DNA of 64,000 nt from Amycolatopsis sp. WQ 127309 (GTDB taxonomy: Bacteria; Actinomycetota; Actinomycetes; Mycobacteriales; Pseudonocardiaceae): NCBI RefSeq assembly GCF_023023025.1, contig NZ_CP095481.1:1116001-1180000 (forward strand), read 5' to 3'. The notes under the pieces were generated by a model. The model was not told where the DNA came from. It saw only the letters and a list, made by a program, of their open reading frames with translations, and did no database searches. Below, piece after piece: positions 1 to 64,000 of this stretch. Both the position numbers and the translations under genes were made by a program. Each line of letters starts with the position of its first letter. The stretch's first letter is position 1.

Positions 1-610
1 ACCAGATGGTGGCGATTCCGCCGAGCACGAGGAGGATGACCGCGTTGCGGAACGCCCACTGCGCCATGTGCAGCGCCTCGACCTGACGGTTGTCGCTCCG
101 GTAGTTCTTGACCAGCGAATCCAGCAGCTCGAGCGCCAGGTGCCGGGTGTAGGAGACCGCCGGGGACGCCTCCGTGACCGGGGGCGGCAGCAGCTCGTCC
201 GGCCCGATCTTGTACCGCCGCCGCCTTCCGTGCACGCGCAGCGCGACGATGATGCAGTACGCGAAGTACCCCAAGGCCAGCAGGTACGTGACGACCAGCA
301 GGGGCTTGCCCGTGCCGAACGCCAGGATCCCCTTCTGCCCCACCGCGGTGGTCGTCAGCGACGCGGCGATACCGGCCGCCGCCATCAGCTGTCCCGCGCG
401 GCTGTCGATCGAGGACAACCGGGCTTCCTGGTCGGCCCACATCTTCCGCACCTGGTCGAGCAGTTCGCCGTCCGGGACGCGCGTGTCTTCGCGCAGTTCG
501 GCGATCCTCGTCTCATAGCGCCGGAAGACGTCCGGCGGGTTGATCCGGGCGTCGCTCCGCAGCACGGGGACCACGTGCCGGAGCAGCCCGCTCGGCGTCG
601 GCTTGGGCAC
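1..610 (-). CDS. Membrane protein downstream of the ATP-grasp ligase (3' end outside window)
   Basis: Reading on the minus strand from a GTG at 610, an open frame of 203 codons runs off the left edge. It has a soluble, charged N-terminal 70 residues (possible coiled coil around 30-66). A hydrophobic stretch follows at about 72-90, a clear membrane helix at 104-124, a basic loop (RRRRYK, 129-134) and another helix starting near 189. The start lies inside the 3' end of the ligase gene (98-base overlap in a different frame), so the two are probably translationally coupled. The SRAGQLMAAAG segment before a helix, and a charged segment before the last helix, faintly resemble small multi-helix effector-type membrane domains (SLATT/Pycsar-TM style); this is a guess. 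The function is unknown. The frame is supported by helix pattern and codon use. Confidence 0.7.
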   Translation of the reverse strand, partial: MPKPTPSGLLRHVVPVLRSDARINPPDVFRRYETRIAELREDTRVPDGELLDQVRKMWADQEARLSSIDSRAGQLMAAAGIAASLTTTAVGQKGILAFGTGKPLLVVTYLLALGYFAYCIIVALRVHGRRRRYKIGPDELLPPPVTEASPAVSYTRHLALELLDSLVKNYRSDNRQVEALHMAQWAFRNAVILLVLGGIATIW

Positions 611-1547
611 GGTGCGGCTCCTCGCTGAGCAGTTCGTCGACGATCAGGCCGGTGAGGGGCAAGCCGCAGGCGTGTTCCAGCCAGGCCCACTGCCCACCCG
701 GGTTGAGCTCCAGGAAGTGGTGCCGCCCGCGCGCGTGGAAGAGGTCGACCGCCGCGTACCGGAGACCGAAGGCGGCCACCAGGTCGAGCACGGCGTCCCG
801 GACCTCAGGCGGGAGCGTGACCGGCCGGTACTCGACGTCGGCGTCCGGGACGAGCCGCCAGTCCACCTCGGCCGACCGGGTGCGGATCGCCACGGCGTGG
901 CACCGGCGGCCGACGACCGTGACCCGCACGTCTTCGCCGGTCAGGCGTTCCTGCGCGCAGAACGGCGTCGTGGTGCCGGCGGGATCGTCCGGGACGGTCA
1001 GGGGCGCGGTGTACACCGACGCCCGGCGGTCGCCGACGGTGAAGAGCCGGCCGGTGATCGGCTTGGCGACCGAGTCCGGGTGGGCCAGGCCGTGGTTCCG
1101 CACCGCCGTCAGGTCGTTCGTCAGGACCGTGGCGGGGACCGGGAGCCCGAGCTGGGCCGCCACCCGGAGCTGCCGCGCCTTGCCGGACGCCGCGGCGACG
1201 GCGTCCGGGTGGTTCACCCACCCCGCGCGCGGCGAGCAGGCGAAGACGCCGGCCAGGAGGTCGGCGGACTCGTCGAGCACGTACCGGGACGCGTCGTCCT
1301 CGGCACGCCGGGAGAACCGGAGTCCGCGGGACCAGGCCGCGGCTTCCCCGCGCAGGAGCGGGGACGCGTCCTGGCCGTCCAGCGTCAGGGAACCGGCCAC
1401 GGGGTCGAAGACCACGGACGCGCGCCGCGGGAACAGGTCGACGTTGAACCGCTGGAAGACCACCTCCCGGCGGTGCAGCTCGAGGGCGATGAGGTCGTCG
1501 GCCCGGTCCGTCGTGCGGCTGATCAGGTAGACCGGCCGAGGGGGCAT
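513..1547 (-). CDS. ATP-grasp peptide ligase of a graspetide (omega-ester peptide) locus
   Basis: Predicted 344-residue ATP-grasp ligase that would form side-chain ester or amide links between Ser/Thr/Lys and Asp/Glu of the peptide encoded immediately upstream. The start MPPRPVYLISR is followed by a pre-ATP-grasp domain (about 1-110). A KPITGR segment (about 175-180), FCAQERLTGEDVRV (about 206-219), and near the C-terminus FLELNPGGQWAWLE follow. The last has the E-x-N-P-x-G-Q-W signature seen in MvdC/MvdD and actinobacterial RiPP maturases, supplying Mg/ATP ligands. The last ~35 residues are Arg/Ala/Pro-rich and overlap the next gene, so they may be non-essential. The ATG lies one base after the precursor stop codon. 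No methyltransferase, protease or transporter gene is visible upstream; anything downstream is outside the window. Confidence 0.85.
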   Translation of the reverse strand: MPPRPVYLISRTTDRADDLIALELHRREVVFQRFNVDLFPRRASVVFDPVAGSLTLDGQDASPLLRGEAAAWSRGLRFSRRAEDDASRYVLDESADLLAGVFACSPRAGWVNHPDAVAAASGKARQLRVAAQLGLPVPATVLTNDLTAVRNHGLAHPDSVAKPITGRLFTVGDRRASVYTAPLTVPDDPAGTTTPFCAQERLTGEDVRVTVVGRRCHAVAIRTRSAEVDWRLVPDADVEYRPVTLPPEVRDAVLDLVAAFGLRYAAVDLFHARGRHHFLELNPGGQWAWLEHACGLPLTGLIVDELLSEEPHRAQADAERAAPARGPRAAERRPDQPAGRLPAL

Positions 1548-1548
1548 C

Positions 1549-1740
1549 TCAGTCTTCGTTCCCCTCGATGGTGTCGGACTTCAGGTGGCTGAGCGACGAA
1601 TGCGCCACGGGGCGCTCCTCGTGCACCCACACCTGCAACGCGGTCGAGTAGTGCCCCGGCTCCGCGGCCGCGGGGATCTCGGCGAGACCGGCGAACGCCG
1701 GCCCGGATCCCCGCAGGTTCTCGAACGCGCTCTCGGGCAT
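1549..1740 (-). CDS. Candidate graspetide precursor peptide
   Basis: A 63-codon gene with a good ribosome-binding site (AGGAGG, five bases before ATG) ends one base before the ATP-grasp ligase. The N-terminal ~40 residues (MPESAFENLRGSGPAFAGL...) look like a leader. The C-terminal ~20 residues contain a Ser/His-rich stretch (HSSLSHLKSDT) followed by an acidic tail (IEGNED). That gives nucleophilic Ser/Thr/Lys and acidic residues in the order used for side-chain macrocycles. Putative ATP-grasp-target peptides of Streptomyces and Amycolatopsis (the GRASP_targ type, from memory) have this size and position. The assignment rests mainly on size, coupling to the ligase and the acidic tail. The exact core boundary and ring pattern cannot be read from one sequence. 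Confidence 0.75.
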   Translation of the reverse strand: MPESAFENLRGSGPAFAGLAEIPAAAEPGHYSTALQVWVHEERPVAHSSLSHLKSDTIEGNED

Positions 1741-1886
1741 GGGAGGCCTCCTGTCACCGGGTCCTTCTCCCCGGCGAAGTCGCTGCCCCGCGCGGCCTCG
1801 TTACACCGCGGTGCTGCGTGACGGAGTGCTCGTGGCCCGCCGGAAAAGGGGTTCGCCGGGCGCGGGCCGCGTGTCAGGATCGGCCC

Positions 1887-2504
1887 ATGCCCGTCGACCC
1901 TCACCTCCTGCTGGCCTTCGTCGTCACCACCGTGATCGCGATGGTCGTGCCGGGGCCGGACATGCTGTTCGTCCTCGGCTGCGGCATGCGCGGCGGTCCG
2001 CGCGCCGGGCTGCTCGCCACCGCGGGGGTCGCCACCAGTGAGGCGATCCACGTCGCCGTCGCCGCGGCCGGGCTGGCCGCGCTGTTCGCCGCCGTGCCCG
2101 TCGCCTTCACCGTCGTGCGGGTCGTCGGCGCGGCTTACCTCATCCACCTCGGCGTCCAGACCATCCGGAAGCGCCGGAGCATCCTCGACGACACCGCGCC
2201 CGGCACCAAGCGCGCCTACCTCTCCGGGCTGCTGACCAACCTGCTGAACCCGAAGATGGTCACCTTCACCATCGCGTTCCTCCCCCAGTTCGTCGACCCG
2301 GCGCTCGGGCGCATCGGGCTGCAGTTCGCGATCCTCGGCGCGATCATGATCGTGTTCGAGTTCCTCGTCGACGGCGCCGTCGGCGTCCTCGCCGGCCGCA
2401 TCGGCGGCTGGCTGCGCCGCAAGCGCAAGGCCCGGCAGCGCCTGGAGGTCGCCACCGGCGGCATCTTCATCGGCCTCGGCGTCCGGCTGGCCCTCGACCA
2501 CTGA
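1887..2504 (+). CDS. LysE/RhtB family amino-acid exporter
   Basis: A 205-residue integral membrane protein starting MPVDPHLLLAFVV, with five to six hydrophobic segments. It carries the family landmark VPGPDMLFVLG at about 18-28 and a second conserved region LLTNLLNPKMVTFTIAFLPQF near the middle. LysE/RhtB proteins export amino acids such as lysine, homoserine or threonine by proton exchange; the substrate here cannot be assigned. The ATG at 1887 is chosen over an in-frame upstream ATG because the extra 23 residues are Arg/Cys-rich and unlike the family N-terminus. The gene stands alone, divergent from the graspetide locus with a ~146-bp gap between them that probably holds both promoters. Confidence 0.88.
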   Translation: MPVDPHLLLAFVVTTVIAMVVPGPDMLFVLGCGMRGGPRAGLLATAGVATSEAIHVAVAAAGLAALFAAVPVAFTVVRVVGAAYLIHLGVQTIRKRRSILDDTAPGTKRAYLSGLLTNLLNPKMVTFTIAFLPQFVDPALGRIGLQFAILGAIMIVFEFLVDGAVGVLAGRIGGWLRRKRKARQRLEVATGGIFIGLGVRLALDH

Positions 2505-2586
2505 CCGGGAGGTAGCGCCTGCGCTACCCCGAAGTCGGCGGCCGGCCCCAGGGTGGGGAACCCGGGCCCCGGCCAGGATCCTTTCC

Positions 2587-3885
2587 ATGACCAGGAACCG
2601 GAAAACCACGGCCGTCCTCGCCGTCGCGGCCATCGCGACCGGGACGCTCTTCGCCCCGGCGACCGCCGAAGCGGCCCAGCCCGGCCCCGTCCGCGCGCTG
2701 ACGCAGGCGGCGTTTCCCCTGCGCACCACCGAACCCGGCCGGGACACCGCCGACCTGCGGGCCCTGGGCGCGATGATCGGCGACGCCCAGGTGACCGGCC
2801 TCGGCGAGGCGACCCACGGCTCCCACGAGTTCTTCGCCATGAAGGAGCGGCTCTTCCGCTACCTCGTCGAGCAGAAGGGCTTCACCACCTTCGCCCTCGA
2901 AGTGAGCTGGTCCGCGGGCCTGAAGATCGACGAGTTCGTCCAGACCGGCATCGGTGACGCGCACACGGTCGCCAAGGCCACGCTCGCCGGCTCGCCGTGG
3001 GACCGCGAGGAGTTCGTTCACCTCATCGAGTGGATGCGCGGCTACAACCGCGCCCACCCCGCCCGGCCCGTCCACTTCCTCGGCGACGACCTCGGCGCCC
3101 CGACGCTCGACGACGCGTTCTTCGGCCGGGTGACCGGTTACGTCCAGCGGACCCACCCCGAGTCGCTGGCCCGGCTGAACGAGCTCTACACCGGTCTGCG
3201 CCCGATCGACGACGTCTTCGCCTACGTCGCCAAGCCGCTCGCGGAGCGGCAGCGGCTCGCGGCTCAGGCCCAGGCGGCCCTCGAGCTGGTGCAGAGCTTC
3301 GGCGACGACGGGGCCGCGCAGAACGCCCGGTCCATCGCCCAGACCACGAAGTTCCTCACGATCGACCTCGCCGACCCGGCCTCGGTGGCGACGTCCCAGC
3401 GCTTCCGCGACGAGGTGATGGCGCAGAACGTCGTGTGGTGGCAACGCCACACCGGCGCCAAGATCCTGCTCTCGGCCCACAACGGCCACGTCGGCTACGC
3501 CTCCGGTGATCCCGCGCGCTACCCCAAGACGCAGGGCTCGTTCCTGCGCGACACGCTCGGCGCGAACTACGTCGCCACCGGCTTCACCTTCGACCGCGGT
3601 TCGTTCCTGTCACAGGACGAGGCCGGGACCTGGCGGAAGTTCACCGTCGGCGCCGCCGGCTCCGGATCGAACGAGGACACCCTCGACCGGGTCCGGTACC
3701 AGAACTACTACCTCGACCTCCGGACCGCCCCGGCCGCGGCGCGCGCGTGGCTGGACGTCGCCCGCCCGACGTACGACATCGGGACGGCGTCCCCCGTCGA
3801 CCCGGCGGACATCGCGCTCGCGCGGTCCTACGACCTGCTCATCCACCTCCACGACGTCCGCGAAGCGGCGATGGCTAGGACTTGA
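2587..3885 (+). CDS. Secreted erythromycin esterase family protein
   Basis: The 432-residue protein has a Sec signal peptide (about 1-31, basic MTRNRK, hydrophobic core, cleavage near AEA-AQ). The mature part contains GLGEATHGSHEFFAMKERL (about 75-93), the Ere-family signature with the Glu and His needed for water activation, then ALEVSWSAG and HFLGDDLGA, and a late HNGHVGY. Ere enzymes hydrolyse the macrolactone ring of 14-membered macrolides; many actinobacterial relatives have unknown substrates, so resistance should not be assumed. Export of the enzyme is notable because the classical EreA/EreB enzymes are cytoplasmic. The 3' end overlaps by 11 bases, tail to tail, with the transporter operon. 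Confidence 0.85.
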   Translation: MTRNRKTTAVLAVAAIATGTLFAPATAEAAQPGPVRALTQAAFPLRTTEPGRDTADLRALGAMIGDAQVTGLGEATHGSHEFFAMKERLFRYLVEQKGFTTFALEVSWSAGLKIDEFVQTGIGDAHTVAKATLAGSPWDREEFVHLIEWMRGYNRAHPARPVHFLGDDLGAPTLDDAFFGRVTGYVQRTHPESLARLNELYTGLRPIDDVFAYVAKPLAERQRLAAQAQAALELVQSFGDDGAAQNARSIAQTTKFLTIDLADPASVATSQRFRDEVMAQNVVWWQRHTGAKILLSAHNGHVGYASGDPARYPKTQGSFLRDTLGANYVATGFTFDRGSFLSQDEAGTWRKFTVGAAGSGSNEDTLDRVRYQNYYLDLRTAPAAARAWLDVARPTYDIGTASPVDPADIALARSYDLLIHLHDVREAAMART

Positions 3886-4762
3886 GGTTGTTGCGGGCCA
3901 GGAAGTCTTCGGCGATGTCGAGGGGGTTGCGCTTCTCCTCGGTGAACTCGACGTTCAGCTGGGTGAGCTGGTCGGTGGTCAGCGCCGCCGACACCCGGTT
4001 CAGCGCCGCGGCTTCCTGCTCCGACAGCGTCCCCTTGGCGATGAGCGGCACGATGTTCTGCGCCGGGAACATGTTCTTGTCGTCGGTGAGCGGCACGAAC
4101 CCGTTCGCGGCGATCGTCGACGACGTGCTGAACAGGTCCGCGACCTGGACGTCACCGGACTTGAGCGCCGCCACCGTCACCGGGCCGCCGGTGTCGGTGG
4201 TCCGGATCTCCTTGAACTCGCAGCCGTAGAGCGTCTTGATCTTGTCCTTCCAGCGGCTGCTCCACTGGCCCGGCCCGCCGAACACCAGCTCGCCGCAGCG
4301 CTTTCCCAGGTCGGAGAACGTCTTGACGCCGGAATCCGCCAGCTGCTTGCCGACGACGAGCAGGTCCTTGTCCTCGGCCGGCGCTTGGTCCAGCACCTCG
4401 AACCCGGCGGGCACCTTGGCCTTCAGCTGCGTGTAGACGTCTTCCGGCTTCGTGGCCTGGGTGTCCTTGTCGAAGTACCGCAACAGGTTCCCGCTGTAGT
4501 CCGGCACGACCGACAGCGACTTGTCCTGCAGCGCCTTGACGACGACCTCGCGGCTGCCGACCGGCGGCCGCACGGTGACGTTCGTGGCCCCGGCGTTCTT
4601 CAGCGCCCCGGCGTAGATCTGGGCCAGCAGCAGGCTTTCCCCGACGTCGGACGCGCCGATGATGATGTCGCCGTTCGAGCCGCCCTCACCGCCGCCCGCC
4701 AGCGGGTTGCCGCAGCCGGCGACCAGCAGCGCGGCCGCGGCGAGGAGAGCCAGCCGTTTCAT
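3875..4762 (-). CDS. Osmoprotectant ABC transporter substrate-binding lipoprotein
   Basis: A 295-residue lipoprotein with signal peptide MKRLALLAAAALLVAGC, where the VAGC lipobox places the lipidated Cys at 17. The mature protein has the ProX/OpuCC-like pattern: IIIGASDVGESLLLAQIYAGAL near its start, then the PDYSGNLLRYF segment that lines the quaternary-amine pocket. This family binds glycine betaine, choline or carnitine through an aromatic cage outside the membrane. It is the last gene of a four-gene operon (ATPase, permease, permease, binding protein) in which each gene overlaps the next by four bases, so the four proteins are probably made stoichiometrically. Confidence 0.9.
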   Translation of the reverse strand: MKRLALLAAAALLVAGCGNPLAGGGEGGSNGDIIIGASDVGESLLLAQIYAGALKNAGATNVTVRPPVGSREVVVKALQDKSLSVVPDYSGNLLRYFDKDTQATKPEDVYTQLKAKVPAGFEVLDQAPAEDKDLLVVGKQLADSGVKTFSDLGKRCGELVFGGPGQWSSRWKDKIKTLYGCEFKEIRTTDTGGPVTVAALKSGDVQVADLFSTSSTIAANGFVPLTDDKNMFPAQNIVPLIAKGTLSEQEAAALNRVSAALTTDQLTQLNVEFTEEKRNPLDIAEDFLARNNLKS

Positions 4763-5451
4763 GCGGTCACCTTCTTGCCGGTCGCCGCGGCCGTCGCCAG
4801 CCGGACGCCCTTGGGCACCAGCGCGCGGTTCAGCAGTGCGAACAGGACGTCGAGCACGATCGCCAGCAGCGTGGTGAGCAGCGCGCCGGCGATCACCTCC
4901 GAATAGTCCAAAATGGCCAGTCCGTCGAGCAGGAACCGGCCCAGGCCACCGAGTCCGACGTACGCGGCCACCGCGGCGGTCGCCACGAGCTGCAGCACGG
5001 CGTTGCGGATGCCGCCCAGCACCAGCGGCAGCGAGATCGGCACCTCGACCTTCCAGAGCCGCTGCCAGCCGGTCATCCCGACGCCCTCGGCGGCGTCGAC
5101 GACGCCGTGGTCGGTCGCCTGCAGCCCGGCGTAGGTGCCGGCCAGGATCGGCGGCACGGCCAGCACGACCAGGCCGATGATCGTCGAGGTGACGCTCTCG
5201 GTGAAGAGCAGGAACAGGAACGTGACCAGACCCAGCGTCGGCAGCGCGCGGATCGCGTTGCCGACGCTCACCAGCGCGACGCCGCCGCGTCCGGTGTGGC
5301 CGACGAACAGCCCCAGCGGGACGGCGATCACGAGCGAGATCACCAGCGCCAGCACCGTGTACCCGAGGTGCTCCAGCAGCCGCTGCGGGATGCCGTCCGG
5401 GCCGGACCAGTGGGCCGGGTCGCCGAACCAGTGGAAGAGATCCGTGATCAT
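4759..5451 (-). CDS. Osmoprotectant ABC transporter permease (second)
   Basis: A 230-residue membrane protein with about five or six helices and a BPD_transp_1 domain. The loop GMTGWQRLWKVEVPISLPLVLGG (about 125-147) is the EAA motif that docks to the ATPase, and YVGLGGLGRFLLDGL follows. This matches OpuCB/OpuCD-type permeases of quaternary-amine importers. Its ATG overlaps the stop of the upstream permease gene (ATGA). It would pair with the second permease (5448-6131) to form a heterodimeric channel. Confidence 0.9.
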   Translation of the reverse strand: MITDLFHWFGDPAHWSGPDGIPQRLLEHLGYTVLALVISLVIAVPLGLFVGHTGRGGVALVSVGNAIRALPTLGLVTFLFLLFTESVTSTIIGLVVLAVPPILAGTYAGLQATDHGVVDAAEGVGMTGWQRLWKVEVPISLPLVLGGIRNAVLQLVATAAVAAYVGLGGLGRFLLDGLAILDYSEVIAGALLTTLLAIVLDVLFALLNRALVPKGVRLATAAATGKKVTA

Positions 5452-6131
5452 GCGACGGCCACCCCCGTGTTCCCGGCGCGTTCCCAGGGTGTCAGCAGGT
5501 TCCGCAGGCCGACGAGCAGCAGGTCGACGACCAGGGCGAGCACCAGCGTCAGCACGATGCCGACGACGATCGGCGAGAAGTACTCACGCTGGAAGCCGTC
5601 GGTGAACAGCACGCCGAGACCGCCGGTGCCGATCAGCGCGCCGACGCTGACCAGGCTGATGTTGCTGACCGACGCCACCCGCACGCCGGCCGCGAGCACC
5701 GGGACCGCCAATGGCAGCTCGACGGCGAAGAACTTGCGCACCGGCTTGTAGCCGACGGCGGTGGCCGCGGCGATCACCGACGGCGCCACCGCGTCCAGCG
5801 CGTCGAGCACCGGGCGGACCAGCAGCGCGGTGGTGTAGATCGTCAGCGCGACGACGACGTTGATGCTGTCCAGGATCTTCGACCCGATCAGGCCGGGGAT
5901 GACGACGAACAGCGCGAGCGACGGGATCGTGTAGAGCAGGTTGGCCAGCACCATGAGCACCGAGCGCGCGGGCGCCCAGCGGTGCCCGAGCCAGCCGGCC
6001 GCGATCGCCAGCACGATGCCGATGACCAGCGGGAGCAGCGCGAGGTAGATGTGGTCGCCGAGGTCGCCGAGGATCTGCTCGCGGTTGTTGCCGCTGCTCA
6101 GGTACGTTCCGAGCTCGTCGAAGAAGCTCAT
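5448..6131 (-). CDS. Osmoprotectant ABC transporter permease (first)
   Basis: The 227-residue protein starts MSFFDELGTYLSSGNNREQIL and has about five helices. An EAA-type loop (AVGYKPVRKFFAVELPLAVPVLAAG) and a GTGGLGVLFTDGFQ segment are typical of ProW/OpuCB permeases. The ATG at 6131 is used because it overlaps the ATPase stop by four bases. The open frame continues 51 Arg-rich codons upstream, but that part is simply the ATPase gene read in another frame. With the other permease, the lipoprotein and the ATPase it forms a complete type I importer for osmoprotectants. Confidence 0.9.
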   Translation of the reverse strand: MSFFDELGTYLSSGNNREQILGDLGDHIYLALLPLVIGIVLAIAAGWLGHRWAPARSVLMVLANLLYTIPSLALFVVIPGLIGSKILDSINVVVALTIYTTALLVRPVLDALDAVAPSVIAAATAVGYKPVRKFFAVELPLAVPVLAAGVRVASVSNISLVSVGALIGTGGLGVLFTDGFQREYFSPIVVGIVLTLVLALVVDLLLVGLRNLLTPWERAGNTGVAVA

Positions 6132-7213
6132 GACGCCTGCGGGGTCGCCTCGATCACGTCGAGCACTTGCCGGGCGAGCACGCCGCCGAGCACGCGGTGG
6201 TCGTCGTCGACGACCACGCCGAGGCTGGCGGGCGACGACAGCGCGGCGTCGAGCGCGCCGCGGATCGGGGTGCCGCGGATCCACAGGGAACCACCGGCGA
6301 CGAGGTCGTCTTCGGACAGCTCGCCGTCCACTGTGGAGTTCGGCGGCAGCCAGCCGCGCGGCTGCTTCTCGGCGTTGACGACCAGGCGCCAGCCGTCGCT
6401 CGCCGGCACCGAGGAGCCGATCTCGACCAGCTCGAGGTCCTTGATCTCGACGCCGTCGGCGGAGAGGAACGACAGGCCGCGGTAGCCGCGGTCGCGGCCG
6501 ACGAACGACGAGACGAAGTCGTCCACCGGGTGGCGCAGGACGTCGGCGGGGGTGCCGTACTGGGCGAGCTTGCCGCCGACCCGCAGCACCGCGACCTTGT
6601 CGCCGAGCCGGACGGCTTCGTCGATGTCGTGCGTGACGAACACGATCGTCTTGCCCAGCTGCGACTGCAGCCGCAGCAGCTCGTCCTGCAGGCCTTCGCG
6701 CACCACCGGGTCGACCGCGGAGAACGGCTCGTCCATCAGCAGCACCGGCGAGTCCGCGGCGAGCGCGCGGGCGACGCCGACGCGCTGCTGCTGCCCGCCC
6801 GAGAGCTGGGCCGGGTACCGCTTGCCGACCTCGACCGGCAGGCCGATGGTCTCGAGCAGCTCGGCCGCCCGCTTGCGCGCCTTCGCCTTGTCCCAGCCCG
6901 ACAGCAGGGGCACGGTGGCGATGTTGTCCAGGACCGTCCTGTGTGGAAAGAGGCCGGCGTGCTGGATGACGTAGCCGATGCCGCGGCGCAGCAGCGCCGG
7001 GTCGCCCTCGGCGACGTCCTTGCCGTCCAGCAGCACCTGGCCGCCGGTGGGCTCGATCATCCGGTTGATCATCCGCAGCGACGTCGTCTTGCCGCAGCCG
7101 GACGGGCCGACGAACACGGTGATCGTGCCGTCCTCGACCGTCAGGTTCAGCTTGTCGACGGCGACCGTCCCATCGGGATACTGCTTGGTCACGTCGCGGA
7201 ATTCGATCGTCAC
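6128..7213 (-). CDS. Osmoprotectant ABC transporter ATP-binding protein
   Basis: A 361-residue ABC ATPase, first gene of the operon. It shows Walker A GPSGCGKTT (about 36-44), the Q-loop, the signature LSGGQQQRVGVARALA, Walker B VLLMDEPFSAVDP and the switch His in VTHDIDEA. A C-terminal region of ~120 residues after the nucleotide-binding domain (GVEIKDLELVEIG... to GVVVDDDHRVLGGVLARQVLD) resembles the CBS-type regulatory tail of OpuCA/ProV ATPases, which senses ionic strength or c-di-AMP in other bacteria. The promoter must lie in 7214-7299, upstream of which sits the large palindromic element. Confidence 0.92.
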   Translation of the reverse strand: MTIEFRDVTKQYPDGTVAVDKLNLTVEDGTITVFVGPSGCGKTTSLRMINRMIEPTGGQVLLDGKDVAEGDPALLRRGIGYVIQHAGLFPHRTVLDNIATVPLLSGWDKAKARKRAAELLETIGLPVEVGKRYPAQLSGGQQQRVGVARALAADSPVLLMDEPFSAVDPVVREGLQDELLRLQSQLGKTIVFVTHDIDEAVRLGDKVAVLRVGGKLAQYGTPADVLRHPVDDFVSSFVGRDRGYRGLSFLSADGVEIKDLELVEIGSSVPASDGWRLVVNAEKQPRGWLPPNSTVDGELSEDDLVAGGSLWIRGTPIRGALDAALSSPASLGVVVDDDHRVLGGVLARQVLDVIEATPQAS

Positions 7214-7299
7214 TTGCCCACTCCCCGTGTCAGGTCCGCATCGACCGTAGCCGAGTCGGCGGTGGTTGGCACGCTGTTCCGGCAGGTGGGGACCGGGCG

Positions 7300-7470
7300 C
7301 TTAGGCGGTGTCCTGTGAGTCTGCTCGATGGGCTTCGTGATCCAGGTGGTTCCTGGCGGCGCGGGCGGGGCGCCCTCGTACCGGGGTTGTACTCGGGCGA
7401 TCCGCCCGTGCCGCCAGGGGCCGCCTGGGCGCGAAGACCGCGAGCTTTGACTCGCAGGACACCGCCTAAG
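7300..7470. repeat. 171-bp near-perfect palindromic element (MITE-like)
   Basis: The two 22-base ends (starting CTTAGGCGGTGTCCTG) are inverted repeats matching at 21 of 22 positions. The complementarity continues almost to the centre: each ~80-base arm pairs with the other at roughly 80% identity, leaving a loop of about ten bases around 7383-7393 between two GTAC tetranucleotides. No open reading frame is carried. No clear target duplication flanks it. It ends 10 bases before the GTG start of the next gene, so it also forms most of that gene's upstream region. It looks like a small non-autonomous mobile element or a long hairpin repeat; copies elsewhere in the genome would settle this. Confidence 0.7.
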
Positions 7471-7480
7471 CTCGGAGCCC

Positions 7481-8893
7481 GTGAAGGCACTCGACGACGT
7501 CCTCGCCGCGCACGGCGTCGGCGTCCGCCCGTTGTACCGCGTCATCGACCTGCTGCGCACCGGCGACCACGACCTCGGTGAGCTGGTCCGGCTGAGCACC
7601 GCGCCGCGCCGCAGCGTGGAGGACGTCCTCGCGGCGCTGGGCGACGACCTCGACCGCAGCGGCGACCGGCTGCGCCTGTCTCCCGGCGTCGCCGCGTCGT
7701 ACCTGCAGTACAGCGTCCCCCGCTACGCCGACCCGCTCGACGAAGCCGTGGCCACGCACGAGCTGCTGCCGAAGGTCGCCGAGTGGGTGGCCGAGGTGCC
7801 GGCGCCGCTGGCCGCGCTCGACCACGTGCAGGCCACGCCGGAGACGGTGCTGCGCCGCGCGCTGTGGCTGGACGCGCGCTACGACCTGTCGTCCGCGCGC
7901 CTGCTGTTCCTCGGTGACCACGACCTGACGTCGCTGGCCGTGCGGGCGGTCTGCCCGGCGGCGGACCTGACCGTCGTCGACCTCGACGAGCGCGTCCTCG
8001 CCTACCTGGACGACCGCGGCGCCGGGGACATCAGGACCGCGCACGCGGACCTGCGCGTCGGCCTGCCGCCCGCCGTGGCCGGGCGCGCCGACCTGGTGTT
8101 CAGCGACCCGCCGTACACGCCGGAGGGGATGGGCCTGTTCGCCGCGCGCGGGGTGCAGGCGCTGCGGGAGCCGAGCGAGGGGCGGCTGCTGTTCGCCTAC
8201 GGCTACAGCCCGCGGCACCCGGCGCTGGGCGCGCAGGTGCAGCGCTCGCTGGCCACGCTCGGGCTGACGTTCGAGGCGATCCTGCCGGGCTTCAACAGCT
8301 ACTTCGGCGCGCAAGCGATCGGCAGCGCGGCGGACCTGTACGTCTGCCAGCCGACGGCGAAGGCCAGGAAAGTCCGCAGCGGCAAGGCGATCTACACGCA
8401 CGGGCCGCAGTCGGTCGAGGCCGCCGGGACGAAACCGGCACTGCTGGAGAAGCTGAAGGAGATCGCCGTCGCGAGCGGGCTCTCGTTCGAGTCACGCCCG
8501 GTGGACTGGTCGATCTCCGGCCCCGAGGGCGACGCGGTCGCGATGGACCTCTCTGCCGACCCCGGCCCGTGGCTGCTGCGCGCGCTGCTGGGCACGAACG
8601 CCCGCCGGCTCGCGCTGCTGCTGCCGAACGCGCACCCGGACCTGGCGGACCAGGCGTCCCAGACGGCGCTCGCGGCGCTGGTCGCGGGCAAGTACACCCT
8701 GCGGTACCTGCGGAGCACGCCGGACAACCGGCACGCCGTGGTCGTCGCGGACGCGGTGGAGCACCAGAGCGAGGTGCTGACCCGCGCCCACGCCCGCCTG
8801 GCGAACGTCTCCTTGGACGTCCCGGCGGACCTCCAGGACCTGCGCCTGGTCGACGTCCCCCGCCACCGCCTCCCCGCCCTGCTCGGCCTCTGA
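7481..8893 (+). CDS. Bis-aminopropyl spermidine synthase-like methyltransferase-fold protein
   Basis: 470 residues. The N-terminal ~80 residues look like a winged-helix segment. A Rossmann-type domain follows with LLFLGDHDLTSLAV (about 145-158), TVVDLDERVLAYL and the distinctive FSDPPYTPEGMGLFAARG (about 207-224). The last is the catalytic-loop motif of the PF01861/BpsA family, which transfers aminopropyl groups to make branched polyamines in thermophiles. Actinobacterial members extend beyond the ~350 residues of archaeal BpsA, and their product is unknown. The C-terminal third (about 330-470) is an extra, unassigned domain. The GTG at 7481 is the only plausible start; it lies just beyond the palindromic element. 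Confidence 0.75.
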   Translation: MKALDDVLAAHGVGVRPLYRVIDLLRTGDHDLGELVRLSTAPRRSVEDVLAALGDDLDRSGDRLRLSPGVAASYLQYSVPRYADPLDEAVATHELLPKVAEWVAEVPAPLAALDHVQATPETVLRRALWLDARYDLSSARLLFLGDHDLTSLAVRAVCPAADLTVVDLDERVLAYLDDRGAGDIRTAHADLRVGLPPAVAGRADLVFSDPPYTPEGMGLFAARGVQALREPSEGRLLFAYGYSPRHPALGAQVQRSLATLGLTFEAILPGFNSYFGAQAIGSAADLYVCQPTAKARKVRSGKAIYTHGPQSVEAAGTKPALLEKLKEIAVASGLSFESRPVDWSISGPEGDAVAMDLSADPGPWLLRALLGTNARRLALLLPNAHPDLADQASQTALAALVAGKYTLRYLRSTPDNRHAVVVADAVEHQSEVLTRAHARLANVSLDVPADLQDLRLVDVPRHRLPALLGL

Positions 8894-8900
8894 ACGCGCC

Positions 8901-8934
8901 AAAAGCGGCACTTTCACGTGAAAGTGCCGCTTTT
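8901..8934. terminator. Bidirectional intrinsic terminator
   Basis: A perfect 34-base palindrome (AAAAGCGGCACTTTCAC and its complement) sits between two convergent genes. It gives a stem flanked by A-run on one side and T-run on the other, so it can end transcription in both directions. Confidence 0.85.
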
Positions 8935-8945
8935 GACAGGGACTG

Positions 8946-10127
8946 TCAGGCCGTGACGCCGTCCGCCTCCGCGGCCTTCGCCACCGCGGCCGCGACCTCG
9001 GGGGCCACGCGCGGGTCGAGCGGGCTCGGCACGATGCGGTCCGGGCCCAGGTCGTCCATCGCCACCGAGACGATCGCCTCGGCGGCCGCCAGCTTCATGT
9101 TCTCCGTGATCGCCCGGGCGCCGGAGTCCAGCGCGCCGCGGAAGACGCCGGGGAACGCCAGCACGTTGTTGATCTGGTTCGGGAAGTCGCTGCGGCCGGT
9201 GGCCACGATCGACGCGTAGCGCGCCGCGGCGTCCGGGTGGACCTCCGGGTCCGGATTGGACAGTGCGAACACGATGCCGCCGCCCGCCATCCGGCCCAGC
9301 AGCGTCTCGTCGATCGTCGCGCCGGACAGGCCGAGGAAGACGTCGGCGCCTTCGAGGGCGTCGGCGAGCGAACCACGGAGACCGGCCTTGTTCGTCGTCG
9401 AGGCCAGCTGCTCCTTGACCGGGTTCAGGCCGTCGCGGCCGGTGTGGATGATGCCGCGCGAGTCGAGCACGGTGACGTCCCCGATGCCCGCCTCCTGCAG
9501 GATCCGCGCGCAGGCCACCCCGGCCGCGCCGGCGCCGGAGATGACCACGCGCTGGTCGGCGATCGCCCGGTCCAGCACCAGGTTCGCGCCGCGCAACGCG
9601 GCCAGCGTGACGATCGCCGTGCCGTGCTGGTCGTCGTGCATGACCGGGCAGTCGAGCGCTTCCTTGAGCTTGTCCTCCAGCTCGAAGCAGCGCGGCGCGG
9701 AGACGTCCTCGAGGTTGACCGCGCCGTACGACGGGCGCAGCCGGACCAGGGTTTCGACGATTTCGTCGACGTCGGTGGTGTCCAGCACCAGCGGGATCGA
9801 GTCGAGGCCGCCGAAGGTCTTGAAGAGCACGGACTTGCCCTCCATGACCGGCAGGGACGCGCTGGCGCCGATGTCGCCGAGGCCGAGCACCGCGGTCCCG
9901 TCGCTCACCACCACGACCAGCCGGTCCGCCCACGTGTACCGCTTGGCCTTGGCGGCGTCCTCCGCGATCGCGCGGCTCACCTTCGCCACACCGGGGGTGT
10001 AGGCGATCGAAAGGTCACGCGGGCTGGAAATCGGGCGGGTGGCCGCCACCGAGAGCTTGCCGCCCTCGTGCCCGGTGAAGATCTCTTCGTCGGTGACCGG
10101 CGCAACAGTGCCGGTGGGGTCGTTCAT
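8946..10127 (-). CDS. Malic enzyme, NAD(P)-dependent
   Basis: 393 residues starting MNDPTGTVAPVTDEEIF. It decarboxylates L-malate to pyruvate with NAD(P)+ reduction, an anaplerotic and NADPH-supplying step. Motifs are IAYTPGVAKV (substrate Tyr region), VSDGTAVLGLGDIGA, the metal site region VMHDDQHGTAIV, and the dinucleotide-binding loop ISGAGAAGVACARIL. It lacks the phosphotransacetylase-like C-terminal domain of MaeB, so it is of the short bacterial type. The ATG at 10127 is preferred over the upstream ATG (24 residues longer) because AGGAAA stands four bases before it. It has a long 370-bp upstream region. Confidence 0.92.
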   Translation of the reverse strand: MNDPTGTVAPVTDEEIFTGHEGGKLSVAATRPISSPRDLSIAYTPGVAKVSRAIAEDAAKAKRYTWADRLVVVVSDGTAVLGLGDIGASASLPVMEGKSVLFKTFGGLDSIPLVLDTTDVDEIVETLVRLRPSYGAVNLEDVSAPRCFELEDKLKEALDCPVMHDDQHGTAIVTLAALRGANLVLDRAIADQRVVISGAGAAGVACARILQEAGIGDVTVLDSRGIIHTGRDGLNPVKEQLASTTNKAGLRGSLADALEGADVFLGLSGATIDETLLGRMAGGGIVFALSNPDPEVHPDAAARYASIVATGRSDFPNQINNVLAFPGVFRGALDSGARAITENMKLAAAEAIVSVAMDDLGPDRIVPSPLDPRVAPEVAAAVAKAAEADGVTA

Positions 10128-10497
10128 GGGGTTTCCTGTCGTCGTTTCCGGCTTTCCCTCAGTAGGAATGACGGAACTCGCGGTTCGAACGTGGGTCACT
10201 CGGATTCTCCTGGGCCTGCGAGCGGGGGGACCAGGGCAGCAGGCGAAGGCACACCCACTACCTGGGCTTCTCCTCCGGCACGGCAGCCCAGCGCGGTAGC
10301 GCCGGCCTGTCGGCGAAGCGTCTCGTCGGCCATCGGTGCCGTGGGTGTGGCGATGGCCGCGGACGCGGCGGTCCCCTCATTGTGACAGGACCCTTGCCGC
10401 CGGTGACCCCTCGGTGCGGTTGACGTCACACATTCCCGGCTTTCCCCAATTACCAAGACGTCCGTCCGGTTTTCTTGGCGCCCGATAAGGTGACGCC
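10128..10497. other. 370-bp intergenic region between divergent genes, with a possible structured leader
   Basis: No convincing gene. On the minus strand, upstream of malic enzyme, CACACCCAC (complement of 10341-10349) can pair perfectly with GTGGGTGTG (complement of 10250-10258). Several shorter GC stems lie between, so a folded 5' leader is possible. It matches no riboswitch class I can recognise. On the plus strand a TTGACG (about 10421) and AAGGTGAC just before 10498 are plausible promoter and ribosome-site elements for the epimerase gene. Confidence 0.35.
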
Positions 10498-11103
10498 ATG
10501 CAATTCCGCCGGCTGAGCGTCCCGGACGCCTTCGAGTTCACCCCCCGGGCGTTCCCCGACGACCGGGGCCTGTTCACCGCCCCCTTCCAGGAAGACGCCT
10601 TCCGCGCCGCCGTCGGCCACCGGCTGCGGCTCGGCCAGTCCAACCACAGCGTGTCCAAGCGCGGCTCGATCCGCGGTGTCCACTTCGCCGAGACCCCGCC
10701 CGGCCAGGCGAAGTACGTCTACTGCGCCCGCGGCTCGCTGCTCGACGTCGTCGTCGACGTGCGCGTCGGCTCGCCGACCTTCGGGAAGTGGGACGCCATC
10801 CGGCTCGACGCCGGCAAGTTCAACGCCGCGTACCTCGCCGAGGGCCTCGGGCACGGCTTCATCGCGCTCGAGGACGACACCGCGATGGCCTACCTCTGCT
10901 CCGAGCCGTACAACCCGACGGGTGAACACGGGATCAACCCGCTCGACCCGGCGCTGGACCTGCCGTGGCCGTCGGACATCACGCACATCCTGTCCGACAA
11001 GGACCGCGCCGCCCCGACGCTGGCCGAGGCCGCGGAACAGGGCCTGCTCCCGGCGTACGACGACTGCGTCGCCTACTACGACAAGCTGCGCTCGGCCCAC
11101 TGA
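10498..11103 (+). CDS. dTDP-4-dehydrorhamnose 3,5-epimerase family protein
   Basis: 201 residues, the usual RmlC length, with a cupin fold. The segments DDRGLFTAPF (about 22-31), NHSVSKRGSIRGVHF (catalytic His in RGVHF, about 61) and a central EGLGHGFIALEDDTAMAYLCSEPYNP, which contains the Tyr/Asp region of the active site, are all present. RmlC epimerises dTDP-4-keto-6-deoxyglucose on the way to dTDP-rhamnose; close relatives act in deoxysugar pathways for antibiotics. No rmlA, rmlB or rmlD lies nearby, so it is a stand-alone copy whose pathway cannot be inferred. Confidence 0.85.
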   Translation: MQFRRLSVPDAFEFTPRAFPDDRGLFTAPFQEDAFRAAVGHRLRLGQSNHSVSKRGSIRGVHFAETPPGQAKYVYCARGSLLDVVVDVRVGSPTFGKWDAIRLDAGKFNAAYLAEGLGHGFIALEDDTAMAYLCSEPYNPTGEHGINPLDPALDLPWPSDITHILSDKDRAAPTLAEAAEQGLLPAYDDCVAYYDKLRSAH

Positions 11104-11133
11104 CCGCCGCCCGGACCGGGTCCGGCGGTCCCC

Positions 11134-11161
11134 TTGCACATTTAGTATGCGCGCATATAGT
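11134..11161 (+). promoter_or_regulatory. Promoter with overlapping palindromic operator
   Basis: TTGCAC (11134-11139), a 16-base spacer and TATAGT (11156-11161) form a sigma-70-like promoter. A perfect 12-base palindrome, TATGCGCGCATA (11146-11157), lies in the spacer and touches the -10. The expected start point is within a few bases of the ATG at 11170, so the transcript would be leaderless or nearly so. The MarR protein encoded downstream is the obvious candidate ligand. Confidence 0.6.
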
Positions 11162-11169
11162 CTGCTCGC

Positions 11170-11628
11170 ATGGCACTTTACGAGTACGAGCACACCGAGA
11201 CGTCCACCGCCCCCGCCGCCGCGATCTGGCCGCTCTGGGCGGACACCGCCCGCTGGCCGGAGTGGGACACCGCCGTCCGGTCGGTGGCCCTCGACGGCCC
11301 GTTCGCCGTCGGCAGCGGCGGCACGATGACGATGGACGGCCTGCCGCCCATCCCGTTCACCCTGACCGAGGTCACCGACGGCCGGAGCTTCACCGACGAG
11401 ACGCGGCTGCCGGACGCGCTGCTGCGGTTCGAGCACGTCCTGACCGACATCGACGGCGGCACGGCGATCACCTACCGCGTCACCATCGACGGGCCTGACG
11501 AGCTGGGCCCGCAGGTCACCGAGGACACCCCGGACGCGATGCGCGCGCTGACGCGGCTGGCCGAGGCTTCCGGGGGTCCGGGTGGCGGCGCCCCCGGCCC
11601 ACGCGTCACGGCATCCTCGCGGGCATGA
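11170..11628 (+). CDS. SRPBCC (START-like) family protein
   Basis: 152 residues with the START/polyketide-cyclase-like pattern: an initial strand (YEYEHTETSTAPAAAIWPLWADTARWPEWD, about 4-33), then alternating strands with GPFAVGSGGTMTM and a late amphipathic helix (DAMRALTRLAEA). Members bind hydrophobic small molecules; no ligand can be named. It is the first gene of a two-gene unit and overlaps the MarR gene by four bases (ATGA). This is the typical arrangement of a ligand-binding or detoxifying protein with its own repressor. Confidence 0.75.
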   Translation: MALYEYEHTETSTAPAAAIWPLWADTARWPEWDTAVRSVALDGPFAVGSGGTMTMDGLPPIPFTLTEVTDGRSFTDETRLPDALLRFEHVLTDIDGGTAITYRVTIDGPDELGPQVTEDTPDAMRALTRLAEASGGPGGGAPGPRVTASSRA

Positions 11629-12059
11629 CCGCCCCGGAGTCCCGCCTGCCCGGCCCCGAGCGCAGCCCCGGCTTCCTGCTGTGGCGCGTGACGCTGGCCT
11701 GGCAGCGGGCGATGCGGGCCGCGCTGGCCCCGCACGACCTCACGCACGTCCAGTTCGTGCTGCTGACCACCACGTGGTGGCTCACCCGCTCGGGTGAGCC
11801 ACCGACCCAGCGACAGCTGGCCGAGCAGGCCGGCACCGACACGATGATGACCAGCCAGGTCGTCCGCAAGCTCGCCGAGCGGGGGCTCATGGAGCGTGCG
11901 GACGACCCGGCCGACGCCCGCGCGAAGCGGCTCCGGATCACCGCGCCGGGCCTCGAACTGGTCGCGAAGGCACTGAAGGACGTCGAGGCCGCCGACGCGT
12001 CGTTCTTCGACGGCGTCGACAGTGATTTCACCGACTCACTGGCAAAACTCAGCCCGTGA
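11625..12059 (+). CDS. MarR family transcriptional regulator
   Basis: 144 residues. The winged helix-turn-helix spans about 45-105: PTQRQLAEQAGTDTMMTSQVVRKLAERGLMERADDPADARAKRLRITAPG, where the DPADARAKR-I/L-T segment is the wing signature of MarR. It is cotranslated with the SRPBCC gene (overlapping stop/start) and probably represses that unit by binding the palindrome in its promoter (11146-11157). The inducer is unknown. No cysteine-based redox switch is visible. Confidence 0.88.
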   Translation: MTAPESRLPGPERSPGFLLWRVTLAWQRAMRAALAPHDLTHVQFVLLTTTWWLTRSGEPPTQRQLAEQAGTDTMMTSQVVRKLAERGLMERADDPADARAKRLRITAPGLELVAKALKDVEAADASFFDGVDSDFTDSLAKLSP

Positions 12060-12147
12060 GGACGCACTCGATCGAGCGAAATTTCGGGACATCCCCTGGG
12101 GGCGATCCCGGATGTCCTCCTCGGCCGTCCTCGCCAGGCTGGCTCCC

Positions 12148-12825
12148 ATGAAACTTCTCGCACTGGCCGCGACCGGGGTCGCCGTGGCCGCACTGGGGTC
12201 TGCTCTCGCGTTCGCCTCGCCGGCACGCGCCGACGAGCTGCCGACGTTCGACTTCACCGAATGCCCGGCCCCGCCCGCGACCGCCGACCCCGGCACGTGG
12301 CGCTGTGAAGCCTTTGTCTCCCAGGGAAAACTGACCATCGACGGCTACGAGATCCCGCTCGGGGAGGTGCGGCTGACGTTCAGCGAAGGCCGGATCGACG
12401 GCCAGTACGCCCAGGCGTTCGGCGCGCTGCGGCACGCTCCGGCCCGCGTCCCCGGCCTGCCCGGCACGACGATCCAGCTGCGCTACGGCGGTTTCTCGGA
12501 CTTCCAGAGCAACGACGAGCGCCGCGGCGAGCTGGACATCTACGCGGTGCTGCGGAACCCGTTGCTGGGCAACGACTGCAGCATCGGCACCGCGGCGAAG
12601 CCGTTGCACACGGTCGTCCACGACGACCCGGCGGTCCCGCCCAAGGTGATTTCCCAGAACCCGGTGACGGCCTACCGCGGTGTCATCGACCCGGACCTGG
12701 CGCTGCCGGCCACGCAAGGCTGCGGCCCGCTCGGCAAGCTCGTCGACCGGCGCCTCGGCCTCCCGTCGCCGTCCGGCGAGAACACGTTCGAGCAGACGTC
12801 GTACGTGCAGTACAAGCCGCTCTGA
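12148..12825 (+). CDS. Secreted protein of unknown function
   Basis: 225 residues starting MKLLALAATGVAVAALGSALAFASPARADELP, a clear Sec signal peptide with cleavage near ARA-DE. The mature protein has four cysteines (in TECPAP, WRCEAF, NDCSIG and GCGPLG) that could form two disulfides, and no lipobox or membrane anchor. I do not recognise the family. The ATG at 12148 is chosen because the signal peptide begins there; the open frame extends 42 codons upstream, through sequence that overlaps the end of the MarR gene. Confidence 0.7.
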   Translation: MKLLALAATGVAVAALGSALAFASPARADELPTFDFTECPAPPATADPGTWRCEAFVSQGKLTIDGYEIPLGEVRLTFSEGRIDGQYAQAFGALRHAPARVPGLPGTTIQLRYGGFSDFQSNDERRGELDIYAVLRNPLLGNDCSIGTAAKPLHTVVHDDPAVPPKVISQNPVTAYRGVIDPDLALPATQGCGPLGKLVDRRLGLPSPSGENTFEQTSYVQYKPL

Positions 12826-12834
12826 GCCCGGCCG

Positions 12835-13308
12835 CTACGAGCTTCTCGGGGTCACCCAGATGGTGATCGTCCCGGTGACCACCGGCTTGCCACGCGCGTC
12901 GGAAATGGTCACCGGGACCGGGAGCTCGAAGCCCTCGTCACCGAACTCCGGCAGCTCGGGCAGCGACGCCACCGCGCGCAGGCCCGTCTCGGCCTTCGCG
13001 ACGTACCGGACGTCCATACCCTTCGGCAGCCAGCGGTGCGTCGCGGGGATGGTCGCCTCCGCGAGCATGCCCATCGCGATCTCGGCGAGGTTGCAGGCCG
13101 CGATGGCGTGGAACGTGCGGATGTGGTTGTGAACACCCCACCACTTCGGGGCGCTCACCTCGCAGTGCCCCGGACGCAGCTCGCGCACCGAAGGCAGCAC
13201 CGTGCCGAAGTAGGGCACGCGCAGGCACATCGCGGCGCTGAACAGCTGCTTCCCGCCGGGTTTGGCGGCCAGCTTGTGCCACAGCGCGAACGTCGGCGTC
13301 TCGGCCAT
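12835..13308 (-). CDS. DUF4442 hotdog-fold protein (thioesterase-like)
   Basis: 157 residues. The pattern LRVPYFGTVLPSVRELRPGHCEVSAPKWWGVHNHIRTFHAIAACNLAEIAMGML shows a hotdog fold with NHIRTFHAIAACNLAE as the long central helix, characteristic of DUF4442/PaaI-like acyl-CoA thioesterases. The usual active-site region (H-N-H before the helix) is present. The substrate is unknown. It is transcribed divergently from the phosphatase gene, and a 14-bp palindrome lies 17 bases upstream of its ATG. Confidence 0.8.
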   Translation of the reverse strand: MAETPTFALWHKLAAKPGGKQLFSAAMCLRVPYFGTVLPSVRELRPGHCEVSAPKWWGVHNHIRTFHAIAACNLAEIAMGMLAEATIPATHRWLPKGMDVRYVAKAETGLRAVASLPELPEFGDEGFELPVPVTISDARGKPVVTGTITIWVTPRSS

Positions 13309-13325
13309 GCGTCTCCCTTGCTTGC

Positions 13326-13339
13326 CTACTGGCCAGTAG
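13326..13339. promoter_or_regulatory. 14-bp palindrome in divergent promoter region
   Basis: CTACTGGCCAGTAG is a perfect palindrome placed 17 bases before the hotdog-protein start and 48 bases before the phosphatase start. It has the form of a dimeric-repressor operator (for example TetR or GntR type). No regulator gene is adjacent. Confidence 0.5.
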
Positions 13340-13387
13340 CTAAGCAGGCGCCCGGCCGGGCCGCAACCGGCCGCCTATAGTCGGCGC

Positions 13388-13978
13388 GTGGCAAATCGGC
13401 TGTTCCTCCTCCGCCACGGCCAGACCGAATGGTCGGTCGACGGGCGGCACACCGGACGCACGGACATCCCGCTGACCCCGGCGGGCGAAGGCCAAGCCCT
13501 CGCGGCCGGCGGCACGCTCCGGAGCCTGCTCGGCGGGCCGTCGCTGGTGCTGTCGAGCCCGCGCAAGCGCGCGCTGCGCACGGCCGCGCTGGCCGGCCTG
13601 CGCGTCGACGAGGTCACCGAGGACCTCTCCGAGTGGGACTACGGCGACTACGAGGGCATCACGACGCCCCAGATCCGCGAGACCGTGCCGGGCTGGACGG
13701 TGTGGACGCACCCGGTCCTCGGCGGCGAGAGCGCGGACGAGGTCAGCGCCCGCGCGGACAAGGTGCTCGAGCGCGCCCGCCGTGACACCGAGGCCGGCGA
13801 CGTGATCCTGGTCGGGCACGGGCACTTCAGCCGGGTGCTGGTGGCCCGCTGGATCGGCCTGCCCGCGACGTCCGGCGTCCACTTCGGACTGGACGCGGCC
13901 GGCATCGCGGTGCTCGGCGACGAGCGCGGCGAACCCCAGATCGAACACCTCAACCTGCCCCCCTCGCTGGAGGACTGA
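13388..13978 (+). CDS. Histidine phosphatase family protein
   Basis: 196 residues. FLLRHGQTEWSVDGRHTGRTDIPLTPAGEGQA near the N-terminus has the phospho-accepting His in the RHG motif. SSPRKRALRTA supplies the second Arg, SEWDYGDYEG the acid/base Glu region, and VGHGHFSRVL the second catalytic His. Members include phosphoglycerate mutase-like and acid phosphatases with varied substrates. The GTG start at 13388 lies six bases after a TATAGT (13376-13381), so the mRNA is probably leaderless. The acetyltransferase gene follows after one base. Confidence 0.9.
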   Translation: MANRLFLLRHGQTEWSVDGRHTGRTDIPLTPAGEGQALAAGGTLRSLLGGPSLVLSSPRKRALRTAALAGLRVDEVTEDLSEWDYGDYEGITTPQIRETVPGWTVWTHPVLGGESADEVSARADKVLERARRDTEAGDVILVGHGHFSRVLVARWIGLPATSGVHFGLDAAGIAVLGDERGEPQIEHLNLPPSLED

Positions 13979-13979
13979 C

Positions 13980-14462
13980 GTGCCCGACGACCGCATCCGC
14001 CGCATCCGGCCCGACGACGTCGAGGCCGCCGTCGGGCTGGTCTACGCCCTCGCGGAGTACGAACGCGCTCCGGACGAGTGCCACCTGACGACGGACCAGC
14101 TGCACACGGCGCTGTTCGGCGAGTCGGCGAAGCTGTTCGGGCACGTGGCCGAAGCGGACGGCGAGATCGTCGGCTTCGCGCTCTGGTTCCTGAACTTCTC
14201 CACCTGGCGCGGCGTGCACGGCATCTACCTGGAGGACCTGTTCGTCCTCCCGGACCACCGCGGCTCGGGCCTGGGCAAAGCGCTCCTGGCGACGCTCGCG
14301 GCGGAGTGCGTCACCAACGGCTACGGCCGGCTGGAGTGGTCGGTCCTCGACTGGAACCCGGCGACGGAGTTCTACAAGGCCTTGGGCGCGGTCCCGATGG
14401 ACGAGTGGACAGTAGACCGCCTGGCCGACGAACCGCTGAAAGCCCTGGCCGCCCAGGCCTGA
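13980..14462 (+). CDS. GNAT family N-acetyltransferase
   Basis: 160 residues. The acetyl-CoA-binding motif A is LEDLFVLPDHRGSGLGKALLATLA (about 81-104, with R/Q-x-x-G-x-G/A as HRGSGLG). It is preceded by HVAEADGEIVGFALWFLNFSTWRG and followed by RLEWSVLDWNPATEFYKALGA. The FSTW...YLEDLFV arrangement resembles diamine (spermidine/thialysine) acetyltransferases of the SAT2 type, but the substrate is not certain. The GTG start follows the phosphatase stop by one base, so the two are cotranslated. Confidence 0.88.
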   Translation: MPDDRIRRIRPDDVEAAVGLVYALAEYERAPDECHLTTDQLHTALFGESAKLFGHVAEADGEIVGFALWFLNFSTWRGVHGIYLEDLFVLPDHRGSGLGKALLATLAAECVTNGYGRLEWSVLDWNPATEFYKALGAVPMDEWTVDRLADEPLKALAAQA

Positions 14463-14702
14463 CTCGCGTGATCAGCCCCGGATCCCACGTGATTGAGGCC
14501 AGAACTCGCGTGATCCAAGCCGGATCCAGCGTGATCCAAGCCGTAACTCGCGAGTCACGGCCCCAATCACGCGAGTCACGGCCCCAATCACGCGAGTCAC
14601 GGCCCCAACCACGCGAGTCACGGCCCCAACCACGTGAGTCACGGCCCCAACCACGTGAGTCACGGCCCCAACCACGTGAGTCACGGCCCCAGTCACGTGA
14701 GT
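14463..14702. repeat. Motif array: seven 21-bp tandem repeats plus inverted half-copies
   Basis: From 14556 to 14702 the unit CACGGCCCCAATCACGCGAGT is repeated seven times at exact 21-bp spacing (starts 14556, 14577, 14598, 14619, 14640, 14661, 14682). It drifts stepwise from ATCACGCGAGT to ACCACGTGAGT. Before it (14463-14555) the same core appears in the other orientation (ACTCGCGTGAT, CACGTGATT, GCGTGATCC). The related core TCACGYGAG recurs at 17211-17285. Because 21 is a multiple of three the array is open in several frames, but nothing suggests translation. Confidence 0.8.
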
Positions 14703-14709
14703 TGCGGGG

Positions 14710-15180
14710 TCAGTCCTCGTCCTGGCCTTCGCGCTCCGCGCGTCGGCCGGCCAAGCCGCCGCGTTCGGCGGCCTCCGTCTCGGACTCGCCCTCGCGCAGG
14801 CCCAGAGCCCACTCGCGGGACGGGCGGCGGAACAGCAGCACCAGCGTGACGATGCCGAACAGCGCGATCGGGACGCCCCACGCCGGCTCGCCCGACGGGC
14901 CCAGCAGGTACCAGCCCAGGCCGACCACGATCAGCGCGATCACCACGCCCGGCGAGCGCGCCCACGTCTGGCCGAGGACCAGCCCGGCGGACGCGGCCAG
15001 GAACGCCAGCGCCACCACGATGAACGTGCCGGCCTCGACGTAGACGTTGTTGCCCGGCCGCGCCGGCGTGCCCAGGCCGTTCACCAGCACGATCACCCCG
15101 AACACCAGCAGGGCCAGCGACGGCACCCCGGTGACCACGCCGGCCAGCCGGACCTCACGGGGAGCGGGCGAAAGCTTCAC
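14710..15180 (-). CDS. Four-helix integral membrane protein, unknown function
   Basis: 156 residues from a GTG at 15180 (VKLSPAPREVRLAGVVTG). Hydrophobic segments lie at about 14-34, 47-67, 73-94 and 97-115. A charged, Arg/Glu-rich cytoplasmic tail ends REGQDED. The open frame extends ~100 codons further upstream, but that part is Pro/Ser/Arg-rich noise, so the GTG at the onset of hydrophobic periodicity is preferred. I do not recognise a named family. The gene ends against the 21-bp repeat array and is divergent from the lipid kinase gene. Confidence 0.7.
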   Translation of the reverse strand: MKLSPAPREVRLAGVVTGVPSLALLVFGVIVLVNGLGTPARPGNNVYVEAGTFIVVALAFLAASAGLVLGQTWARSPGVVIALIVVGLGWYLLGPSGEPAWGVPIALFGIVTLVLLFRRPSREWALGLREGESETEAAERGGLAGRRAEREGQDED

Positions 15181-15514
15181 AGCGGGGACCTTCCGGGAGT
15201 GCTGGCCGAGTGCTTTGCGGGAGCACAGCGGACTCGACCAGGGCGAGTAACCGTGCGTGAGCTGATTGGATCGTATGCCACCCGGACGGCCGTTTTCGCG
15301 GGACCGCCCGGGCGTCGAAAATCCAGGTGTCGTCGATGAGCGGGCGGTCGGCCCGGGTGCACTTGTCACGACGAGCGGACACTCGTCACGCGAAGGAGGG
15401 CCGCCCGGCACAGGGTCACAGGTGCTGTTCGGAGCGTTGCCGGACCGGTGCTTCCGGTCACCTTGCGCCGCCGAGAGGTTCTCGGGGGCGGCAGGCGTCA
15501 CCTACCCTGCGGTG

Positions 15515-16441
15515 GTGCGCGCAATCCTCGTCGTGAACCCCCAGGCCACCTCGACCACCGCCGGTGGCCGGGACGTCCTGGCCCACGCGCTCGCCAGCCA
15601 GGTCAAGCTCGACGTCGTCGAGACGGACTACCGCGGCCACGCGATGGCCGTCGCGCGCTCGGCCGCACGGGACGGCATCGACCTGGTCGTGGCCCACGGC
15701 GGCGACGGCACGGTGAACGAGGTCGTCAACGGCCTGCTGGCCGACGCCGACGGCGATCCGTCGCAAATCGGGCGCGTGCCCGCGCTGGGTGTCGTGCCCG
15801 GCGGCTCGGCCAACGTGTTCGCGCGCGCCCTCGGCATCTCGGCCGATCCCGTCGAGGCGACCCACCAGCTGCTCAACGCGCTGGAGAACGACCGCTCACG
15901 CCGGGTCGGGCTCGGCCTGGCCGACGGGCACTGGTTCACCTTCAACGCCGGCCTCGGCTGGGACGCCGACGTCGTCGGCCGCGTCGCGAAGCGCCGGGGC
16001 AAGCAGACGACGGCCGGGCTCTACTTGCGGGCCGCCGTCCGCTCCTACTTCCGGCCGCCGCTGGGCCGTCCGGCCCTGACGATCCGCGTCCCGGGTGAGG
16101 AACCCGCCGAAGCGCTGACCGCTTTCGTGTCGAACACCGATCCGTGGAGCTACCTGGGCGAGCGTCCGATCCACCTCAACCCGGGTTGCTCGTTCGAGAC
16201 GGGATTGGGTCTGTTCGCGTTGAACGGTCTGGGGTTGCCCACGGTGTTCAAGCATGTACGGCGTGCTTTGGCTACGAAGAGCAACCAAAAGGGCAAACGT
16301 CTCGTGCGTCACGACGACCTGCCGATGATCCGCATCGACGCTGCTGAACCGGTAAACTTCCAGGTGGACGGCGACCTCGTCGGCCAGAGGGCCCGGGTCG
16401 AGTTCTTCAGCGTCCCGGATGCACTCACAGTAATCGTGTGA
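15515..16441 (+). CDS. Diacylglycerol kinase family lipid kinase (YegS/DgkB-like)
   Basis: 308 residues starting VRAILVVNPQATSTT, the N-terminal nucleotide-binding strand of the DAGK catalytic domain. VVAHGGDGTVNEVVNGL (about 64-80) is the GGDGT ATP-binding signature and LGVVPGGSANVFARALG its partner. The C-terminal beta-domain ends with INFQVDGD-like VNFQVDGDLVG. It would phosphorylate a lipid such as diacylglycerol, feeding phosphatidic acid back into membrane synthesis. The start was set by the family N-terminus; TACCCT at 15503-15508 is a likely -10 that would give a leaderless mRNA. Confidence 0.9.
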   Translation: MRAILVVNPQATSTTAGGRDVLAHALASQVKLDVVETDYRGHAMAVARSAARDGIDLVVAHGGDGTVNEVVNGLLADADGDPSQIGRVPALGVVPGGSANVFARALGISADPVEATHQLLNALENDRSRRVGLGLADGHWFTFNAGLGWDADVVGRVAKRRGKQTTAGLYLRAAVRSYFRPPLGRPALTIRVPGEEPAEALTAFVSNTDPWSYLGERPIHLNPGCSFETGLGLFALNGLGLPTVFKHVRRALATKSNQKGKRLVRHDDLPMIRIDAAEPVNFQVDGDLVGQRARVEFFSVPDALTVIV

Positions 16442-16619
16442 CGACGGGACAGCTGATCGCCTGCGGCAAAGTGCAATCTGCCGTTCGTCGACGCAGAAGC
16501 TCCACTCACCGCATCAGCCTTCCCTTCGAGCGGCCGTGTCGGAGAGAAACCGCAGGTCAGACGTGTCGCTCGGCCGGGTGAGCTGACTCACCGATCTTCA
16601 AGAAACACTTGTCCAACGC

Positions 16620-16648
16620 GGTGCTTCGTGAAAGCATTCACAAGCACC
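16620..16648. promoter_or_regulatory. CRP-like binding site upstream of whiB1
   Basis: CGTGA-AAGCAT-TCACA (16627-16642) matches the CRP consensus TGTGA-N6-TCACA at nine of ten positions. It lies within a larger 29-base inverted repeat (GGTGCTT ... AAGCACC, 16620-16648). It is 74 bases upstream of the whiB1 ATG and 23 bases before a TTGACG at 16666. In M. tuberculosis whiB1 is known to be controlled by the CRP homologue Rv3676. Confidence 0.6.
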
Positions 16649-16715
16649 CAAAAAGACGACCGCCATTGACGACTGTGGCGCGGCCCTCCCGCGTCATATG
16701 AAGGAGCTCACGAAC

Positions 16716-16970
16716 ATGGACTGGCGCCACGACGCGGCCTGCCGAGACGAGGACCCCGAGCTGTTCTTCCCGGTGGGAACCAGCGGTCCTGCTCTGTCGC
16801 AGGTTAGTCAGGCCAAGGCCGTGTGCCACCGTTGCACCGTCGCCTCCGACTGCTTGGCCTGGGCTCTGGCCAGCGGCCAGGACGCCGGCGTGTGGGGCGG
16901 CATGAGCGAGGACGAGCGACGCGCAGTCAAGCGCCGCCGCACGCACATCGGCACGCGTACCAACGCCTGA
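16716..16970 (+). CDS. whiB1: WhiB1-type iron-sulfur transcriptional regulator
   Basis: 84 residues, the same length as mycobacterial WhiB1. Four cysteines (Cys9 in DAACRDED, then C-x-x-C-x5-C in AVCHRCTVASDC) would hold a [4Fe-4S] cluster. GVWGG (about 58-62) is the sigma-factor-contact turn, and the basic tail KRRRTHIGTRT binds DNA. WhiB1 is an essential, nitric-oxide-sensitive partner of the primary sigma factor. The ATG at 16716 has AAGGAG nine bases before it; the upstream in-frame ATG (16698) would add six residues. An upstream CRP-like site and a downstream terminator frame it as a single-gene unit. Confidence 0.95.
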   Translation: MDWRHDAACRDEDPELFFPVGTSGPALSQVSQAKAVCHRCTVASDCLAWALASGQDAGVWGGMSEDERRAVKRRRTHIGTRTNA

Positions 16971-17160
16971 CTCTTCATCTGGCTACATCGCACAAGCTAC
17001 ACCCGAGCCACCAGGGAAATTCACCCGGGCTGACACTGTCGTGTCCAGGCCTTCTGTGGTGATACCTACCCGGCTCCAGCTTAACAAGTGGGGTGAAACC
17101 ACCCGGCAACGGGTGCGGTGAAACCTCACCAGGACTTCAAGTCCTCCCGCGAGACGCTGA

Positions 17161-17194
17161 ACGGCCCGGCACCTGCACCCAGGTGCCGGGCCGT
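17161..17194 (+). terminator. GC-rich terminator
   Basis: Perfect 14-base stem ACGGCCCGGCACCT / AGGTGCCGGGCCGT with a six-base loop, no T-run, 190 bases after the whiB1 stop. Confidence 0.65.
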
Positions 17195-17387
17195 CATCGT
17201 GTCGTCCCCCCAATCACGTGAGTTACGCCTTCAATCACGCGAGATCCGCACCCGATCACGCCAGAAACGCCCAGAATCACGCCGTTGACGGGAAATGCCC
17301 GGTGTTGATCATCGCGAAACCCACCCGATCGAGCGGCAAGGTCAATTCAAGCGATTGATTCAAAGCGGCTGATTCACCAGGCGTGAT
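17195..17387. repeat. Spacer with scattered TCACGYGA motifs
   Basis: No gene. Between 17211 and 17285 four copies of (A)ATCACGTGAG-like sequence occur (CAATCACGTGAG, CAATCACGCGAG, CGATCACGCCAG, GAATCACGCCGT) at spacings of about 20 bases. It is a degenerate, shorter version of the array at 14463-14702. Confidence 0.55.
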
Positions 17388-18908
17388 TCAGAGCCGGCGG
17401 GAAAGCGGGATCCGCAACGCGGCTTCCGTCCCGGTCACCCGGGTCGCCGCCTCCTCCGTGCGCACCTTCCGCAGCGACAGCGAGCCGCGCAGCTCCGACT
17501 CCACCAGGGTGCGGACGATCTGCAGGCCCAGGCCATCGGACCGCTCCAGCGAGAAGCCCGCGGGCAGACCGCGGCCGTTGTCGCGGATGACGACGTCCAG
17601 CCAGCGCGCCGAGCGTTCTACGATCAGCTCGACCTTGCCCGACCGGCCGGCCGGGAAGGCGTGCTCGATCGCGTTCTGCACCAGCTCGGCCAGCACCATC
17701 ACCAGCGGCGTCGCGATCTCCGCGACCACCACGCCGAACGAGCCCTTGCGCGACAGCCCGACCTGCGACTCCGCCGTCGCGACCTCGCCGACCATCGGCA
17801 GCACGTTGTCGAGCAGCTTGTCGAGGTCGACGCGCTCGTCGACCGAGATGGACAGCGCCTCGTGCACCAGCGCGATCGACGTCACCCGGCGCACCGACTC
17901 GGCCAGCGCGAGCCGCGCCTCCTCCGACGACGTCCGCCGGGACTGCAAGCGCAGCAGCGCCGCCACCGTCTGCAGGTTGTTCTTCACCCGGTGGTGGATC
18001 TCGCGGATCGTCGCGTCCTTCGACAGCAACGCGCGGTCACGCCGTTTCACCTCGGTGACGTCGCGGACGAGCACCAGCGCGCCCGCCGCCTGCCCGGCCG
18101 GGCGCAGCGGCAGCGCGCGGAACAGCACCACGGCGCCGCGCCGCGAATCGGCCTCGGTGCGGCTCGATGGCTTCCCGTCGAGGGCTTCGATGATCCGGTG
18201 CGACACCTCGGTCGCGTCGAACGGATCGCGGATCAGCGACCGCGTCAACGGCGCAAGGCGCGTGCCGACCAGGTCGGACTCGTGCCCCATCCGGTGGTAG
18301 GCGGACAGGCCGTTCGGGCTGGCGAACACGACCGTGCCGCTCGAGTCGAGGCGGATCAGCCCGTCGCCCACCCGCGGCGACGTGTGCGTGTCGGTCGCGT
18401 TGGTGCCGCTCGGCGGGAAGGTGCCGTCGACGATCATCTGGCACAGGTCGCCGGCGCTGCCCAGGTAGGCGATCTCCAGCGGTGAGGGCACCCGCGGCGC
18501 GGCCAGGTTCGTCTCGCGGCTCAGCACGGCGACGACGGTGCCGGCGAACGTCACCGGGATCGCCTCCCGCCGCATCGGCAGGTCGCGGTACCAGTGCGGG
18601 TCCTCTTCGCGGCAGATCCGCACGTCACGCATGGCCTTCGCCAGCTGCGGGTGCTCCTGGACCGTGAACCGCGTGCCGACGACGTCCTCGGGGTGCGCGG
18701 TCGGCGCCGTCGTCGGGCGCGCGTGCGCGACGCACACGAAGTCGCCGCCGTCGGGCTGCAGTTCCTCGCTGACCGGGACCCAGAGCAGGAAGTCCGCGAA
18801 GGACAGGTCGGCCAGCAGCTGCCATTCGGCGACGACGGTCTGGAGGTGGTCCGCGGCCTCACCGGGGAGGCCGGTGTTGTCGGCGAGCAGTTCGGCGAGC
18901 GTCGACAC
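17388..18908 (-). CDS. pdtaS: PdtaS-type sensor histidine kinase
   Basis: 506 residues, soluble (no membrane helix). A GAF-like domain occupies about 1-170, a PAS-like domain about 180-300, then the HisKA_2 dimerisation helix with the phospho-acceptor in IREIHHRVKNNLQTVAALLRLQSRR (about 311-335). A HATPase domain follows with N-box ELVQNAIEHAFP, G1 RDNGRGLPAGF and G2 DGLGLQIVRTL. This is the architecture of mycobacterial PdtaS, which phosphorylates the RNA-binding regulator PdtaR and senses copper and NO. The GTG start lies two bases after the carrier-protein stop, so it is the second gene of a coupled pair. No PdtaR gene is adjacent. Confidence 0.92.
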   Translation of the reverse strand: MSTLAELLADNTGLPGEAADHLQTVVAEWQLLADLSFADFLLWVPVSEELQPDGGDFVCVAHARPTTAPTAHPEDVVGTRFTVQEHPQLAKAMRDVRICREEDPHWYRDLPMRREAIPVTFAGTVVAVLSRETNLAAPRVPSPLEIAYLGSAGDLCQMIVDGTFPPSGTNATDTHTSPRVGDGLIRLDSSGTVVFASPNGLSAYHRMGHESDLVGTRLAPLTRSLIRDPFDATEVSHRIIEALDGKPSSRTEADSRRGAVVLFRALPLRPAGQAAGALVLVRDVTEVKRRDRALLSKDATIREIHHRVKNNLQTVAALLRLQSRRTSSEEARLALAESVRRVTSIALVHEALSISVDERVDLDKLLDNVLPMVGEVATAESQVGLSRKGSFGVVVAEIATPLVMVLAELVQNAIEHAFPAGRSGKVELIVERSARWLDVVIRDNGRGLPAGFSLERSDGLGLQIVRTLVESELRGSLSLRKVRTEEAATRVTGTEAALRIPLSRRL

Positions 18909-18910
18909 GG

Positions 18911-19123
18911 TTACTCGACCGTCCCGAGGACAACGCCCTGCTGGACGCGGTCACCCTTCGCCACGACGAGGCTGGTCAGCGTGCCCGCCTTTTCGCTCAC
19001 GGCCGGCAGCTCCATCTTCATCGACTCCAGGATCAGCACGGTGTCACCCGCGTTCAGCGATGCGCCCGGCTCCGCGACGACCTGGAGCACGGTGCCGACC
19101 ATCTCGGCCCTGATCTCGGCCAT
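18911..19123 (-). CDS. Biotin/lipoyl attachment domain protein
   Basis: 70 residues, a free-standing biotinyl domain: MAEIRAEMVGTVLQVV ... ILESMKMELPAVSEKAGTL, where the ESMKMEL contains the target lysine for biotinylation. It corresponds in size and position to the 71-residue carrier protein next to pdtaS in mycobacteria. A strong GGAGGGG precedes the ATG. A partner carboxylase is not encoded here. It is the first gene of the unit that includes pdtaS. Confidence 0.9.
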   Translation of the reverse strand: MAEIRAEMVGTVLQVVAEPGASLNAGDTVLILESMKMELPAVSEKAGTLTSLVVAKGDRVQQGVVLGTVE

Positions 19124-19261
19124 CGACACCCCTCCTCGCGCGGCACCCGGACCAGCCCCATCCAACCAGAACGGGACGTCATGACACACTTGAGTGGTTG
19201 CCCCCAGCCCGGCAGGCGCCAGCGCCGCGGCCGTGGCCACTTTTGACGACGAGGAGTAAAC

Positions 19262-19336
19262 ATGTCGAAGCGCGCCCGCAAGCGTCGCAGCCGGAAGAAG
19301 AACAGCGCGAACCACGGCGGTAAGCCCAACTCCTGA
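19262..19336 (+). CDS. 50S ribosomal protein bL37
   Basis: A 24-codon gene (MSKRARKRRSRKKNSANHGG..., ending KPNS) with GAGGAG six bases before the ATG. The highly basic sequence with a central NHG matches the actinobacterial ribosomal protein bL37 seen in mycobacterial ribosome structures. In older annotations it is missed or called an AURKAIP1/COX24-domain protein. It lies between the carrier-protein operon and rsrA, on the opposite strand from both, and is followed at once by a strong terminator, consistent with a very highly expressed monocistronic mRNA. Confidence 0.88.
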   Translation: MSKRARKRRSRKKNSANHGGKPNS

Positions 19337-19354
19337 ACCGGCGTCGACACCGCA

Positions 19355-19384
19355 AAGGCCCCCGCACTCCTGCGCGGGGGCCTT
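19355..19384 (+). terminator. Terminator after bL37 (also facing rsrA)
   Basis: AAGGCCCCCGC / GCGGGGGCCTT, an 11-base stem with an eight-base loop between convergent bL37 and rsrA; it can serve both directions. Confidence 0.75.
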
Positions 19385-19403
19385 CGTCGTGCTCGGGCGC
19401 TGT

Positions 19404-19724
19404 TTACTCGGAGCGCTGCTCGATGCTGATCTCGGTGCGCTCGACCGTCACGCCGCCGCGCGTGGCGACGGTCTGGCGGATCGACGCGCGCAGCCGGCTC
19501 TTGAGCTCGGCGGGGGCGTGGTCGCCACCGCACTTGCGGGCCAGCAGCTGCTTGATGTGCTCGTCGATGCCGTACTCCTCGAGGCACGGCGGGCAGTCCT
19601 CGATGTGGTGCCGCAGCGCGGCGTCACGTTCGGCGCTGCACTCCCGGTCGAGGAGCAGGTAGATGTCGGCGAGCGCCTCTTCGCAGCGGACCTTGTCGGA
19701 CGCGCCCTCGCACATGTCGTTCAT
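19404..19724 (-). CDS. rsrA: Zinc-binding anti-sigma factor RsrA (RshA)
   Basis: 106 residues. The ZAS motif is H-x3-C-x2-C in [15 protein letters not shown] (about 38-52). With an upstream Cys ([16 protein letters not shown]) it binds zinc and, on thiol oxidation, forms a disulfide that releases the sigma factor. The cognate sigma gene overlaps it by four bases (ATGA), ensuring balanced synthesis. The C-terminal half (about 60-106) is a short tail typical of the family. Both length and arrangement match RsrA of Streptomyces and RshA of mycobacteria. Confidence 0.93.
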
Positions 19725-20356
19725 CGCCCGGCCACCTCTTCCTTGGCGCCTTCCTTGGTGCCGCGGATGAACCCGCGCTCGCGCGCGACGTCGGCGAGCA
19801 GGTCACGCAGCTGGGCGCGCCCGCGGTGCAGGCGGGACATCACGGTGCCGATGGGCGTTTCCATGATCTCGGCGATCTCCTTGTAGGCGAAGCCCTCGAC
19901 GTCGGCCAGGTAGACGGCCAGCCGGAACTCCTCGGGCAGCTTCTGCAGGGCGGCCTTGACGTCGGTGTCGGGGAGATTGTCCATCGCCTCGACCTCGGCC
20001 GACCGCAGCCCGCTCGAGGTGTGGGCCTCGGCCTTGGCGATCTGCCAGTCCGTGATCTCCTCGGTGGGCTGCTGCACCGGCTGCCGCTGCCGCTTGCGGT
20101 AGCCGTTGATGTAGGTGTTGGTCAGGATGCGGTACATCCAGGCCTTGAGGTTCGTGCCGGCCTTGAAGGACGCGAAGGCGGCGTACGCCTTCAGGTAGGT
20201 CTCCTGGACCAGGTCCTCGGCGTCGGCGGGGTTGCGGGTCATCCGCATCGCGGCCGAGTACAGCTGGTCGAGCAGGGGCATGGCGTCCCGTTCGAAGCGC
20301 TCGGCGCGCTCGGCTTCGGTCGCTTCTTCCGGCGCTGAACTCTGCGTGCTCGGCAA
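19721..20356 (-). CDS. sigR: ECF sigma factor SigR (SigH), with possible longer isoform
   Basis: 211 residues from a TTG at 20356 preceded by GGGAAGGG. Region 2 contains [21 protein letters not shown] and [25 protein letters not shown]; region 4 contains [41 protein letters not shown]. This is the thiol-oxidative-stress sigma factor controlling thioredoxin, mycothiol and protease genes. The same frame stays open to an ATG at 20500, adding 48 residues without conserved domain. That ATG lies only a few bases after the predicted SigR-dependent start point, so an extended, induced isoform like the unstable sigma-R' of Streptomyces coelicolor is plausible. Confidence 0.93.
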
Positions 20357-20509
20357 ACCGTTCCCTTCCCGCTCGGCGTCGATGCGCGTGTACGCATACG
20401 GCGACGTCGAGTTTACGCGGGGGCCGGGCACGCCGCGGGTCGCCGGTGCCTCAGGGCGGCGGCTGCTGCGAGAGCGTGTGGTGGCGAGGGTTGTGGTCAC
20501 GTCCGGTAC

Positions 20510-20536
20510 AACCGATCGGACTACCCGGGCATTCCC
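20510..20536 (-). promoter_or_regulatory. SigR-dependent autogenous promoter
   Basis: On the minus strand GGGAAT (complement of 20531-20536), exactly 18 bases, then GTT (complement of 20510-20512) match the sigma-R/sigma-H consensus GGAAT-N18-GTT. The predicted start point is about 20502-20504, directly before the upstream ATG (20500) of the sigR frame. Confidence 0.75.
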
Positions 20537-20550
20537 TAGACTTCCGTGCC

Positions 20551-21027
20551 ATGGCTGGCAAGGGCACCCCGGCGACCGCGCTCCTGACGAAGCAGAAGGT
20601 GGCGCACACGCTGCACGCGTACGACCACGACCCGCGCGCCGAGTCGTACGGCCTGGAGGCGGTGGAGGCCCTCTGCCTGGACCGGGCCCGGGTGTTCAAG
20701 ACCCTGGTGGCGGAGGTCGACGGCAAGCTGACGGTGGGCGTGGTCCCGGTCACCGGCCAGCTGGACCTGAAGGGCCTGGCGGCCGCGGCGGGCGGCAAGA
20801 AGGCGAAGATGGCCGACCCGGCGGCGGCCCAGCGGGCCACTGGTTACGTGCTGGGCGGGATCTCGCCGTTGGGGCACCGAAGCCGGCTGCCGGTGGTGAT
20901 CGACGCTTCGGCGGAGAAGTTCGAGACGGTGTTCTGCTCGGCCGGCCGGCGAGGGCTGGAAGTGGAGCTGGCACCCGGGGAGCTGATCCGGCTGACCGGC
21001 GCGGTGGTGGCCCCGATCGCGGCCTGA
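20551..21027 (+). CDS. ybaK: YbaK/EbsC family Cys-tRNA(Pro) deacylase
   Basis: 158 residues: [27 protein letters not shown]..., then [31 protein letters not shown] with the catalytic-lysine region (FKTL). [22 protein letters not shown] carries the conserved GGISPLG loop, and [22 protein letters not shown] ends the fold. It clears Cys wrongly attached to tRNA-Pro. It is divergent from sigR and its promoter region overlaps the SigR promoter: TAGACT at 20537-20542 is a likely -10, giving a near-leaderless mRNA. Confidence 0.9.
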
Positions 21028-21031
21028 CCTG

Positions 21032-21327
21032 CTACGGCAGCAACAGCCAGATCGCCCGGATCACGAGCTGGTACTCGCGCACGGCCGCCTGGGAGAACAT
21101 CCGGATGTGCTGGGTGAGCTGCTTGGCCGGCTCATCAGGGTCGGTGAACGTGGTGAGCGCGACGGCCCGGTACTCGGCGGCCGAACCGAAGGCGGCCGGG
21201 TCGCCGCGACCGCCAGCAGCGCGCCGTCGACGGCCAAGGCAGCTCCCGCCTTCGTACCGGCCGTCCGGATCCACTCGCTCACGATCTGCAGAGTGCGCCG
21301 AAGTTCGTCGTGCGGGTTACCACTCAT
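21032..21327 (-). pseudogene. Frameshifted remnant of a small membrane protein
   Basis: Two overlapping minus-strand frames each encode half of what looks like one protein. The first (from ATG at 21327) gives MSGNPHDELRRTLQIVSEWIRTAGTK and then a hydrophobic stretch AGAALAVDGALLAVAA. The second, ending at 21032, gives AAEYRAVALTTFTDPDEPAKQL followed by REYQLVIRAIWLLLP. The switch point is near 21200 and the central membrane segments seem to be missing, so both a frameshift and a deletion are likely. The pattern (charged helix, TKAG plus helix, then a Tyr/Arg-rich segment and final helix) resembles small actinobacterial effector-type TM proteins. It is similar in style to the protein at 1-610. 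Confidence 0.5.
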
Positions 21328-21361
21328 GCCCGGAACCATCGAAGTCGTCCTCGGGAAGGTT

Positions 21362-21970
21362 TCAGGCCAGCGGGCGCAGCACCCGCGACAGCCACTCCGT
21401 CGCCGCCCGGGAGACCTTCTCCAGGTCCTTGCCCAGGCTGTGGTCGCCGTCCACCAGGACCAGCTCCTGGTGCGGCCCCGGCTTCGGGCGGCCGAACGGG
21501 TCGCGCTCGCCCTGGATCACCAGAGTCGGGACCTCCACCGCGTCGAACTCCGGCTGGCGGGTCTTCTCCGGCTTGCCCGGCGGGTGCTCGGGGAACGCCA
21601 GGCACAGCACCGCCACGGCCTGGCCCGCCGACGCCGTCCGGCAGGCCACCCGGGCTCCCGACGACCGGCCGCCGAAGACGAACGGGAGGCCGTCGAAGCG
21701 CTCCGACAGCTCGTCGGCGATCGTCAGCCACGCCGCGTCCAGCTGGTTCGCCGGGGCCGGCGCGCGGCGGCCCGCCACCTTGTACGGCTGCTCGACCAGC
21801 GCCACGTGCACCCCGGCCGCCGTCGCCGCGCGCGTCACCGCCACCAGGTCCTTCGCGCCGATGCCGCCGCCCGCGCCGTGGCCCAGCATCAGGACCGCCA
21901 CGCCTTCCTCGGCGCAGTGCAGGTAGACCCGGGCCGGGCCGTGCGCGGTCTCGATCGGCAGGGCCGTCAT
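21362..21970 (-). CDS. Alpha/beta hydrolase (dienelactone-hydrolase-like)
   Basis: 202 residues. LMLGHGAGGGIGAKDL (about 28-43) is the oxyanion-hole region, FVFGGRSSGARVACR (about 96-110) holds the nucleophile Ser in G-x-S-x-G form (GRSSG), PTLVIQGERDPFG the acid and DGDHSLGK the catalytic His. Substrate unknown; this KANL3/Tex30-like family often sits beside SRAP genes in actinobacteria. The ATG overlaps the SRAP stop codon by four bases (ATGA). Confidence 0.83.
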   Translation of the reverse strand: MTALPIETAHGPARVYLHCAEEGVAVLMLGHGAGGGIGAKDLVAVTRAATAAGVHVALVEQPYKVAGRRAPAPANQLDAAWLTIADELSERFDGLPFVFGGRSSGARVACRTASAGQAVAVLCLAFPEHPPGKPEKTRQPEFDAVEVPTLVIQGERDPFGRPKPGPHQELVLVDGDHSLGKDLEKVSRAATEWLSRVLRPLA

Positions 21971-22725
21971 GACTTCGGCGCGTCGAAGAGGGCGGCTTCG
22001 TGCTGCGGGTCGACGCGGTCGAGCAGCTCGGGTCCGTTGTTGCGGACGTTGTTGACCAGGCTCGACACCGGCCGCAGCTCCAGCGACGCGACGATGTCGT
22101 CGGGCGTGGGCACCAGCAGGTCGGTGACGTCGTCGCGGTCCGGGTCCAGCCAGCCGTCCCAGTGGGTCTGGGGCACGATCAGCGGCATCCGGTGGTGGAC
22201 GTCGGTGAGCTGCCCGGCGGCGTCGGTCGTGATGATCGAGAACGTGATCAGCGGCGCCGCGTTGTCGTCGTCCTTCGGGTGCCAGCTCTCCCAGATCCCG
22301 CCGAACGTGAGCGACGCGTCGCTCGGGCCGGTCATGTAGAACGGCTCCTTCTCCTTGCCGGTGCGGCGCCACTCGAACCAGCCATCGGCGGGCACCAGGC
22401 AGCGGCGGGACACCAGCGCGCGGCGGAACGCCGGCTTCTCGGCGGCCGTCTCCGCGCGCGTGTTGATCATCCGCGAGCCGACGGACGGGTCCTTGGCCCA
22501 GAACGGCACCAGACCCCACTTCATCAGCCGCAGCGAGCGCTCGGCGGGCTCGTCCTCGAGGACCTGGCCCTCGTCGTCACGCGGGTGCCGCTGCACGACG
22601 GTGACGACGTTCTTCGTCGGCGCCACGTTGTGGTCGGTCCGCGCCCGCCCTTCGGTGAGGTCGATCGCCTCGAACTCCTCGATCAGCTTCGCCGGGTCCT
22701 TCGTGGCGGCGTAACGGCCGCACAT
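21967..22725 (-). CDS. SRAP protein (YedK/HMCES-like), abasic-site cross-linking protein
   Basis: 252 residues from MCGRYAATKD. After removal of Met1, Cys2 forms a thiazolidine cross-link with abasic sites in single-stranded DNA. The other active-site groups are present: NTRAET (Asn, Arg, Glu; about 98-103), the WFEW segment (ADGWFEWRR), and the His in DVHHRMPLIV. The start must be at 22725 because Cys2 has to follow the initiator; 13 codons further upstream are not part of the family. It heads a two-gene unit with the hydrolase. Confidence 0.94.
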   Translation of the reverse strand: MCGRYAATKDPAKLIEEFEAIDLTEGRARTDHNVAPTKNVVTVVQRHPRDDEGQVLEDEPAERSLRLMKWGLVPFWAKDPSVGSRMINTRAETAAEKPAFRRALVSRRCLVPADGWFEWRRTGKEKEPFYMTGPSDASLTFGGIWESWHPKDDDNAAPLITFSIITTDAAGQLTDVHHRMPLIVPQTHWDGWLDPDRDDVTDLLVPTPDDIVASLELRPVSSLVNNVRNNGPELLDRVDPQHEAALFDAPKS

Positions 22726-22839
22726 GGCCGACCTCCCTCGTGCTTCGAGCGTCCGGGACGCCATCGTTACACGCAGGCCAGGGCCCTGGCGAGCGGCATG
22801 GGATCATTCGGGGCACCGGTGCACAGGAAGGCGGACGGT

Positions 22840-23862
22840 TTGGCGAGCAACGACTGGAGCAAGCTGGACGAGTCCGACGTCCGAGTCCGCCCCGGCAAGG
22901 GCACCCGCCCCCGCAGCAAGCGCCGTCCCGAGCACGCCGACGCCGTCTCCGCGATGGTCATCGGCAAGGACCGCGGCCGCTGGACCTGCGCGATCGACGC
23001 CGACCCCGGCCGGGTGATCACCACGATGCGCGCCCGGGAGATGGGCCGCACGCCGGTGGTGGTCGGCGACCGGGTCGGGGTGGTCGGCGACGTCTCCGGC
23101 AAGCCCGACACCCTCGCGCGCATCATCCGCGTCGACGCGCGCAGCAGCTCCCTGCTGCGCACAGCCGACGACACCGACCCGTTCGAGCGGCTGGTCGTGG
23201 CCAACGCCGAACGGCTGCTGATTGTCACCGCGCTCGCCGACCCGCCGCCGCGCAGCGGGTTCATCGACCGCTGCATCGTCGCCTGCTACGCGGGCGGCGT
23301 CGAGCCGGTGCTGTGCCTGACGAAGGCCGACCTCGCCAGCCCGGACGAGCTCCTCGCGAGCTACGCGGGCCTCGACATCCCGGCGATCGTCTCCCGGCAC
23401 GACGAAACGCCCGAAGGCCTCGCCGAGATGCTCAAGGACCACGTGACGGCGCTGGTCGGGCACTCCGGCGTCGGCAAGTCCACCCTGGTCAACCGCCTGG
23501 TGCCGGACGCCGACCTGGCCGTCGGCGTGGTGAGCGGGGTCGGCAAGGGGCGGCACACGTCCGTCGCCGCGGTGGCGCTCCCGCTGCCGGACGGCGGCTG
23601 GGTGATCGACACCCCGGGCGTCCGCTCGTTCGGGCTGGCCCACGTGACCGCGGACGACATCGTCGACGCCTTCGAGGAGTTCGCCGCGGCCGCCGAGGAG
23701 TGCCCGTCGGGCTGCGGCCACCTCGGGCCGCCGGAGGACCCGGACTGCGCGCTCGACGACGTCGTCACCGACGGCCAGGCGGGGGCCGACCGGCTCGCGT
23801 CCCTGCGACGCCTGCTGGCCTCGCGCGGCGGCCTCGATGTGACCCGCCCCACGGAATCCTGA
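22840..23862 (+). CDS. rsgA: Ribosome small-subunit GTPase RsgA
   Basis: 340 residues from a TTG at 22840, with AGGAAGG upstream; an in-frame ATG at 22798 would add 14 residues. An OB-fold N-terminus (MVIGKDRGRWTCAIDAD, VVVGDRVGVVGD) is followed by a circularly permuted GTPase order: G4 LTKADL, then G1 GHSGVGKSTLVN (about 205-216), then G3 DTPGV. The C-terminal zinc motif is CPSGCGHLGPPEDPDC. RsgA checks late 30S maturation. In mycobacteria aroA lies between SRAP and rsgA; here only 114 bp separate them. Confidence 0.93.
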   Translation: MASNDWSKLDESDVRVRPGKGTRPRSKRRPEHADAVSAMVIGKDRGRWTCAIDADPGRVITTMRAREMGRTPVVVGDRVGVVGDVSGKPDTLARIIRVDARSSSLLRTADDTDPFERLVVANAERLLIVTALADPPPRSGFIDRCIVACYAGGVEPVLCLTKADLASPDELLASYAGLDIPAIVSRHDETPEGLAEMLKDHVTALVGHSGVGKSTLVNRLVPDADLAVGVVSGVGKGRHTSVAAVALPLPDGGWVIDTPGVRSFGLAHVTADDIVDAFEEFAAAAEECPSGCGHLGPPEDPDCALDDVVTDGQAGADRLASLRRLLASRGGLDVTRPTES

Positions 23863-23964
23863 GACAACCGGGAACCGGCTCCGCACCGTCATCGTCACAT
23901 CGGTAACCAATCACCCGATCAGGCGATATGCCGAGCGGAAGATCCAACTCCTGAGGGGATTTCG

Positions 23965-24852
23965 ATGCGCAAGACCACCCTGGTCGCCGCGGGCGCCGCG
24001 CTGGTGCTCACGCTGACGGCGTGCAGCGGCAACTCCGGCACCGCCGAGCCGGCCGCCGCGGGCAGCAACCAGTCCCAGGCCGACGGCGGCAGCGGCCTCG
24101 CGTCGCCGTTCACCGACGCCATCCAGCTCGCTTCGGCGTCCAAGCAGGGCACCGAGAAGTCGAAGTCCGCGAAGTTCACCATGGAGAGCTCGGTCGGCGG
24201 CCAGTCGATGACCGCCTCGGGTGCGATGAGCTTCGACGGCGCGAACACCAAGATGTCGATGACGTCCAACGCCGCCGGTCAGCAGAGCGAGATCCGGATC
24301 GTCGACGGCGCGTTCTACATCAAGATGCCCGCCGAGCAGGCCAAGCAGCTCGGTGCGGGCAAGGAGTGGATCAAGTTCGCGCCGGGCGGCGACGACCCGT
24401 TCTCGCAGATGCTGGGCAGCAGCTCGCAGTCCGCTGAGCAGAGCGACCCGAGCAAGATCCTCGACCAGGTCTCGAAGACCGGCCGGATCGTCTCGTCGGA
24501 CCAGACCGAGCTGAACGGCCAGAAGGTCAACCACTACGTCGTCGAGATGGACGTCGCCAAGTCCATCGACGAGTTCACGAAGTCCATGCCGGAGGCGAGC
24601 CGCGCGAAGGTCGCGGAGTCGCTCAAGGGCAAGGACGTCAAGATCCCGGCCGAGTTCTGGCTGGACAAGGACAACCTGCCGGTGCAGGTCACGATGGACC
24701 AGGGCCCGCTGATGCAGGCCATGGGCGTGCCCAGCGCGGACGGCTCGAAGTTCACGATGAAGTACACCGACTGGGGCACCCAGGTCGACGTCGCGGCCCC
24801 GCCCGCGGACCAGGTGGCCGACCTCGGCGAGCTGCTCAAGGGCGGCCGCTGA
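23965..24852 (+). CDS. LppX/LprG-type lipoprotein
   Basis: 295 residues with signal peptide and lipobox LTAC (Cys20). A Ser/Ala-rich linker precedes a beta-rich domain with the LolA/LppX-like pattern: KFTMESSVGGQSMTASGAMSFDG, EIRIVDGAFYIKMP, KEWIKFAPGGDDPF, VVEMDVAKSIDEF and IPAEFWLDKDNLPVQVTMD. These proteins fold into a half-barrel that carries triacylated lipids to the outer layers of the envelope. A paralogue follows directly (24922-25707). GAGGGG stands seven bases before the ATG. Confidence 0.85.
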   Translation: MRKTTLVAAGAALVLTLTACSGNSGTAEPAAAGSNQSQADGGSGLASPFTDAIQLASASKQGTEKSKSAKFTMESSVGGQSMTASGAMSFDGANTKMSMTSNAAGQQSEIRIVDGAFYIKMPAEQAKQLGAGKEWIKFAPGGDDPFSQMLGSSSQSAEQSDPSKILDQVSKTGRIVSSDQTELNGQKVNHYVVEMDVAKSIDEFTKSMPEASRAKVAESLKGKDVKIPAEFWLDKDNLPVQVTMDQGPLMQAMGVPSADGSKFTMKYTDWGTQVDVAAPPADQVADLGELLKGGR

Positions 24853-24871
24853 CCAGCGACCGTGGGTGACC

Positions 24872-24905
24872 AGCGGCTCCCCCGAACGGGTTCGGGGGAG
24901 CCGCT
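24872..24905 (+). terminator. Strong intrinsic terminator between paralogous lipoprotein genes
   Basis: A perfect 16-base stem (AGCGGCTCCCCCGAAC and complement) with a two-base loop is followed by TGTGTTTTGG. It separates the two genes into independent units, only 16 bases before the second start codon. Confidence 0.85.
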
Positions 24906-24921
24906 GTGTTTTGGTTGGCGC

Positions 24922-25707
24922 ATGCGCAAAGCCGCAGTCGTGCTGCTGCTCGCCCTGCTCGCCGGCGCGTGCGACAGCTCGGCTTCACCGCCACCCACGT
25001 TCACCGACGCCCGCGCGCTGGCCGACGCCGCGACGGCGGCCACCACGAGCGGCGGGTCGGCGAAGTTCGCCACGGACGTCGCCGTCGGCTCGGTCCGGTC
25101 GAAGGGCCAGGGCCAGGCGCGGTTCGGCGCCGGCGGGACGTCCCAGGTGATGACGACCGACTTCATCGGCGAGCCGATGGAGCTGCGGCTGGTGGCCGGG
25201 AAGCTGTACGCGAAGGTGCCGGAGGGCTCGCGCGACCAGGTCGGCACGGCCAAGCCGTGGGTCGTGGTCGCGCCGGACGGCACCGACCCGTTCTCCCAGG
25301 TGCTCGGCGGCAGCCTCGGGCAGCTGGCGGCCCAGAACGACCCGGCGCACACGCTGGGCGAAGTCGCGGCGGCGGGCACGATCGTCTCGGCCGAGCGCAG
25401 CGATCTCGGCGGGGTGGCCGCGGAGCACTACCGCGTCGACCTCGACCTGGCGAAGCTCGGCGCGGACCTGCCCGCGGGTCTGGCCGCGGACGAGGTGGCG
25501 CAGCTGGGCGGCAAGTTCCCGGTCGAGCTGTGGCTGGACGACACCCACCGGCCGCTGCAGATCGTGCTGGACCTGTCGCCGATCCTGGCGGGCCAGGGTG
25601 GTTCCCCCGGCTCCAGCGCGAAGATCACGACCCGCTACACGGAGTGGGGCGGCCCGGGCGACGTCCAGGCACCGCCGCCGGACCAGGTGGGGACGCTCAC
25701 ACCGTAG
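24922..25707 (+). CDS. LppX/LprG-type lipoprotein (second copy)
   Basis: 261 residues starting MRKAAVVLLLALLAGAC, with lipobox LAGAC giving Cys17. The domain order mirrors the upstream paralogue (MELRLVAGKLYAKVPEG, KPWVVVAPDGTDPFSQVLGG, VDLDLAKLGADL, FPVELWLDDTHRPLQIVLD), but similarity is only moderate, so the duplication is old. The ATG at 24922 was chosen because the lipoprotein signal starts there. Its promoter would have to overlap the terminator hairpin or arise by read-through. Confidence 0.83.
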   Translation: MRKAAVVLLLALLAGACDSSASPPPTFTDARALADAATAATTSGGSAKFATDVAVGSVRSKGQGQARFGAGGTSQVMTTDFIGEPMELRLVAGKLYAKVPEGSRDQVGTAKPWVVVAPDGTDPFSQVLGGSLGQLAAQNDPAHTLGEVAAAGTIVSAERSDLGGVAAEHYRVDLDLAKLGADLPAGLAADEVAQLGGKFPVELWLDDTHRPLQIVLDLSPILAGQGGSPGSSAKITTRYTEWGGPGDVQAPPPDQVGTLTP

Positions 25708-25758
25708 TCACGTTCCCGCCGACCGCCTCGTCCAGGCGGGGACGAAGGGAGTCAGGAC

Positions 25759-26622
25759 ATGCGGGTGATGGTGATCGGGGCGACGGGCGTACTGGGCGTC
25801 CCGGCGGTGGCGCGGCTGCTGGAGGCCGGCCACGAGGTGAGCGGGCTGGCCCGCGGCGCGGATCGCGTGCCGGCGGTCGAAGAGACGGGCGCAAAGCCGG
25901 TGCTGGGCGACCTGTTCGACGAGACGTCACTGGCCACGGCGTTGCGGGGCCACGACGCGGTCCTGAACCTCGCGACGCGCATCCCGAGCCCACGCGAGAT
26001 GACCCGGAAGGCGGCTTGGGCGGAGAACGACCACGTCCGGCTGGCGGGCAGCGCGACGTTGGCGGCGGCGGTGCGGCAGGTGGACGAGCTGCGGACCGTG
26101 GTCCAGGAGGGCATTTCGTTCGTCTACGCGGACGGCGGCGACCACGAACTGGACGAAGAGGCGCCCATATCGCCACGGGGCGTGACGGCGTCTTCGGTGC
26201 GGGCGCACGGAAACGTGGCGGCGTTGGAGGCTTCGGGCCGGACGGTGATCAGGCTGCGTATCGCGAACCTGGTGGGGGCGGGCGCGCTGCTGTCGCCGCT
26301 CGTCCTGGGCTCCCGAAAGGACTGGACGACGGCGATCCACCCGACCGACGCGGCGGCGGGCGCGGTGGCTTCGCTGGGGGCGCCTTCGGGGATCTACAAC
26401 GTCGGGGCGACGCCGGTGCCGAAGGAGCGCCTGGGCCGGGTCATGGCCGACGCGGCGGGGGTCCGGAGGGCCCGGACGGTGCCGAAGTGGCTGGCATCGC
26501 GACTGTCGCTGGCGGAACCGATGGCCCGGTCGCAGCGGGTGGTCTCACGGAAGCTGGCGGACGCGACGGGCTGGCGGTGCGAGCTGCCGGAGCCGGGCCC
26601 GGAGTGGTTCGAGCCGCGCTGA
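25759..26622 (+). CDS. NAD(P)-dependent epimerase/dehydratase-like (atypical SDR)
   Basis: 287 residues with an N-terminal Rossmann motif VIGATGVLGVPAVARLLEAGHEV (G-x-x-G-x-x-G at 8-14) and LNLATRIPSP. The usual Y-x-x-x-K pair is not found: the equivalent region reads SSVRAHGNVAAL. It therefore belongs with atypical SDRs such as NmrA-like or reductase-like members, and a redox role is doubtful. The C-terminal half (YNVGATPVPKERLGRVMADAAG) resembles the substrate-binding part of extended SDRs. Single gene with its own Shine-Dalgarno (TCAGGA). Confidence 0.75.
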   Translation: MRVMVIGATGVLGVPAVARLLEAGHEVSGLARGADRVPAVEETGAKPVLGDLFDETSLATALRGHDAVLNLATRIPSPREMTRKAAWAENDHVRLAGSATLAAAVRQVDELRTVVQEGISFVYADGGDHELDEEAPISPRGVTASSVRAHGNVAALEASGRTVIRLRIANLVGAGALLSPLVLGSRKDWTTAIHPTDAAAGAVASLGAPSGIYNVGATPVPKERLGRVMADAAGVRRARTVPKWLASRLSLAEPMARSQRVVSRKLADATGWRCELPEPGPEWFEPR

Positions 26623-27085
26623 GGTTCGGGACGCGCTGACGATCGAGCCGCGCTGAGGGGTTCGGGCCCGGGCCGGCGAAGACCGGCCCCCACCCGATCC
26701 CTGGGGGGCGTGCCCAGGTCCAGTCTATCGGCCCACCCTGACGGAAACCCCAGATCAGCGACTTGGCGCGGAAGTTGTCCACATGCACACAAGCCTGTGG
26801 ACAACTCCTGCTGCGCAGGTCGAGCCGGATAACTCGGGCCGCGTCGGTCGTCGCCGGACAGCTCAAGCCCGACGAATTTGAGCTTCCCGATTCAAGCCGG
26901 CAACTCGACCCGAACAGCTCAAGCTGAACTGCCCAAGCCCGACAGCTCAACCGCACAGGTCAAGCCGGGCAACTCGACCTGGACAACTTCGAGCCGGACG
27001 GCTCGCGCCGCACAGACCGAGCCGGGCAACTCGACCCGCCAGCTCAACCCGCACAGGTCGAGCCAGCCAGCTCAAGCCCGACAGC
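26623..27085. repeat. 463-bp spacer with degenerate GCTCAAGCC / AACTCGACC repeats
   Basis: A weak GC stem (GGGCCGG / CCGGCCC, 26670-26689) may end the SDR transcript. From about 26815 to 27085 short motifs recur irregularly every 13-17 bases: GACAGCTCAAGCCCG, AACTCGACC, CACAGGTCAAGCC, CCGGGCAACTCGACC. This gives a mosaic of degenerate direct repeats with no start codon plus ribosome-site combination. I see no gene. Confidence 0.5.
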
Positions 27086-27577
27086 TCAGAGCAGTTCCAG
27101 CAGGAACGGCAGCTCCTGCGGCGCGTACCAAGCCAGCTCGTGATCCTCGGCGTCGCCCAGGATGAACTCCGCGTCCAGGTCTCCCAGGTCCGCCGCGTCG
27201 ATCACGCCCGCCGCCGCGGAGACCGCGTCCGCCGCCTCCGGGCTGTCCACGTGGACCGCCGCCACCGCCGACAGTGGGATCGGGCCGCCGATGCGGACCA
27301 CCGGGGCATCCAGGTCCGGGCGCAACGTGATGCCCTCGACGTCCGCCGACACCACCACCCGGCGGGGCTCGCCCTTCTCCTCCGCCGCGATCAGGCGCAG
27401 CGAAGCGCGGGCCGCGTCCAGGAGCGCCGCGTACTCGAGCTCCTCGTCCGACCCGCTCACGTACGTCTCGCGCAGCGCCGGGGTCAGCGCGAACGCCGTC
27501 CCGTTGCGCGCGCGGAACTCCCCCGACGCTTCCAAGTCGCGAAGCATCGCGATGGTCGCAGGCAGATAGACCCTCAC
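27086..27577 (-). CDS. DUF6912 family protein
   Basis: 163 residues from a GTG at 27577 (VRVYLPATIAMLRDLEASGEF), with AFALTPALRETYVSGSDEELEYAALLDAARASLRLI as the most conserved segment. This family is found across actinobacteria next to acyltransferase and related genes, and its function is unknown. The protein is acidic and soluble. The start overlaps the stop of the upstream WS/DGAT gene by four bases (GTGA), so it is translationally coupled to it. Confidence 0.75.
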   Translation of the reverse strand: MRVYLPATIAMLRDLEASGEFRARNGTAFALTPALRETYVSGSDEELEYAALLDAARASLRLIAAEEKGEPRRVVVSADVEGITLRPDLDAPVVRIGGPIPLSAVAAVHVDSPEAADAVSAAAGVIDAADLGDLDAEFILGDAEDHELAWYAPQELPFLLELL

Positions 27578-28980
27578 CAGTGCGCACCCTTCAGCTCTTC
27601 CAAGGATTCTTCGATCATCCCGGCCAGCAGGTCGACGTCGAACGCGGCCTTGCGGTCGCCGTTGAGTCCGAAGTAGACGCCGCCGTGGTACGACGTCACC
27701 CCGATCGCCAGCGCCTGGGTGCGCATCAGCGGCATCACCGGGAACATCTCGACCAGTCTCGCCTCTCCCGCGTACATCGGCACCTGCGGGCCCGGCGAGT
27801 TGGTCACCATGACGTTGAAGATCCGCCCCGACAACGACCCCGCCGCACGCGCGCCGAGGGAATGCAGGGTAGCCGGGGCGAAACCGCCGACCTTGAGCAA
27901 CCCGCGCGCGGCGACCGACCGGCCCGAGTCGAGGTGCTCGGTCATCGCGTGCCCGATGTGCTGCAGCCGCAGCACCGGGTTGGGCTCGCCCACCGGCAGG
28001 TCCACCAGGTACGCGGCCACCTGGTTGCCGACCAGGCCCGGCGTCGAGTACTCCGCCGTCTCGGCGTCGCGCACCGCCATCGGTGCCAGTGCCCGCACCG
28101 TCGCGTCGGGGGTCAGCGTCTCCTCGCGCGACAGCAGCCACTCGCGCAACGCGCCGGTGATGGCCGCGAGGACGACGTCGTTGACCGTGCCGCCGTGCTC
28201 CGCGCGGATCTTGCGGAAGTCCTCGAGCCGCGTGCGGACCACCGAGAACACGCGCCCGCCGGACACCCGGACGTTCAGCGGTCCCGGCGGCGCCGGGTTG
28301 ACCAGCGTGCGCAGCGCCGACGCCACGCCACCGACGGTCTCGGCGAACTTCCCGGCCGCCGCGACGGCGTCGTTCGCCGCCGACCGGACGTTCTCGACGA
28401 CCTCGGCCGGCCGCTGGACGCCCTCGCTGACCGCGTCGAGCACCAGCTGGGTGCGGCTCGGTTCGCGCCGCGGCGTCCAGATGTCCTCGAACGGCTCCGG
28501 CTCGGCCGGGGTCGGGTCGAGGATGAGCTGGCCGAGCTCGATCGTGCCGATACCGTCCACAACGGACTGGTGGGTCTTGGTGACCAGCGCGATCCGGTCG
28601 CCGGACAGGCCCTCGATGAAGTACGCCTCCCAGAGCGGCCGCTCCGGCGCCAGCCGCCGCGACATCAGCCGCGCCACCAGGTCGAACAGCTGGTCGTCGC
28701 GGCCCGGCTGGGGCAGTGCCGAGCGCCGGACGTGGTAGTTCAGGTCGAAGTCGACGTCGTCCACCCACACCGGCCGCGCCAGGTGCCCCGGCACCTCCGC
28801 GACGCGCTGCCGGTACCGCGGCAGGTACGCCAGCCGCGCCCCGACGAGGTCGAGCAGCTGCGCGTAGCTGAACCCGGAACGTGGCCGCTCGAAGATCGCC
28901 ACGCCGCCGACGTGCATCGGGGTCGCGTGGTCCTCGACGTAGAGGAACGAGGCGTCCAGCGCGGAAAGGCGGTCGGGCAT
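27574..28980 (-). CDS. Wax ester synthase/diacylglycerol acyltransferase family protein
   Basis: 468 residues: MPDRLSALDASFLYVEDHATPMHVGG is the typical N-terminus. PLWEAYFIEGL, the active-site region THQSVVDGIG (about 140-149), and later TVNDVVLAAITGAL and FNVMVTNSPGPQ follow. WS/DGAT enzymes join fatty acyl-CoA to diacylglycerol or fatty alcohol for storage lipid. The canonical HHxxxDG appears here as HQxxxDG (CAC CAG), losing the second His that acts as catalytic base. The enzyme may therefore be weak, use another residue, or have a different role. Position near a DUF6459 gene and secA parallels the mycobacterial tgs3 locus. Confidence 0.88.
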   Translation of the reverse strand: MPDRLSALDASFLYVEDHATPMHVGGVAIFERPRSGFSYAQLLDLVGARLAYLPRYRQRVAEVPGHLARPVWVDDVDFDLNYHVRRSALPQPGRDDQLFDLVARLMSRRLAPERPLWEAYFIEGLSGDRIALVTKTHQSVVDGIGTIELGQLILDPTPAEPEPFEDIWTPRREPSRTQLVLDAVSEGVQRPAEVVENVRSAANDAVAAAGKFAETVGGVASALRTLVNPAPPGPLNVRVSGGRVFSVVRTRLEDFRKIRAEHGGTVNDVVLAAITGALREWLLSREETLTPDATVRALAPMAVRDAETAEYSTPGLVGNQVAAYLVDLPVGEPNPVLRLQHIGHAMTEHLDSGRSVAARGLLKVGGFAPATLHSLGARAAGSLSGRIFNVMVTNSPGPQVPMYAGEARLVEMFPVMPLMRTQALAIGVTSYHGGVYFGLNGDRKAAFDVDLLAGMIEESLEELKGAHW

Positions 28981-29014
28981 GGGCCGATCCTTACACAATG
29001 CGAGACTGCCCGGT

Positions 29015-29776
29015 GTGGGTGATGAGTCGACTGTCTCGCCGAAAGACCGCTTCCTGACCGTGTACGGCCGGAAGCCGGTGCTCGAGGCACTGGCGGACGG
29101 CGGCCTGCGCGTGGACAAGGTGATCCTCGCCGACACCGCCCGCGGGCCGGGCGCGGCCGAGATCCAGCGCGCGGCCAAGGACGCGGGCGTGCCGGTGCAG
29201 CGCGCCAGCGCCCACCGCGTCAAGGTGCTCGCCGGCAACGGCAAGCAGGACCAGGGCGTGCTCGCCGACGTCGTCGCGCCGCGGATGCGCGCGCTGGCCT
29301 CGGCGCTGGAGGACCGGCAGCCGCCGTCGCGGGTGCTGCTGCTGGACGGCATCACGACCCCGGCGAACGTCGGCATGATCCTGCGCACCGCGACCGCGGC
29401 CGGGCTCGACGGCGTGATCGTGCCGCGCCGCGGCGTCGCGGCGCTGGACCCGCTGGTGGTCAAGGCTTCGGCCGGGGTCGCGTTCCGCGCCCCGGTGCTG
29501 CGCTGCGGCTCCGCGCGCGAGGCGGCCGAAATGCTGACCGAAGCGGGCTACGGCATCTACGCGCTGGGCGCGTCCTCGAAGACCGCATTGTTCGACGTAA
29601 CCCTGACGCAGCGCGCGGCTTTCGTGCTCGGCGGCGAAACGGACGGCGTCGGCGCGGACGTCGGCGAGCTCGTCACCGAATGGGTGTCGATCCCGATGCC
29701 GGGTGACGTCGAGTCGCTCAATGTCTCGGCCGCCGCGGCGGTGCTTTCCTTCGAACTGGTCCGCCGCGCGCGTTGA
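29015..29776 (+). CDS. TrmH/SpoU family RNA 2'-O-methyltransferase
   Basis: 253 residues from a GTG at 29015. An RNA-binding N-terminal domain (FLTVYGRKPVLEAL) is followed by the knotted SPOUT domain: motif 1 LLLDGITTPANVGMILRTATAAGLDGVI (about 104-131, N and R catalytic), motif 2 AFVLGGETDGVG, and motif 3 IPMPGDVESLNVSAAAAVLSFEL. It would methylate a ribose in 23S rRNA or tRNA; which nucleotide is unknown. It is divergent from the WS/DGAT gene with only 34 bases between the two starts. Confidence 0.88.
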   Translation: MGDESTVSPKDRFLTVYGRKPVLEALADGGLRVDKVILADTARGPGAAEIQRAAKDAGVPVQRASAHRVKVLAGNGKQDQGVLADVVAPRMRALASALEDRQPPSRVLLLDGITTPANVGMILRTATAAGLDGVIVPRRGVAALDPLVVKASAGVAFRAPVLRCGSAREAAEMLTEAGYGIYALGASSKTALFDVTLTQRAAFVLGGETDGVGADVGELVTEWVSIPMPGDVESLNVSAAAAVLSFELVRRAR

Positions 29777-29780
29777 TCGT

Positions 29781-30182
29781 TCACTGATCGGGGAACAGCA
29801 CACCGAGTTCGGCGAGCGTTTCCCCGACCGACCGGTGGTGCACCCCGACCATGCCCGCTTCGACGGCGCCGAAGATGTTCGCTGCGGAGTCGTCGACGAA
29901 CGCACAGTGCACGGCGGGCAGGGCCAGCCGGTCCGCCGCGATCAGGTAGACCGCCGGATCCGGTTTGGCCACGCCGACCTCGCCGGAGAACACCAGCGCG
30001 TCGAAATAGTCGAACATGGTTTTCTTGACCTGCTCCGACGCCCCGGGTGCGTTGGACAGCAACGCGGTACGGACGCCCCGCTTGCGCGCGGTCATCAGGT
30101 ATTCGTAGAAGCGGTCGGCGTCGGGATCGGTGAGAACTCCGGCGAAATCGACCAATAACCCCTTCAGCACCCGGCACACCAT
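29781..30182 (-). CDS. HAD-like hydrolase, short, with altered first motif
   Basis: 133 residues. Motif I is LLVDFAGVLTDPDADRF, where the nucleophile Asp is kept but the +2 acid/base Asp is Ala (D-F-A instead of D-x-D). Motif II is ALLSNAP and motifs III/IV are VGVAKPDPAVYLIAADRL and AFVDDSAANIFGAVEAGM. The cap domain is almost absent (length 133 versus ~200). It may be a phosphatase-dead or non-phosphatase HAD. The start could be the ATG (30182) or a GTG twelve bases later. It ends five bases from the methyltransferase stop, tail to tail. Confidence 0.75.
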   Translation of the reverse strand: MVCRVLKGLLVDFAGVLTDPDADRFYEYLMTARKRGVRTALLSNAPGASEQVKKTMFDYFDALVFSGEVGVAKPDPAVYLIAADRLALPAVHCAFVDDSAANIFGAVEAGMVGVHHRSVGETLAELGVLFPDQ

Positions 30183-30366
30183 AGCCGGGTAACGGGGCGC
30201 TGTCTCTCGGAGTCCGACAATGCGATGTGCCCCTAGCGCACGGTAACCGGCGAAGCCATCGCTTCGGCGATTCTCCCCCGAATCGTGCGATTCCTGACGC
30301 GATTCGGGCCGCGCGTCCCTCTAAGCCTGCGGAAGCGGCGAAATGCCGCGACCGGGAGGGGAGGAA

Positions 30367-30828
30367 ATGACCGAGGAACATCGCCTGAGAACGCTGATCC
30401 GCTACGAGGCGCCCCGCCGGGCCGAACGGCTCGCGGCCGTGACACCGGAGGAGCACCGCCGGGCCGGCGCGCGCTGGCCGGCGTCGCGGCAGCTCGAGGC
30501 GTCCGAAGTGGGCCACCTGCTGAACATGCTGCTGGAGGCCTACGACGGCCGTCGTCCGGTGCCGCAGATCCGGGGCCTGGTGGCGCCGGAGGTGTACGCC
30601 GGGCTGAGCGGGCCACGACTGCCGCAGCCGCGGCACCGGACGCACACCGTCCACACGTGCAACCCGGTGGCGGGTGTGATCGAGGCGTGCGCCCGGGTGG
30701 AGGCCGACGGCCGGTCGTTCGCGCTGGCGGCCCGCTTCACCCGCACCACGACGGGGTGGCAGTGCGTGCGGTTCGCGCTGCTGAAACCGAGGCGGCTGGA
30801 CCACCCGCCCCAGCGGGCAGCGGCGTGA
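30367..30828 (+). CDS. Rv3235-like (DUF6459) family protein
   Basis: 153 residues starting MTEEHRLRTLIRYEAP, with GGGGAGGAA in front. The conserved part is LLEAYDGRRPVPQIRGLVAPEVYAGL followed by VHTCNPVAGVIEACARVEADGRSFALAARF and WQCVRFALLKP. This matches my memory of the actinobacterial family typified by Rv3235, encoded close to secA. The function is unknown; the predicted alpha-plus-beta fold is like a SecA-accessory or NTF2-like domain, but that is speculation. Confidence 0.7.
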   Translation: MTEEHRLRTLIRYEAPRRAERLAAVTPEEHRRAGARWPASRQLEASEVGHLLNMLLEAYDGRRPVPQIRGLVAPEVYAGLSGPRLPQPRHRTHTVHTCNPVAGVIEACARVEADGRSFALAARFTRTTTGWQCVRFALLKPRRLDHPPQRAAA

Positions 30829-30859
30829 AGCGGGCGGGCACGGCACGAGCCCCGCCGGG

Positions 30860-31116
30860 ACCGTCCCAGCGCGACAGTCGTGAGCGGCCGGTCGGGACAG
30901 TCCCGTCTCGACGGTCGCTTGCGTCGTTCAGCCGACCGGGCTGTTTCGCCTCGACGGTCGCAGCCGGCCGGACCGGACCTGATCCCGGCAGGACGGTCGT
31001 GAGTGGTGGTTCGGGGGCTGGCCCTCTTCGCCACTCACGACCGGACCGGGCCTAGTCCTGGCGGGACGGTCGTGAGTGGTGGTTCGGGTCCTGACCCTCT
31101 TCGCCGCTCACGACCG
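30860..31116. repeat. GTCGTGAG hairpin repeats, including a 73-bp tandem duplication
   Basis: Two copies of a 73-bp unit start at 30991 and 31064 (GGACGGTCGTGAGTGG). Each contains an inverted repeat, GTCGTGAGTGG...CCACTCACGAC, that folds into a hairpin. Earlier fragments (GACAGTCGTGAGCGG near 30870, GACGGTCGC near 30910 and 30950) look like decayed copies. The second hairpin covers the stop codon of the P450 gene and could be its terminator. Confidence 0.65.
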
Positions 31117-32285
31117 GACCGGCAGAGTCGCCAGGCCGCGCAGGGTGGTCGTCGGGTTCCAGGCCGGGGTGCCGTTCAGCGCCAGGTCCGGGCGGCGGCG
31201 GGCCAGCTCACGGAACACGACGCGGGCTTCGAGCCGGGCCAGTGGCGCGCCGAGGCAGAAGTGGATGCCCTGGCCGAACGCCAGGTGCTTGCCCGGCGCC
31301 CGGGCCGGGTCGAACGTCTCCGGGCCGCTCGCCGGGTCGCGGTTGGCCGCGCCGATCAGCACGATCGCCTGGCTGCCCGCCGGGACCGGCAGCGCGCCGA
31401 GCGTCGTGTCGCGCACCGCCGTCCGCGAGGTCAGCTGGACCGGCGAGTCGTAGCGCAGCACCTCTTCGACCACCCGGTCCGGCGCCGCCGCGGCCGGCCC
31501 GAGGCCGTCGTGGCGGAGCAGCGCCAGCACGCCGTTGCCGATCAGGTTCGTCGTCGTCTCGTGGCCGGCGATGAGCAGGAGCGTGAGCGTCACCAGGAGC
31601 TCGCCCTCGCTGAGGACGTCGCCCGCGTCGGACACCGCCACCAGCGCGGACAGGAGATCCTCCCCCGGCTCGCTCCGCCGTTTCGCGGCCAGCTCGCGGA
31701 AGTACGCGATGAAGGACTGGCGCGCCCGGATCGCCGGTTCGACCGTCTCGGGGCTCTGCAGGAACGGCGGGTCCAGCGCCCGCGCCATCGCGTGCGACCA
31801 CTCCGCGAACTGCTCGCGGTCGTCCAGCGGGACGCCGAGCAGTTCGGCGATCACCTCGACCGGCAACGGCTTCGCGAGCGCCGTCATCAGGTCGAACTCG
31901 CGCGGCGCGCGGTCGATCAGGTCGGCGGTGATCGCGTCGATCCGTGGCGCCAGCCGCTCGACCATCCGCGGCGTGAACGCCTTCGCCACCAGCCGCCGCA
32001 GCCGCGTGTGGTCGGGCGGGTTCAGCGACAGGAACGCCCGGACCACGCGTCCCGACTCGTCGACCGGCTGGTCCGGCCGCCGGTCCGCCGGGTCCAGGTA
32101 CTCCGGTTCGGGGTGCCCGAACGCCGGGTCGCGCAGGACCTGCGTGGCTTCGGCGAGGCCGCTAACATCCCCTCGGCCAGGAGCGCGACCGGCAGCCGCT
32201 CGCGCCACCGCCGGTAGTGCGGGTACGGGTCCGGCCGCCGCTCGGCGCCGAACAGCGCGAAGAACTCCTGCATCTCCGCCGACAT
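31108..32285 (-). pseudogene. Cytochrome P450, split by a single-base frameshift
   Basis: All P450 landmarks are present: N-terminal DPYPHYRRWRERLPV, I-helix LIAGHETTTNLIG, K-helix EEVLRYDSP (ExxR), and heme loop FGQGIHFCLGAPLAR with the cysteine ligand. The N-terminal ~40 residues (from ATG at 32285) are in a different frame from the rest. Adding one base in the CCCC run at 32169-32172 would join the frames as ...LLAEGDVSGLAEATQVLRDP..., a normal P450 sequence of about 391 residues. Either the gene was inactivated recently or the base is a sequencing error; everything downstream is intact. There is no ferredoxin gene alongside. Confidence 0.85.
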
Positions 32286-32312
32286 CGTCGACACGACCAT
32301 CCCCCGTTCACA

Positions 32313-32350
32313 GAACCGGGGCGCGTGGAGTTGTCCACGCGCCCCGGTTC
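32313..32350 (-). terminator. Terminator of secA
   Basis: Perfect 17-base stem (GAACCGGGGCGCGTGGA and complement) with a four-base loop, 22 bases downstream of the secA stop on the minus strand. Confidence 0.85.
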
Positions 32351-32372
32351 CGGCTCACATCAGCGGCTCACG

Positions 32373-35258
<2,886 letters not shown>

Positions 35259-35408
35259 CCGGTCGACCTCACTAGCTGATCATGAGCGCGCCCAGGCCGG
35301 TCCCGGGCAGGTTCTCCCACGGCGGCCGCCGTGGGTCGGCGCCACCGTTCCACCCCATCGTAGGGAACCCGGGGCGCCGTGTGCACACGCCGTACGTCCT
35401 GACATGCG

Positions 35409-35440
35409 GATGGCCCGCACGCGAGCGCGTGCGGGCCATC
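35409..35440 (-). terminator. Terminator of hpf
   Basis: GATGGCCCGCACGC / GCGTGCGGGCCATC, a perfect 14-base stem with loop GAGC, 24 bases beyond the hpf stop. Confidence 0.75.
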
Positions 35441-35464
35441 GGCGAAGGCCTTCTCAGAGCCGGC

Positions 35465-36154
35465 TCAGCCGAGCCGGATCACGCCGTAGTCGAAGCCTTT
35501 CCGCCGGTAGACCACGCTGGGCCGCCCCGCGTCGGAGTCGTTGAAGAGGAAGAAATCGTGGCCGACCAGTTCCATCTCGTAGAGAGCCTGGTCCACCGTC
35601 ATCGGATCGGCGGTGTGCTGCTTCTCGCGGACGACGCGGCCGGGCTGGTGGCCCAGGTCGTCGTCAGCCCAGCTCTGCTGCTGGGGCAGGGTGATCTCGT
35701 CGGCACTCGCGAAACCGTTCAGCTGCGGTTCGGCCTCGGGTGCGTCCAACACCGCGGTACGCGCGGCGGGACTGGCGGCGGCGGCCGGGGAGGTACCACC
35801 CGGCAACACCGAGGTCGCTTCGGCGACCGACTCCGGTCGGCTGCGCCCGTAGTGCACGCGCCTCCGGTCGTGTGTCCTCCGCAGCCGGTTCTCCAGCTTG
35901 GTGACTGCGGAATCGAGCGCTGCGTAGAAGTCGGCGGCACACGCTTCAGCGCGTACGGCCGGGCCACGCCCCTTTCCGGTGATTTCGACGCGCTGGCAGC
36001 TCTTGGCCTGGCGCCGGTTGGGTTCGTGGAACAGCTCCACGTCGTACCGGATGACTTTCCTGTCGTAGCGCTCGAGGCGGGCCAGCTTTTCGCTGACGAG
36101 TGCCCGATAGTGCTCGGGCACCTCTACGTTGCGGCCCTTAACGACGATGTCCAT
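35465..36154 (-). CDS. hpf: Ribosome hibernation promoting factor, long form
   Basis: 229 residues from MDIVVKGRNVEVPEHYR. The N-terminal S30AE domain (about 1-110, with VSEKLARLERYDRKVIRYDVEL) binds the decoding centre. After an Ala/Pro/Ser linker the C-terminal domain (PMTVDQALYEMELVGHDFFLFNDSDAGRPSVVYRRKGFDYGVIRL) mediates 100S ribosome dimerisation. The ATG at 36154 has GGGAGG before it and fits the family N-terminus, so the 16 upstream codons are not used. The gene order comF - hpf - secA is as in mycobacteria. Confidence 0.94.
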   Translation of the reverse strand: MDIVVKGRNVEVPEHYRALVSEKLARLERYDRKVIRYDVELFHEPNRRQAKSCQRVEITGKGRGPAVRAEACAADFYAALDSAVTKLENRLRRTHDRRRVHYGRSRPESVAEATSVLPGGTSPAAAASPAARTAVLDAPEAEPQLNGFASADEITLPQQQSWADDDLGHQPGRVVREKQHTADPMTVDQALYEMELVGHDFFLFNDSDAGRPSVVYRRKGFDYGVIRLG

Positions 36155-36297
36155 ACACGACCTCCCTCGCTGAGATGACTGCGAGCTGTTGAGTTCACAC
36201 ACGGCGCCGGTGTAGCGGGGACGGAAGCCCGGATCGCGGGCTGAGAAGGAACTCGGATCGGTTCACGACGTCTCGTGCCGGATGCCCGAGCGCGGAC

Positions 36298-36324
36298 TCA
36301 GCGCACCTCCGGCGCCAGGGACAT
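36298..36324 (-). CDS. Possible eight-codon leader ORF with a perfect Shine-Dalgarno
   Basis: MSLAPEVR* is preceded by GGAGGTGA (a full complement of the 16S tail) eight bases before its ATG at 36324, and lies 144 bases before hpf. A longer frame sharing its stop (ATG at 36627, 109 residues, MRVSIKATWVPNHSTGVV...) exists but has no ribosome site. The strength of this site with so short a frame suggests a leader peptide or simply the remnant of a coding start. Confidence 0.3.
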   Translation of the reverse strand: MSLAPEVR

Positions 36325-36931
36325 GGGCTCGTCACCTCCCTGCCTGCGGGGATTGCTGATAGCGGAGCACGTTAGCTTCCTCACGCCCGTTACAACAGCC
36401 CCCGAGCCGGGGGATGTCGGGGAATGAGACTCCGTCACCCCGCGCAGTGAGCGGGGAGTGAACACCAGAAAACACCCGCTGGTCGGACGCTCGCCGGTTG
36501 CCGTGGCATCACACGGACGGCGCATCACTCCAGCTGCACGGACGCCGAGGGTGACGGCCTTGTCCGGCACAGCCACCACTCCGGTGGAGTGGTTCGGCAC
36601 CCAAGTGGCCTTGATCGACACCCTCATGCCCGGACAACGGCCACGGCGCCGCTCGCGTTCCCACCGGAAGTCACTCGTCCAGGTGACACCCGGGTCACCC
36701 GGCCGCGGGGGTGGGTTTGGCGGGTGTTTTCGGTGGCTGTGGATCTGGTGGTGCGGATGGGGTCGGTGGGGCTTGAGGAGACTGGTGTGACCTGGTGAAA
36801 CCGCCGTTCTGGTTTCGGGTCGGGTTCCGGGGCGGGGTGGTGGGGTTGGGCGGTGGCTGGTGGGCGGATGTCGCGGATTCACCCGGGTGGGAAATCTTTC
36901 TTGGACCGGCCGGATGGCTCGGCGAACCGGG
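36325..36931. other. Spacer upstream of hpf, no confident gene
   Basis: Apart from the weak 109-codon frame that shares a stop with the leader ORF, I see no supported gene here. TTGTAA and TAACGT on the minus strand (complement of about 36370-36395) could be promoter elements for hpf. Confidence 0.4.
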
Positions 36932-37200
36932 CTCGGCGGCGCCGGGCTCGGTGGCACCGGGCTCGGTGGCACCGGGTTTGGCGGCACCGGGGTTTGACAG
37001 CGCCAGGTTCGGTAGCGCCGGGTTGGCGGCGCCAGGTTCGGTAGCGCCAGGTTCGGCAGCGCCAGGTTCGGCAGCGCCAGGTTCGGCAGCGCCAGGTTCG
37101 GCAGCGCCAGGTTCGGCAGCGCCAGGTTCGGCAGCGCCAGGTTCGGCAGCGCCAGGTTCGGCAGCGCCAGGTTCGGCGGCGCCGGTTTGTCGGCGCCGGG
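36932..37200. repeat. 15-bp tandem repeat array (about 17 units)
   Basis: GCGCCAGGTTCGGCA is repeated ten times almost without change between 37029 and 37178 (period exactly 15). About seven degenerate units lie upstream (GGCACCGGGCTCGGT and similar) and two downstream. It can be translated as (SAAPG)n on the plus strand and (GAAEP)n on the minus strand because 15 is a multiple of three. Neither frame has family resemblance or a good ribosome site. Confidence 0.85.
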
Positions 37201-37340
37201 TTTGGGCGCTTTCGGTCGGGCGGGCTCCGGAGTCTTGGCGATGGGTGGCGGAGTTTGGGGCGGTGGACGCCAGGGGTCTTGGCAGTGACACCGGAGTTCC
37301 GGCGGGGCTTGGGAGTTCTGCGGGCGCCGGGTTCAGGCGG

Positions 37341-37682
37341 TGGGCAACGAAGCTCCGGCATGACTTGATAGCTGGCGTCGACCGTCGCGGGGTTCGGGCA
37401 CCGATCGCACGGCTCTGTGCTCCATGGGTTCACCCGGCCGAAACCTCGGAAACCGGCTGGGCGGCGGCCGCGGCCGCGGCTATCGAGTTCCGGCTGCGGG
37501 CGCCGAGTTCCGGCTGCGGGCGTCGGGGGCAAGCGACGGACACCAAAGTTCCGGCGTGATTGACGGCGGTGTCGGCCGCCGCGAGGCTCGGGCGCCGATC
37601 GCACGGCTCGCCCGCCTGCTCGCCTGCCCGCCTGCCCGCCTGCCCGCCTGCCCGCCTGCCCGCAAGAGTTCACCCAGCCGCG
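37341..37682. repeat. Imperfect ~100-bp duplication and 8-bp microsatellite
   Basis: A segment with GGCATGACTTGATAGCTGGC...GGCACCGATCGCACGGCTC...GGTTCACCCGGCCG (37341-37441) recurs in altered form at about 37530-37682 (GGCGTGATTGACGGC...GGCGCCGATCGCACGGCTC...GTTCACCCAGCCG). The second copy is interrupted by six tandem CCTGCCCG units (37615-37662). The 3' end of comF lies within the last bases. No other gene is visible. Confidence 0.7.
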
Positions 37683-38824
37683 AGCAGAGTGAGGACGGCC
37701 GCGACCGCGATGCCCTCCGCGGCCAGCACGTGCACGCATGCGGCGGCGGTGGCTCCGGTGGTCACCACGTCGTCCAAGACCACCACCGGGAAACCGGGTG
37801 GTGGGCGTCCGGCCTCGCGGAATCGCAGCCGGCCGGCCAGGTTGGCGGCGCGCTGGGCGTGGCCCAGCCCGACGGCGTCGCGGGCGCTCCCGGCCAGTTC
37901 CAACGCCGGTGCGACGGCCACTTCGAAACCGCGAGTGGCCAAGACTTTCGCCGCGGCTGCTGCCAGGAGTTCGACGTGAGGGCCTCCGCGGACCCGGGAT
38001 GCGGAGGGGCGGCTGGGTGCCGGGACCAGGCAGATCTTGCGGTGCCCGGGGACGGATCCGGTGCTCGGGGCCGGGCCTGGGCGCCGGTGGGCGGACACGG
38101 TTCCGGTCGCGCAGGACATGTCTGATGAGTGCTCGGAAGCGACGCTGGTGCTCCGGGCCTGGTCTGGTGGCTGATGGGCGGAAGCGGCTTCGGTCGCGTA
38201 GGCAAGGCCTGGTGGCCGGAGCCCGAAAGGTTCGCCGGCGCTCCGCACCCGATCCGATGGCCGGTCGATGGACGTGGCTCCGGTGGCACGACCGGAATCC
38301 GGCAGCCGGTGACTGCGAACAGCAGTTCCGGCGCTCGGAGACAGGCCGGTCAGCCATCGCGGGGAATCGGTTCCGACGCTCGGAGAGAGGCCCGGCGGCC
38401 GACGTGGGGAACCGGGTCCGGCGCTCGGAGGCAGACCCGGCGACCGACGCAGAGACACGGTTCCGGCGCTCTCAGCAGCCCGCAGCGACTGACCTGCGGA
38501 AACAACTCCAGCCGCGACCTGTGGTCGTCCGCCGACCGCGGGTTCCCGCAACGGCAACACGACCAGTGCCTCCGCCAGCGCCGACCCCAGCGCCGGGGCC
38601 AGGTCCCGACGACCCCGCTCCTTGTACGCGATCAACAACCGCCGTCCGACACCGCTGTACTTGGCCAGGGAGAACACCCGGACCACCCCCGCCGTCGGCA
38701 CGCGGGCGACCTCCCGCACCGTGCCCCAGACACCCCCGCAGCGGGCGCAGCAAGGCGCGCCGCGGGCTCCGCAGGCGGCGCAGCGGCTGGGGATCAGTAG
38801 TTCCAGAAGCGCGTTGATGATCAC
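37670..38824 (-). CDS. ComF-family phosphoribosyltransferase-like protein with in-frame repeat expansion
   Basis: 384 residues against ~220-240 for the family. The N-terminus has a cysteine cluster (CAACGARGAPCCARC, about 15-29) and LAKYSGVGRRLLIAYKERGRRDLAPALG. The C-terminus has the PRPP-binding loop VVVLDDVVTTGATAAAC. Between them residues 117-266 consist of ten consecutive 15-residue units (for example PPSAGPGSPRRPPGL, SPSVGTDSPRWLTGL, APSTGSVPGHRKICL) encoded by 38027-38476. The repeats preserve the frame, so the protein is still made in principle, with a low-complexity Ser/Pro/Arg loop. ComF proteins are linked to DNA uptake, but their role in actinomycetes is unclear. Confidence 0.85.
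   Translation of the reverse strand: MIINALLELLIPSRCAACGARGAPCCARCGGVWGTVREVARVPTAGVVRVFSLAKYSGVGRRLLIAYKERGRRDLAPALGSALAEALVVLPLREPAVGGRPQVAAGVVSAGQSLRAAESAGTVSLRRSPGLPPSAGPGSPRRPPGLSPSVGTDSPRWLTGLSPSAGTAVRSHRLPDSGRATGATSIDRPSDRVRSAGEPFGLRPPGLAYATEAASAHQPPDQARSTSVASEHSSDMSCATGTVSAHRRPGPAPSTGSVPGHRKICLVPAPSRPSASRVRGGPHVELLAAAAAKVLATRGFEVAVAPALELAGSARDAVGLGHAQRAANLAGRLRFREAGRPPPGFPVVVLDDVVTTGATAAACVHVLAAEGIAVAAVLTLLAAG
38027..38476. repeat. Ten 45-bp tandem repeats inside comF
   Basis: Units such as GTTCCGGCGCTCGGAGACAG... and GTTCCGACGCTCGGAGAGAG... recur every 45 bases. Three central copies (about 38319-38453) are about 75-85% alike and the outer ones are more decayed. The total is 450 bp, exactly ten periods. 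Confidence 0.8.
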
Positions 38825-38891
38825 ACGGAAAGTGTCGCGACCACCACCGACAGTTTCGGGCCCTCAGCGATCACCCGATCGGCTGAAACCG

Positions 38892-40604
38892 TCAGCCCGG
38901 GTAGAAGGGATCCGCGTCCTTCGCCGAATGACTCTGGGGGCGCCACACCTCGCCCAGCACCGAGGCCGTCCACAAGCCGCTCGCGTCCGCCACCACGATC
39001 GGCCGGCCCGGGGCCGCGGTGACGCCGTGGACCTGGGGTGTCAGGTTTGAGCTGTTGAACGCGTCCATGCGCTGGCCGTCCACCGTCACGCGGACCACCG
39101 GCTGGGACACGCTCGTCGTGACCGCGACCAGGGTGTCCTGGGCCAGCCAGTCCACGTCGACGACGTTCTGGAGGTCGTGGGGCTGCAGGTGGCGGGGCTC
39201 GCGCAGGCTGACCGAGTCGCCGCCCGAGCCGACCACCGAGGCCACCCACAGCTGGCCGTTGACCACCGCCGCTACCCGGGCGCCGTCGCGAGAGAACCTG
39301 AGCTCCGAGATGTCGCCCTGCTGGATCAGGTCGGCGGCGTTCACCAGCAGAGGGGTCCACTGGCCGTTCGGGGTCAGCACGACGCGGGCCACCGATTGCT
39401 GGTCGACGACCGTCCACACCTCGGACGAGCCGGGGCGCCACGTCGGCCGGCTCAGGGTGTTGCCGGCCACGCTGAGCTGCGGCAGCTCGCGGCCGAGGTC
39501 GCCGATCCGCAGGTGGACGCCGCCGCCCGCGCGCTCCACCACCGCGAGGCGCTTGCCGTCGGTCGACTGGGCCGCGTTGACGACGTCGTAGCCGCCGTTG
39601 CCGGCCGGGCCGGCGATCGGGGCGCCGTCGCCGAGGGAGCGGACGCGGCCGCCGACCGTCATCAGCCCCAGCAGGTCCTGGCTCGGCGAGAGCGCCGCGC
39701 CGTACGCGGGCAGCTCGCTCAGCCGCCAGTCCGGGTGGTTGGGCACCAGCGGGGCGGCGTCGGCGAGGATCCGGATCCGCGCCGACGTCACGTACTGCAG
39801 CGAAAGCACGATCTGCGCGGCGATCAGGATGCGGGTGTCGTCACTGACGCCGGTCAGCCCGGTCAGGGGCACCACCAGCGTCCCGTCGTCGAGGCTCTTG
39901 ACGTTGGTGTCGATCTCCACCGGTTCGCCGAGCAGGTTCTTCACCGCGCCGGCCAGGCTCGTCGACGGGCCGGCGACCAGCATGTCCATCACCCGGCCCG
40001 GCAACCCGGCCTGCGGTTTCGCGACGACGTAGCGCCGGTCGGGGACGAACGTGTTGGCCGACTCCGAGTAGAAGACCACCGGCACCGCGGTGTAGTTCTC
40101 GGCGAAGTCGGACTCGGTCGCGTACAGGTCGGCGGGCGGGTCGACGATCCGCCACTGGCCGGTCGGCTGCTTGCGCACCTTCACGTGGAGCAGCGCCGGG
40201 CTGTAGTCAGGGACGAACGCGCTGTTCTGGTCCAGCGTGCCGACGTCGAACCCGCGCACGTTGACGACCTGCGTGTTCGGGTCCGGCTGCGGCTCGGTGT
40301 CGTAGACCGTGCCGAAGGTGTCCTGGATGATCGTCAGGCTGCGGCTGGGCCGCCAGGTCGCCTGCCCCTGGTCGTCCAGGTAAGCGCGCGCGGCGCCGTT
40401 GTTCTGGCCGGGCTTGAGCGTCGCGCCGATGAAGTCGCGGACCAGCGTCAGCGCGTCGATGTTCGCCTGCGGCTCGGGTGCCTCGGCGTTCTGGCCCTGG
40501 CCCTGGCGCTCCCCCGGGACGACGACGGGCTGGGATTCGAGCGGGACGTTGGCGCAGCCCGCCACCAGCACCAGGCACAACACCGCGAGCAGAACGCGTT
40601 TCAC
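38892..40604 (-). CDS. lpqB: Lipoprotein LpqB
   Basis: 570 residues with lipobox LVAGC (Cys17). A GerMN-type domain sits in the first half (ALTLVRDFIGATLKPG, VLSLQYVTSARIRILADAAPL), followed by a beta-propeller-like LpqB C-terminal domain (ISELRFSRDGARVAAVVNGQLWVASVV). LpqB interacts with the extracellular part of MtrB and modulates MtrAB signalling in mycobacteria. The start overlaps the mtrB stop by four bases, making mtrA-mtrB-lpqB one operon. Confidence 0.95.
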   Translation of the reverse strand: MKRVLLAVLCLVLVAGCANVPLESQPVVVPGERQGQGQNAEAPEPQANIDALTLVRDFIGATLKPGQNNGAARAYLDDQGQATWRPSRSLTIIQDTFGTVYDTEPQPDPNTQVVNVRGFDVGTLDQNSAFVPDYSPALLHVKVRKQPTGQWRIVDPPADLYATESDFAENYTAVPVVFYSESANTFVPDRRYVVAKPQAGLPGRVMDMLVAGPSTSLAGAVKNLLGEPVEIDTNVKSLDDGTLVVPLTGLTGVSDDTRILIAAQIVLSLQYVTSARIRILADAAPLVPNHPDWRLSELPAYGAALSPSQDLLGLMTVGGRVRSLGDGAPIAGPAGNGGYDVVNAAQSTDGKRLAVVERAGGGVHLRIGDLGRELPQLSVAGNTLSRPTWRPGSSEVWTVVDQQSVARVVLTPNGQWTPLLVNAADLIQQGDISELRFSRDGARVAAVVNGQLWVASVVGSGGDSVSLREPRHLQPHDLQNVVDVDWLAQDTLVAVTTSVSQPVVRVTVDGQRMDAFNSSNLTPQVHGVTAAPGRPIVVADASGLWTASVLGEVWRPQSHSAKDADPFYPG

Positions 40605-42325
40605 TGACCGACTTCCTCACGCTCGGCGAAGATCGCCTCCGGCGCCGGGGTCACCTCGATGATCCCGAGCGGCACCTCACCGGGGACGCGCTCCGGCGGC
40701 GGCAGGCCCAGCGGCGACTCGCCGATGGGCACGTCCTGGTGGCGCGGGAAGCGGAACCGGAAGCAGGCGCCCTGGCCGGGCGCGCCCCACGCGTCGAGCT
40801 CGCCGCCGTGCAGGCGCGCGTCCTCGAGGCTGATCGCCAGCCCGAGGCCGGTGCCGCCGGTGCGCCGGTTGCGCGACGGGTCGGCGCGCCAGAACCGGTT
40901 GAACACCAGGTCCGCCTCGCCGGGCCGCAGGCCGACGCCGCGGTCCTGGACGGTGATGGCGACGGTGGTCTCGTTGGCCGCGACGGTGAGCACCACCGGC
41001 CGGCCCTCGCTGTGGTCCACGGCGTTGGCGAGCAGGTTGCGCAGGATCCGCTCGACGCGCCGCGAGTCGACGTCGGCGGGGATCTCCTCGTCGGGCAGCA
41101 CGAGCTCGACCGAGGAGCCCGCGTTGCCGGCGATGACCCGCACCTGCTCGACCGCGCGGGTGGCGATCGGGCGGACGTCGATGAACTCCGCGGACAGCTC
41201 CTCGACGCCGGCGTCGAGCCTGCTGATCTCCAGCAGGTCGCCGAGCAGGGCCTCGAACCGGTCGAGCTCGTCGACCAGCAGCTCGGTAGAGCGCGCGAGC
41301 CCGGCCGGGAACTGCTCGCGGGACGCGTGCAGCACGTCGGCGGCCATCCGGACGGTGGTCAGCGGCGTCCGCAGCTCGTGCGAGACGTCGGAGGTGAACC
41401 GGCGCTGCAGGCCGCCGAACTCCTCGAGCTGGCGGATCTGGCGCTGGATGCTGGCGGCCATCCCGTTGTAGGACACGGCGAGCTTCGCCAGGTCGTCCTC
41501 GCCGACCACGGCGACGCGCTGGTCGAGGTCGCCGCCGGCGAACTGCTCCGCCGCCGCGGCGGCCTGCCGGACCGGCCGCACCACCTGCCGCACCACCAGG
41601 TTCGTGATGCCGGCCAGCAGGAGCAGCAGGACGAGGCCGCCGACCAGCAGCGTGTTCTGCACGGTCGAGACGGTGTTCTGCTCGGTCGTCAGCGGGAAGA
41701 GCAAGTACAGCTGCAGCGGGCTGGAGACGGTCTTGAGCGACGTCCCGACGATCAGGTACGTCGTGCGCCCGCCGTTCATGTCGGGGACGGTGTGCTCGAG
41801 GTAGCTCGTCTGCTCGGCTTCGACGAACTGCCGCAGCCGCGGCGGCACGTTCTCGAACGGCCCGGCGAACTCGGGTTCACTGCCGGACTGGTCGTGGCCG
41901 CCGCTGGCGAGCACCGGGATGAACGTGCCGGCCGCCGAGCCAGCCGCGTCCTGGCTGGTCGGCGTGATCGCGATCTTCTTCAGCGCGTTCTCGAGCCGGT
42001 TGCGCAGCGCGTCCGACGTCTCGCTGCCGAGGCCGACGAGCTCACCGGCGGCGGTCTCCGCGGCCGCGCGGGTCTGCGCGGTGGCGGCGTCGCGCTTGGT
42101 GTCCAGCAGCCGCTCGGTGATCTGGTTCTGCAGGACCATGCCCAGCACGAACACCACGGCGGAGGACAGCGCGAGGGTCGACACGGTCACGCGGAACTGG
42201 AGCGAGTGCTTCCACAGCTCGTTGAACGCGACCGCGCGACGGCGCGCGAAAACGACGACACGCCGCACCAGGCGTGCCGTCGAGCGCGCGAACGCGGGGA
42301 GCCGTCTGCCGGTCTCCACGGTCAT
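40601..42325 (-). CDS. mtrB: Sensor histidine kinase MtrB
   Basis: 574 residues. Two membrane helices (about 46-68 and 240-262) flank an extracellular sensor domain. A HAMP segment (RPVRQAAAAAEQFAGGDLDQRV) follows, then the phospho-acceptor box FTSDVSHELRTPLTTVRM (about 332-349) and an ATPase domain with NAVDHSEG, DRGVGLRPGE and GGTGLGLAISL. MtrB controls MtrA in response to cell-division and envelope cues. The mtrA stop lies seven bases before its ATG. Confidence 0.96.
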   Translation of the reverse strand: MTVETGRRLPAFARSTARLVRRVVVFARRRAVAFNELWKHSLQFRVTVSTLALSSAVVFVLGMVLQNQITERLLDTKRDAATAQTRAAAETAAGELVGLGSETSDALRNRLENALKKIAITPTSQDAAGSAAGTFIPVLASGGHDQSGSEPEFAGPFENVPPRLRQFVEAEQTSYLEHTVPDMNGGRTTYLIVGTSLKTVSSPLQLYLLFPLTTEQNTVSTVQNTLLVGGLVLLLLLAGITNLVVRQVVRPVRQAAAAAEQFAGGDLDQRVAVVGEDDLAKLAVSYNGMAASIQRQIRQLEEFGGLQRRFTSDVSHELRTPLTTVRMAADVLHASREQFPAGLARSTELLVDELDRFEALLGDLLEISRLDAGVEELSAEFIDVRPIATRAVEQVRVIAGNAGSSVELVLPDEEIPADVDSRRVERILRNLLANAVDHSEGRPVVLTVAANETTVAITVQDRGVGLRPGEADLVFNRFWRADPSRNRRTGGTGLGLAISLEDARLHGGELDAWGAPGQGACFRFRFPRHQDVPIGESPLGLPPPERVPGEVPLGIIEVTPAPEAIFAEREEVGQ

Positions 42326-42332
42326 GGAGCCA

Positions 42333-43010
42333 TCACGGCGGGCCGGCCTTGTACCCGACGCCGCGAACGGTCAACACCACCTCGGGGTGTTCCGGATCCT
42401 TCTCGACCTTGGAGCGCAGCCGCTGGACGTGCACGTTCACCAGCCGGGTGTCGGCCGCGTGCCGGTAGCCCCAGACCTGCTCGAGCAGCACCTCGCGGGT
42501 GAACACCTGACGCGGCTTGCGGGCCAGCGCCACCAGCAGGTCGAACTCCAGCGGGGTCAGCGGGATGGCCTTGCCCTCGCGCGTGACCTCGTGGCCGGGC
42601 ACGTCGATCGCCAGGTCGCCGATCGTGAGCGACTCCGCCGGTTCGGCCTCGGTGCGGCGCATCCGGGCGCGGACCCGGGCGACCAGCTCCTTCGGCTTGA
42701 ACGGCTTGACGACGTAGTCGTCGGCGCCGGACTCCAGGCCGAGGACGATGTCGACCGTGTCGCTCTTGGCGGTGAGCATGACGATCGGTACCCCGGACTC
42801 GGCGCGGATCGCCTTGCAGACGTCGATCCCGTTCATCCCGGGCAGCATCAGGTCGAGCAGGACGAGGTCGGGCTTCAGTTCACGCAGCGCGGGAAGCGCG
42901 CGTGAGCCGTCGGCGACCACCGCCGTGTCGAACCCCTCCCCACGGAGCACGATGGTGAGCATCTCCGCGAGTGCAGGGTCGTCGTCGACCACGAGAACAC
43001 GTGCCTTCAT
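42333..43010 (-). CDS. mtrA: Response regulator MtrA
   Basis: 225 residues of OmpR/PhoB type. The receiver domain has VVDDDPALAEML, the phospho-acceptor Asp in LVLLDLMLPGMNG (about 52-64), MLTAKSD and the VVKPF lysine. The C-terminal winged helix has LTPLEFDLLVALARKPRQVFTREVLLEQVWGY and the recognition helix DTRLVNVHVQRLRSKVE. MtrA controls DNA replication, cell-wall hydrolase and, in actinomycetes, development and antibiotic genes. The ATG at 43010 is taken; a GTG six bases upstream would add two residues. Confidence 0.97.
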   Translation of the reverse strand: MKARVLVVDDDPALAEMLTIVLRGEGFDTAVVADGSRALPALRELKPDLVLLDLMLPGMNGIDVCKAIRAESGVPIVMLTAKSDTVDIVLGLESGADDYVVKPFKPKELVARVRARMRRTEAEPAESLTIGDLAIDVPGHEVTREGKAIPLTPLEFDLLVALARKPRQVFTREVLLEQVWGYRHAADTRLVNVHVQRLRSKVEKDPEHPEVVLTVRGVGYKAGPP

Positions 43011-43119
43011 GACCACATATTCGCACTAGTTCCGACGCCCGTACGCGCGACCCGCGTGTTTGACCACCAGAAAGATCAAGATCGGCACGGGTCCCTGCTC
43101 CATCCGGGTGCCCCTGGAC

Positions 43120-43176
43120 GGTCCGTGAAGGCCGCCTTCAGGGACTCCGGGTCCCTCAAGGCAGCCTTCACGGACC
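43120..43176. terminator. Long hairpin with nested AAGGC repeats
   Basis: Two 25-base arms (GGTCCGTGAAGGCCGCCTTC... and complement) match at 23 of 25 positions around a seven-base loop. Each arm is itself partly palindromic (TGAAGGC-x-GCCTTCA). It sits 12 bases past the Rieske ferredoxin stop and 143 bases upstream of the mtrA start side boundary. It probably ends the ferredoxin transcript. Confidence 0.6.
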
Positions 43177-43188
43177 TGTGGAAAGGGC

Positions 43189-43506
43189 TCAGGGGGTGAC
43201 GGCCGGGACCGGCGCGTCGACGAAGACGACGCCGTCCTCGACGACCACTCGGTGCGTCCGCACGGACTTCCTGGCGGGCAGGCAGGTGGGCGCGCCGGTG
43301 CGCAGGTCGAACCGGGCGGCGTGCAGCGGGCACTCGACGAAACAGCCCTCCAGCCAGCCGTCGGCCAGCGATGCGTCCTGGTGGGTGCAGGTGTCGTCGA
43401 CGGCGAAGAAGCCGGCTTCGGTGTGGAACACCGCGATCGGGACGGGCCCGTCGAGGCGGCGGGCTTCGCCCTCGGGCAGGTCGGTGACGGCGCAGGCGCG
43501 GATCAT
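43189..43506 (-). CDS. Rieske-type [2Fe-2S] ferredoxin
   Basis: 105 residues starting MIRACAVTDLPEGEARRLDG. The cluster motif is C-T-H-Q-D-A-S-L ... E-C-P-L-H-A-A-R-F, with two Cys and two His ligands at about 44-66. Such small Rieske ferredoxins pass electrons to ring-hydroxylating or N-demethylating oxygenases. No oxygenase alpha subunit or reductase is in the window, so its partner is elsewhere or it serves the flavoprotein demethylases nearby. It is divergent from the IclR gene with operator-like boxes in between. Confidence 0.88.
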   Translation of the reverse strand: MIRACAVTDLPEGEARRLDGPVPIAVFHTEAGFFAVDDTCTHQDASLADGWLEGCFVECPLHAARFDLRTGAPTCLPARKSVRTHRVVVEDGVVFVDAPVPAVTP

Positions 43507-43553
43507 CAGGGCCTCCGGAAACGACTGGCGGGATGCCGGGACGGTTCGTGAAA

Positions 43554-43679
43554 GTTGCGCATTGCGCGACGCTGCGCTTCTTGCGCAACAATCCGGTCCG
43601 ACGGGCGGCCACGTCAAGAGATTCGCCCACTCAGCCGATAGGGAGTGCGCAAAACGGATAGTGTTGCGCTATGCGGAAC
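43554..43679. promoter_or_regulatory. IclR-type operator boxes (17-bp GTTGCGC-N3-GCGCAAC)
   Basis: GTTGCGC-ATT-GCGCGAC (43554-43570), a related longer box ending TTGCGCAAC (43572-43589), and GTTGCGC-TAT-GCGGAAC (43663-43679, across the IclR start codon) lie in the ferredoxin/iclR divergent region. A further box is at 45979-45995, before the flavoprotein gene. The repeated form points to a single regulator controlling all three promoters. Confidence 0.6.
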
Positions 43680-44456
43680 CAGGACTCGGGCAACGCAACT
43701 CAGAGCCAGGTGCAATCGGTCGACCGGGCGATCAGCGTGCTGGAGCTGCTCGCCCGCAACGGCGAAACCGGCATCACGGAGATCGCGGGCGAGCTGGGCG
43801 TGCACAAGTCGACGGCGTCGCGCCTGCTCAGCGTCCTGGAGTCGAGAGGCCTGGTCGAGCAGCTCGGCGAACGCGGGAAGTACGCGATCGGCTTCGGCAT
43901 CGTGCGGCTGGCGGGCGCCGCGACCGGGCGGATGGACCTGGCGAAGCTCGGCCGCACCAGCTGCCTGACGCTCGCCGAGGAGCTCGGCGAGACCGTGAAC
44001 ATCGCCATCGCCGACGACGGCGTCGCGATCAACATCAGCCAGGCCCGCGGCGCCGCGGCGATCACCACGCAGAACTGGACCGGCCAGCGGACGCCGTTGC
44101 ACGCGACCTCCAGCGGCAAGATCCTCTTGGCGTACATGGCCGAAGCCGAGCGCAAGCGGGTGCTGAAGCGGAAGCTGGAGCAGTACACGCCGCGCACGAC
44201 CGTCGAGCCGGACGAGCTGATGACCGAGCTGGAACGGATCCTCGAGGACGGCTACGCGGCCTGCTACGAGGAGTTCGAGCTCGGCATGCACGCGGTCGCG
44301 GTGCCGATCCACGGCCCGGGCGGGGACGTCGTCGCCGCGATGAGCGCGTCGGGCCCGTCGTACCGGCTCTCGAAGCAGCGGGTCAAGCAGATCGTGCGGC
44401 CGATGGCCGAGGCGGCGGACGACCTGTCCGCGCAGCTCGGCTACTTCCGGGACTAG
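43671..44456 (+). CDS. IclR family transcriptional regulator
   Basis: 261 residues. The N-terminal winged helix (about 15-75) is VQSVDRAISVLELLARNGETGITEIAGELGVHKSTASRLLSVLESRGLVEQ. The C-terminal effector-binding domain has LHATSSGKILLAYM, YAACYEEFELGMHAVAVPIHGPGGDVVAAMSASGPSYRL, typical of IclR. It probably represses itself and activates or represses the adjacent ferredoxin and the demethylase genes. The effector is likely a small acid or betaine-related metabolite, which is inference from context. It ends tail to tail with the WYL gene, stop codons overlapping. Confidence 0.92.
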   Translation: MRNQDSGNATQSQVQSVDRAISVLELLARNGETGITEIAGELGVHKSTASRLLSVLESRGLVEQLGERGKYAIGFGIVRLAGAATGRMDLAKLGRTSCLTLAEELGETVNIAIADDGVAINISQARGAAAITTQNWTGQRTPLHATSSGKILLAYMAEAERKRVLKRKLEQYTPRTTVEPDELMTELERILEDGYAACYEEFELGMHAVAVPIHGPGGDVVAAMSASGPSYRLSKQRVKQIVRPMAEAADDLSAQLGYFRD

Positions 44457-45415
44457 CCGTAGAGCCGGGCCATCGCCCGGATCGTGTTTCCCATGTGCGC
44501 CACCAGTTCCGCGGGTTCCAGCACCTGCGCGTCGGCGCCGAGCCGCAGCAGTCCGGCGGCGGCGTGCGGCACGCTCTCCAGCGGGACGGCCGCGCGCCGC
44601 CAGCCCTCGGCGTCCGCGGGTTCGAGCGTGTGCGAGACGAGCCGGGCCGCCTTCGGGCCGAGGATGTCCGGCAGGGCCGCGATGCCCGCCGCCGAAAGCC
44701 GCACGACGGCCGTGTCGGGGATCTCCGCCTCTTCGTACCGCTCGACGTGCTCACGCCAGAACTCCGCGAGGTCGAAGCCGGCGGGCCGGGTGAACGTCTC
44801 GTCGAGCGGGGTCAGCGTCTCGATGTTCGTGACGCGGTAGGTCCGCCCGGACGCCACCAGGTACCAGACGCCGGCCTTGAGGACCAGGCCGAGCGGGTGC
44901 AGCCGCCGCGTCACGACGCCGGGGCGCGGTGACCAGCGGCGGTAGCGGACCTGGACGACCTGGTCCCGCCACAGCGCTTCCGCGGCGGCGAGCAGCTGCG
45001 GCACCGGGTCCGCTTCGCGGTACCAGCCGGGCGCGTCGAGGTGGAACCGCTGCCGGATGCGCGTCGAAGCGTCCCGGTACGGCGTCGGCAGCGCCGCCGT
45101 CAGCTTCAGCTCGGCGGCGGCCACCTGGGCGCCCAGGCCCAGCTCGGCGGCGGGTTGCGGCAGCCCGGTGAGGAACAGCGACTCGGCTTCGTCTGCGGTC
45201 AGGCCGGTCAGCCGGGTGCGGTAGCCGTCCATCAGCTGGTAGCCGCCGCTCGGGCCGGGCTCGGCGTAGATCGGCACGCCCGCCGCGGCCAGGGCCTCGA
45301 CGTCGCGGTAGACGGTCCGGGCGGTCACGCCCAGCTCGGCGGCCAGGCGCGACGCGCTCATCCGGCCGCGGTTCTGCAGCAGCAGGAGCAGGGACACCAG
45401 CCGGCTCGCTCGCAC
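44453..45415 (-). CDS. HTH/WYL domain transcriptional regulator
   Basis: 320 residues from a GTG at 45415 (VRASRLVSLLLLLQNRGRMSASRLAAELGVTARTVYRDVEAL). A DeoR-like N-terminal HTH is followed by GVPIYAEPGPSGGYQLMDGYRT and a WYL domain (AGVWYLVASGRTYRVTNIETL, where the W-Y-L triad is visible). WYL domains bind nucleotides or nucleic acid; in other systems they control defence and DNA-repair genes. An in-frame GTG at 45439 would bury the start inside the adjacent inverted repeat, so the shorter form is preferred. It faces a small lipocalin-like gene. Confidence 0.88.
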   Translation of the reverse strand: MRASRLVSLLLLLQNRGRMSASRLAAELGVTARTVYRDVEALAAAGVPIYAEPGPSGGYQLMDGYRTRLTGLTADEAESLFLTGLPQPAAELGLGAQVAAAELKLTAALPTPYRDASTRIRQRFHLDAPGWYREADPVPQLLAAAEALWRDQVVQVRYRRWSPRPGVVTRRLHPLGLVLKAGVWYLVASGRTYRVTNIETLTPLDETFTRPAGFDLAEFWREHVERYEEAEIPDTAVVRLSAAGIAALPDILGPKAARLVSHTLEPADAEGWRRAAVPLESVPHAAAGLLRLGADAQVLEPAELVAHMGNTIRAMARLYG

Positions 45416-45434
45416 CCGCCGGAGTCTGCCAGCC

Positions 45435-45459
45435 ACCACTGACAGAAGGTGTCAGTGGT
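45435..45459. promoter_or_regulatory. Operator-like inverted repeat between WYL regulator and its neighbour
   Basis: ACCACTGACA-GAAGG-TGTCAGTGGT has perfect ten-base arms. It lies 20 bases before the WYL regulator start and 21 bases before the divergent gene at 45480, an ideal site for autoregulation and control of the target. Confidence 0.65.
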
Positions 45460-45479
45460 GACGCCCCAAGATCGCCGTC

Positions 45480-45953
45480 ATGAACGACTTCGACTTCCTC
45501 CACGGCTCCTGGACCGTCGTCAGCCGGCGGCTCGAGACGATCTTCGCCGGCTGCGACGACTGGGACGTCTACCCCGGCACCACCACCTGCCGGACCCTCT
45601 TCGAGGGCGGCGGCAACACCGAGGAGATCCGCTTCCCGGCCCGCGGGTTCCGCGGGTTCACGCTGCGCCTGTTCGACGTCGAGCGGAAGGAGTGGTCGAT
45701 CTACTGGGCCAACGACCGCACCGGGCTGCTCCAGCCGCCGGTCGTCGGCACCTTCGCCGACGGCCGCGGCGACTTCTACGGCGACGACGTCCACGAGGGC
45801 CGGCCGATCAAGGCGCACTACCTCTGGTCGGGCACCGCGGGGCCGTCGCCGCGGTGGGAGCAGGAGTTCTCGGCCGACGGCGGGAAGACCTGGGAATCCA
45901 ACTGGGTCATGGAGTTCACCCGGGCCGGAACCGGCACCTTTTCGGGCGCTTGA
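45480..45953 (+). CDS. DUF1579-like (lipocalin-type) protein
   Basis: 157 residues. FDFLHGSWTVVSRRLE (about 3-18) opens an up-and-down beta barrel pattern, with LRLFDVERKEWSIYWAND, GTFADGRGDFYGDD and a final KTWESNWVMEFTR strand. Such FLxGxW proteins are lipocalin-like and are assigned to DUF1579 or related families; ligand and role are unknown. It is divergent from the WYL regulator and probably its target. Confidence 0.7.
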   Translation: MNDFDFLHGSWTVVSRRLETIFAGCDDWDVYPGTTTCRTLFEGGGNTEEIRFPARGFRGFTLRLFDVERKEWSIYWANDRTGLLQPPVVGTFADGRGDFYGDDVHEGRPIKAHYLWSGTAGPSPRWEQEFSADGGKTWESNWVMEFTRAGTGTFSGA

Positions 45954-45978
45954 CAGCAAGTCGCGCATGACGCACGTT

Positions 45979-45995
45979 GTTGCCGAAGACGCAAC
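45979..45995 (+). promoter_or_regulatory. IclR-type box before the flavoprotein operon
   Basis: GTTGCCG-AAG-ACGCAAC has the spacing and outer bases of the boxes at 43554 and 43663 and is 22 bases upstream of the ATG at 46017. Confidence 0.5.
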
Positions 45996-46016
45996 TTCGC
46001 CCGGAGGGATCCCGCG

Positions 46017-48206
46017 ATGGCACAGCCCCGGGTGGTGGTCATCGGCGCCGGCCTCGTCGCCTGCGCGCTCGCCGACGAGCTGACCGAACGCGGCTGGACC
46101 GACGTCACGGTGCTGGGCGGCGGCGAGCGGCCCGACACCCCCGGGCTCGTGTTCCGCACCGACGCGGACCGCACGCTGACGGAGTTCGCGAAGTACACCG
46201 CCGCGAAGTGCAGCGGCCTCACGCTCGACGGCCAGTGGTGCTTCAACCCGGTGGGCAGCCTGGAGCTCGCGACGACGCCCGAGCGGCTCGCGGACCTGAA
46301 GCGGCGTCGCGGCTGGGCCACGTCGTGGGGCGTGCGCGGCTTCCTGCGCGCGCCCCACGAGTGCGCCGACCTGCACCCGCTCCTCGACGAAACCCGCGTC
46401 CTGGGCGGGTTCCACGTCCCGGGCGACGGCCTCCTGCACGCCGGGCACGCGGCCGAAGCCCAGGCCCGGCGGGCCGCCGGGCGGGGCGCGAAGTTCCTCG
46501 ACGACGACGTCGTCGCGATCGACCGCGCCGGCGGGCGCGTCACCGGCGTCGTCACGGCTTCCGGGCGGCTGCGCGCCGACGTCGTCGTGTCGTGCGCCGG
46601 CGCCGGCGGGCTCGTCGGCCTGGCGGTGCCGCACGTGCCGCTGCCGCACCGGTACGCGCGGACGTCGCCGCTGGCGGAGCTGGCCGGGCACAACGACGAC
46701 CACGCGCAGGCGGGTAAACCCGTGCTGCGCCACCACGACCGCGCGCTCTACGTCCGCGAGCACGTCGACCGGCTCGGCATCGGCGCGCTCGACGCCGGCT
46801 CGGACGAGTTCGACGCGGCGTGGGAGGCGGCGGCCGCGCTGCTGCCCGCGCTCCGCGACGCCAAGGCCGAGACCGTCACCACCGTGACGCTCCCGGGCAC
46901 GCCGGACGGGCAGCCGCTGCTGGGCGAGCACCCGGACCTCGAAGGCTTCTGGGTTGCCGAAGCCGTCCGGGACGAGCACTCCGCCGGGGTCGCGCGCGAG
47001 CTGGCGCGCTGGCTGGTCGACGGGCAGCCGGTGCTGGCCGTCCACGGCTGCGACCTGGCCCGCTTCGACCGCGTTTCGGTGCGGGGCCGCCGGTTCGCGG
47101 AGGTCCACGAGATCGTGCACCCGCTGGATCCCCGGGAAGCACCGCTGCGCAGCAGTCCCTTCGCCGAGCGGCAAACCGGGCTGGGCGCGCACTTCCTGCC
47201 GTCGGGCGGGTGGGCGCGGCCGCAGTGGTACCAGGCCAACGCGGACCTGCCCGGCGCCTCGGCGCGCACCGGCTGGGCCGCGCGGCACTGGTCGCCGATC
47301 GGGAGCGCGGAGGCGCTCGCGGCTCGCGAGCGCGTCGCGATGTTCGACCTGACCGCCGGGCCGCGGCTGGCGGTCACCGGCCCGGGCGCGCTGCCGTTCC
47401 TGCAGGCCATGACGACCGGCGACCTGGCCGGGCCGCCGGGCTCGGTCACCCGCACGCTGCTGCTGAGCGAGGACGGCGGGGTGCGCGGCCAGGTGACCGT
47501 GGCCCGGCTCGGCGACGAGCGGTTCCACGTCGGCGCCACCGGCCGGGCGGACTTCGACTGGCTGCGGCGCCACCTGCCGGGCGACGGCGCCGTGCAGCTG
47601 CACGAGACCACGCCCGGCACCTGCTGCGTCGGGGTCTGGGGACCGCACGCCGACGACGTCCTACCGGAACTGTCCACAACGGACTGTTCGGCCGAGGAGA
47701 CCTACGTGGACGACGTCCCGGTCGTCGCGTTGCGACTGTCCACTGTGGGCTTTCCCGGCTGGGAAATGCACGCCACGGCGGATGTGGGCCGCCGGCTGTG
47801 GGACACCCTGCGGGCGCGCGGGATCGTCGCCGCCGGGCACCAGGCGTACACGAGCCTGCGGCTGGCGGCCGGGGTGCGCGTGCCGGGCGTCGACGTCACC
47901 ACCGAGCACGATCCGTACGAGGCCGGGCTCGGATCCGCCGTCCGGCTGGACAAGGGTTACTTCCTCGGCCGCGACGCGCTCGCCGGCCGCGGCGACGCCG
48001 TCACCGGCCGCCGGCTGACCCGGTTGCGCGTCGACGGCGTCGTGCTGGGCAAGGAGCCGGTGTACGTCGAGGGCCGCGCGGCCGGGTACGTCACCAGCGG
48101 GGACGAATCGATCGCCTACGCCTGGCTCCCGGTGGAGTACAGCGTGCCGGGGACACGGGTGGAGATCGAGTACTTCGGCACGCGCGTTCCCGGGAGGGTC
48201 ACATGA
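46017..48206 (+). CDS. Dimethylglycine oxidase/dehydrogenase-like flavoprotein (DAO + GcvT)
   Basis: 729 residues. The first ~390 form a DAO-type FAD domain ([31 protein letters not shown], later [22 protein letters not shown]). The rest is an FAO/GcvT half that moves the released one-carbon unit to tetrahydrofolate ([54 protein letters not shown]). It would oxidatively demethylate a glycine-derived N-methyl compound. Compared with dimethylglycine oxidase (~830 residues) the segment that ends S-H-A-P-G-L-V-F is shortened to D-T-P-G-L-V-F. The His that normally binds FAD covalently is thus missing, and the third Gly of GxGxxG is Ala. GGAGGG stands in front of the ATG. Confidence 0.85.
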
Positions 48207-49330
48207 CGCACTACGACGTGATCGTGCTCGGCCTCGGCGGTATGGGCAGCGCCGCCGCGTACCGGCTGGCGCAACGCGGGCAACGGGTGCTCGGCCTCGA
48301 CCAGTTCGCACCGGTGCACCACCTCGGGTCGAGCCACGGCGGTTCGCGGATCACGCGCCAGGCCTACCTCGAAGGCCCCGAGTACGTCCCGCTCCTGCTG
48401 CGGGCCCACGAACTGTGGGACGGCCTCGAGCGCGACAGCGGACGCCGGCTGTTCACCCGCTGCGGCGGGCTGATGGTCGGCACGGCGGCGTCGCGGACGA
48501 TCACCGGGAGCGTCGCCTCGGCTCGCGCCTTCGGCATCCCGCACGAACTGCTCGACGCCGGTGAGCTGCGCCGCCGGTACCCGACGACGTCTCCGGCGCC
48601 CGACGAGGTCGCGCTGTACGAGCCGGGTGCCGGGCTGGTGTCACCCGAGGGCAGCGTCGCCGCGCACCTGCAGCTCGCCGCGCGGTGCGGCGCCGAACTG
48701 CACCACGAGGAGAAGGTGTTCACCTGGAGCACCACGGCCGGCGGCGTGCGCGTCGGGACGTCGCACAACTACTACACGGCCGACCGGCTGGTGCTGTGCC
48801 CCGGCGCGTGGGCCGGCGAGCTGCTGCGCGACCTCGGCGTCGCGTTCACCGTGCGGCGGCAGGTGCAGTTCTGGTTCGCGCCCTCGGGCGGGGTCGAGCC
48901 GTTCCGCCGGCACCCGGTCTACATCTGGGAAGGCGACGGCTACACGTTCTACGGCTTCCCCGCGCACAACGCGACGGGCGACGGCGTGAAGGTCGCGTTC
49001 CACAGCGGCGGCCGGCCGCGCACACCCGACGGCCTCGACCGGACGGTGACCGACACCGAGGTCCACGAGATCGCCACGGTCGTCAAACGCCACCTGCCGA
49101 CGCTGCCCGGTGCGTTCCTCCGCGCGGTGACGTGCATGTACACCGACACCGCCGACGAGAGCTTCGTGCTGGCCCCGCACCCGGCCGAGGAGCGGGTGCT
49201 GCTGGCGTGCGGCTTCTCCGGCCACGGCTTCAAGTTCGCGCCGGTGGTCGGCGAGATCGTCGCGGACCTGGTCGTCGACGGGACGACCGCGCACCCGATC
49301 ACGCAGTTCGACCCGGCGCGCCTGCTCTAG
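48203..49330 (+). CDS. Monomeric sarcosine oxidase-like flavoprotein (SoxA/SolA family)
   Basis: 375 residues starting [35 protein letters not shown] (FAD-binding GLGGMG), with [17 protein letters not shown], the typical second FAD contact, and the C-terminal [16 protein letters not shown]. Here the Cys is at the position of the covalent 8alpha-S-cysteinyl FAD of monomeric sarcosine and N-methyltryptophan oxidases. It oxidises an N-methyl amino acid to formaldehyde, amino acid and H2O2. Its ATG overlaps the upstream stop (ATGA). Together with the GcvT-fused enzyme it suggests stepwise demethylation of a betaine-like compound. Confidence 0.9.
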
Positions 49331-49407
49331 GTGTGATCCTGCAAGTCAAGCTCGCTGTCTCACCGGACAGCGCCTAGCTGTAGTGACCATGGAATGGGTC
49401 CGCCGCC

Positions 49408-49661
49408 ACCGCCGCCGCCGCGGGACTGCAGCGCGCCGTCGCCTGGTTCATCAGCCATGGCGTGACCGTCCAACGCGTGCCCTCGGACAACGGTTCGGCC
49501 TACCGCTCCCACGCCTGGCGCGATACCTGCGCCGAGCTGGGGATCGCTCCGAAACGGACCCGGCCTGCCGGCCCCAGACAATCACCACCGACCCCACTCA
49601 TCCGTCGGAGGCAAGCCACCCATCACCCGGCTGGTCAACCCTCCCCGGACATCACACCTAG
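49408..49661 (+). mobile_element. Remnant of an IS481-family transposase
   Basis: LQRAVAWFISHGVTVQRV then SDNGSAYRSHAWRDTCAELGIAPKRTRP reproduces the middle of the DDE domain (D-N-G of the second Asp). The end, after a deletion of the catalytic Glu region and a frameshift, is GGKPPITRLVN...LPGHHT*, the standard IS481 C-terminus. Start codon, first Asp and inverted ends are not recognisable. The remnant ends in a TAG overlapping the tmk stop codon. It marks a past insertion between the oxidase gene and tmk. Confidence 0.8.
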
Positions 49662-50299
49662 GCGAGCAGGGTCTCGGCGAGCGCTTCGAGGTCGACGCCC
49701 GCGACGCCGTCCAGGACGTGCCACGGCGAGAACCAGGCCGCGGCGGCCAGCTCGTCGTACACCGCCGCGCAGCGCCGCTGGAGGCCGTCGTCGGTCTCGA
49801 AGGCGTCGCGCTCGCGGTCGGTCTCGGCCGCCGCTCGGCGTTCGGCGCGTTCCGCCGCGACCGACGCGGCGACCCGCAGCAGCAGGTGCGCGTCCGGGTG
49901 CGGCAGGCCGAAGCGGTCGACCTCCAGCTCCCACACCCACTTCACGACCTCGCCGGCCGCGTCCTGCCCCAAGCGCGCGGCCGCGTACGCGGCGTTCGAA
50001 GCGACGTACCGGTCGAGCAGGACGACGTCGTGCGCGCCGCGCAAGGCGCGGATCTCGTCCGCGGCACCGCTGCGGTCCAGCGCGTAGAGCACGGCCATGC
50101 CGTACACCGAGTCGGCGAGGTCGCCGTGCCCGCGGTGCAGCGCCTCCTTGACGAGGTCCGCGTGCACGCTCTCGCCGTACCGCGGGAAAGCCAGCTTCGC
50201 GACGCTCGCGCCCTTGGCGCGCAACGCGTTCGTCAACCCGTCGGTCAGCGTGCGCTTGCCCGCTCCGTCGAGTCCTTCGATGACCACCAGTCGCCCCAT
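49658..50299 (-). CDS. tmk: Thymidylate kinase
   Basis: 213 residues. The P-loop is GLDGAGKRTLTDGL (about 8-21), FPRYGES the base-binding region, DRY (LLDRYVASNAAYAA, about 92-105) the catalytic and substrate-binding motif, and an Ala/Glu/Arg-rich lid region follows. It phosphorylates dTMP to dTDP. Residues KRTLT rather than KS/TT after the P-loop Gly match the mycobacterial enzyme. In mycobacteria tmk is flanked directly by mtrA and sahH; here accessory genes separate it on both sides. Confidence 0.94.
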   Translation of the reverse strand: MGRLVVIEGLDGAGKRTLTDGLTNALRAKGASVAKLAFPRYGESVHADLVKEALHRGHGDLADSVYGMAVLYALDRSGAADEIRALRGAHDVVLLDRYVASNAAYAAARLGQDAAGEVVKWVWELEVDRFGLPHPDAHLLLRVAASVAAERAERRAAAETDRERDAFETDDGLQRRCAAVYDELAAAAWFSPWHVLDGVAGVDLEALAETLLA

Positions 50300-50370
50300 G
50301 GGCGTCACAGTAACGGTGGTGGACCGGCGGGCTCGGTGGAAGGGGATCGACGCCGAGCCCGCCGGTACGG

Positions 50371-51138
50371 CTAGGCGGTCGTCCGCCGCAGGTGCAGCAC
50401 GTAGTAACCCGCGCCGCTGACCAGGAGGACGCCGGCCAGGATCAGGAGCGGGACCCAGCCGGTGTCGTTGCTGGACGGTGCCGGGCCGCCGTCGCCGCGG
50501 GGCATCACCGAGCCCGTGGCGCCGTAACCGCCGGCCTCGCCGTCGCGGTCGTAGGCCGAGCCGGGGAGCTTGTCCGCGTACTTCGCCCCGACCGCCCGCT
50601 GGTAGTCGGCGACGCTCAGCGCGGCGCCGCCGGCGAGCGGCGTGACGCGGCCGTCGCCGACCGCGTACCAGGCGTCGACCTGCGGTTCGTGCAGCAGCTG
50701 GGCGCCGGCGGGCAGCTTGCGGGCGAACGACGTCTCGACGTCGCCCGAGGCGATGTTGCCGACCTGCCAGGCGCCGTCGTCGCCGCGGACCGACCAGAGC
50801 GTCGCGGTCCGGCCGTCGGAAGCCTGGACGGGCACGGCGAAGTAGGAGAACGCGCCCGGCGCCGCACCCGGCGTGCCGACGACGAAGTCCGGGGACAGGT
50901 CGTAGACCGGGTAGGCGTCCGGCGCGATCCGCACCGAGACCGGCGTGGCCGACGCGCCGGGCGCCTGGGCGAAGAACCGGACCAGGGTGTCCTGGAGCCC
51001 GGGCGCGGCGGCCGCGCTCCGGGCCGCCGCGGCGTCGGCGCTGCTGGTGCCGGCGGCCTGGGCCGCGCCTGACACCGGTGCCGTCATCAGCAGCGCCGCG
51101 CCGGTCAGTACGGCGAGCACCAGCGCCCGCCTGCTCAT
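50371..51138 (-). CDS. Membrane-anchored extracellular protein, unknown function
   Basis: 255 residues: a signal peptide (MSRRALVLAVLTGAALLMTAPVSGAAQA), an Ala-rich linker, and an extracellular beta-rich domain (about 50-215, LSPDFVVGTPGAAPGAFSYFAVPVQASDGR). A final helix, WVPLLILAGVLLVSGAGYYVLHLRRTTA, anchors the C-terminus in the membrane. It overlaps the upstream protease gene by four bases, so the two are coexpressed. It could be a receptor, immunity-like partner or substrate of that protease. I do not recognise the domain. Confidence 0.7.
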   Translation of the reverse strand: MSRRALVLAVLTGAALLMTAPVSGAAQAAGTSSADAAAARSAAAAPGLQDTLVRFFAQAPGASATPVSVRIAPDAYPVYDLSPDFVVGTPGAAPGAFSYFAVPVQASDGRTATLWSVRGDDGAWQVGNIASGDVETSFARKLPAGAQLLHEPQVDAWYAVGDGRVTPLAGGAALSVADYQRAVGAKYADKLPGSAYDRDGEAGGYGATGSVMPRGDGGPAPSSNDTGWVPLLILAGVLLVSGAGYYVLHLRRTTA

Positions 51139-51707
51139 CGGGTGATCCCCGTGAGCGTGTGCGTCCAGGTGAAGGACGAGTTCTGCGTGTAGTACCCGTA
51201 GGTCGACCAGTTGTAGCGCTTGGCCGGCCCCGGATCACCCCAGTACACCCAGTCGCCGCTGGTGTCGTAGCCGTAGAGGACGTGCGTGTGGCCGCCACCT
51301 GAGCGGTAGCCGACCCGGGTCTCGACCGGCCGGTTCGCGGCGGTCTGCGTCCGGATCGAGGCGTAGGGGATGCGGCTGTCGAGGTAGCGGCCGGGCGAGG
51401 TGAACCCGAGCCGGGCGAAGGCGCGTTGCGGGTCGGCGAGCGTGCCCGGCAGGTTCGCGCAGTCGGTCCCTGTCGTGTCGTGCGCCAGCTGGCAGAAGCG
51501 CGCCTGGCTGACGGTGACGCCGTGGTAGGCCGCGATGGTGTTGCCCGACGCCGCCCAGCACCACTGGGTCCGCTGCTGCGCCTGCATCGAGATCTGGTTC
51601 CGGACGCTCGACGGCGCGCCGGACGCGGCGGCGGTGGCCGGCACGACCAGGCACAGCGCCAGGCTCACCGCCAGTGCGGTGTGGACTCTGCTCGACTTCA
51701 CCAGCAC
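51135..51707 (-). CDS. Secreted papain-like cysteine peptidase (C39/C70-like)
   Basis: 190 residues with a signal peptide (about 1-28, cleavage near ATAAA-SG). The catalytic Cys is in RTQWCWAASGNTIAAYHG (about 45-62), the His in GGGHTHVLYGYD (about 144-155) and the Asp/Asn in WVYWGDPGP. This arrangement is that of small papain-like or AvrRpt2-like peptidases exported by actinomycetes. It is divergent from the XRE regulator gene, with a 15-bp palindrome about 90 bases upstream. Substrate unknown; the cotranslated membrane protein is the obvious candidate partner. Confidence 0.85.
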   Translation of the reverse strand: MLVKSSRVHTALAVSLALCLVVPATAAASGAPSSVRNQISMQAQQRTQWCWAASGNTIAAYHGVTVSQARFCQLAHDTTGTDCANLPGTLADPQRAFARLGFTSPGRYLDSRIPYASIRTQTAANRPVETRVGYRSGGGHTHVLYGYDTSGDWVYWGDPGPAKRYNWSTYGYYTQNSSFTWTHTLTGITR

Positions 51708-51794
51708 GGACGGCCTCCTGCTCGAACGTGGGCGAACCAGCGGTGGTCACCACGGTGAACAACGCCATCACCCGGAGCAAGAACGCCATCTGGA

Positions 51795-51918
51795 GGAACG
51801 GACCGTTCCGGGGGGTAGCCGGAACGCGGAACAGTCACCATCACGTGGCCAACCACCCTGAACGGGGGTCGGCACGCCCACTCTACGCTGCTAACGTGAA
51901 CGTTCCGCGGTGTTCACG
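51795..51918. promoter_or_regulatory. Two palindromes in the protease/regulator divergent promoter region
   Basis: GGAACG-GAC-CGTTCC (51795-51809) lies on the protease side. CGTGAAC-N10-GTTCACG (51895-51918) lies just before the regulator start. Both share a GAAC/GTTC core. TACGCT (51884-51889) could be the -10 of the regulator. Confidence 0.45.
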
Positions 51919-51954
51919 CCCAGCGCACACACTGGTCGGGTGAAGGGACGAGCG

Positions 51955-52953
51955 GTGGCACAAGACGGGAACCTTCCACTGATCATCGATGGCGCCCGGG
52001 CGACCCGGGCATCGGTCGCCGAACTGCCGAAAGAGCTGACCGAAGCGCTCCGGACCGGCGAATTCCACCATGCCTTGAGACTCGCGATCGCCTACCGCGG
52101 CCTCTCGCTCGCCCGGTTGCGCGCGCACCTCGCGCTGCGCGGGGTCCAAATCGGACAGTCGACGCTGAGTTACTGGCAACGCGGGTTGCGTCAGCCCGAG
52201 GTACCCAAGGCGCTGCCGGCGGTCCGGGCCCTGGAATCGGTCCTCCAGCTGCCCGCGGACGCCCTCGTGGTGCTGATCGGCCCGCGACTGGTCCGCCGCG
52301 GCCACCAGCCGGCGGCGTCGTTCCACGACCTCCGTTCCGGTGACATGGGATCGATCGTCGAGGACCTGCTCGCCGAGCTCGGCGCGTACCCGTCGTCGAA
52401 CCACTACAACGGCGACCTCGAACTGCTGTCGGTCCACGACACGATCACGTTCGACGCCGAGCACCGCCAGGTCAGCCTCCGCACCCGCCTGGTGACGCGA
52501 GCGCGCCGGCACGGCCCGGACCGCTACCTGACGGTGTACAACGGCGATCCGGGCTGCCGGATCGACGACGTCGAGCTGATCACGGACGAGGGCTGCCGGG
52601 TCGGCCGGATGCGCCGCAACCCGGACGCGGACACGATGGCGACGGAGCTGCTGTTCGACCGCAAGCTCGCCGAGGGCGACATCCACGTGTTCTGCTTCGA
52701 GGTCCGCGACGACTCGGGTTCGGCGTCGCCGGGCTACTACCGGATGCTGCGCGACCGCTGCGCGAGCTACCTGGTCCAGCTGAGGTTCGACCGCAACGCC
52801 CTCCCGGCCCGCTGCACCCGCCAGGTCCGCGCCCGCGACGACGCCCTGCCGGTGGTGGCGGAGGAACTGGCGTGCGACATGGGCGGCGTGAGCAGCGCGT
52901 TCTTCAACGACGCGGGTCCGGGTTTGGCCGGGGTCGCGGTGGAGTGGAACTGA
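51955..52953 (+). CDS. XRE-type helix-turn-helix protein with unknown C-terminal domain
   Basis: 332 residues from a GTG with GAAGGGA in front. Residues about 20-95 include LRLAIAYRGLSLARLRAHL and GQSTLSYWQRGLRQPEVPKALPAVRALESVLQLPADALVVLI, a clear XRE helix-turn-helix. The remaining ~230 residues form an alpha-plus-beta domain without recognised motif, rich in Asp/Arg and containing TFDAEHRQVSLRTRLVT and FCFEVRDDSGSASPGYYRML. Such large XRE proteins often sense a ligand through the C-terminal domain. It starts the putative accessory system that continues with the P-loop protein after 170 bases. Confidence 0.8.
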   Translation: MAQDGNLPLIIDGARATRASVAELPKELTEALRTGEFHHALRLAIAYRGLSLARLRAHLALRGVQIGQSTLSYWQRGLRQPEVPKALPAVRALESVLQLPADALVVLIGPRLVRRGHQPAASFHDLRSGDMGSIVEDLLAELGAYPSSNHYNGDLELLSVHDTITFDAEHRQVSLRTRLVTRARRHGPDRYLTVYNGDPGCRIDDVELITDEGCRVGRMRRNPDADTMATELLFDRKLAEGDIHVFCFEVRDDSGSASPGYYRMLRDRCASYLVQLRFDRNALPARCTRQVRARDDALPVVAEELACDMGGVSSAFFNDAGPGLAGVAVEWN

Positions 52954-53050
52954 TTGGCGCAACGCCCCGCTGAATTGATCGGAATGTGATTACCCTGCGA
53001 GTGCACGATTTCACTCGAATGGGTGAAGAGTGTGTTTGAGCACAACAACT

Positions 53051-53066
53051 CCGGGACGGGTCCCGG
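53051..53066. promoter_or_regulatory. Palindrome upstream of the NTPase gene
   Basis: CCGGGAC-GG-GTCCCGG is a perfect 16-bp palindrome. It lies between a TTGAGC (about 53036) and TAAGGT (about 53076-53081), so it could be an operator within or near the promoter. Confidence 0.4.
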
Positions 53067-53123
53067 GATCGGCGTTTAAGGTATTGCCTTCCAGTCGGGG
53101 GAGACTGGACGGCAAGGAGAAAA

Positions 53124-54983
53124 GTGCCAGAAAACCTCTCCACCACACTCGGCGCACTGGTGGAAGCACAGGTCACCGACACCGGAAGAGCGCCGTCGCC
53201 GGTTCTGGTCCTCGAAGGAACCGGCGGCTCCGGCCGTTCCACGGCGTTGCGGAAAACGCTGGAGGAATACCGGGAAAAGACGCCGACAGCACTGGTTCAA
53301 CCGCACGACAACGGCGAACCCGCGGATTCCGCTGTGCGCGGCGTCCTCACCGCCGTAATGCTCGGTCTCACCCCGGGAATCCGCGGTTACGACGTCAAGT
53401 TCCCGCGCACGGTGATCGCGCAGATCGTCCTCAGCGAAGACTTCTCCGGGCTGACCGCGGCCGCGGCGCTGAGCCGGCTGAAGGTGGTGCTGGCCGCGTA
53501 CAGCGAGCCCGCCGCGGTGACCAAGTTCGTCGTCGGCCTGGTGGCCGCCGGTGGAGAGCTGGCCGCGAACCAGGCCGCCCCACCCGTCGCCGCGGTCACC
53601 TCCGCGATCGCGAAGCAGGTGGCCGCGGGCGTCCTGGCGGCCCTGCGCAAGCGGGCCTGGCAACGGCAGATCGACTGGGACGGCCTCGTGGCCTGGTTCG
53701 GCCACCAGGACAAGGGCTTCCGCTACAACGCCGCCCAGATCCTGATCGACCTCAGCAACCGGGCCCGCAGTGACCGTGCCGACCTGCGCGAAGGAGTGAC
53801 CGACCTGCTGGTCGCGGCCCTGCTCGCGGACCTGCGGCACAGCTGGGAATCGGCCCGCGGCACCGCACCGAACGCGCTCGTGCTCATCGACGACGCCGAC
53901 CTGCCCGGCCCGTCGGCCTTCATCGGCTCGCTGATCCGCGTCCGGGCCGGGCTGGCCGCCACGCGCGCCGGCCTGCCGGACCCGGTGAACGTGGCCGTCG
54001 CCTCCGCCGGCGCGCTGGCCGACGTGCTCACCGCGGACACCGGCTGGGCGGGTGGGGCCGACCCGGCCCGGCCGTGGGTGCGGGTGCCGGCCGCCGACCT
54101 CGGCGAGGAGGAGGTCTGCCTGCTGGCCCAGAGCTTCGACTGGGGTGGCGGACGCCGGTACGGCTTGATCACCCACCACCTCACCCACGGCCACCCGGAG
54201 GGGACGGGCATCGTCCTGCGCGCGCTCGTCGCCGCGCCCGAGCTGGCCGACGACCTCGACGGCCTGCTGCGCCGCCGCGGACCGGGCGACGTCCCGATCG
54301 AGCACCGGCTGCTGGAACCGTTCGCCCGCGGCCTGAGCGCGCGCAAGGACGTCGACGAGCCCCAGTTCGAGGCGCTCGTGACCCTGTCGGGCGCCCGTGA
54401 TCGGCACGAAGCCGAAGGGCTGCTCCCGCTGCTGCCGCACCCGATCGGCATCGGCTCCCCCGTGTTCACGTCACCGACGTTGTGGTCGCCGCCGGGAGCG
54501 GACGGCGGCCGCCTGCACCCGCTGGCCCGGTACGTCGGCCTGCGGCTCCTCGCCGCCCGCGACGACCCGGCGACCGGCTGGACGGCGGTGTTCCGGAAGC
54601 TGCGGGACCGCGCCGGGCCCGACGACCGGGCCGGCCGGCTGCACCACGAAAGGCTGCTGAGCGGCAAGGAGGTCGTGGCCAAGGAGCTGGCCGGCCTCCT
54701 GCGGGAGCTGCGGGCCGCGGACTGGCTGACCCTGCTCGACGAGGTCACCGCCACCCCGGACCCCCGGGAACGGGACTTCGCGGCCGTCTGCGGTCCGAAG
54801 CAGCCCGCGACCCCGGTGGACCACATCGTCGTGCTGCTCGGCGTGTTCCCCGCACTCCACGACCCGTGCCTCACCTCCGCGTGGAACCGCACGACCCTGC
54901 AGACCCTCGCCTCGCACAGCCTCACCCACCTGGCCGGGTACGGCGACGAGCGGCCGCCGTTCCTCATGTGGCCCCGGCGCTGA
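53124..54983 (+). CDS. Large P-loop NTPase-like protein with divergent Walker A
   Basis: 619 residues from a GTG (AAGGAG four bases before). Near the N-terminus VLVLEGTGGSGRSTALRKTL (about 27-46) is a P-loop in which the invariant Lys of GxxxxGK[ST] is Arg (GTGGSGRST). The hydrophobic strand with two acids NALVLIDDADLPG (about 252-264) looks like Walker B. SVASAG and GR/RR motifs further on resemble STAND/AAA ATPase sensors. The C-terminal ~250 residues are helical and unassigned. It is cytoplasmic (no signal or helix span). The gene is 28 bases upstream of the membrane-receptor gene and 170 bases downstream of the XRE gene. Confidence 0.75.
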   Translation: MPENLSTTLGALVEAQVTDTGRAPSPVLVLEGTGGSGRSTALRKTLEEYREKTPTALVQPHDNGEPADSAVRGVLTAVMLGLTPGIRGYDVKFPRTVIAQIVLSEDFSGLTAAAALSRLKVVLAAYSEPAAVTKFVVGLVAAGGELAANQAAPPVAAVTSAIAKQVAAGVLAALRKRAWQRQIDWDGLVAWFGHQDKGFRYNAAQILIDLSNRARSDRADLREGVTDLLVAALLADLRHSWESARGTAPNALVLIDDADLPGPSAFIGSLIRVRAGLAATRAGLPDPVNVAVASAGALADVLTADTGWAGGADPARPWVRVPAADLGEEEVCLLAQSFDWGGGRRYGLITHHLTHGHPEGTGIVLRALVAAPELADDLDGLLRRRGPGDVPIEHRLLEPFARGLSARKDVDEPQFEALVTLSGARDRHEAEGLLPLLPHPIGIGSPVFTSPTLWSPPGADGGRLHPLARYVGLRLLAARDDPATGWTAVFRKLRDRAGPDDRAGRLHHERLLSGKEVVAKELAGLLRELRAADWLTLLDEVTATPDPRERDFAAVCGPKQPATPVDHIVVLLGVFPALHDPCLTSAWNRTTLQTLASHSLTHLAGYGDERPPFLMWPRR

Positions 54984-55011
54984 CCACCCCACCTCCCGGA
55001 AGGACCCCACC

Positions 55012-56598
55012 TTGCCCTCGCGCTACCGCTGGGTGGTCGTGCCCCGTGCCGACCGCTTCCCGAAACTGTGGATCGACTGGCTCCGGCTCGGGCTCGTGGT
55101 CCTGCTGGCCGTCACCGCCACCGGCGTCGTCGTCTTCCGGCAGGACCTCGGCCGGCTGGCCACCTGCAACGACGGCTGGCCCGGTACCGCCGCCTGGTCC
55201 GCCGCCGGCGAGTGCGTCGGGTTGTCCGACGGCTCGTACGCCTTCGGCCTCGACCGGTTCGCCCCGGTGCTGCAGACGATCGACCACCAGAACGACGCGG
55301 CCGCCGACAGCTGCGACCCGGACGGCACGCCGGTCACCGTCGGCGTGCTGGTGACCATGTCCGACCGCTACACGGGCGGCCGCGCGGTGCACGAGCTCGA
55401 AGGCATGGCGGCGGGGCAGCGCCACGCCAACGGCACCGGCTGCGTGCACCCGATGCGGCTGGTGGTCGCGAACATCGGCGCGTACGGCCCCGACAGCGAA
55501 GGACTCGACGTCGCCCAAGCGCTCGCCGACCGGCCGGACGTCGTCGCGGTCGTCGGGATGGGCCTGAGCCAGGAACAGGCGGCCCGGACCGCGGACCTGT
55601 TCGCCGGCGCGAAGATCCCGATGGTGTCCGACGTGATCACCGCGGAGGGCTTCGACCAGACCGGCTCGCGCGAGGACCAGCCGCAGTTCGACTCGTGCGA
55701 CCCGGACATCACCTACCAGCGCGGGATCGGGCGGGACTACTTCTACCGCGTCGCTTACCGCAACCGGGTGCAGATCGACCGGCTCGCCGCCGTCGTGACC
55801 GCGCGGCCGGACTTCGTCATGGTGCCCACCGGCGGTTCCGACCCGTACACCTGCACCGCGCTGCCGATGGTGCAGCGCCGGTTCGGCGGCGACGTCACCG
55901 AGGTGAAGTTCGACGCCGACGAGTCCAGCACGGTGCTGCAGACGGCGAAGCGGATCTGCGGCACGGCCAAGGACGTCACCGTCGTGTACATCGCCCGCGG
56001 CAGCGACCTGGCCCGGCTCCTGTTCAGCCTCGACGAGGCGTTCGGCAGCGGCCAGTGCGCGGCGACGTCGGTGGCCGTGGTGAGCACCTCGGACGGCCAG
56101 CGGCTCCGCGCGGTCGAGGACAACCCGATGCTGGAGGACCTGCGGGTCCGCGCCCTGCGGTCGGCGAGCTTCGCCGCCGGCCGGGTGCGCCTGCTCACGA
56201 CGCTCGTCTCGGGCGCCGACAAGAAGCGCCCGGACAACCCCGGGTTCGCCGATCTGGAGGAGTCGTTCACCGCCGCCGGGTTCGACCTGGCGGACATCGA
56301 CGACGGCTGGGCGGTCAACGCCTACGACTCGACGGTCACGGTGTCCGAAGCGCTGCGCACCCTCCCGGCCGCGAAACCGGTCCAGCGCAGCCAGGTGAAC
56401 ACGGCGATCAGCGGCTTCTCCGCGGCGGGCCAAGCGGTCCGCGGCGCGGGCGGCATGATCACGTTCGACAACAGCGGCAACCGGGCCGACGCCGGCCCGC
56501 CCGTGGTCCGGGTCTGCCCCCTGCCACCGGCGACCGGATCCCGCCCGGCCCGCACGACAAGCGTGCCGGCGGGCCCGGGAGACCCGGCGACCTGCTGA
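55012..56598 (+). CDS. Membrane-anchored periplasmic-binding-fold protein
   Basis: 528 residues from a TTG with GGAAGGA in front. A short cytoplasmic start (PSRYRWVVVPRADRF) is followed by one membrane helix (LRLGLVVLLAVTATGVVVF, about 26-44). A long extracellular domain has a type I periplasmic-binding (Leu/Ile/Val receptor) pattern: VTVGVLVTMSDRYTGGRAVHELEGMAAGQRHAN, VVAVVGMGLSQEQAARTADLFAGAKIPMVSDVIT, DYFYRVAYRNRVQID, and IDDGWAVNAYDSTVTVSEAL. No ABC permease or ATPase genes are adjacent, so it is more likely a ligand receptor than a transporter component. Eight or more Cys may form disulfides. Likely partner of the P-loop protein. Confidence 0.8.
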   Translation: MPSRYRWVVVPRADRFPKLWIDWLRLGLVVLLAVTATGVVVFRQDLGRLATCNDGWPGTAAWSAAGECVGLSDGSYAFGLDRFAPVLQTIDHQNDAAADSCDPDGTPVTVGVLVTMSDRYTGGRAVHELEGMAAGQRHANGTGCVHPMRLVVANIGAYGPDSEGLDVAQALADRPDVVAVVGMGLSQEQAARTADLFAGAKIPMVSDVITAEGFDQTGSREDQPQFDSCDPDITYQRGIGRDYFYRVAYRNRVQIDRLAAVVTARPDFVMVPTGGSDPYTCTALPMVQRRFGGDVTEVKFDADESSTVLQTAKRICGTAKDVTVVYIARGSDLARLLFSLDEAFGSGQCAATSVAVVSTSDGQRLRAVEDNPMLEDLRVRALRSASFAAGRVRLLTTLVSGADKKRPDNPGFADLEESFTAAGFDLADIDDGWAVNAYDSTVTVSEALRTLPAAKPVQRSQVNTAISGFSAAGQAVRGAGGMITFDNSGNRADAGPPVVRVCPLPPATGSRPARTTSVPAGPGDPATC

Positions 56599-56663
56599 CC
56601 GGGCCGCCGGGGACGCGCCGCCGGTTTCCCGCCGGCGGGACACGAGCTACGCGGGTCCGCCGC

Positions 56664-57083
56664 TCACAGCACCTCGAACCCGTTGGCCTTGGCTGCCTCC
56701 GCCTGGCGGTCGTCCCGGGTCACGAAGGTCACCGGCGCGCCGCCGGTCAGTTCCGCCGTGTCGTGCATCGCGACCGCGATGTGGATCGCGCCGAGCGTGG
56801 ACACCGGGCTCCCGATCACCGTCCGTCGAGCCGCGGCGAAGACACGCGGATTCAGCGGGACGACTCCCAGCACCGTCCGCGAATCCTCGTCGAACCGGTG
56901 GAGGAGATCTGTCATGCCGGGCTTGGCCGCGGTGATCGCGTCGGCCAGTTCCAGCCGGGTGAGTTCGCTGGTCAGGACGAAGTGCCCGCCATCGAGGAGC
57001 AGTTCTCGCAGCTCAGCGTGGCCGGGCTCGTCGGCGAGATAGGCCGCGAACAAGGCGGTCGGGTCAGCGTAGAAGATCGTCAC
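56664..57083 (-). CDS. PIN-domain toxin-like protein (VapC family), active site incomplete
   Basis: 139 residues. Motif 1 is FYADPTALFAAYL (Asp7), motif 2 is RLELADAI (Glu), motif 4 is FVTRDDRQAEAA (Asp). The third acid, normally Asp in LDAIHLA, is Gly (LGAIHIAVAM, codon GGC). PIN RNases need these acids for Mg2+, so the toxin may be weakened or dead. It is coupled to the antitoxin gene by a four-base overlap, in the normal antitoxin-first order. Confidence 0.85.
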   Translation of the reverse strand: MTIFYADPTALFAAYLADEPGHAELRELLLDGGHFVLTSELTRLELADAITAAKPGMTDLLHRFDEDSRTVLGVVPLNPRVFAAARRTVIGSPVSTLGAIHIAVAMHDTAELTGGAPVTFVTRDDRQAEAAKANGFEVL

Positions 57084-57352
57084 CGTTCACCCCTGTTCCA
57101 GCGGATCGGACCCCAGCCGCGCGAGAGCTCCTCCAGCTTGTCGTGCCCCGGCGCCTCGCCCTCCGGCTCGAAGGCGAGCAGCTTGCCTTCGGCGATGAGG
57201 CGATCGCGTCGTTCCAGCGGGCTTTCCCCCTGCGCCACCACGACCCGCAGGGCCTCGGTGACCAGGTCGTTCATGCTGCGCCCCTCGGCTTCGGCTCTCG
57301 CCTTCAGCCGAGCGTGCAGCTCGTCGTCGATCCGGGTGATCAGCTGCTTCAC
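57080..57352 (-). CDS. Ribbon-helix-helix antitoxin (VapB/FitA-like)
   Basis: 90 residues from a GTG at 57352 (VKQLITRIDDELHARLKARAEAEGRSMNDLVTEALRVVV). This is a typical RHH DNA-binding N-terminus followed by a toxin-neutralising tail ending GWGPIRWNRGER. A GTG seven codons upstream is the alternative start. TATCAT (complement of about 57357-57362) lies six bases before the chosen GTG, suggesting a leaderless mRNA. An inverted repeat covers this -10. Confidence 0.85.
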   Translation of the reverse strand: MKQLITRIDDELHARLKARAEAEGRSMNDLVTEALRVVVAQGESPLERRDRLIAEGKLLAFEPEGEAPGHDKLEELSRGWGPIRWNRGER

Positions 57353-57359
57353 CCCACCA

Positions 57360-57388
57360 TGATAGCGCGCCACCCATTCGTGCTATCA
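57360..57388 (-). promoter_or_regulatory. Operator of the toxin-antitoxin pair
   Basis: TGATAGC-N15-GCTATCA, perfect seven-base arms around the presumed -10 and transcription start of the antitoxin gene; RHH antitoxins normally bind such repeats. Confidence 0.65.
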
Positions 57389-57410
57389 CTGTTCGAGCCA
57401 CGTAACAGAA

Positions 57411-57440
57411 AGGCCGCCCCGGACACGTCCGGGGCGGCCT
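57411..57440 (-). terminator. Terminator of sahH
   Basis: AGGCCGCCCCGGA / TCCGGGGCGGCCT, a 13-base perfect stem with loop CACG, 16 bases beyond the sahH stop. Confidence 0.8.
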
Positions 57441-57455
57441 GACCTGCGAAAAGGC

Positions 57456-58928
57456 TCAGTAGCGGTAGTGGTCCGCCTTGAACGGGCCTTCGACGTCGAC
57501 GTCGATGTACTCGGCCTGCTCCTTGGTGAGCTTGGTCAGCTCGCCGCCGAGCGCGTCGAGGTGGATCTTCGCGACCTTCTCGTCGAGCTTCTTGGGGAGG
57601 CGGAAGACCTCCTTGTCGTACTCCTCGTGCTTGGTGAACAGCTCGACCTGCGCGATCACCTGGTTGGAGAAGCTGTTCGACATCACGAACGACGGGTGGC
57701 CGGTCGCGTTGCCCAGGTTGAGCAGGCGACCCTCGGACAGCACGATGATCGTGTTGCCGTTCGGGAAGATCCACTCGTCGACCTGCGGCTTGATGGTGAT
57801 CCGCCGGATGCCCGGGTAGCGCTGCAGGCCCGCCATGTCGAGCTCGTTGTCGAAGTGGCCGATGTTGCCCAGGATCGCCTGGTGCTTCATCTTGGCCATG
57901 TCCTCGACCAGCACGACGTCCTTGTTGCCGGTCGTCGTGATCACGATGTCGGCGTTGGGCAGCGCGTTCTTCAGCGTCTGGACCTGGTAGCCGTCCATCG
58001 CCGCCTGCAGCGCGCAGATCGGGTCGATCTCGGTGACGATCACGCGGGCACCCTGGCCGCGCAGCGACTCCGCCGCGCCCTTGCCGACGTCGCCGTAACC
58101 GCAGACGACCGCGACCTTGCCGCCGATGAGGACGTCGGTGCCGCGGTTGATGCCGTCGATCAGCGAGTGGCGGATGCCGTAGCGGTTGTCGAACTTCGAC
58201 TTCGTCACGGCGTCGTTGACGTTGATCGCCGGGAACAGCAGCTCACCGGCCGCGGCCAGCTGGTACAGCCGCAGCACGCCGGTGGTGGTCTCCTCGGTGA
58301 CGCCGCGGATGCCCTCGCCGATCTTCGTCCACTTGCCGGTGTCCGAAGCGACCGACGCCTTCAGCAGCTCGAGGAACACGCGGAACTCGTCCGAGGTGTT
58401 CTCGTCCGGGGCCGGCACGACACCCGACTTCTCGAACTCGGTGCCCTTGTGGACGAGCATGGTGGCGTCGCCACCGTCGTCGAGGATCATGTTGGGACCC
58501 TCGCCGTCCCAGGTGAGCATCCGCTCGGTGCACCACCAGTACTCCTCGAGCGACTCGCCCTTCCAGGCGAAGACCGGGACGCCCTTGGGCTCCTCGGCCG
58601 TGCCGTTCGGGCCGAGGACGACGGCGGCGGCCGCGTGGTCCTGCGTCGAGAAGATGTTGCAGGACGCCCAGCGCACCTCGGCACCCAGCGACACCAGCGT
58701 CTCGATGAGCACGGCGGTCTGGACGGTCATGTGCAGGGAACCGGAGACCCGCGCCCCGCGCAGGGGGTAGACCTCCGCGTACTCGCGCCGCAGCGCCATC
58801 AGTCCGGGCATCTCGTGCTCGGCGAGGCGGATCTCCTTGCGGCCGAACTCGGCGGCATCGAGGTCGGCGACGGCGAACTCGATGCCGTTGCGGGTCTCGT
58901 GCCGCTTGGCAACGCTTTCGGGGGTCAT
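57456..58928 (-). CDS. sahH: Adenosylhomocysteinase
   Basis: 490 residues. It splits S-adenosylhomocysteine to homocysteine and adenosine, keeping the methyl cycle running. Motifs are [30 protein letters not shown], the NAD-binding signature [30 protein letters not shown] (about 262-291), [12 protein letters not shown] and the C-terminal KADHYRY, which reaches into the neighbouring subunit. It contains the ~40-residue insertion common to actinobacterial and eukaryote-parasite enzymes. In mycobacteria it directly neighbours tmk; here 7.1 kb of accessory DNA is inserted. Confidence 0.97.
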
Positions 58929-59027
58929 AGTGGCGATTCCTCCAAGACTCGATGACTACCGAACACTACCGTTGTCCGCTCGACCTTCCCTAGAAAGCGA
59001 TTCGCAGCAGCTCAGGAGGCCTTCACC

Positions 59028-61292
59028 GTGCCCATGCCCGGCCCGGACACCCGCGTCGTCGAAATCCGCGTCGCCGGCCTCGTGGGCACCAGCGGCGAGA
59101 CCCTGCTCGACGCGGTCGCGACCGTCGACGTCGCCGGCGACGGGCTGGGCCGCGTGATCCGCCCGGCGGACCGGCTGCGACGACCGGCGCCGGGACCGGT
59201 GCTGCCGGCACTGGGCCGGTCGATCCCGCGGACCCTCGAGGGCTACCTTTGGCACGGCATGACGTCGGGGGGCGCCGCGAAGGCGACCTGGGCCCTGCTG
59301 TTCCCGTTCTCCCTGGCCAACGTCGCGTTCTGGATGCTGCCGGCGGTCCCGCCCGGCCGCCGCCTCCCCCGCCTGCTCGGCGCGGTGTGCCGCGGCCTGC
59401 TGCGCGTCGCGGCCCTGCTGCTCACCATGCTGCTGATGGGCCAGCTCGCGGCGATCGCGCTCGACCTGTTCGCCGCGCAGTGCCTGGCCCCCGGCTCGGG
59501 CTGCCTGCCCGCGATCCCGGACGACCTCCGCACGCTGCCCGCGCGGATCGTGGTCGGCGTCCTCCCGCTGCTCGTGGTGATCTTCGTGCTGCACCGGATC
59601 TCGTCGGCGAGCTGGGCGGTGCACGCCGAGAGCGACCGCGTCGAAGGCCCGCTGCGGATGCGCACCGGCTCCGGGACGCCGGCGCTGCGCGGGCTGCACA
59701 CCGTCGCCGCGCTCGCGTCGGTCGCGCTGCTGCTGCTCGGCGGGCCGTTCCGGGTGCCGGGGGCCGTCTTCGACCTGGTCGTCTGGATCGCCACGCTGGC
59801 GCTGGTGCTCGCCGCCGTCGTCGCCGCGGCGATCGGCACGGACACGGGCCGGATCGCCCGCCGCGGCCTGATCGGATTCGCCGTGCTGCTGGTCGTCGCC
59901 GCGGCGGTGCGGCTGCGCCCCGGCCCGGGCCGGCTGCCGGGCACCAACGGCGTCGTCGAGGGTCTCGGCGCGGCGCTGGTCGCGGTCACCGTGCTGTTCG
60001 CGCTGTTCCTGGCGCCGGCCGCGCTGCTGGCCCGGCCCACCTGGAAGCACAAGCCGCGCCGGCTGCGGCCGTGGGCGGGCGGCTGGGCGGCCGCGCCGGT
60101 GCTCGCGCTCGCCGGGCTGCTCGGCGGCGGGTTCGGCGCCGGGCTCGCGGAAGCCGTCCGACGCCTTTCCGGGGCCGGCCTCCTGCAGGTACCCGACACG
60201 TACTTGCTGGTCACGGTCCTGTGGGGCGCCGGGCTGGCGCTCGCGGCGGTGCTGTCCCTGCTGGGTTTCGCGGTCGCCGTCCCGGTGCGCCGGCTGCGGC
60301 GGGGCATCCCGGCGATCGTCGGGCTGATGGAGCACGACGCCCAGCAGGAGGCCCAGGCCGCGGCGGCGTGGGCGCGGTCGGCGTGGGAACGGCGGCACCT
60401 GCACCACCTGGCCCTCACCGTGGCGTCCGCGATGTCGGCGGGCGGCGCGGCGCTGCTGGTGCTGCGGTTCGGGTTCGGCCTGGTCCCCGGCTGGTTCGGG
60501 CCGCTGTCGGCGATCGGCGTCGTCGCGCTCGGCGCGCTGGCGGCGGGGCTGCTGCGCGTCGTCTACACGGCCGCGCGCACCCCGCAGCGCAGCCGGCACC
60601 TCGGCGCGCTCGCCGACCTCGTCTGCTTCTGGCCGCGGGCGGCGCACCCGACCGTGCCACCGTGCTACGCGCTGAAGGTCGTCCCCGAACTGGCCGCGCG
60701 CGTGCGCGAGCACCTCAAGGAGCCGGGGACGCGGGTGGTGCTGTCCGGCTACAACCTCGGCAGCCTGCTCACGGTGATGGCCGCCGCGCGGCTCGCGGCG
60801 GAGCTGCCGGAGACCGACCGCGAACGCGTCGGCGTGCTGACCGCCGGGTCACCGCTGCAGTGGGGCTACCAGCGGGCGTTCCCCGCGTTGCTGCCGCAGG
60901 AGTCGCTGGAGCAGCTCTTCGAAAGCCTCGACGGCCGGTGGCGGGCGTTGTGCCGCGGCACGGACATCTTCGGCGGCGGCGTGACGACGTGGCGGCACGA
61001 GGTCTCCGACCGGAAGCTGTACGGCGTCGGCTTCCTGGCCGAAGGCGGCTGCGGCCCGTTGAAGGCGAAGGCCGACGAGAACGGCGTCCTCATCCTGGGC
61101 GGCGACCACTGGCTGCCAGACCCGCTGCGCGGCCCGACCGGCCGGCACCGCTGGGCGCCGGGGGTGCTCAGGCACCAGGACTACGTCGTCGACGCGGAGT
61201 GGGACCACGCCGTCGCGATGGCGGCCGGGCTCGGCAAACCGAACGGCGGCGTACAGGGGCTGCTCTTCCCGGACTTCCCCGGAAAGCCGTGA
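59028..61292 (+). CDS. Polytopic membrane protein with C-terminal pseudo-lipase domain
   Basis: 754 residues from a GTG with AGGAGG before it. An N-terminal ~100 soluble residues (VVEIRVAGLVGTSGETLLDAV, GYLWHGMTSGGAAKATWALLFPF) are followed by about 11 membrane segments to residue ~530. A soluble alpha/beta-hydrolase-like domain comes last: VVLSGYNLGSLLTVMAAA, LTAGSPLQWGYQRAFP, WRALCRGTDIFGGGV, GDHWLPD and RHQDYVVD. In relatives the nucleophile elbow reads G-x-S-x-G; here it is G-Y-N-L-G, so the Ser is replaced by Asn (AAC). An enzyme is therefore unlikely unless another residue acts. Confidence 0.8.
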   Translation: MPMPGPDTRVVEIRVAGLVGTSGETLLDAVATVDVAGDGLGRVIRPADRLRRPAPGPVLPALGRSIPRTLEGYLWHGMTSGGAAKATWALLFPFSLANVAFWMLPAVPPGRRLPRLLGAVCRGLLRVAALLLTMLLMGQLAAIALDLFAAQCLAPGSGCLPAIPDDLRTLPARIVVGVLPLLVVIFVLHRISSASWAVHAESDRVEGPLRMRTGSGTPALRGLHTVAALASVALLLLGGPFRVPGAVFDLVVWIATLALVLAAVVAAAIGTDTGRIARRGLIGFAVLLVVAAAVRLRPGPGRLPGTNGVVEGLGAALVAVTVLFALFLAPAALLARPTWKHKPRRLRPWAGGWAAAPVLALAGLLGGGFGAGLAEAVRRLSGAGLLQVPDTYLLVTVLWGAGLALAAVLSLLGFAVAVPVRRLRRGIPAIVGLMEHDAQQEAQAAAAWARSAWERRHLHHLALTVASAMSAGGAALLVLRFGFGLVPGWFGPLSAIGVVALGALAAGLLRVVYTAARTPQRSRHLGALADLVCFWPRAAHPTVPPCYALKVVPELAARVREHLKEPGTRVVLSGYNLGSLLTVMAAARLAAELPETDRERVGVLTAGSPLQWGYQRAFPALLPQESLEQLFESLDGRWRALCRGTDIFGGGVTTWRHEVSDRKLYGVGFLAEGGCGPLKAKADENGVLILGGDHWLPDPLRGPTGRHRWAPGVLRHQDYVVDAEWDHAVAMAAGLGKPNGGVQGLLFPDFPGKP

Positions 61293-61333
61293 AGGCCCCC
61301 TTCCCGGCATCTTGAGCCGGTAAGGGGGCCTTC
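61291..61333. terminator. Terminator between convergent genes
   Basis: GAAGGCCCCCTT / AAGGGGGCCTTC with inner CCGGC / GCCGG, overlapping the stop codon of the membrane-protein gene; it can serve the LAXTG gene on the other strand as well. Confidence 0.75.
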
Positions 61334-61358
61334 GCGGAACTTTCGGGCTAGTTCAGCT

Positions 61359-62033
61359 TCACTCGGAAGCCTTGCGGCGGAACTTCAGCAGCGCGAGCAG
61401 GCCGCCACCGCCGAGGATCAGCAGCGCGGCGATCCACACGAGCCACATGTTGTCGAAACCGGTGTTGGCCAGGCCGCCGCCGGTGCCGGACTCGTTGCCC
61501 GCGGGCACGACGGCCGGAGCGGTCGAGCTGGTCGGCGAGACCGAGGTGTCCGAGGTCGCCGGGGCGCTCGGCTTCGTGGACTCGGTCGGCTTGGTGGGCC
61601 GGGTCGGGGCCGTGGTGGTCTCGGTCGGCTTGGTGACGGTCTTGGTGCCACAGAGGTACCACTTGTCGATGCCGGCCTGGTGGCCGTTGCGGCTGAACGG
61701 CGCGCGCAGGTCGGTCCACGGCGCGTTCTTGTCCAGGCCGCGGGCGCCCGGGGTGTAGTCGTTGAAGCCGTCGTCGCCACCGATGACGACGATGCGCTTG
61801 ACCGTGACGCCTTCGTTGACCTTGGTGATGGCCAGGCGGTTGTTCGTGATCTTGGCGACGACGTCGCCCTGGCCGAGGTCGGTGCCCTCGGCGCACGGCG
61901 TGGCCTTGCCGGGCGTCGGGTGCGGGCGGTTGTCGTCACTGTGGCAGGCCAGCGCGGAACCGGCGGTGCCGATGAGGGCGGCGGCGGTGAGCGCGATGAT
62001 CGCGGCCGAGCCGCGGAGGGTACGACTACGCAT
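61359..62033 (-). CDS. LAXTG cell-wall-anchored surface protein
   Basis: 224 residues. A signal peptide (about 1-29, cleavage after SALA) is followed by a small domain (about 30-120) with four Cys and VTVKRIVVIGGDDGFNDYTPG. A Thr/Pro/Ser-rich stalk (about 125-180) comes next. Last is the sortase signal LANTG, a hydrophobic helix MWLVWIAALLILGGGGLLALL and the basic tail KFRRKASE. LAXTG is the motif used by class E sortases of high-GC actinomycetes, so this would be linked covalently to peptidoglycan. The function of the head domain is unknown. Confidence 0.88.
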   Translation of the reverse strand: MRSRTLRGSAAIIALTAAALIGTAGSALACHSDDNRPHPTPGKATPCAEGTDLGQGDVVAKITNNRLAITKVNEGVTVKRIVVIGGDDGFNDYTPGARGLDKNAPWTDLRAPFSRNGHQAGIDKWYLCGTKTVTKPTETTTAPTRPTKPTESTKPSAPATSDTSVSPTSSTAPAVVPAGNESGTGGGLANTGFDNMWLVWIAALLILGGGGLLALLKFRRKASE

Positions 62034-62246
62034 TCAGAACTCCTGTGCCAGGCGGGGGGACACCTTGGAAAAATTGTGATCGCGGCACCACTGAGCGTGA
62101 AATCACACTGCTGTAACTCACCCGTCAGTGGCACACGAAGGATCGAAAGGTATCGCACGTCACTCGGCTCACTACACGGGGTCCCCTTTCGGGCACCAAA
62201 AGCAAGATCGTCTCGTGACGTCCGTTCTGCCCCGGTCCGCAAAAAA

Positions 62247-62279
62247 CCCCGCCGACCTGCGGAAAGCAGGTCGGCGGGG
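62247..62279 (-). terminator. Intrinsic terminator of the permease gene
   Basis: A 14-base perfect stem (CCCCGCCGACCTGC and complement) with loop GGAAA. Read on the minus strand it is followed by six T residues, a textbook rho-independent terminator 23 bases past the stop. Confidence 0.92.
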
Positions 62280-62302
62280 CGCACCACGAAAGAGTGGGTG
62301 AA

Positions 62303-63838
62303 TCAGCTCCCGGAGGGCTTGGCCGGCGATTCGACGCCTTCGACACCGTCGGCCTGACGCTTGCCGAGCAACGAGTGCCGGCGGCTGTAGGCGAAGTAGA
62401 TGACCACGCCGATCACCATCCACACGATGAACCGCAGCCAGGTCAGCACGGTCAGGTTCAGCATCAGCCAGAGGCAGGCCAGGATGGCCAGGATCGGGAT
62501 GAGCGGCACCAGCGGCACCTTGAACGCCCGCGGCAGGTCCGGGCGCGTCCGGCGCAGGATCAGGACGCCCGCCGACACCAGCACGAACGCGAAGAGCGTG
62601 CCGACGTTGACCATCTCCTCCAGCTTGTCCGCCGGGAAGAACGTCGCCGCGAGGGCGACCAGGCCGCCGACGATGATCGTCGCGCGCTTCGGCGTCCCGT
62701 GCCCGCCGGTCTTCGCCAGGCTGCGTGGCATCAGGCCGTCGCGGGACATGGCGTAGATGATCCGGACCTGGCCGAGCATCAGCACCATGACGACGGTGGT
62801 CAGGCCGGCCAGCGCGCCGAAGGAGATGAGGTTGGCCGCCCAGTCGACGCCGTTGGCGGAGAACGCCGTGGCGAGCGTCTTGTGGCTGCCGTCGCCGGCC
62901 GAGGTGGCCAGGTCCTTGTAGGACGTCATGCCGACGACCACGAGCGAGACCGCGACGTAGAGCACGGTGACGATGATCAGCGAGCCGAAGATGCCGCGCG
63001 GCACGGACTTCTGCGGGTTCTTCGTCTCCTCGGCGGTGGTCGCCACGATATCGAACCCGATGAACGCGAAGAACACCAGCGAGGCGCCGGCCAGCAGGCC
63101 GAAGACGCCGTACGAGCTGCTCGCGCCGCCCGCGATCAGCGAGAAGAGCGACTGGTCGACGCCGGTCTCGCCCGCACCGCCGGTCGAGCCCGGCGGGATG
63201 TACGGCGTGTAGTTGGCGCCCTTGATGTAGAAGATGCCGAGGATGATCACGAACAGCACCACGGCGACCTTGATGCCGGTGATCACCATCGAGACCCGCG
63301 AGGACAGCTTGGTGCCGACGGCCAGCAGCGTCGTCAGGATCGCCACGACGACCAGCGCGCCCCAGTCGACCGTGACGCTGCCGATGTCGAACGTCGTCTT
63401 GGCGCCCTTGCCGAACAGGTAGCTCAGCACGGTTTCGAGGTACACCGACCAGCCCTTGGACACCGCGGCGGCGCCGACGGCGAGCTCCAGGATCAGGTCC
63501 CAGCCGATGATCCACGCCATGAACTCGCCGAACGTGGCGTAGGAGAACGTGTACGCGCTGCCCGCGACCGGCACGGTCGAGGCGAACTCGGCGTAGCAGA
63601 GCGCCGCCAGCGCGCACGCGATCGCGGCGAACACGAACGCGAGCGAGACCGACGGGCCGGCGTAGTCACCGGCCGCGCGCGCCGTGAGCGTGAAGATGCC
63701 CGCGCCGATGACGACGGCGACACCGAAGACCGTGAGGTCCCAGGCGCTCAGGTTCCGCCGGAGCTTGGTGTCCGGTTCGTCGGTGTCCGAAATGGACTGC
63801 TCGATGGATTTGGTGCGCCACAATCCCGTTCCGGGCAC
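62303..63838 (-). CDS. APC-superfamily cationic amino-acid permease
   Basis: 511 residues with about 12 membrane helices. LTVFGVAVVIGAGIFTLTARAAGDYAGPSVSLAFV is the helix-1 unwinding motif (GxGIF type) of the APC family. FFAFIGFDIVATTAEETKNPQKSVPRGI and the KRATIIVGGLVALAATFFPADKLEEMVNVGTLFAF segment are typical of the CAT (YfnA/CAT-1) branch. It probably imports arginine, lysine or related amino acids with proton or without coupling. A relative lies close to sahH in mycobacteria (Rv3253c region), supporting the synteny. Confidence 0.92.
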   Translation of the reverse strand: MPGTGLWRTKSIEQSISDTDEPDTKLRRNLSAWDLTVFGVAVVIGAGIFTLTARAAGDYAGPSVSLAFVFAAIACALAALCYAEFASTVPVAGSAYTFSYATFGEFMAWIIGWDLILELAVGAAAVSKGWSVYLETVLSYLFGKGAKTTFDIGSVTVDWGALVVVAILTTLLAVGTKLSSRVSMVITGIKVAVVLFVIILGIFYIKGANYTPYIPPGSTGGAGETGVDQSLFSLIAGGASSSYGVFGLLAGASLVFFAFIGFDIVATTAEETKNPQKSVPRGIFGSLIIVTVLYVAVSLVVVGMTSYKDLATSAGDGSHKTLATAFSANGVDWAANLISFGALAGLTTVVMVLMLGQVRIIYAMSRDGLMPRSLAKTGGHGTPKRATIIVGGLVALAATFFPADKLEEMVNVGTLFAFVLVSAGVLILRRTRPDLPRAFKVPLVPLIPILAILACLWLMLNLTVLTWLRFIVWMVIGVVIYFAYSRRHSLLGKRQADGVEGVESPAKPSGS

Positions 63839-63919
63839 GGTTGACCTCCTGCGGCTGGCCTGGGTGTTTCGCAGTAGGTCACCCTAACGGGTCACGCCGT
63901 GGTCGGCTCGCTGAAAGCG

Positions 63920-64000
63920 CTACCTCGCGAGGCTGCGGTCCAGGTCCGGCTCGAGGTAGATGAGCTTCGCGACCGGCACCTTCGAACGCACGCGCGCCTC
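63920..64000 (-). CDS. C-terminal end of a cation diffusion facilitator transporter (5' part outside window)
   Basis: 27 codons are visible, ending ARVRSKVPVAKLIYLEPDLDR then SLAR*. The VPVAKLIYLEPD segment is the conserved last strand and loop of the C-terminal cytoplasmic domain of CDF (CzcD/ZitB-type) metal exporters. The rest lies to the right of the window. Identification rests on this short match only. Confidence 0.6.
   Translation of the reverse strand, partial: EARVRSKVPVAKLIYLEPDLDRSLAR

Follow-up and report, generated by a model that had tools for sequence, protein, structure and literature searches.

A candidate receptor-NTPase signaling module in Amycolatopsis and other actinomycetes

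Two adjacent genes of Amycolatopsis sp. WQ 127309, coding for a cytoplasmic STAND-like NTPase and a membrane-anchored receptor, were found to recur together in actinomycete genomes. That they form a genetic unit is well supported, because the co-occurrence of NTPase and receptor holds across genomes and no Leu/Ile/Val (LIV) permease was found in their neighborhood. We favor, at a probability of about 60%, the interpretation that this two-gene module constitutes a ligand-gated transmembrane receptor controlling a STAND-type switch. A paper on the NTPase-receptor pair was not found in an open-access library, among the matches listed.

Organization of the locus

In the window, by which the whole analyzed stretch of 64,000 nucleotides from the single 11.13 Mb contig of the host genome is meant, the three open reading frames of the locus were called on the plus strand: a core gene at 51955..52953 (332 aa), the STAND-like NTPase gene at 53124..54983 (619 aa, GTG start behind GGAG) and the receptor gene at 55012..56598 (528 aa, TTG start aligned with the start of close orthologues). 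The description of the locus as three same-strand genes with short gaps, given by a sequence-only reading, proved partly apt: all three frames were found, and the gaps amount to 170 nt in front of the NTPase gene and 28 nt between NTPase and receptor. On the 5' side the locus is flanked by tmk (Pfam E 3e-20), an ORF that Pfam left unmatched and a gene for a C70-like peptidase, and on the 3' side by a PIN/RHH pair followed by an ORF that was read as sahH from its sequence. The nearest loci obtained in the motif scan described below are from Amycolatopsis, with a receptor identity of 81%.

Several neighboring features were recorded in addition. The PIN-domain toxin-like and RHH antitoxin-like genes (56664-57373, minus strand) lie between the NTPase-receptor pair and sahH, and occur at the same site in many genomes of the genus with about 45-75% identity. 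The C70 papain-like peptidase-type gene near tmk (51135-51707, minus strand; Pfam E 4e-11) encodes an N-terminal hydrophobic segment and is 76-77% identical to the copies in the two nearest loci. Within a long ORF, at 60069-60151, ARAGORN called a tRNA of unknown type, which is probably a false positive.

The XRE gene is a neighbor of the module

The product of the gene at 51955..52953 had been labeled an XRE-type DNA-binding protein, a label that found no backing in Pfam or NCBIfam (no match at E<=1). The gene is 98-99% identical in 18 other genomes of the genus, and a homologue with at least 56% identity is present in 58 of 60 same-genus genomes, the window's own genome being counted. Among 30 inspected loci of this gene, the NTPase adjoins it in just two, the window (L111) and G046 (L128); at the remaining 28, PIN/RHH genes and/or sahH occupy that side within a flank of 1.5 kb. 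XRE homologues above 46% are missing from G040, a genome that harbors an NTPase-receptor pair. Looking up to four genes away from the examined receptors, we detected the XRE family in the window and at four further loci (L043, L181, L182 and L202), of which L043 and L181 represent one genome, Amycolatopsis sp. 2-2.

Membership of the XRE protein in the system is rejected on account of the genomes that have the gene and lack the pair, and of the rarity of adjacency. Since XRE loci mostly carry PIN/RHH genes or sahH in the place of the NTPase, the proposed three-gene system has to be replaced by a two-gene module beside a core gene. Likewise, the module was correctly placed in a variable site between two conserved genes, but these are the XRE gene itself and sahH.

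The NTPase resembles STAND proteins

That the second gene encodes a large NTPase, as had been proposed, is supported by homology as well as by the predicted fold, which lies near NLR proteins and CED-4 over most of the chain. Furthermore, residues 372-526 gave a profile match to MalT (E=0.0019). The P-loop GTGGSGRS (53217..53240, plus strand; residues 32-39) carries Arg38 in place of the Walker A lysine of STAND proteins. In an alignment of 46 NTPases this column holds K in 33, A in 7, R in 5 and a gap in 1, meaning that the lysine is present in 33 of 46 family members and missing from the window copy; for this reason the protein is called STAND-like. As its lysine is replaced by arginine, nucleotide binding by the window NTPase may be weak, or the protein may function without hydrolyzing it.

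The Walker B motif ALVLIDD (53874..53894, plus strand; residues 251-257) conforms to the hhhhD pattern, with D256 conserved in 46/46 NTPases and followed at position 257 by N (38), D (7) or E (1). A T-x-G-x-P motif, THGHP (54183..54197, plus strand; residues 354-358), is conserved at T354 (45/46), G356 (46/46) and P358 (41/46), in keeping with the GxP-type motif of STAND proteins; we take it to be the STAND GxP motif. Pfam detected neither a repeat nor an effector domain in the window NTPase, and its C-terminal ~140 residues are helical in the predicted model. NCBIfam gave zero matches for all three genes.

The receptor combines one hydrophobic helix with a type I flytrap

The third gene had been proposed to encode a single-helix protein with an amino-acid-receptor fold, and here homology, the predicted model and the presence of one hydrophobic segment all agree. 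The AlphaFold2 model reached a pLDDT of 84.6 and a pTM of 0.86. The N-terminal hydrophobic helix is encoded at 55081..55137 (plus strand; core residues 24-42 by hydropathy, model helix 17-52). Such a segment was found in 40 of 44 receptors and a second one in 0/44, and in fusion proteins the matching segment is internal. Across it the mean net charge changes from +2.5 N-terminally to -0.5 C-terminally, corresponding to an N-in, C-out orientation. We read the helix as a transmembrane anchor. The flytrap domain should be located outside the cell, because it follows one hydrophobic helix whose short tail is positively charged.

Behind the helix lies the juxtamembrane signature C52...E67-C68-V-G-x-x-D-G74 (55165..55233, plus strand). 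C52, C68 and G70 are invariant in 24 receptors found by profile, and the same pattern occurs in fusions with other outputs; in the loci picked by this motif, its invariance is partly by construction. The periplasmic-binding-protein (PBP) type I, or Venus flytrap, domain spans 55327..56574 (plus strand; residues 106-521), the fold being indicated by the model and by profile. It matches 4n0q in sequence (E=1e-9) and is nearest to Leu/Ile/Val and glutamate receptors. In the pocket, T210 (T/S in 40/44) and Y279 (Y/F in 40/44) align with a Thr and a Tyr of LIVBP, and S186 is conserved in 44/44 receptors. Pfam often misses the family, with ANF_receptor detected in 15/44 and Peripla_BP_6 in 11/44 (E<=0.01). 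The signature C...ECVGxxDG behind a hydrophobic helix offers a handle by which the receptor family can be found.

Receptor and NTPase are linked across genomes

Co-occurrence of NTPase and receptor was searched across genomes, and the association that had been suspected from the window alone was borne out. A search of 100 relatives gave 11 NTPase matches, and 10 of these are directly followed by the receptor in the same orientation, mostly at differing chromosomal places (exception: G021:C180). The 296 genomes of the class yielded 13 NTPases that are full-length and unfused, 12 of which have the receptor beside them (exception: G168/L149). Both samples include the window's own pair. In the class genomes, another 4 NTPase matches share their reading frame with a receptor match, one of these being truncated by the end of a contig. 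Within the genus, an NTPase match was obtained in 10 of 60 genomes, a lower bound given by a single-sequence search, and a full receptor orthologue with at least 70% identity in 8 of 60. More divergent pairs were reached via the receptor in G020, G004, G034 and G008, as were second pairs in G040 and G046. The receptor profile matched 56 of the 296 class genomes at E<=1e-6; at least one of these matches, that in G161 (E 6e-8), is probably an ordinary solute-binding protein. Sixty stretches around class-genome receptors were fetched, a few of them chosen by the NTPase, and Pfam was run on 20 relatives and partners. In 296 genomes of the phylum, 9 of which matched at E<=1e-10, the receptor gave two weak matches outside the class (1.8e-11 and 8.3e-11), located in frames of 451 and 448 aa that resemble ordinary solute-binding proteins.

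One scan of genome contigs with the receptor motif, blind to the NTPase, yielded 108 pattern matches, of which 98 were confirmed and the best 80 were analyzed. By their titles all 80 loci are from actinomycetes, and some come from genomes that are also in the other samples (e.g. L181, the genome of L043). Using an NTPase profile widened with members from the same contexts, an adjacent or fused NTPase was detected at 73 of the 80 receptor-picked loci: 59 are split and adjacent, 6 are full fusions and 8 are partial fusions, where the stretch matched by the NTPase profile is no longer than 450 residues. The split pairs span 21 genus- or family-level labels and are separated by a median of 22 nt (range -13 to 271), with 18 overlapping or abutting. 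The six full fusions all place the NTPase at the N terminus and the receptor at the C terminus, which is the order of the operon. The seven loci without a detected NTPase comprise three receptors that stand alone (L188, L201 and L211), two with an HTH-like N terminus (L186, HTH_31 E 1e-4, below the cut-off; L193, without Pfam support), a long fusion whose N-terminal part is unmatched by the NTPase profile (L213) and a broken locus (L220).

Distances between receptors correlate with those between NTPases (r=0.835, 75 non-redundant pairs; maximum of 2000 permutations, 0.075), also when duplicate loci are included (90 pairs, r 0.866) and among comparisons with NTPases <40% identical (r=0.589). 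Shared descent contributes to this correlation.

A number of loci depart from the usual arrangement. In L144 and L254 one NTPase gene is followed by two tandem receptor genes. L148, L149, L152, L153 and L155 are divergent pairs of one genus with large genomes, perhaps Streptomyces, which share a site by the look of their neighbors; in L149 the NTPase is present and the receptor absent. Eight long receptor fusions (L158, L163, L167, L168, L172, L209, L213 and L219) have a degenerate or undetected N-terminal NTPase. Since they occupy one site with the same neighbor families, they suggest a vertically kept branch. In a 13.5 kb contig of a same-genus genome, a receptor remnant (L053:5569-6096) is 73% identical over residues 286-460 and has a stop inside the wider match; the contig shows no NTPase match. 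Such a remnant points to gain and loss of the module.

Neighboring genes, defense and mobility searches

The claim that the receptor lacks transporter partners held up. No LIV permease was present among 1047 neighboring proteins (four genes on each side; BLAST against eight LIV loci), and matches were limited to ABC-ATPase stubs at the locus ends. In the control, the permeases of the eight LIV loci found one another with 60 cross hits, and the same genome has an ordinary solute-binding match that adjoins permeases. A role in ABC transport is thus unsupported by these neighbors.

Among the 25 largest neighbor clusters listed, judged by sequence without annotation, no third linked gene or effector stood out: none of the clusters keeps a constant position at more than 7 loci, and where 7 was reached the loci belong to one syntenic site. 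Caspase or cyclase domains were absent from the 8 window proteins and from the 20 relatives and partners scanned with Pfam. PADLOC matched no known anti-phage system in the window (best E=0.0057, partial), and on 46 NTPases its matches were weak and scattered (commonest mad8, in 9; best E=4e-4). A search for carriage by plasmids or phages gave one weak match in the plasmid collection, to an 11.9 Mb Nonomuraea record, and zero phage matches.

Related receptors are fused to other domains

In the class genomes, Pfam identified related receptors behind TIR_2 (L178, E=2e-34), behind DUF4062 (L177, 1e-11; L280, 1e-13), behind Ser/Thr kinase domains (L164, L165 and L286; Pkinase E 1e-47, 1e-45 and 6e-30) and behind EAD1 (L281, 1e-8; L282, 3e-13; L179, 0.013, below the cut-off). 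TIR domains are reportedly part of a network of conflict systems. Kaur et al. 2020 (PMC7159879) assign EAD1, STAND and kinase domains to that network and describe PBP domains on EACC1 caspase proteins.

Evolutionary rates

The window was compared with L181 and L182, the Amycolatopsis loci that occupy this site (dS 0.23-0.46), two close relatives whose comparisons are not independent. Here dN/dS rises from 0.02-0.03 in the XRE gene through sahH (0.11), tmk (0.15-0.23) and the receptor (0.36-0.37) to 0.63 in the NTPase. The C70-like gene is likewise fast (0.39-0.52). Fast change is expected for an arms race as well as for relaxed constraint, and relaxed constraint is possible for the window NTPase since it has lost the Walker A lysine.

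Discussion

According to the interpretation that we favor, a type I PBP flytrap, held outside the cell by one N-terminal hydrophobic helix, would close around a small and most likely amino-acid-like ligand. The closure would be relayed via the transmembrane helix to the tethered NTPase, which is presumed to be cytoplasmic, is encoded directly upstream and forms one polypeptide with the receptor, in the same order, in several lineages. The NTPase would then shift its nucleotide or oligomer state in an NLR- or MalT-like manner, with the sensor lying outside the cell. Given that TIR, EAD1, DUF4062 or Ser/Thr kinase domains are joined to related receptors, the output might, with less confidence, be a protective or growth-stopping response.

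Two rival sub-readings of this explanation concern the output. In the first, a conflict or cell-death system would respond to something outside the cell, for instance a metabolite of a competitor, a signal between kin or an amino acid set free by phage, and the STAND-like protein would recruit an effector encoded elsewhere. The NTPase fold near NLR and CED-4, the related receptors on TIR, EAD1 and DUF4062 proteins, and the PBP domains reported on EACC1 caspase proteins by Kaur et al. 2020 (PMC7159879) speak for such a system, but no neighbor family recurs at a fixed place beyond one syntenic site and PADLOC matches were weak and scattered; we consider it possible, at less than an even chance. 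Alternatively, the module might sense amino acids as nutrients and adjust metabolism or development, conflict playing no part, similar to GlnH-GlnX-PknG and using a type I flytrap with a STAND-like NTPase. This fits the proximity of the receptor to Leu/Ile/Val and glutamate receptors, the kinase fusions (L164, L165 and L286) and the sensing through solute-binding proteins known from actinobacteria (PMC6069109). However, a housekeeping nutrient sensor would not usually show the patchy presence (NTPase in 10/60 same-genus genomes, a lower bound), the changing chromosomal sites, the fast NTPase evolution and the TIR, EAD1 and DUF4062 relatives, and we judge it rather unlikely. Between the two we lean towards conflict signaling, mainly by analogy, as receptor relatives sit on TIR, EAD1, DUF4062 and kinase proteins. 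The earlier suggestion of a signaling or conflict role is in part sustained: such a role would fit these outputs and the fast change of the NTPase, with PADLOC giving weak and scattered matches.

Two further explanations would deny the pair its role as a receptor-gated switch. The NTPase might have decayed into a pseudo-enzyme, with the receptor being an orphan that binds solutes for ABC permeases elsewhere, and the pair would then be a relic, as the Walker A lysine is replaced in 12/46 and gapped in 1/46 family members, a broken receptor remnant exists in one relative (L053), and no P-loop was detected in 16 partial fusions, although start sites and some of the 'no Walker A' calls may be wrong, given the simple codon-usage gene caller. 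Against such decay stand the open frames with dN/dS <1, the invariant cysteines and conserved pocket columns, the co-divergence of receptor and NTPase and a gene order kept across genera, and we judge it very unlikely. Even more improbable, to the point of being nearly negligible, is an operon of three genes, with the XRE protein as the transcriptional output of NTPase and receptor. Its same-strand adjacency in the window, Amycolatopsis sp. 2-2 (L043/L181) and A. eburnea (L182) is outweighed by the 58/60 same-genus genomes with an XRE homologue, few of which have the pair, by G040, which has the pair without such a homologue, by the mere four loci besides the window with the family within four genes, two of them from one genome, and by the 170-nt gap.

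Most known STAND proteins respond to intracellular cues. The ligand-gated module that we favor would be a conserved pair with its sensor outside the cell and a fold akin to that of amino-acid binders, and provides a concrete route to ask whether multicellular actinomycetes trip STAND, TIR or kinase responses by extracellular small molecules. In its widest form, the proposal would cover a class of NLR-like receptors that span the membrane and are widespread among actinomycetes, in which an extracellular flytrap of amino-acid type gates a STAND protein inside the cell and the receptor cassette is re-used on TIR, kinase, EAD1 and DUF4062 proteins, forming an outside-in immune or altruistic-death pathway for extracellular small molecules; this wider proposal is tentative and, taken as a whole, somewhat doubtful.

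Among known systems, the EACC1 membrane conflict system is similar in having two genes, in being membrane-associated and in being common in actinobacteria; in its description (PMC7159879) some EACC1 members possess transmembrane helices followed by an extracellular PBP domain, likened here by description, and EAD1 and STAND domains appear in the same network, but the constant part is a caspase or cyclase protein with the EACC1 gene. In the present module the constant part is the PBP receptor with a STAND-like NTPase as its usual partner, and no caspase was recognized. With STAND NTPases (plant NLRs, CED-4, MalT and the archaeal 2qen/2fna) the module has a fold predicted over most of the NTPase chain, Walker B and T-x-G-x-P in common, whereas its sensor is a separate or fused flytrap across the membrane instead of an intracellular repeat domain, and the window NTPase has a P-loop without Lys and no effector domain was found in it. 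The outer domain of natriuretic peptide receptors and class C GPCRs shares the extracellular type I PBP domain, as judged from structural matches. Natriuretic receptors also have one transmembrane helix and a cytoplasmic output; the present receptor differs from them in being bacterial, in its transmembrane helix preceding the flytrap and in its putative STAND-like NTPase output. From Leu/Ile/Val ABC substrate-binding proteins it is set apart by a probable hydrophobic anchor, four conserved cysteines and neighbors among which no permease was found. The GlnH-GlnX-PknG system consists of a separate lipoprotein and a transmembrane protein with a kinase output, and its PBP is of another class than the present receptor. 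The likeness to this mycobacterial system (PMC6069109) is that in actinobacteria a solute-binding protein feeds a cytoplasmic enzyme across the membrane.
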